A DNA stretch of 32,325 nucleotides, from NCBI GenBank assembly GCA_903891315.1, contig CAITEF010000588.1, forward strand, positions 1 to 32,325, written 5' to 3'. The notes beneath the pieces are model-generated. The model saw only the letters and a list, made by a program, of their open reading frames with translations, was not told where the DNA came from and searched no databases. Positions 1 through 32,325 of this stretch are shown here, piece after piece (positions within the stretch are counted from its first letter, which is position 1; each line of letters begins with the position of its first letter). The translations under genes were made by a program, and so were the position numbers. The DNA comes from an uncultured Rhodospirillales bacterium (GTDB taxonomy: Bacteria > Pseudomonadota > Alphaproteobacteria > Acetobacterales > Acetobacteraceae).

Positions 1-11
1 AATGGTGAGGG

Positions 12-1211
12 TCACGTTGTTGCGAAGCCCAGCAAATGGGCCATGTCCTTGAGGAAGATCTTGAACTGCGCCTTTTTCTCCCGCTTGACGAGGCGCTTGT
101 GCATGTAGGACTCCCAGGTGAGCCGCTGGACATCCTTGTCCATGCACATCTTCACGAAACGCTCGCGCCTGCGATCATTGGCGTACCAGAAATACTGCAT
201 CACCCCGAGGATCATGAAAACGCGGCCATGCTCTTTCATGAAGCGCTTGCGGGCGGTGGCCAGCTCGCGCGCGTCGCCGGTGGCGAGGAACGAGATGGCG
301 GCATCGGCAGCCAGCCGCCCGCACGCCATCGCGTAATAGATTCCCTCGCCCGAGGCCGGGGCGACCACGCCGGCTGCGTCTCCGCACACCAGAACGTCAC
401 GCCCATTGTCCCACCGCTTCAGCGGCTTGAGCGGGATCGGAGCGCCCTCGCGGCGGATCGTCTCCATCTTGTCGAGCCCGGTGGTCTGACGCAGCTCGGC
501 CACTGCACCGCGGATTGAGAAGCCCTTGTGCAATGTGCCGGTGCCGATGGACACAGAGTCGCCATGCGGGAAGATCCAGGAATAGAAATCCGGCGACATC
601 TTGCCTTGGTAATACACATCGCAGCGGAGCGGATCGTAGTCGCGCACCAGATTGTCGTTTTGCGGTGCGGCGACGATCTCGTGATAGGCGAAGACGCATT
701 TCACCTTGTCGCCGCCTTTGATCTCCTGCTTGGCCACCGAAGAGCGCGCGCCGTCGGCACCGATGACGCAACGGGTGCGGACGGTGGCGGGTTGCGAAGT
801 GTCGCGCTCACGGCCTGCGAAGTAATGCACCAGCGTGGTGCCGCCCTCGCGGCTGATCCGCTCGAAGCTGCCGGTGGCGCGGGTTGCCCCCGATTTCGCG
901 GCTCGTTCGCGGAGGAACTCGTCGAACACCGCCCGGTCCACCATGCCGACATAGCCTTCGCCGACTGGCATATCGACGATCCTGTCGGACGGGGCGATCA
1001 TCCGGGCCGACGTGACGCGGGCGACAAGCTGTGAGTCGGGGATGTTGAAATCCATAATCGCGCGCGGCGGAATCGCACCGCCGCACGGCTTGATCCGCCC
1101 TGCGCGGTCAAGCAGGAACACGCGCAGCCCCTTGCGGGCCATATCATCCGCCGCCGTGGCACCCGCAGGGCCACCGCCGATGACAACCACATCGTAAATC
1201 GTCTCGCTCAT
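12..1211 (-). CDS. bchP: Geranylgeranyl diphosphate/bacteriochlorophyll reductase BchP
   Basis: ORF with N-terminal FAD motif VVVIGGGPAGATAADDMARKG and CGGAIPPRAI. Start trimmed to MSETIYD (ATG at 1211, overlapping the bchG stop as ATGA) rather than the longer ORF-track start. Lies next to bchG. Confidence 0.93.
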   Translation of the reverse strand: MSETIYDVVVIGGGPAGATAADDMARKGLRVFLLDRAGRIKPCGGAIPPRAIMDFNIPDSQLVARVTSARMIAPSDRIVDMPVGEGYVGMVDRAVFDEFLRERAAKSGATRATGSFERISREGGTTLVHYFAGRERDTSQPATVRTRCVIGADGARSSVAKQEIKGGDKVKCVFAYHEIVAAPQNDNLVRDYDPLRCDVYYQGKMSPDFYSWIFPHGDSVSIGTGTLHKGFSIRGAVAELRQTTGLDKMETIRREGAPIPLKPLKRWDNGRDVLVCGDAAGVVAPASGEGIYYAMACGRLAADAAISFLATGDARELATARKRFMKEHGRVFMILGVMQYFWYANDRRRERFVKMCMDKDVQRLTWESYMHKRLVKREKKAQFKIFLKDMAHLLGFATT

Positions 1212-2119
1212 GATCCGACTCCGGCTTTGAGGGCAAAGGCGCTGACCAGCATTCCCAGCACGTAAAGCGTGGTTCCGGTCGCGTTGTACCAAGGTGCGCG
1301 TTCACAGGGTGCTGCAAGCAGGCGGCGCATCAGCACGATCTGCACGGCGAGCAGAATCGCCACTCCCGCCGCATAGGCGGGATGGCCCCACAGGCTGAGC
1401 AGGGTGATCACGATCACCTGCGGCCCGGCCATCACCACACAGGCAAGCAAGGCGGCGACCTCCTCGCCCATCACGGCAGGCAGCGAGTCAAGGCCCATCT
1501 TGCGGTCGCCCTCGATGGATTTGAAATCATTCAGTGTCATGATCCCGTGCGCGCCGAGGCTGTAGAGCCCGGCCAGCGTGAAGACCTGCCATGTGGGCAG
1601 ACCACCGCTCATCACCGCCGCCCCGGTGATCCAGGGCAGCCCCTCATAACACATGCCGACCGCCATGTTGCCGACCCACCCATTGCGCTTCAGCCGCAGC
1701 GGCGGTGCCGAATAGGCCCAGGCGCAGGCCATGCCAAACAGGGCAGGGGCGAACACAAATCGCCCTAGCATCGCCGCCACGCTGAGCGAGACGCAGGTCC
1801 AGACAATGGCGATGATCAGGCCCCATTGGCCGGGGATGCGGCCCGATGGGATCGGCCGGTTGGGTTCGTTGATCGCGTCGACATGGCGGTCGAACCAGTC
1901 ATTGACCGCCTGCGAGGTGCCGCAGACCAGCGGGCCGCAGAGCAGAACGCCAGTGGCAATTGTCAGCCAACCCGCCTCACCCGCCGAAGATGCGGAGACC
2001 AGACCACAGGAGAACGCCCACATCGGCGCAAACCACGTTACGGGCTTCAACAATTCGAGCACGGCGGCGGGCGCAGGTCGGCCTCTGACAGGGGCAGAGA
2101 GTGGGATGGTTGCGGTCAC
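1208..2119 (-). CDS. bchG: Bacteriochlorophyll synthase (polyprenyltransferase) BchG
   Basis: UbiA-type motif NDWFDRHVDAINEPNRPIPSGRIP and multiple hydrophobic helices. GTG start overlaps the ppsR1 stop (GTGA). Confidence 0.95.
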   Translation of the reverse strand: MTATIPLSAPVRGRPAPAAVLELLKPVTWFAPMWAFSCGLVSASSAGEAGWLTIATGVLLCGPLVCGTSQAVNDWFDRHVDAINEPNRPIPSGRIPGQWGLIIAIVWTCVSLSVAAMLGRFVFAPALFGMACAWAYSAPPLRLKRNGWVGNMAVGMCYEGLPWITGAAVMSGGLPTWQVFTLAGLYSLGAHGIMTLNDFKSIEGDRKMGLDSLPAVMGEEVAALLACVVMAGPQVIVITLLSLWGHPAYAAGVAILLAVQIVLMRRLLAAPCERAPWYNATGTTLYVLGMLVSAFALKAGVGS

Positions 2120-3567
2120 GGCTGAAGATCCTCAGTCAAGTCACCCAGGCCGTAGCGGCGGAGTTTTACGTAAAGGCTCTGTCGGCTCAGCCCGAGCATT
2201 TCTGCAGCCGAGGCGCGATTGTCGCCGGTCAGTTCGAGGGCTGCTTCGATGCACAGCTTCTCGATCACGTCGGTCGCCTCGCGCACCAAATCCTTCAGCG
2301 CGATGCGGCCGACCAATTCGGTGAGTTGCTCAACCGAGCGCGGCAATTCCTTCGGAAGTTGCACTTGTTGGCTTGCCTGCGGGCGGCGGCCGACATGGCG
2401 AATGGCAAAGCCGAAGCCTGGTTGACCGCCATTGACCAACTGCACGGCGGAGATCTCGACATCCAGCGTGTCGCCGAATTCGCCGCGCAGCACGGTCTGG
2501 AAAAGTCGGACCTGACCGCGTTGGCGCAGATTGGCCATCAGCACGTCCATGTCCACGCCGGGGCGTCCGAGCCAGCGATCCAGCCGTTCTTCGCGGGTCT
2601 GTTCCTGCGTCGACAGCTGGATCATGTCGCAGAACGCAGCGTTGGCGGCGCTGATGCGGCCATCCGGGCCGGTGACGACAAAGCCGTCCGGGGCGTTCTC
2701 GATCAGCTTGAGCAATTGGCTGCTCGCTTCCGGCATCGCCACCGGCTGGTCCGTCTCCACCGGCAACATGCGGATCAGGAACAGTGATGCGCCCTCTTGG
2801 CGGAACATCGAGCCGGTGATCGTCACGTCGCGTCCGGTATCGGCGAGCGTGGCGCGCACTGGCTCCGCGCGCCCAACCGCCCGCACGGCGGCCAGCATCG
2901 CTTGGATCCGGTCCTGACATTCGTTGTCGAACGCGTCGCGCAGCGAGCGTGACAGGGCGCGTTTCCAGTTCTCGCCGAACATCTCGCGCGTGGCAGGATT
3001 GGCCTCGACAAGTTTCAGCGAGGTGGCGTCCACCACCATCACCGCCTCGGAGGACATCTCGAACAACAGCCGGTAGCGGGTCTCAACATGGCGCAGACGG
3101 GCGTAATCGCGCTCCATAGATTGCTGCGCGTCGACCAGACGTTGCTGAAGCTCCGAAATGTCGGTCAGATCCCGCCCGAACGCGACCAGATAGCCGGTCT
3201 CGGCGAGCTGCACGGTGGAATAGAGCACCGGCACCGATCCGCCGGAGCGCGACGGATGGTTGAGATGTCGCCAACGCGGCGGTGCGGCCTGGCTGCGATT
3301 GCGCAGCATGGTCGCAACCTTGGGCTGGCTGTCCGGGCTGACCACGTCCAACCATTCGCGACCAACCCAGGTCTCGCTGCCCTCCAGCTCCACGGCCAAC
3401 CGCTCGCTGCTGAAGGCGAGGTCTCGGATCCTGCCCTGGTTGTCAATGATCAGCGCGATGTCCGACGCCGCCGTGATAAGCATGGCGGCGGCATCGGGAT
3501 CCAGCGGCCCGAGCGATACAAGCGGTGATTTGAACGCATTCACAAGAGACGCGACCTTCCAGTTCAC
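2116..3567 (-). CDS. ppsR: PpsR/CrtJ-type PAS-PAS-Fis HTH transcriptional regulator (copy 1)
   Basis: PAS-like segments (NAPDGFVVTGPDGRISAANAAF) and C-terminal Fis-type HTH CIEAALELTGDNRASAAEMLGLSRQSLYVKLRRYGL. GTG start preceded by a GGGAGG ribosome-binding site. Confidence 0.93.
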   Translation of the reverse strand: MNWKVASLVNAFKSPLVSLGPLDPDAAAMLITAASDIALIIDNQGRIRDLAFSSERLAVELEGSETWVGREWLDVVSPDSQPKVATMLRNRSQAAPPRWRHLNHPSRSGGSVPVLYSTVQLAETGYLVAFGRDLTDISELQQRLVDAQQSMERDYARLRHVETRYRLLFEMSSEAVMVVDATSLKLVEANPATREMFGENWKRALSRSLRDAFDNECQDRIQAMLAAVRAVGRAEPVRATLADTGRDVTITGSMFRQEGASLFLIRMLPVETDQPVAMPEASSQLLKLIENAPDGFVVTGPDGRISAANAAFCDMIQLSTQEQTREERLDRWLGRPGVDMDVLMANLRQRGQVRLFQTVLRGEFGDTLDVEISAVQLVNGGQPGFGFAIRHVGRRPQASQQVQLPKELPRSVEQLTELVGRIALKDLVREATDVIEKLCIEAALELTGDNRASAAEMLGLSRQSLYVKLRRYGLGDLTEDLQP

Positions 3568-3640
3568 GGCACGCCTCCCTGGACGAAATCCGATGTTCTG
3601 GCGGGCGAGCGTGGCAACCCGCGCAGATTTAAGCCGCGGA

Positions 3641-4570
3641 TCACCCGGTTCGCGCCAGCGATAACATCAAAGTTTCCGCCTCGACGATGGCGTGCGCTGC
3701 ATCTGCCGCCGTGGCGTCGGCCCCAACTTCTTGTGCCAAACTCGGTTGCGCCACGAACACCGAGCCGCCGACCATAATCCGAATTTGTGGATTCCGTGAA
3801 CCGTGACGGGCGACCTCGATAGACTGTCGAAGCATGTCGAAATTCTTGAGATGCCCGAGCGAGAAACCGACAACGTCGAACCAGTTTCCAGCGACCAAAG
3901 CACGCAACTCAACAAGCGATTGGGCCTTCTCGGCGGTCACATCCCAGGACGCCCGCCGAAAGAACTGCGCCACCATCGCCAGGCCAAAACCGTGCTGTTC
4001 TCCAGGGGCTGGCAACAGCAGAATCTGGCGCGCGGGGCGGGTCATCCGCAGCCGGTTGGTTTCACCATCGGCCGTGAAACGTTGGTCGAGCATGTTCAGC
4101 ATCTTGTGCAGCCGGAACAGCCCCAGTGTGACAGCCGCGAAATCCGCGTCATCACATTCCCAAAGAACGCCGAGCGCGAGTGCCGCACCTGCGAACAATT
4201 TGGTGTGGATGTCCTCCAGCCCAATGCCGCTCTGCAGCAGTGATTCCACCAAGGATGTCGACAAGTTCTCATCGCGTTCGGTCAGCAGGAACGCGAAGGT
4301 GCGGATTTGTTCCGGATCTGGCGTCCAAACATCGCGCTCGGGCGGTTTCGGCGGCGTGGACAACGCAGCGCGATCGTTGCGATGGGCCTGAACCATGTGA
4401 GGGATAACCGCCGTCTCGATGGCTTGAGTGAGCAAAGCCAGGCGCTCCTTTCGCGTATCCCAAAACTGCGGTCCAGCCCCAGTGCGGCGCAGATACGATG
4501 AAGCCCGGTTGGATCTCTCCGACTGACCAGCACTTCCCGGCAAATGATTTGATAGTTCCGACAGGTCCAT
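3641..4570 (-). CDS. ppaA: PpaA/AerR-type antirepressor with B12-binding-like domain
   Basis: C-terminal cobalamin-binding-like fold (ILLLPAPGEQHGFGLAMVAQFFRRASWDV, VVGFSLGHLKNFDMLRQSI, IMVGGSVF). Located between ppsR and bchF, as in many PGCs. Confidence 0.88.
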   Translation of the reverse strand: MDLSELSNHLPGSAGQSERSNRASSYLRRTGAGPQFWDTRKERLALLTQAIETAVIPHMVQAHRNDRAALSTPPKPPERDVWTPDPEQIRTFAFLLTERDENLSTSLVESLLQSGIGLEDIHTKLFAGAALALGVLWECDDADFAAVTLGLFRLHKMLNMLDQRFTADGETNRLRMTRPARQILLLPAPGEQHGFGLAMVAQFFRRASWDVTAEKAQSLVELRALVAGNWFDVVGFSLGHLKNFDMLRQSIEVARHGSRNPQIRIMVGGSVFVAQPSLAQEVGADATAADAAHAIVEAETLMLSLARTG

Positions 4571-4649
4571 GGTTGACCCCTATGCCCCCGTCATACGTTT
4601 CCCGTTCCATAGTGAATTCGGTTTGACCGGGGAGTGTCAAGCATCTTTT

Positions 4650-4674
4650 ACGTTCAGAGACGTTGACATACGTT
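4650..4674. repeat. Three direct ACGTT repeats at exact 10-bp periodicity (4650, 4660, 4670)
   Basis: ACGTTcagagACGTTgacatACGTT read directly in the ppaA-bchF divergent intergenic region. Confidence 0.6.
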
Positions 4675-4829
4675 CGTCAAAGGAATTAGCCTTCCAGTCA
4701 GGAAGACGATGGGGAGACAGGTGGCCGGGAACGGTCGGTGGATTCCTTGAAAATGGTGGTCAGTCAGCGGGTTGTGGGAGGTTTTCCCAGATTTCGTTGA
4801 AAAAATGACCCGCAAATCCGCGGAGGCGT

Positions 4830-4847
4830 TGTCAGTCAATGTTTACA
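4830..4847. promoter_or_regulatory. PpsR/CrtJ box TGT-N12-ACA upstream of bchF
   Basis: TGTCAGTCAATGTTTACA matches the TGTN12ACA palindrome in the ppaA-bchF intergenic region. Confidence 0.8.
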
Positions 4848-4940
4848 GCCAATGTCTTCGGTTCCCTCATCAACGCCATTGATTGCAGCCCGTGGGGAAC
4901 GTCGTCAGGACGGTGCCGGGGCATGAGGAGGGCACGCCAT

Positions 4941-6733
<1,793 letters not shown>

Positions 6734-6736
6734 GCC

Positions 6737-8302
6737 ATGCAGCTCACTCTCTGGACGTATGAAGGCCCGCCGCATATCGGAGCCATGCGCATAGCCACCG
6801 CCATGAAGGGCCTGCACTACGTGCTGCACGCCCCACAGGGCGATACCTATGCTGATTTACTATTCACCATGATCGAGCGCAGAGCCGCCCGCCCGCCGGT
6901 GACCTACACCACATTCCAGGCGCGCGATCTCGGTTCGGACACCGCCGATCTGTTCAAGCAATCCGCGCGCGATGCCTATGATCGGTTCAAGCCGCAGGCG
7001 TTGCTGGTGGGTGCCTCCTGCACGGCCGAGTTGATCCAGGACGATCCGGGTGGTCTCGCCCGCGCGCTCGATCTGCCGATTCCGGTGGTGGCGGTCGAAC
7101 TGCCCGCCTATCAGAAGAAAGAGAATTGGGGTGCGGCGGAGACGCTGTATCGCCTGGTGCGTAGCTTCGCCCGTGCGCCCGAAGCGGTGCCTGCGCGCGC
7201 CACCTGCAACATTCTCGGCCCGACCGCTCTCGGCTTCCGTCACCGCGACGATCTGCGCGAGATCATCGCGCTGCTCGCCCAGATGGGGATTGCGGTCAAT
7301 GTGGTGGCTCCGATGGGAGCCTCGCCGACCGATCTCGTGCGTCTGCCGGATGCCGCGTTCAACGTGGTGCTCTATCCCGAAATTGCCCAATCCTCGGCGC
7401 AGTTCCTGGAAAAGCAATTTGGCCAGCCATACACCAAAACGATCCCGATTGGCGTCGGTGCGACCTGTGAGTTCATTCGCGAAGTGGCGGAGCTGGCTGG
7501 CATCAATCCGACCCCGTTCCTGGAGGATGCCAATGCGCATTCGCCGTGGTACGCTCGCTCGGTTGACAGCAACTACCTCACCGGCAAGCGCGTTTTCGTC
7601 TTTGGCGACGCCACCCATGCCATCGCTGCCGCCCGCGTGGCGCAGGAGGAACTGGGCTTCACCGTGGTGGGCCTGGGCACCTACTCGCGCGAGTTCGCCC
7701 GCGAAATCCGTGCCGCGGCCAAGCTCTATGGCATCGAGGCGCTGATCAGCGACGATTATCTCGACGTCGAGGAACAGATCGCCGCCTTGCAGCCGGAACT
7801 GGTGCTCGGCACCCAGATGGAGCGCCACATCTCCAAGCGGCTCGGCGTGCCCTGCGCGATGATCTCGGCACCGATGCATGTCCAGGATTTCCCCGCCCGC
7901 TACGCCCCGCAAATGGGCTTCGAGGGTGCGAATGTGATCTTCGACAGCTGGGTGCATCCGCTGATGATGGGGCTGGAGGAGCATCTGCTGCAGATGTTCC
8001 GCGAGGACAGCGAGTTCTCCGAGGCTCCCTCGCATCTGCCCGCCGCTGCACCAGCCGCAATCGTGTCGAGCGTCGCCGTTCTGCCGCGTCCGCTGGAGGC
8101 GGCGGTGGCCGAGGTGGTGACGCAGCATGCGGTGATTGATGTCCCGGGTTGGACGGCAGAGGCCGAGCGTGAGCTGGGCAAAATTCCATTCTTCGTGCGG
8201 GGAAAGGCACGTCGAAATACCGAGAAATACGCGCGGGAGAAGGGGCTTGCGATGATCTCGCTGGAGACTCTCTACGACGCCAAAGCACAGGTAGGTCGAT
8301 AG
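6737..8302 (+). CDS. bchB: Light-independent protochlorophyllide reductase subunit B (BchB)
   Basis: [49 protein letters not shown] and the C-terminal DPOR domain ([28 protein letters not shown]). Confidence 0.97.
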
Positions 8303-8304
8303 AT

Positions 8305-12832
<4,528 letters not shown>

Positions 12833-12833
<1 letters not shown>

Positions 12834-13546
12834 TGAGCGAGGCGGCTCTGCACCCCACCTACGTCAAGACGCGCGGCGAGCTTGAAGAATATTTCGACCG
12901 CACCGCCGCTTCGGCATGGGCCAAACTGACCTCGGACGCACCGGTCAGCGGCGTTCGCGCCACGGTGCGGCGTGGGCGGGATCAGACGCGGGCCAATCTG
13001 CTGTCCTATCTTCCGGCGGACCTGCGCGGCAAGCGGGTGCTCGATGCCGGGTGCGGCACCGGGGCGCTGGCGATTGAGGCGGCGCGGCGTGGGGCGGAGG
13101 TGATCGCGGTCGATCTCGCCGGCAGCCTCCTCGAACTCGCCAAGACCCGTTTGCCGAGCGATCTCGGCGAAGGCTCAGTCAGCTTCCATGCCGGTGACAT
13201 GTTGAGCCCGGATTTTGGCCATTTCGACCACGTGGTCGCTATGGACAGCATCATCCATTATCGCGGTGCAGACATGGTACGCGTGCTGAGCGGTTTTGCC
13301 GCGCGCACCTCGGGCTCGGTGCTGTTTACCATCCCGCCGCAGAACGCGCTGCTCTTCGTCAAGCTCGGTGTCGGACGGCTGTTTCCGCGCAGTGATCGCT
13401 CTCCGCAGATCCAGCCGATCAGCCCGCAGCGGCTGACGCGTCTGATCGCGACCGAACCGTCGCTGTCCAGCTTCCGGATGGGGCGTACGGATCGGGTTGA
13501 TACCGGCTTCTACATTTCTCAGGCGATGGAACTGCTGCGCGCATGA
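12833..13546 (+). CDS. bchM: Mg-protoporphyrin IX methyltransferase BchM
   Basis: SAM-methyltransferase motif VLDAGCGTGALAIEAARRGAEVIAVDLAGSLL. Lies between bchL and lhaA. Confidence 0.95.
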
Positions 13547-14982
13547 ACCGCATCGCAACCCTCAACGCCCGTGCTGCTCGTCAATGGGCCAAGCTTGGCA
13601 CGAAGTTCCTCCCGATTGCCGATGTGGTGACGGAAGAGCTGCCGTTGGGGCGTCTGTTGCGGCTGTCGCTGTTTCAGGTCTCGGTGGGCATGGCGGCCGT
13701 GCTGCTGATCGGCACGCTGAATCGGGTGATGATTGTCGAGCTCGGCCTGTCCGCTTGGCTGGTGGCACTTATGGTTTCGGCACCGCTTGTGTTCGCGCCA
13801 TTGCGTACGGTGATCGGCCACAAATCCGATCAGCATCGCTCCGCACTTGGTTGGAAGCGTGTGCCGTATATCTGGTTCGGCACGCTGGCGCAGTTCGGCG
13901 GGCTGGCGATCATGCCGTTTGCGCTCATCGTGCTGTCGGGGGACAGCACGGGCCCGGCGATCATCGGCCAGCTCGGGGCGGCGCTCGCCTTCCTGCTGGT
14001 CGGTGCCGGGCTACACACAGTGCAGACGGTCGGTCTGGCTCTGGCCACTGACCTGTCACCGAAGCGGGTGCACGGCAAAGTGGTTGTGCTGATGTGCGTG
14101 ATGCTGCTGCTCGGCATGATGGTGTGTGCGGCGATTTTCGGCGTGATCCTGCGCCATTTCACCGAACTGAAGCTGATCCAGCTGGTGCAGGGCACGGCGG
14201 TGGTGACACTCGTGCTCAACACGATTGCGATCTGGAAACAGGAGCCGCGTGACCGGTCGCGCACCACGGGCGTGCAGAAGCGCACCAATTTCTGGGATTC
14301 CTGGCACGCCTTTGCCGCAGGTGGGCAGGCGATCCGTCGCTTGGTGGTGGTTGGCCTCGGCACCGCCGCGTTCTCGATGGAAGACATTCTGCTGGAGCCC
14401 TATGGCGGTCAGATTTTGCATCTCTCGGTGGGAGCCACCACGTCGTTGACCGCACTTCTCGCCGTTGGTGGGTTGCTCGGCTTCGGGCTGGCAGCCTGGG
14501 GGCTGAAGCGCGGATTTCAGCCTTATCTGCTCTCGGCCATCGGGTTGCTTGCCGGAATTGTGGCGTTCAGCGCGGTGATCTTCGCGCAGCCTTTCGCCTC
14601 GGCCGAATTGTTCGGGATCGGCACACTGCTGATCGGACTCGGCGCTGCGATGTTCTCCGTCGGCACGCTGGTGGCGACGATGGGGCAGGCGCGCGAGGGC
14701 CAGGTAGGGCTGGCGCTCGGAGCCTGGGGTGCGGCGGAGGCGTCGTCGGCCGGTCTTGCCATCGCCAGCGGTGGCATCCTGCGTGATGTGATCGGCTACT
14801 TTGCCGAAAGCGGCAATCTGGGTGACGTGCTGAACAGCCCGGCCACCGGCTATGCCTGCGTCTACAATCTCGAACTTCTGATGCTGTTCGCCACCATCGC
14901 AGCCCTCGGGCCGCTGGTGCGCCGCCGCCTGCCTTCCACGACTGCCTCCGCCCCTCCGCCCCTCTCTCTGGTGAGGACCTGA
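13543..14982 (+). CDS. lhaA: LhaA, PucC-family light-harvesting assembly/transport protein
   Basis: MFS-like PucC family sequence (NRVMIVELGLSAWLVALMVSAPLVFAPLRTVIGHKSDQHRSALGWKRVPYIWFGTLAQFGGLAIMPFAL). Located between bchM and puhA. Confidence 0.93.
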   Translation: MNRIATLNARAARQWAKLGTKFLPIADVVTEELPLGRLLRLSLFQVSVGMAAVLLIGTLNRVMIVELGLSAWLVALMVSAPLVFAPLRTVIGHKSDQHRSALGWKRVPYIWFGTLAQFGGLAIMPFALIVLSGDSTGPAIIGQLGAALAFLLVGAGLHTVQTVGLALATDLSPKRVHGKVVVLMCVMLLLGMMVCAAIFGVILRHFTELKLIQLVQGTAVVTLVLNTIAIWKQEPRDRSRTTGVQKRTNFWDSWHAFAAGGQAIRRLVVVGLGTAAFSMEDILLEPYGGQILHLSVGATTSLTALLAVGGLLGFGLAAWGLKRGFQPYLLSAIGLLAGIVAFSAVIFAQPFASAELFGIGTLLIGLGAAMFSVGTLVATMGQAREGQVGLALGAWGAAEASSAGLAIASGGILRDVIGYFAESGNLGDVLNSPATGYACVYNLELLMLFATIAALGPLVRRRLPSTTASAPPPLSLVRT

Positions 14983-14984
14983 CC

Positions 14985-15761
14985 ATGCATCCCGGTTTCA
15001 TCACGTCCTATTTTGACGTCGCCCAAGTCACGCTCTGGCTGTTCTGGCTCTTCTTCGCCGGTCTGATCATCCATATCCGCCGCGAGGATCATCGCGAGGG
15101 CTATCCTCTGGTCTCCGACGTGCCGGGCCGCGTCCCGCTGGAAGAGACGGGGCTGCTGGTACCGGCGGCGAAGACCTTCACGCTCAATGACGGCACCACC
15201 GAGATCGCCCCGCGCAACGAGGCTCCGGAGGCCGATCCCTTGGCAATTCCCTCGGGCAGCTTTCCGGGTGCGCCGCTGGTGCCGACCGGCAATCCGCTGG
15301 TCGATGGCGTGGGCCCCGCCGCCTATGCGATGCGCCGCGAGATCGTCGATGTGGTGTGGGAGACCGGTGCGCCGCGCATCGTGCCGCGTCGCGTCGATCC
15401 GGATTTCTTCGTCGCCTCAGAGGACCCCGATCCGGTCGGCATGAAGGTGCAAGCCTGTGACGGCGTGATTGTCGGCACCGTGGTCGATATCTGGAATGAC
15501 CGTTCCGAGACCGTGCTGCGCTATCTGGAGATCGAACTCGCTGCCAATGGCCGCCATGTTCTGGCCCCTGCGGCACTGATCACTATCGGCTGGGGCGGCA
15601 ATGTGGTGCGGGTGAAGTCGATCAACTCCGCCCAGTTCCTTGATATCCCGGCCCTGTCCAATCCGGATCAGATCAACCGCCGCGAGGAAGATCGCATCTG
15701 CGCCTATTTCGCAGGCGGCCATCTTTACGCGACGCCTGAGCGTTCGGAGCCGATCCTGTGA
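14985..15761 (+). CDS. puhA: Photosynthetic reaction center H subunit PuhA
   Basis: Single N-terminal TM (SYFDVAQVTLWLFWLFFAGLIIHIRREDHREGYPL), PRC-barrel region and typical H-subunit sequence. Confidence 0.97.
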   Translation: MHPGFITSYFDVAQVTLWLFWLFFAGLIIHIRREDHREGYPLVSDVPGRVPLEETGLLVPAAKTFTLNDGTTEIAPRNEAPEADPLAIPSGSFPGAPLVPTGNPLVDGVGPAAYAMRREIVDVVWETGAPRIVPRRVDPDFFVASEDPDPVGMKVQACDGVIVGTVVDIWNDRSETVLRYLEIELAANGRHVLAPAALITIGWGGNVVRVKSINSAQFLDIPALSNPDQINRREEDRICAYFAGGHLYATPERSEPIL

Positions 15762-16444
15762 CCCATCCTGACCAGCATCATTATGATGCAGACGAGCCGG
15801 TGCGTGGGCTGCCGGCGCGTCTTCCGCATGGAGAGGAGATTCTGTGGCAGGGGGCACCGCAATGGTGGTCGCTGGCGCGGACATGCTTCCGCATCCAGTG
15901 GGTGGCACTGTATTTTGTTTGCATGCTGGCCTGGGATTTCTACTCGGCCTGGAGCCAGGGCTGGACGTTGCATGACACCGCAATCTCGCTCGGCCGGTTC
16001 AGCGTGCTGATCGTGTTCGTGCTGGCAATGGTCGCCTTCCTGTCTTGGGCAATCGCGAGCACCACCGTCTACACGCTGACCAATCGCCGTCTGGTGATCC
16101 GGGCCGGTGTGGCTTTGCCGAAATCGGTCAACATTCCCTATCGCCGCATCGACAGTGCCGCGCTGAAGCTCAATCCGAATGGCACCGGGAATGTCGAGCT
16201 GATCCCGAACCCACAGGACCGGATCGCCTATTTCCTGATCTGGCCGCATCTGCGCGGCCTGCATTTCAACCGCGCACACCCGACTTTGCGCGCGGTCGCC
16301 GATGCCGAGAATGTTGCCCGGATCCTGGGGGCCGCCTTGGCTGCCGACGCGCAGCGAGCTGCGGGCCTGCGTCCTCTCACCGAGAAATCGTCACCGCGCG
16401 CTGCTCGTCCGTCCCAAGCCGGAGGGCTGCCCGCGTCCGCCTAA
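15758..16444 (+). CDS. puhB: Photosynthetic complex assembly protein PuhB (PH-like domain)
   Basis: GLPARLPHGEEILWQGAPQWWSLARTCFRIQWVALYF; TM helices then PH-like YTLTNRRLVIRAGVALPKSVNIPYRRIDSAAL. GTG start overlapping puhA. Confidence 0.92.
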   Translation: MTHPDQHHYDADEPVRGLPARLPHGEEILWQGAPQWWSLARTCFRIQWVALYFVCMLAWDFYSAWSQGWTLHDTAISLGRFSVLIVFVLAMVAFLSWAIASTTVYTLTNRRLVIRAGVALPKSVNIPYRRIDSAALKLNPNGTGNVELIPNPQDRIAYFLIWPHLRGLHFNRAHPTLRAVADAENVARILGAALAADAQRAAGLRPLTEKSSPRAARPSQAGGLPASA

Positions 16445-16480
16445 GCTGTCCCGTCAACCAGAGTCTATGGAGGGGAGTCC

Positions 16481-16918
16481 ATGACCCAAGAACCAAGAAA
16501 GCGAGCCTTGAGACCAATATTCGCCCTTGTCGCGCTAAGCCTTCTCACCGTCTCGGCGTTCGCCGCGGCCGATGAGCGGGGGCAGATCGTGGCGAGCCGC
16601 GATCTGCGGTTCACCGACCGGCCCGATGGTGCTGTCGAGGTGACCAATGCCGCGACCGGTGAGACGATCACCGTGCTGGCGCCGGAAAGCCACGCCTTCA
16701 TCCGCGCGCTGATGCGCGGTCTGGTGCGGCAGCGTGTGCGTGAGAGCAAAGGGCCGGAGATTCCGTTCCGTCTGACCGCATGGTCGGATGGCGAGTTGAT
16801 CCTCGATGATCCCGCGACCCATCGCAGCGTGGAACTCGCAGCCTTCGGCCATTCCAACGAGGCCGATTTCGTCGAGTTGCTGCCACTCAAGCTGCGAGAT
16901 ATCGGAGGTCCACAATGA
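16481..16918 (+). CDS. puhC: Photosynthetic complex assembly protein PuhC
   Basis: N-terminal TM plus periplasmic domain (GQIVASRDLRFTDRPDGAVEVTNAATGETITVLAPESHAFIRALMRGLVRQR). Follows puhB. Confidence 0.88.
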   Translation: MTQEPRKRALRPIFALVALSLLTVSAFAAADERGQIVASRDLRFTDRPDGAVEVTNAATGETITVLAPESHAFIRALMRGLVRQRVRESKGPEIPFRLTAWSDGELILDDPATHRSVELAAFGHSNEADFVELLPLKLRDIGGPQ

Positions 16919-17247
16919 TCGTTGCCGGTTTCATTGGCGGCTCGACCGTCCGCGCTTTGGTCGATATCGACATCGAGAAGACGCAGGAGAGCTTCCACTA
17001 CTACGCGGTGCCAGCCGATTTCGAGGCGCGCGAGGGGGATGAGGTTCTGCTGCACGGCGTGCCGACCGACATCGCGTTCGGCACGCAGATGGTGATGCAA
17101 TGCGAGGCCACGCTGAAACGCGCCAACGCGTTTGAGCGGTTCTGGACCCGCTTCACCTCGATCTTCGAGATCACCGAGCTTTACGAAGTGGGCTTCCAGC
17201 CAAAAGACGACATCGAAAACGGGTTCATCCCGAGGGGAACACGATGA
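16915..17247 (+). CDS. bciE: Small conserved PGC protein upstream of acsF; probable oxygen-dependent cyclase auxiliary subunit BciE
   Basis: 110-aa soluble ORF with a 4-bp ATGA overlap to puhC, ending at the acsF start. Position and size match the alphaproteobacterial BciE gene. Confidence 0.75.
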
Positions 17248-18335
17248 GCGCCACCATTGCCGCTGGCCCGGCCAGCATTCCGGTCGCAAACCGCCAGGTG
17301 AACGATTCCACCAAGCTGGCACAGCAGGACACGCTGCTGACGCCGCGCTTCTACACCACTGATTTCGCCGCGATGGACAAGCTCGATGTCGAGTCCATCC
17401 GCCAGGATTGGGACGAATTGCTCGCCGAGATGCGGGCTGATCCGAATCGCAAGCACTTTATCCGTGATGCGCGTTTCGACGTGGATCACACCCAGATGGT
17501 GCCGAAGCTGCGTCAGGATTTCATCGACTTCCTGGTCAGCTCCGTCACCGCCGAATTCTCCGGCTGCGTGCTGTATGCCGAGATCAAGAAGCGCATCACC
17601 AATCCGGATGTGAAGGAGCTGTTTGCCTTCATGACGCGTGACGAGGCGCGGCATGCAGGTTTCATTAACGACACGCTGAAGGATTTCGGCGTGGGCGTGG
17701 ATCTGGGCTTTCTGACGAAAGCGAAGAAATACACCTATTTCCAACCGAAATTCATCTTCTACGCGACCTATCTGTCCGAGAAGATCGGCTATGCGCGCTA
17801 CATCACGATTTTCCGGCATCTGCAGAAGAACCCGGAATTCATGATCCATCCGATCTTCAATTGGTTCGAAGAATGGTGCAACGACGAGTTCCGCCACGGC
17901 GAGGCCTTCGCGCTGCTGATGCGGGCCAATCCGAAATATCTCAGCGGATTGAACAAGCTCTGGGTGCGCTTCTTCGTGCTGGCGGTGTTCGCCACGATGT
18001 ATGTGCGCGACCACGCACGTCATGAATTCCATGCCTATCTGGGCATTGATCCGGATGACTATGACTTCAAGGTGTTCCGTTTGACCTCCGAGATCAGCAA
18101 GCAGGTCTTCCCGCTGACGCTGGATCTCGACAACCCGGCATTCCATGCCGGTCTGAAGCGGCTGCTGAAGGCATCGGAGGGGATTTCAGCGGCGAAGAAG
18201 CAAGGCGGGCCGGTGGGCTTTGCCAAGCGTTTGTATCATTCGGGCTCGGCGGCGCTGTCGTTTGCGCGTCTGTATCTGCTGCCGACCCATCGCAACGAGC
18301 TGCCGGCGCGCATTCGCCTGCAGCCGACCTGGTAA
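17244..18335 (+). CDS. acsF: Aerobic Mg-protoporphyrin IX monomethyl ester (oxidative) cyclase AcsF
   Basis: Di-iron carboxylate motifs ([41 protein letters not shown]) and [17 protein letters not shown]. Confidence 0.97.
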
Positions 18336-18341
18336 CCCGGC

Positions 18342-19166
18342 ATGGCGGCGTTTCTCATCCCGGCTCTGTGTGCGGTGTTTGTCTGGTGGTTCAGCACTGG
18401 TTTGATCGTGGTGCTCGATCATCTGCCGACATCGACATTCCGCTGGAGCATGTTTGCCGCCACGCTGGTCGCTGGCTACGCCTTCCATGTGATTTTGGCT
18501 TCTGGAGACGACGTGAGCGCCCAAGGTGCTTATGCCGGATTCATGGCCGCGATCGCGATATGGGGCTGGATGGAGATGAGCTTCCTGATGGGACTCATCA
18601 CCGGGCCCAGCCGCAACCCCTGCGCTCCAGACTGCCGAGGCTGGCGGCGGTTTAAGCATGGGGTTGCGGTTGTGGCTTATCATGAGATCGCCATCGCCGT
18701 CGGCGGTGCTGCGATTTGTCTGAGCAGTCTGGGTGCGACCAACCGGACGGCTTTGTGGACGTATACGCTGCTATGGGGAATGCGGGTGAGTGCGAAGCTC
18801 AACCTGTTCGCCGGGGTGCGCAACGTCTCCGAGCGGTTTCTGCCGCCGCATCTGGCCTATCTTGGCGGGTTCTTCCGCCAGCGGCCGATGAACGGGCTGA
18901 TGCCGCTCTCGATCACGCTGGGCACCATCGTCTCGATGCTCTGCGTCCAGCGTGCAGGAAATGCCGAAACGCCGTTCGATGTGATCTCCGCCAGCCTGCT
19001 TGCCACCATGGCGATCCTGGGGACTGTCGAACATTGGTTCCTGATCATCCCGCTGCCGTTTGAGGCGTTGTGGAACTGGTATCTGCGCGCCCGCTTCGAT
19101 CCACCGAGTGCCGTGCCCGTCCCGAAACTCCCCACCGGCGTCGCGCCGGACCCGACAAGCCCCTAG
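18342..19166 (+). CDS. puhE: Photosynthetic complex assembly membrane protein PuhE
   Basis: Polytopic membrane protein between acsF and hemA ([47 protein letters not shown]). Confidence 0.9.
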
Positions 19167-19192
19167 ACCAATCGCCCACGAGGATTTCCGTG

Positions 19193-20404
19193 ATGAACTA
19201 CGATCTCTTCTTTACCAAGCATCTCGACGGTCTGAAGCGCGAAGGCAATTACCGCGTCTTCGCCAATCTCGAACGCAAGGCGGGCGCGTTTCCCAAGGCG
19301 AAACGACACGGCCACCGCGGCGCGTCGGAGGTCGTGGTGTGGTGCTCCAACGACTATCTCGGCATGGGTCAGCACCCGGCTGTCATCGCCGCAATGCATG
19401 CAGCCCTTGATGGCTGCGGCGCGGGTGCCGGTGGTACGCGCAACATCGCGGGCACCAACCGGCATCATGTCGAGTTGGAGGCCGAACTGGCCGATCTGCA
19501 CGGCAAGGAATCGGCCCTGTTGTTCACATCAGGCTACGTCTCGAACTGGGCGGCGATCTCCACGCTGGCCTCGATGCTGCCAAATTGCGTGATCCTGTCC
19601 GACGCGCTGAACCATGCCTCGATGATCGAGGGCATGCGGCACAGCCGGGCGCAGACCGTGGTGTGGAAACACAATGACCTGGAAGATCTGGAGCGCAAGC
19701 TGCGCGCGGTCGAGCCAGGTCGGGCGAAGCTGATCGCGTTCGAGAGTGTCTATTCGATGGATGGCGACATCGCACCGATCGGGGCGATCTGCGATCTGGC
19801 CGAGAAATATGGCGCACTGACCTATCTCGACGAGGTCCATGCGGTTGGCATGTATGGCAAGCGCGGTGGTGGTGTGTCCGAGCGTGATGGCGTCGCACAC
19901 CGCGTTGACGTGATCGAAGGCACGCTGGGCAAGGCGTTCGGCGTGGTCGGCGGCTATATCACCGGCTCGGCGGCATTGTGCGATTTCGTGCGCAGCTATG
20001 CGTCGGGTTTCATCTTTACCACCGCCTTGCCGCCGCTGGTGGCTGCCGGTGCGGTGGCGAGCATTCGCCATCTCAAGACCAGTTCGGTCGAGCGGGAATT
20101 GCAACAACGTCAAGCGTCCAAGCTGCGGCAGATGCTTGATGCTGCGGGGGTTCCGCATCTGGACAATCCCAGCCATATCGTGCCGGTGATCGTGGGCGAC
20201 CCCGTGCAGTGCAAGCAATTGTCGGACATTCTGCTGGACGAGTATGGGATTTACGTGCAGCCGATCAACTATCCGACCGTGCCGAAAGGCACCGAGCGGC
20301 TGCGTCTGACCCCGGGGCCGTTGCACACCGATTCGGACCTTGAAGATTTGGTGCACGCACTCTCGACAATCTGGTCTGCACTGCATCTGAAGCGGGCGGC
20401 CTGA
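19193..20404 (+). CDS. hemA: 5-aminolevulinate synthase HemA
   Basis: ALAS family sequence ([65 protein letters not shown]). Start set to 19193; the ORF-track start lies inside puhE. Confidence 0.96.
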
Positions 20405-20476
20405 CACAACTCTAGGCGCGTCAAGGCAGTTTGTCCGTTGCAAGGCGGGTTGACGGAGTGGACTGGGTATCTTTCG

Positions 20477-20494
20477 TGTCTCGAAGGGTTTACA
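20477..20494. promoter_or_regulatory. PpsR/CrtJ box TGT-N12-ACA upstream of ppsR2
   Basis: TGTCTCGAAGGGTTTACA in the hemA-ppsR2 intergenic region, 52 bp before the ATG. Confidence 0.8.
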
Positions 20495-20546
20495 CTCTTC
20501 GTGTCAGCGTTTTTATCAAGCCTTCATTTCCCGAATTGGGGCAAAC

Positions 20547-21956
20547 ATGTCCGGAGTTGCTGCGACGCAGCCTGACGTCACCCTGCTACTCGACCTCGAC
20601 GGCGTCATCCGTCGGGCGACGGTTGCTGACGGCTTGCCCGCCGAGGTGGCGGAGAGCTGGGTGGGACGCCCATGGACAGAGACCGTCGCGGAGGATGCCA
20701 GCGAGAAGATCAACGTCATGTTGCATGACGCTCGGACGATGGGTGTCTGCGCCTACCGGATGATCTACCAGCGCTTCCCAAATGGGCTGGAACTGCCGGT
20801 CGAATATTCCGCAATCAAGCTTGGCGACAATTCCGGCCTGATCGCCATCGGCAAGAACCAGCAGACCGTCGCCGACCTGCAGAACCGTCTGATCGCCGCC
20901 CAACAGGCGCGCGAGCAGGATTACTGGAAGCTGCGCGAGGTCGAGACTCGCTATCGCATGCTGTTCGAGACCTCCGGCGAGGTCGTGCTCGTGGTGCGTG
21001 CCGACAATCTGCGGATCGTTGAGGCCAATCTGGCGGCTCTGCGTGCGCTCAGCCTCGCCCCTGGGCAGGACTTGCTGCCGGAATTGCAGCCTTCCGAGCA
21101 GGACGTGTTCCGTGCCGTGCTCTCCCGTGTCCGCCAACAGGGCCGGGCACCGGGCATTGTGCTGCATCTCGGCGTTGATCGCGCGGCCTGGACGATGCGT
21201 GCGGCGCAGATGACAACAGAATCGCAGGATGTCTTCCTGCTGCAACTTTCGCCGATGGCGCCCACTCTCATCCCTCAAGGCACCTCGCTGCCACGCGGCC
21301 GAGCCGATCGGGTGGCGCTGCCTGTCGATGAGTTGATGGAGCGCGTGCCGGACTCCTTCGTGGTGATCGATCAGGCAGGGACTATTTTGCGCGCCAATGC
21401 TGCGTTCCTCGATCTCGTGCAGATCGGCAACGAGGGCAGCGTGCTGGGCGAAAAGATCAGCCGTTGGCTGTCGCGCCCCGGCGCGGACATGGCGGTGCTG
21501 TTGGCGACGATCCGCCGCCATCGCTATGTGCGGCTGTTCTCGACCACATTGAGCGGCGAATTGTCGTCTGATGTGGCGGTGGAGATTTCGGCGGCAGCGA
21601 GTTCTGACAACCAGCCGCGTTATATTGGCTTGTTGATACGTGATATTTCTCGTCGCATCGCGCAGGCAAATCCTGCGCCGCAGGCGACAGAGGCAATTTT
21701 AACCGGCGGCAACAACTTGCTTGCAGCTTTGGGCGCAATGGCGGATCATCTTGGCCAAACGTCCCTTCCTTCGCTCATCAAACAAACGGTGAGCGTGGTT
21801 GAGAAGCACTTTATCGAGGCGGCATTGGAACAATCTGACGGCAATAGGACGGCGACGGCTGAACTGCTCGGATTGAGCAGGCAGAGCCTCTATCTCAAGC
21901 TCAATCGCTACGGTTTGGAAGGCGGCGGTCAAGCGTCGTCGGATGATGAACCGTGA
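20547..21956 (+). CDS. ppsR2: Second PpsR-type PAS-Fis HTH transcriptional regulator (PpsR2-like)
   Basis: PAS segments (MERVPDSFVVIDQAGTILRANAAFLDLVQIG) and C-terminal FIEAALEQSDGNRTATAELLGLSRQSLYLKLNRYGL, paralogous to copy 1. Confidence 0.9.
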   Translation: MSGVAATQPDVTLLLDLDGVIRRATVADGLPAEVAESWVGRPWTETVAEDASEKINVMLHDARTMGVCAYRMIYQRFPNGLELPVEYSAIKLGDNSGLIAIGKNQQTVADLQNRLIAAQQAREQDYWKLREVETRYRMLFETSGEVVLVVRADNLRIVEANLAALRALSLAPGQDLLPELQPSEQDVFRAVLSRVRQQGRAPGIVLHLGVDRAAWTMRAAQMTTESQDVFLLQLSPMAPTLIPQGTSLPRGRADRVALPVDELMERVPDSFVVIDQAGTILRANAAFLDLVQIGNEGSVLGEKISRWLSRPGADMAVLLATIRRHRYVRLFSTTLSGELSSDVAVEISAAASSDNQPRYIGLLIRDISRRIAQANPAPQATEAILTGGNNLLAALGAMADHLGQTSLPSLIKQTVSVVEKHFIEAALEQSDGNRTATAELLGLSRQSLYLKLNRYGLEGGGQASSDDEP

Positions 21957-24162
21957 TACGCGTCAGCAGCCAAGCCGTGAGATAGTCCTCCATTCGGAGG
22001 CGCTGACGCCCTCGTTTGGCGCGGCCACGCTGACGAATTGTGAGCGGGAACAAATCCATCTCGCTGGCTCCATTCAGCCGCATGGCGCGCTGATGATGCT
22101 GCGTGAGCCGGAATTGACCATCCAGCAGGCGAGCGAAAATCTGCTCGAATTTCTGTCTTTGCAGTCGGACCAAGTGATTGGCCGCGGGCTCGGCGAATTG
22201 GCGCCGGAACTTGATGAAGCCGTGCGCAGCCTCTTGGAAGAACGCTTGGAGGACATGCCGTTCGCCGTGCGGGCCTTTCTTGAGTCTGTGGGTCCGCTTG
22301 ATGTGCTTGTCCATCGCCCGCCCTCCGGTGGTTTGCTTGTCGAGCTGGAGCGCTCGGGCCCGCCTGTGTCGCTGGCGGGCTCCGTTGACGCCGGTTTGCG
22401 CAGCATTGTCGGCGCCACCACGCTGCAAGGGCTGTGCGACGAGGCTGCTTGGGTGTTTCGTGAGTTGTCCGGCTATGACCGCGTGATGGTCTATCGCTTC
22501 GACGGCGACGGCAACGGCGAGGTGATTGCCGAGCAGCGCCGGGCCGATCTGGAGGCGCTGCTCGGGAACCGTTATCCGGCGTCCGACATTCCGCAGATTG
22601 CCCGCAAGCTCTATGTGCGCAACCGCGTTCGTGTTCTGGTTGATGTCAACTACGTTCCCGCTGCGATTCGACCGCGTCGTTTGCCGAACGATGACCGTGA
22701 CATTGACATGTCAATGTCAGTGCTGCGCAGCCCGTCGCCCATCCATGTGCAATATCTGAAGAACATGGGGGTCAGTGCGACGCTGGTGGTGTCGCTGATG
22801 GTCGATGGCAGGCTATGGGGCCTGATTTCCTGCCACCATTATGCGCCGCGCGAGGTGCATTTCGAGGCGCGCACCGTTTGCGAATTGCTCGCCGAGGCGG
22901 TGGCGACCAGGATCGCAGCCCTTGAGAGCTTCGTGCAGAGCCAGGTTGAGCTTTCGGTGCGCAGGCTGGAGCGGCGGGTTATTGATTCGATTGCGCGTGA
23001 GGGCGATTGGCGGGTGGCACTGTTCGACGGCTCGCGGGCGATATTGACGCCGGTCGGTGCGGTCGGTGCGGCGCTGCTTTATGAAGATCAATGCCTGTCG
23101 GTTGGTGATGTGCCGAGCACGCAGAAGCTGCGTGAGATCGGCCAATGGCTGGACGATCAGGCGCTGCTCGGTGTGCCGCGCAGCCCGGTGTTCGCCACCT
23201 CGGCACTGTCCACCGATGCTCCGCGTTTTGCCTCGATCATCGATGTGGCCAGCGGCATGGTGGCGGCGACCATCTCGACCGCACCCGGCGAATATCTGCT
23301 CTGGTTCCGCCCTGAGCAGGTGCGCACGGTGGTCTGGGGCGGCGATCCGACCAAGCCGATGGAGGTCGGCAATGATCCGATGACCTTGTCGCCACGCCGC
23401 TCCTTCGCGCAATGGCACCAGCGCGTCGAAGGCACTTCGGCAGCGTGGTCGGCGGTGGAGCTCACTGCGGCACGGCTGATCGGGGAGACTGTCTCCGATG
23501 TCATCTTGCAAGTCCGCGCCGTGCGCATGCTGGTGGCCGAGGAACAGCTGCGCCATGTCACCCGTGGGGTGGCGGAATCTGACGAGCCGGTGCTGATCGC
23601 CGATGAGACCGGGCGGCTGATGCTGGTCAACCCGGCCTTTCGGCGGCTGCTGCCGCAGGGAGTCGAGCCGCCATATCATTTCGATCACCTGCCAGAACTG
23701 TTCCATGAGCCACGCGACGTGCGGCGGCGGCTCGGTGATTTGCGCCTTGCCCAGCGGGCTTGGCGGGGCGAAGTGCTGTTGCGGGTGGGCGATGATGGCG
23801 ATCAGCCCTTGCTGGTGCGCGCTGATCCGGTGCTGTCGGCACCGGATCGCGTGCTGGGCTATGTGATCCTGTTCACCGATCTGACCGACCGCAAAATGGC
23901 CGAGAACGCCAGACGCGCCTTTCAGGCGGGTATTGCCGAGGGTCAGCGGGTGGCTTCCGCCCGGCTCGAAACCCAAGCCGGGATGGCGGCGCGCAATCTG
24001 CTGGCCTCGCTGTTGGAGAATGCACAACTCGCCGCGATGGAGATCACGGACGGTGTGGATGCGCTCGGCATCGCGCACCGGCTAGAGAGTGTCCGCGCCT
24101 CGGTGCAGCGCGCTGCCGAGATGATGGAGCGGCTGATCCGTCACGCCGACAGGCTGGATTGA
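21943..24162 (+). CDS. bphP: Bacteriophytochrome (PAS-GAF-PHY-PAS, no recognizable histidine kinase domain)
   Basis: N-terminal biliverdin Cys33 in LTNCEREQIHLAGSIQPHGALM; GAF motifs YPASDIPQIARKLYVRNRVR and DIDMSMSVLRSPSPIHVQYLKNMGV; PHY tongue PRRSF. Overlaps ppsR2 by 14 nt. Confidence 0.95.
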   Translation: MMNRDTRQQPSREIVLHSEALTPSFGAATLTNCEREQIHLAGSIQPHGALMMLREPELTIQQASENLLEFLSLQSDQVIGRGLGELAPELDEAVRSLLEERLEDMPFAVRAFLESVGPLDVLVHRPPSGGLLVELERSGPPVSLAGSVDAGLRSIVGATTLQGLCDEAAWVFRELSGYDRVMVYRFDGDGNGEVIAEQRRADLEALLGNRYPASDIPQIARKLYVRNRVRVLVDVNYVPAAIRPRRLPNDDRDIDMSMSVLRSPSPIHVQYLKNMGVSATLVVSLMVDGRLWGLISCHHYAPREVHFEARTVCELLAEAVATRIAALESFVQSQVELSVRRLERRVIDSIAREGDWRVALFDGSRAILTPVGAVGAALLYEDQCLSVGDVPSTQKLREIGQWLDDQALLGVPRSPVFATSALSTDAPRFASIIDVASGMVAATISTAPGEYLLWFRPEQVRTVVWGGDPTKPMEVGNDPMTLSPRRSFAQWHQRVEGTSAAWSAVELTAARLIGETVSDVILQVRAVRMLVAEEQLRHVTRGVAESDEPVLIADETGRLMLVNPAFRRLLPQGVEPPYHFDHLPELFHEPRDVRRRLGDLRLAQRAWRGEVLLRVGDDGDQPLLVRADPVLSAPDRVLGYVILFTDLTDRKMAENARRAFQAGIAEGQRVASARLETQAGMAARNLLASLLENAQLAAMEITDGVDALGIAHRLESVRASVQRAAEMMERLIRHADRLD
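22698..22719. repeat. 22-bp perfect palindrome TGACATTGACATGTCAATGTCA within bphP
   Basis: Arms 22698-22708 and 22709-22719 are exact reverse complements. Confidence 0.9.
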
Positions 24163-24827
24163 CCGAAGCCGCGACCCACAGCTTCGCCGCGCGCCTGTCC
24201 GAGGCCACGCACCATCTCCATGTCGAGGCGGAGCGCAGTGGCGTGATGGCCGAGTTGATGCGCGGGCGCGCCACGGCTGGGACCTACGCGCTGCTGTTGC
24301 GCAACTTGTTGCCGGCCTATCAGGCGCTGGAGGCCGGGCTGGAGCGGCTGCGGGAGACGACGATGATCCGGCCGTTTGCCCGCTCGGAAGTCTATCGCTC
24401 GGCGGCGATCAAATCCGATCTGGTGCAACTGGCCGGGGCTGATTGGTCCGCGGGTTTGCGGGAGTTGCCGGAGGCGGTGCGCTATGCCGATGTTGTGCGG
24501 CTTGCGGCGGACGGTTCGGGTGAGCGCCTGATTGCGCATGCCTATACGCGCACCTTGGGCGATCTCTCTGGCGGGCAGATCGTCGCCCGGCTGCTGGAGC
24601 GGGCGCTTGGGGAGACGGCCAACCATCTGGAATTTCATCATTTTCCACTGATTGACGACATCACGTCATTCAAGGCGGGATACCGGGCGTCACTCAATGC
24701 CGCCGGTGCCGCCTTGACCGAACCAGCTTCGGTGTTGCGCGAGGCGCAATTGGCGTTTCAGCTCAACATCGCCGTCTCCCGGGCGGTGGCCAACGAGTCC
24801 ACCGCCCTTCTTGCTGCCAACGACTAG
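24159..24827 (+). CDS. bphO: Heme oxygenase (biliverdin-producing, BphO/HmuO type)
   Basis: Heme oxygenase features: ATHHLHVEAERSG (proximal His region) and AYTRTLGDLSGGQIVARLLERALG (distal helix GDLSGGQ). TTG start overlaps the bphP stop. Confidence 0.92.
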   Translation: MTEAATHSFAARLSEATHHLHVEAERSGVMAELMRGRATAGTYALLLRNLLPAYQALEAGLERLRETTMIRPFARSEVYRSAAIKSDLVQLAGADWSAGLRELPEAVRYADVVRLAADGSGERLIAHAYTRTLGDLSGGQIVARLLERALGETANHLEFHHFPLIDDITSFKAGYRASLNAAGAALTEPASVLREAQLAFQLNIAVSRAVANESTALLAAND

Positions 24828-24843
24828 ACTGACCGGAGTTTGC

Positions 24844-25869
24844 ATGGCCCTGGCTTTCCCATTTTCTGCCATCGCTGGTCAGGAAGAAATGAAACAGGCG
24901 ATCTTGATCGCCGCCATTGATCCGGGTGTGGGCGGTGTGCTCGCCTTTGGTGATCGCGGCACCGGCAAATCCACCACCGTGCGCGCGCTCGCCGCCCTGC
25001 TGCCGCAGATGCAGGCGGTCGCGGGATGCCGCTACCGCTGTGATCCGGCGCAGGCCAGCCGCCTGTGCAGCGATTGCCGCGAACGTCGCACGCACGGGCC
25101 ACTGCCGGTCGAGACGGTCTCAGTGCCGGTGGTTGATCTGCCGCTTGGAGCCTCGGAGGACCGGGTGGTTGGCGCGCTTGATCTGGAGCGGGCGTTGGCG
25201 AAGGGCGAGAAGGCGTTCGAGCCCGGCCTACTGGCGCGTGCCAATCGCGGTTTTCTCTATGTCGATGAGGTGAACCTGCTGGAGGACCATCTCGTCGATC
25301 TGCTGATCGACGTGGCGGCGTCCGGCGAGAATGTGGTGGAGCGTGACGGGCTGTCGGTGCGCCATCCCGCGCGTTTCGTGTTGGTCGGCTCGGGCAATCC
25401 GGAAGAGGGTGAGTTGCGGCCGCAATTGCTTGATCGGTTCGGCATGTCGGTTGAGGTCAAGACGCCCACCGATCTCGCCACCCGCATCCTGGTGGTGCGG
25501 CGGCGAGATGCATTCGACCGCGATCCGGAGGCGTTCATTGCCGCGTGGGCGGCAGAAGATGCGACGTTGCGGGCGAAGATTGTCGCGGCCCATGCGCATC
25601 TGCCGACAGTGGACGTGCCGGATTCGGTGTTGGAATCGGCGTCGCGCCTGTGCATCGCGCTCGGCACTGATGGTCTGCGCGCCGAACTCACGCTGATGCG
25701 CACCGCCCGCGCGCTGGCGGCGTTGCATGGGCGGGATGAGGTGACTGAGGCCGAGTTGCGCGAGGTGGCACCCTCCGCGTTGCGGCATCGCCTGCGCCGC
25801 AATCCGCTGGATGATTCCGGCTCGACCGTCCGTGTTGAGCGCGCTTTGGCGGAATTGTTCGGCGCATGA
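24844..25869 (+). CDS. bchI: Magnesium chelatase ATPase subunit I (BchI)
   Basis: AAA+ motifs FGDRGTGKSTTVRALAALLP and GFLYVDEVNLLEDHLVDLLIDVAASGENVVERDG. Start set at ATG 24844. Confidence 0.97.
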   Translation: MALAFPFSAIAGQEEMKQAILIAAIDPGVGGVLAFGDRGTGKSTTVRALAALLPQMQAVAGCRYRCDPAQASRLCSDCRERRTHGPLPVETVSVPVVDLPLGASEDRVVGALDLERALAKGEKAFEPGLLARANRGFLYVDEVNLLEDHLVDLLIDVAASGENVVERDGLSVRHPARFVLVGSGNPEEGELRPQLLDRFGMSVEVKTPTDLATRILVVRRRDAFDRDPEAFIAAWAAEDATLRAKIVAAHAHLPTVDVPDSVLESASRLCIALGTDGLRAELTLMRTARALAALHGRDEVTEAELREVAPSALRHRLRRNPLDDSGSTVRVERALAELFGA

Positions 25870-27590
25870 GCGAGGCGCCGTCACCGGCGCAGATGGTCGC
25901 CGCGTTGCTGGCGGTCGACCCCCAGGGGCTTGGCGGGGTGGTGCTGCGCGGCATGCCTGGGCCGGGGCGTGACGGGTTTCTGGCGGCTCTGCGGGACGCG
26001 CTGCCGGAGGAGACGCCGTGGCGACGTCTGCCGCTGTCGATCTCGGATTCCCGATTGCTCGGCGGGATGGATCTTTCGGCCACGTTGCGGGCGGGGCGGC
26101 CGATATCCGAGCGTGGGCTGCTGGCGGAGGCGGATGGTGGGATCGTCATCGCCGCCATGGCTGAGCGCCTGACCCCGCTCACCACCGCCCAGCTTTGCGC
26201 CGCCCTTGATCGTGGCATGGTCGTCGCCGCGCGTGAGGGGATTGGCGTGGAGCACGCGGCCAATATTGCGGTGGTGGCGCTCGATGAAGGCATCGAGGAG
26301 GGCGAGATCGCCCCTTCTGCGTTGCGGGATCGGCTGGCATTCCTGGTGGAGACCGACCGTCTGGCGACGCCGTCTGCCGCGACGCGTGATGAGGTTCTGA
26401 TGGCGCGGTTGCGGCTTGCGCATGTGGAAATCTCTGATGACGCCATTGCCGCGCTGGCAGCAACCTCGCTGGTCCTTGGCATCGACTCACTGCGGGCACC
26501 GCTGTTGGCGGTGCGGGCGGCACGGGCGCAGGCGGCGTTGGCGGGGCGTGATGTGGTGAGCGAGGAAGATATCAGCCTCGCCGGCGCCTTGGTGCTCGCC
26601 CCGCGTGCGACGCGGATTCCGCAATCGGAGCATGAAGAGGCTGAGCCACCGCCGCCCGAGCCTGAGACTCCGCCGGAGAATTCTGACAAGCAACCGGACC
26701 CCGCGCAGGGCCAGATGGAAGATCGCGTGCTGGAGGCCATCAAGGCCGCGATTCCCGCTGGATTGTTGGCGATGCTGCAAGCCGCAGCGCTGCGCAATCA
26801 GCGGGCGAAAACCGGCGGCAAGGCCGGGGCGTGGCAGAAATCCGGCAAGCGTGGACGTCCCGGCAGCACGCGGCGGGGCGAGCCGGGTCCAAAAGCGCGG
26901 CTCAATCTGATCGAGACCCTGCGCACGGCCGCACCGTGGCAACCGCTGCGTCGCGCCGAGAGCGCGAGTCTGGCGGCAGTGCTGGTGCGGCCGGAAGATT
27001 TCATGGTCACCCGTTTCCGCCAGCGTCAGGAACGCACGACGATCTTCGTGGTGGACGCCTCCGGCTCACTCGCCGCCAACCGGTTGGCCGAGGCGAAGGG
27101 GGCGGTCGAATTGCTGCTCGCCGAGTGTTACGTGCGCCGCGATCAGGTGGCGATGATCGCGTTTCGCGGCAAAGGTGCGGAGATTTTGCTGCCGCCGACC
27201 CGCTCGCTGGTGCGTGCCAAGCGGGCCTTGCGGCAATTGCCGGGTGGTGGCGGGACACCGCTGGCGGCGGGGATTGCTTCGTCGGCGGCGTTGGCCGAGC
27301 AGATTGCCCGCAAGGGGGGGGCGCCTGCCATCGTGCTGCTCACCGATGGCAGTGCGAACATTGCCCGCGACACCTCCCCTGGACGCATCCAGGCCGGGCT
27401 GGACGCAATGGAGGAGGCGCGGGGGTTGCGTGGGGCCGGGCGCTGCAGCCTGGTGGTCGACACCTCACAGCGCCCGGCAGTTGCGGCGCAAAATTTGGCT
27501 GACGCGATGGGTGCGGTTTATCTGCCGATGCCGTATGCAGATGCCACCGGCCTCTCCCGTGCCGTGCAATCCGTATTGCCCAAAGATTAG
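25866..27590 (+). CDS. bchD: Magnesium chelatase subunit D (BchD)
   Basis: Degenerate AAA+ N-terminus, acidic/proline linker (EHEEAEPPPPEPETPPENSDK), C-terminal VWA domain (TTIFVVDASGSLAANRLAEAKGAVELLL). ATGA overlap with bchI. Confidence 0.96.
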   Translation: MSEAPSPAQMVAALLAVDPQGLGGVVLRGMPGPGRDGFLAALRDALPEETPWRRLPLSISDSRLLGGMDLSATLRAGRPISERGLLAEADGGIVIAAMAERLTPLTTAQLCAALDRGMVVAAREGIGVEHAANIAVVALDEGIEEGEIAPSALRDRLAFLVETDRLATPSAATRDEVLMARLRLAHVEISDDAIAALAATSLVLGIDSLRAPLLAVRAARAQAALAGRDVVSEEDISLAGALVLAPRATRIPQSEHEEAEPPPPEPETPPENSDKQPDPAQGQMEDRVLEAIKAAIPAGLLAMLQAAALRNQRAKTGGKAGAWQKSGKRGRPGSTRRGEPGPKARLNLIETLRTAAPWQPLRRAESASLAAVLVRPEDFMVTRFRQRQERTTIFVVDASGSLAANRLAEAKGAVELLLAECYVRRDQVAMIAFRGKGAEILLPPTRSLVRAKRALRQLPGGGGTPLAAGIASSAALAEQIARKGGAPAIVLLTDGSANIARDTSPGRIQAGLDAMEEARGLRGAGRCSLVVDTSQRPAVAAQNLADAMGAVYLPMPYADATGLSRAVQSVLPKD

Positions 27591-27598
27591 GCATCACT

Positions 27599-28465
27599 AT
27601 GTCTCGCAGGCTTGACTGGACCACCGACGGCGCTGATTGGCCCAATCGCGCAGCAAGTCGCTTCGTCACCGCGTCGGGATTCGCTTGGCATGTGCAAATC
27701 ATGGGAAGCGGCCCGGTGCTGCTGCTTTTGCATGGCACCGGTGCCTCGACGCATTCCTGGCGCGATCTGATGCCGCTGTTGGCGGCGCACTTCACCGTGG
27801 TCGCACCCGATCTGCCTAGCCACGGTTTCACCGACCTGCCCGAACGCCGCCAGATGTCGCTGCCCGGCATGGCACATGCCGTCTGTTCCCTGCTGGTCGC
27901 GCTGGACATCGTGCCTGAGATCGTGGTCGGACACTCCGCCGGAGCCGCGATTGCAACCCGCATGGTGCTCGACGGCGTGCTGACGCCGAAGCTGCTGGTC
28001 TGCCTGAACGGCGCGCTGCTGCCACTTGCGTCGATGCCGTCGGAATTGTTCTCGCCGCTCGCCCGCGTGATGGCGGCACTGCCCTTCATGCCGCGAATCG
28101 CCGCGTGGCAGGCCGGATCGCAGGGCTCGGTGGAGCGCCTGCTGGAAGGCACTGGATCGACGGTCGACGCTCGCGGCGTGGCGCTCTATCGCCGTCTGGT
28201 GTCCAATCCCGGCCATGTCGCGGGGGCGTTGGAGATGATGGCGTGCTGGAATCTGCGCGATTTGCCGCGAGAATTGCCGAAACTGGCGGTGCCGTTGTTG
28301 CTTATCGTCGGCGCCAATGACCGCACCATCCCTAGCGATGACGCTCTGCGCATCCAGCGCATGTTGCCCTCGGCGCGCGTTGTGACGCTCTCAGGTCTCG
28401 GCCATCTCGCGCATGAGGAGGCTCCGGTGGAGCATGCGAGGCTGATCATCGAGGCCACCGCATGA
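27599..28465 (+). CDS. bchO: Alpha/beta hydrolase BchO
   Basis: LLLLHGTGASTHSWRDLMPLLAAHFTVVAPDLPSHGFTD and nucleophile motif VVGHSAGAAIA. Downstream of bchD. Confidence 0.93.
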   Translation: MSRRLDWTTDGADWPNRAASRFVTASGFAWHVQIMGSGPVLLLLHGTGASTHSWRDLMPLLAAHFTVVAPDLPSHGFTDLPERRQMSLPGMAHAVCSLLVALDIVPEIVVGHSAGAAIATRMVLDGVLTPKLLVCLNGALLPLASMPSELFSPLARVMAALPFMPRIAAWQAGSQGSVERLLEGTGSTVDARGVALYRRLVSNPGHVAGALEMMACWNLRDLPRELPKLAVPLLLIVGANDRTIPSDDALRIQRMLPSARVVTLSGLGHLAHEEAPVEHARLIIEATA

Positions 28466-28728
28466 CCGCATGGTTCACCGACGGCACCGTCTTTGCCGTC
28501 ATCCTGGCGCTGACATTGGCGGAGGCGGCGGGCTTGATCCTTTGGCATCAGCGCACCGGGCGGGGTCTTGGCGTGCTGGACGTGATTTTTCAGCTTGCCG
28601 CGGGGGCGTGTCTGCTGTTGGCGGCTTGGCTCGCATTGCGCGGCGCAAATGCCGGCTTCGTCGGATTATCGCTGGCCGCCGCTGGGGTGGCGCATCTGTT
28701 GGATTTGCGGCGAAGACTGAAGCGGTAA
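28462..28728 (+). CDS. Small (88 aa) hydrophobic membrane protein of unknown function
   Basis: ATGA overlap with the bchO stop. At least two to three hydrophobic segments, then a basic C-terminus DLRRRLKR. Confidence 0.7.
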   Translation: MTAWFTDGTVFAVILALTLAEAAGLILWHQRTGRGLGVLDVIFQLAAGACLLLAAWLALRGANAGFVGLSLAAAGVAHLLDLRRRLKR

Positions 28729-28741
28729 GGGTCGCCAAACC

Positions 28742-28833
28742 GTCACCCTGAGCGAAGCGTCAGGGGCCAGAGATCGAAGTTCCGACTTTATGACTTCGGG
28801 ATCGCGACGCCGCTGCGCGGCTCACGATGACTG
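28742..28833. repeat. REP-like structured palindromic element between the bchO operon and crtI
   Basis: Hairpins CCCTGA-gcgaagcg-TCAGGG (28746-28765) and GCCGC-tgc-GCGGC (28809-28821), plus inner arms GATCGAAGT/ACTTCGGGATC (28772-28780, 28793-28803). Confidence 0.5.
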
Positions 28834-28838
28834 GTGAA

Positions 28839-28856
28839 TGTCATATTCACATGACA
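28839..28856. promoter_or_regulatory. PpsR/CrtJ box 1 upstream of crtI
   Basis: TGTCATATTCACATGACA: TGT-N12-ACA, with symmetrical TGTCAT...ATGACA arms. Confidence 0.85.
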
Positions 28857-28878
28857 GTATTTTGCCTCTGGCGTTGAG

Positions 28879-28896
28879 TGTCATGGGATGTTTACA
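28879..28896. promoter_or_regulatory. PpsR/CrtJ box 2 upstream of crtI
   Basis: TGTCATGGGATGTTTACA: TGT-N12-ACA, 40 bp downstream of box 1. Confidence 0.8.
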
Positions 28897-28904
28897 CTCA
28901 TCGC

Positions 28905-30443
28905 ATGAATACGATGCCGACAAGGCCGATCCGCATGCCGCGCGATACCGATGGCGATCCTCGCCCACATGCTGTTGTCGTCGGCTCGGGCTTCGGCGGG
29001 CTGGCGGCGGCAGTGCGGCTTGGCGCGCGCGGTTATCGGGTGACGGTGCTAGAACGCTGCGATCAACCCGGTGGACGGGCACGCGTGTTCCGTCAAGACG
29101 GGTTTACGTTCGACGCGGGCCCGACGATCATCACCTATCCGGCGTTGTTCGAGGAACTCTGGCAGCTCTGCGGGCGCAGATTCTCCGACGACATCGATCT
29201 GCGCCGCATCGACCCGTTCTACCGCATCCGTTTCAACGATGGCCGCGTGTTCGAGTATTCCGGCGATCCGGAGCGGATGAAGGCGGAGATCGCCAAATTC
29301 GAGCCGCGCGATGTCGAGGCCTATGATCGTTTCCTCGCCGCCAGCCGCGCGGCGTGCCGGATCGGTTTTGAGGAACATGGCCATGTCAGCTTCGCGCGCT
29401 GGCAGACAATGGCGCGGATGGTGCCCGAGATGGTGGCGCAGCAGGCCTATCGCAGCGTCGCCTCGGTGGTCGGCTCGTATTTCCGCGATCCGCAACTGCG
29501 CACGGTGTTCAGCTTCCATCCGCTGCTGATCGGCGGCAATCCGTATACGGTCTCGGCGATCTACACGCTGGTGAATTATCTTGAACGCGAGTGGGGCGTG
29601 CATTTCGCGATGGGCGGGACCGGCGCGCTGGTCAAAGGGCTCGTCTCGTTGATCGAGGGGCAGGGCAACGCCGTCCGCCTCAGCGCCGATGTCGCCGAGA
29701 TCACCACCGAGGACCGCCGCGCCACTGGGGTGGTGCTGCAATCGGGTGAGACGATTGAGGCCGATATCGTGGTCTCCAACGCCGATTCCTGCTGGACCTA
29801 CAAGCATCTGCTGCCGAGCCTGAAACGCCGCCGTTGGACGGATGCGAAAATCAGACGCGCCCGGCAATCGATGAGCCTGGTTGTTTGGTATTTCGGCACC
29901 AACCGCCGCTACGATGATGTCGCCCACCACATGATGTTGCTCGGTGATCGCTACAAATCGTTGCTCACGGACATCTTCCACAAGCTGCATTTGGCCGATG
30001 ATTTCAGCCTCTATCTGCATCGCCCGACCGCGACCGACCCATCGCTGGCGCCTCCGGGGTGCGACACGTTCTATGCGCTCTCGCCGGTGCCGCATCTCGG
30101 ATCGGGGACGGATTGGGAGCAGGAGGCCGAGCCATATCGGCAGAAGATCGAGGCCTATCTCTCGGCGACTGTGCTGCCGGGGTTGAAAGATGCGGTGGTG
30201 ACATCGCGCATGCTGACACCGCTCGATTTCGAGACCCAATTGCTCGCCCATAAGGGCGCTGCCTTCGGGCTGGAGCCGCTGATCACCCAGACCGGCTATT
30301 TCCGTCCCCATAACAAGAGCGAAGAGCTCGACAATCTGTTCCTGGTCGGCGCAGGCACCCATCCCGGCGCGGGCGTGCCGGGGGTGATCTCGTCAGCCAG
30401 GGTCCTAGATGAGGTGGTGCCACATGCCAATTCCTTTGTCTGA
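28905..30443 (+). CDS. crtI: Phytoene desaturase CrtI
   Basis: FAD motif HAVVVGSGFGGLAAAVRLGARGYRVTVLERCDQPGGRARVFRQDGFTFDAGPTIIT and C-terminal FLVGAGTHPGAGVPGVISSARV. Start uncertain (28905, 28914 or 28935); the ORF-track GTG at 28878 overlaps PpsR box 2. Confidence 0.95.
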   Translation: MNTMPTRPIRMPRDTDGDPRPHAVVVGSGFGGLAAAVRLGARGYRVTVLERCDQPGGRARVFRQDGFTFDAGPTIITYPALFEELWQLCGRRFSDDIDLRRIDPFYRIRFNDGRVFEYSGDPERMKAEIAKFEPRDVEAYDRFLAASRAACRIGFEEHGHVSFARWQTMARMVPEMVAQQAYRSVASVVGSYFRDPQLRTVFSFHPLLIGGNPYTVSAIYTLVNYLEREWGVHFAMGGTGALVKGLVSLIEGQGNAVRLSADVAEITTEDRRATGVVLQSGETIEADIVVSNADSCWTYKHLLPSLKRRRWTDAKIRRARQSMSLVVWYFGTNRRYDDVAHHMMLLGDRYKSLLTDIFHKLHLADDFSLYLHRPTATDPSLAPPGCDTFYALSPVPHLGSGTDWEQEAEPYRQKIEAYLSATVLPGLKDAVVTSRMLTPLDFETQLLAHKGAAFGLEPLITQTGYFRPHNKSEELDNLFLVGAGTHPGAGVPGVISSARVLDEVVPHANSFV

Positions 30444-31473
30444 GAATCACGCCAGCGAGGCGGATCTGTTGGCGTGCCGTGCGCTCTTGAAGGGCGGATC
30501 GCGCAGCTTCCATGCGGCATCCAAGCTGCTGCCAGCCTCGCTCTACGAACCGGCCGGTGCGCTGTATGCGTTCTGCCGCTTGGCGGATGACGAGATCGAT
30601 CTCGCGGCACCGGGCACCCAGCGAAGCGCTTTGGGGCGGCTGACCGAACGGCTTGACCGCGCCTATGCGGGCAGGCCGCTGGCGCATCCGGTTGATCGGG
30701 CTTTTGCCGATGTTGTGCACCGCCACGGTGTGCCGCGCGCGCTGCCGGAAGCGTTGCTGGAAGGCTTTGCCTGGGATTCGGAGGGCCGTCGCTATGAGAC
30801 GCTCTCGGATGTCGCCGCCTATGGTGCCCGCGTGGCAGGGACGGTGGGGGCGATGATGTCGGTGCTGATGGATCGCCGCGATCCATGCACCATCGCACGC
30901 GCCTGCGATCTTGGGGTGGCGATGCAATTGTCCAATATCGCGCGCGACGTGGGCGAGGATGCCCGCGCAGGGCGGCTTTATCTGCCGTTGGAATGGATGC
31001 GTGAGGCGAAGATCGACCCAGATCGGTTCCTCGCTGACCCTCACTTCAGCCCAGAGCTTGGCACGGTGGTGACGCGTCTTCTCGGTGTCGCGCACCGGCT
31101 CTATGCCCGCGCTGATGCCGGGATCGCCGCGCTGCCGCTGGCTTGTCGTCCGGGGATTTTCACCGCGCGCAAGCTCTACGCCGATATCGGCCACGAGGTT
31201 TTGCGCCGTGGCGGCAATTCGGTGGACAGCCGTGCCGTGGTCTCTGGCAAGCGCAAGCTCGGCTTATTGGCGCAGAGCGTGGTGCTGGCGATGATTCCGC
31301 GAGCCGCCAACAACGCGGCACCGCTGGAGGAGACGCGGTTTCTCGTCGAGGCGGTGCAGAACGCAGCACCGCCGCCGGCCAAGATCGGTCGGATCGGCTT
31401 TACCATCGAGATGCTTGCGCGGCTGGATGCACGTGATCATCAGATGGGTCTCAAGGCCGCCGCGCGGGGATGA
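30424..31473 (+). CDS. crtB: Phytoene synthase CrtB
   Basis: Squalene/phytoene synthase motifs ALYAFCRLADDEID and DLGVAMQLSNIARDVGEDARAGRLYLPLEWM. Start at 30424 favoured by GAGGTGG upstream. Confidence 0.95.
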   Translation: MPIPLSENHASEADLLACRALLKGGSRSFHAASKLLPASLYEPAGALYAFCRLADDEIDLAAPGTQRSALGRLTERLDRAYAGRPLAHPVDRAFADVVHRHGVPRALPEALLEGFAWDSEGRRYETLSDVAAYGARVAGTVGAMMSVLMDRRDPCTIARACDLGVAMQLSNIARDVGEDARAGRLYLPLEWMREAKIDPDRFLADPHFSPELGTVVTRLLGVAHRLYARADAGIAALPLACRPGIFTARKLYADIGHEVLRRGGNSVDSRAVVSGKRKLGLLAQSVVLAMIPRAANNAAPLEETRFLVEAVQNAAPPPAKIGRIGFTIEMLARLDARDHQMGLKAAARG

Positions 31474-31619
31474 GTTTCAGTTCGTTGTTCTCATCCGAGC
31501 TGATCTTGGTTGTGATCGTGCTCGGAATTGCCGTCTACAATCTCTACTCCACGCGAAAAGAGATCCGAAAAGACCGCGAGAAGGCACTCTCCAAGCATCA
31601 AGAGGCGGGACTCAAATAG
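31470..31619 (+). CDS. Small (49 aa) single-TM protein of unknown function, absent from the supplied ORF track
   Basis: ATGA overlap with crtB stop. Translation MSFSSLFSSELILVVIVLGIAVYNLYSTRKEIRKDREKALSKHQEAGLK*, one N-terminal TM then a charged tail. Confidence 0.55.
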   Translation: MSFSSLFSSELILVVIVLGIAVYNLYSTRKEIRKDREKALSKHQEAGLK

Positions 31620-31621
31620 CC

Positions 31622-32325
31622 TCAATCCACCGGCGCCTCTGCCAGCCACGGCGTGGTCCATATGCACGGGTTGGAGAGCATCTGGGCCAAATGCTCGGAG
31701 ATGGCGTTGAGCAGCATCTCGCCCTTCTGCGGCGTCGCTGCTTCCGGATTGCCAATCACCCCCGAGCGCGAGCGACTGCCGATGGCGCGCCAGTGATAGA
31801 GGCCTTGCGGCGGCGGATCGTCGGAATCTTCGGCGTTGCGGGCGGCGAGATAGATGCGGTCGGTGGCGACTTTCTCGGGGCGGACGACCATCATCATCGC
31901 CGTCTCGGCCTCGCAGGCATGTAGGAGATTGTCCTGGGTCTCCAGAATATCGCGAATTGGCTTGGCGGCGGCATACCAGTAGCAGAATTGCTGGATCGGC
32001 ACGCCGAGACGCGGCGAGAGATCGTCGGCGAGACTGCGCAGGGCGTTGTCGTTGCCGCCATGCGAGTTCAGCAGACAGATCCGGCGGAAACCGTGGCGCA
32101 CGAGAGAGGAGCAGATGCTGCCGATCACGGCTGAGAAGCTGGCGAGATCGAGCGTGATGGTGCCGCCAAAGCTCATGTGATGCTCGGACAGCCCGGTCCA
32201 GAGCATCGGCAATGTCAGCGCGGTCTCGCCACGGGTGACGAGGGCTTGACAGGTGCGGATGGCAACCGCCTCACCCAAGGCTGAGTCGGTCTCAACCGGC
32301 AAATGAGGACCGTGTTGTTCGAGCG
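31622..32325 (-). CDS. Creatininase-family (creatinine amidohydrolase-like) protein, truncated at the window edge
   Basis: Reading from the edge gives ...LEQHGPHLPVETDSALGEAVAI..., the family EqHGpHLP...TD motif, then NSHGGND and CEAETAMMM. The reading frame stays open to the window end. Confidence 0.88.
   Translation of the reverse strand, partial: LEQHGPHLPVETDSALGEAVAIRTCQALVTRGETALTLPMLWTGLSEHHMSFGGTITLDLASFSAVIGSICSSLVRHGFRRICLLNSHGGNDNALRSLADDLSPRLGVPIQQFCYWYAAAKPIRDILETQDNLLHACEAETAMMMVVRPEKVATDRIYLAARNAEDSDDPPPQGLYHWRAIGSRSRSGVIGNPEAATPQKGEMLLNAISEHLAQMLSNPCIWTTPWLAEAPVD

Follow-up and report, generated by a model that had tools for sequence, protein, structure and literature searches.

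In the photosynthesis gene cluster of an uncultured Rhodospirillales bacterium (Acetobacteraceae), the genes of a PpsR2/BphP light-sensing circuit were found to lead directly into bchIDO on a single strand, in the order ppsR2-bphP-bphO-bchI-bchD-bchO-orf88. An earlier sequence-only reading of this DNA had proposed such a coupling, and a survey of gene order established that it is kept within one genus. This run is probably a light-controlled bacteriochlorophyll operon, which would be expressed as one main transcript and switched by PpsR2 and BphP. The 32,325-nt stretch analysed (hereafter the window) forms a single contig in a draft genome of 4.58 Mb and carries a nearly canonical photosynthesis cluster, with a minus-strand arm of bchP-bchG-ppsR1-AerR-like and a plus-strand arm that begins with bchFNBHLM-lhaA-puhABC-orf110-acsF-puhE-hemA and continues after hemA with ppsR2-bphP-bphO-bchIDO-orf88-crtIB.

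All of the genes, overlaps and gaps listed in the sequence-only reading for positions 20547-28728 are present, and all lie on the plus strand. Upstream of them, hemA, encoding 5-aminolevulinate synthase (ALA synthase; 19193-20404, plus strand; TIGR01821, 673 bits), is separated by 142 nt from ppsR2, with the ppsR2 promoter region lying between. The ppsR2 gene (20547-21956) encodes a CrtJ/PpsR-family PAS-HTH repressor (TIGR02040, 431 bits, cut-off 275) and overlaps by 14 nt with bphP (ATG at 21943, stop at 24162), which encodes a type 3 bacteriophytochrome of PAS-GAF-PHY-PAS9 architecture with a HOS-like C-terminus (Pfam PAS_2, GAF, PHY and PAS). The heme oxygenase gene for biliverdin synthesis, bphO (24159-24827; PF01126, 168 bits, cut-off 23), appears to start at a TTG, judging from the conserved start position in relatives; this codon, at 24159, overlaps the bphP stop as TTGA. 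The bchI ATG follows 16 nt past bphO (24844-25869; Mg-chelatase ATPase subunit I; TIGR02030, 518 bits), and is succeeded by bchD (25866-27590; Mg-chelatase subunit D; PRK13406, 741 bits; ATGA overlap with bchI), bchO (27599-28465; alpha/beta hydrolase of the Mg-chelatase operon; TIGR03056, 315 bits; 8 nt past bchD) and orf88 (28462-28728; ATGA overlap with bchO). The three bch genes match their respective equivalogs in bchIDO order, whilst the 88-aa hydrophobic, membrane-like product of orf88 had no match in Pfam or NCBIfam. This layout suggests a single transcript from ppsR2 to bchO. The committed Mg-insertion step, which had been assigned to the run, is only partly within it, since bchI and bchD are included but BchH, the third chelatase subunit (8305-11937), is encoded within the bchF block, which has PpsR sites of its own. 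Similarly, hemA is just upstream as reported, but because the ppsR2 promoter region comes between it and the run, its co-expression would need read-through.

The product of ppsR2 is a PpsR/CrtJ repressor with an N-Q-PAS-PAS-HTH organisation (TIGR02040 equivalog, with HTH_8 and PAS matches). Its only cysteine is residue 68, and alignment placed a Phe in the HTH at the position of C439 in PpsR1; lacking the HTH redox Cys and grouping in a tree with BphP-linked PpsR2 proteins, it belongs to the PpsR2-type subgroup. The same cysteine split between PpsR1 and PpsR2 is described for wild R. palustris strains (PMC6899989). BphP is of the RpBphP1 type (type 3) without a kinase domain, its best PDB match being the RpBphP1 crystal chain 4gw9 (738 bits), and is intact in its biliverdin Cys33, PASDIP motif, chromophore His in PIHVQY and PRRSF tongue. 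The HOS assignment is by sequence alignment only, the C-terminus sharing 39 of 84 identical residues with that of Rhodopseudomonas and 42 of 84 with that of Bradyrhizobium. Binding of RpBphP1 to RpPpsR2 on far-red light, and of PpsR to TGTN12ACA, is reported (PMC6899989, PMC6199135), and by homology BphP-PpsR2 binding and a light response may be expected here. BphO has the proximal His (H21, invariant) and the distal GDLSGG (GDLxGG) motif of PF01126, and no PF01126 gene besides its own was found in the window's genome, which also encodes a second phytochrome, an HWE-kinase with a receiver domain.

Regulatory input was sought as TGTN12ACA, given as the PpsR/CrtJ binding site in PMC6899989 and PMC6199135. 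A promoter-like conserved block precedes ppsR2 (20467-20507, plus strand) and contains the PpsR palindrome TGTCTCGAAGGGTTTACA at 20477-20494. Each of the five same-genus genomes with both the photosynthesis cluster and the module has the palindrome at position -70 or -71 relative to ppsR2, inside the conserved block, whilst the remaining intergenic sequence does not align within the genus. Its background frequency is 0.05 per 330 bp, and a PpsR matrix, built from nine sites only, scored 12-22 before ppsR2 (95th percentile of random 300-mers, 8.4). Five TGTN12ACA sites occur in the window: two near the bchF start, one before ppsR2 and two before crtI. With 2.8 sites expected, and five or more in 15 of 100 shuffled sequences, this total is unremarkable, hence the evidence lies in the position and conservation of the site. 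In the same-genus loci where the 300 bp preceding bphP, bphO or bchI could be read, none of these stretches contained TGTN12ACA, a strict motif that would miss degenerate sites, and the matrix scan of these loci likewise returned no PpsR site upstream of bphO or bchI, with best scores upstream of bchI of 1.9-5.1 against a 90th percentile of 7.2 for random 300-mers. Genus-wide alignment upstream of bchI yielded only a ribosome-binding-like stretch and no promoter-like block. Of 26 bchI loci sampled from other members of the class, 9 have a PpsR palindrome within 300 bp. The two palindromes before crtI (28839-28856 and 28879-28896, plus strand; best matrix score 20.3) likely mark the start of the next unit, crtI-crtB. 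This distribution is consistent with PpsR control entering at a single point for the genes from ppsR2 to bchO.

In the proposed mechanism, a promoter with the PpsR palindrome just before ppsR2 would drive the main transcript from ppsR2 to orf88, and in the dark PpsR2 would repress its own operon. BphO would supply the biliverdin that BphP binds; far-red light would turn BphP to Pr, and its HOS end would then bind PpsR2 and lift repression, as in PMC6899989. Light would thereby raise, in a single step, ppsR2, bphP and bphO together with bchIDO, both Mg-chelatase ATPase subunits included, whilst bchH (in the bchF block) and crtIB would respond via their own PpsR sites. Action of PpsR2 on its own promoter would make the switch self-limiting.

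Seven relatives of the window genome within the Acetobacteraceae were available for same-genus comparison. The complete order hemA-ppsR2-bphP-bphO-bchI-bchD-bchO-orf88 was found on one contig in G002, G003 and G007, and the order from hemA to orf88 was also present in G006, split over two contigs. The recurrence of this gene order in other genomes led us to reject chance or an assembly or binning artefact. Between the bphO stop and the bchI ATG the window has 16 nt, G006 has 14 nt, and G002, G003 and G007 have 2 nt each. Elsewhere the tightness of the run varies, with bphP and bphO 193 nt apart in G007 and ppsR2 and bphP 37 nt apart in G003. Matches to the 88-aa ORF (tblastn; 44-67% identity) follow bchO in G002, G003, G005, G006 and G007. 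The phototrophic G005 had no ppsR2-type and no bphO match; unrelated sequence comes after its hemA, and what precedes its bchI also differs from the other genomes, each gene lying on a contig that ends soon after. Of the remaining two relatives, G001 had no acsF or bchI match and retains ppsR2-bphP-bphO, with the PpsR palindrome broken (ACA to AAA) and 14 residues of the PpsR2 Q-linker absent, and G004, with no match to acsF, bchI or ppsR, is a relic with a degraded puhE in which hemA and bphO are kept and remain adjacent.

An unlikely alternative is that the genes are packed without being coupled, the module having been inserted between hemA and bchI in a dense photosynthesis cluster and bchIDO being expressed mainly from a promoter inside bphO; the adjacency would then mean little for regulation. 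It had been stated that the run leaves no room for an internal terminator; the overlaps and tiny gaps are real but do not amount to proof, as promoters and terminators may sit within genes. The sole candidate terminator between bphO and bchI, a 9-bp GC hairpin in the bphO 3' end (24781-24807), was rejected, for it has no T-run, folds no better than shuffled sequences (z -1.0) and lies in a window-specific stretch. A sigma-70 consensus scan of the region gave two sites against 1.6 expected by chance, none of them at gene junctions of the run, and with matches so near chance level promoters were judged by conservation. A promoter may exist within bphO. Consistent with insertion, hemA is followed directly by bchIDO in two other alphaproteobacteria (L077 and L093), a neighbourhood taken as ancestral, so that the module was apparently placed between hemA and bchI; in G005, where the module was not found, bchIDO follows another neighbour, and across Proteobacteria the module adjoins several different blocks. 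However, the bphO-bchI spacing persists at 2-16 nt even though bphO identity across these loci is only 47-56%, and neither a conserved block nor a PpsR site precedes bchI; these observations argue against this alternative.

The wider survey covered 54 genomes, comprising family members with a PpsR2-type match and all eight of this genus, and bphO was found in 24 of them. In nine genomes it immediately precedes bchI in the same orientation: five of this genus, and G143, G177, G114 and G287 from three sister genera. The latter four share this adjacency and an RpBphP1-type BphP with the window, but differ in that ppsR2-bphP is divergent, on the opposite strand; bchDO follows where the contig reaches. 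In these genomes bphO and bchI overlap by 4 nt (G177, G114) or are 51 nt (G143) or 75 nt (G287) apart, and in G177 and G114 a PpsR palindrome precedes bphO, with which bphO-bchI(DO) begins. Other linkages were also found: ppsR2-bphP precedes bchI on the same strand in G406 and G418, with no bphO match, and ppsR2 precedes bchI in G032 and G139, with no bphP match in the stretch read.

It seems quite improbable that BphO and Mg-chelatase were co-selected within one light-switched transcript, with BphO acting on the heme/bacteriochlorophyll branch point, by removing heme and relieving ALA synthase of feedback, besides supplying biliverdin. We consider it very unlikely that the selected link was that of bphO and bchI, setting the heme/bacteriochlorophyll branch, and that the light sensor joined later. 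Under the latter proposal heme oxygenase would drain heme and so relieve feedback on ALA synthase, whilst Mg-chelatase would draw protoporphyrin, and both the same-strand bphO-bchI pairs beside divergent ppsR2-bphP in the sister genera and the hemA-bphO pair retained in the G004 relic are in keeping with it. Conversely, the sole PF01126 heme oxygenase found must supply the two phytochromes of the genome, and named genomes place bphO beside bphP, not bchI.

The PpsR2 tree confined the same-strand fusion to one clade (support 100/100), the non-phototroph G001 included. Linkage of ppsR2 with bchI switches state eight times on this tree, leaving a single origin of all such linkages unsupported; ppsR2-bchI adjacency arose several times. 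The BphO tree did not resolve a common origin of the bphO-bchI pairs of this genus and of the divergent clade. Carriage on plasmids was rejected, the single plasmid record being a ppsR of Candidatus Thiodictyon syntrophicum (47% identity). Several of the named genomes, amongst them Bradyrhizobium, Rhodopseudomonas and Rhodoplanes, carry ppsR2-bphP near bchGP and have bphO on the other strand, and in Pseudorhodoplanes, Pelagibius and two others the order is hemA-ppsR2-bphP, again with bphO opposite. The only pair of bphO and bchI on one strand and in order in this set, L107, is the same contig as G287. As the module is placed otherwise elsewhere in the alphaproteobacteria, usually with bphO opposite, the fusion is lineage-specific.

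Comparison with characterised systems indicates which components are familiar. Rhodopseudomonas palustris and Bradyrhizobium likewise possess a ppsR2-bphP pair with a type 3 BphP ending in PAS9-HOS, a PpsR2 without the HTH Cys, a PpsR1 encoded beside bchG/bchP and a heme oxygenase gene nearby (PMC6899989, PMC10569730). In these organisms, however, ppsR2-bphP resides in the bchP/bchG/ppsR1 arm and bphO is encoded on the other strand, an arrangement that the window does not have; here ppsR2, bphP and bphO are all on the same strand and run into bchIDO. In L104, L105 and L115 an AerR-like gene and then bchF come after the opposite-strand bphO. Control of bchIDO and crtIB by PpsR/CrtJ via TGTN12ACA is documented for Rhodobacter capsulatus (crtA-bchIDO and crtIB operons; PMC6199135), but there control is by CrtJ with AerR, and neither a phytochrome nor a heme oxygenase is described in the crtA-bchIDO operon.

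Both the components and the switch itself are known, and what is new is the fusion of the PpsR2/BphP circuit to bchIDO, confined to one genus in this survey. The open-access literature searched yielded no account of bphO next to bchI, which is a weak test, and an Acetobacteraceae phylogeny paper (PMC10715153) makes no mention of these genes. In model phototrophs the phytochrome switch sits apart from the bchIDO genes, whereas here the genes for sensor, repressor, chromophore enzyme and two Mg-chelatase subunits form one run in which a single point of PpsR entry was detected. That the module occurs in several positions near bchI offers material on whether such linkages are selected, and the run provides a compact natural design with which to test light control of the heme/bacteriochlorophyll branch. 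If the branch-point reading were true, the light switch would set tetrapyrrole flow directly via one transcript.

The genome to which the window belongs encodes a second phytochrome, carrying an HWE kinase and a receiver domain (stretch L022, 819-3452; G000:C3). The sole PF01126 heme oxygenase found for either phytochrome of this genome was that encoded by bphO, within the ppsR2-bphP-bphO-bchI-bchD-bchO-orf88 run of the window. Across the Acetobacteraceae, 30 of the 54 genomes searched had no BphO match at an E-value of 1e-8, and ppsR2-bphP was present in most of these 30.

Further observations concern three relatives of the same genus, G001, G004 and G002. G001, a genome in which neither acsF nor bchI gave a match, retained ppsR2-bphP-bphO beside selO (stretch L178, 9612-13862); its PpsR palindrome (TGTN12ACA) was broken and its PpsR2 had lost 14 residues of the Q-linker. 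This module could be a decaying relic, or else a switch for other genes. The genome of G004 had no match to ppsR, bchI or acsF, and harboured a degraded puhE along with apparently intact hemA and bphO genes (stretch L020, 8425-10880), which look like the remains of a photosynthesis cluster that has been lost. The BphO of G002 (stretch L017, 9739-10395) fell outside the genus clade, grouping with that of genome G227 (support 92/83), whilst its PpsR2 and BphP were typical of the genus; bphO may possibly have been replaced within the same slot.

Between orf88 and crtI of the window lies a dispersed repeat, CACCCTGAGCGAAGCGTCAGG (28744-28764), of which 36 copies were found in the window genome at up to two mismatches (none for the reversed control), some paired in inverted orientation approximately 40 nt apart.

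Within window region 4830-4959, one PpsR palindrome overlaps the annotated bchF start (4839) and a second falls inside the annotated ORF, and the bchF family model begins only at residue 39; hence the true start probably lies downstream. Divergent from bchF and adjoining ppsR1, a minus-strand gene (3644-4570) encodes a 309-aa AerR-like protein with a B12-binding domain; besides its far-red light input, this genome may therefore have a second one that depends on B12.
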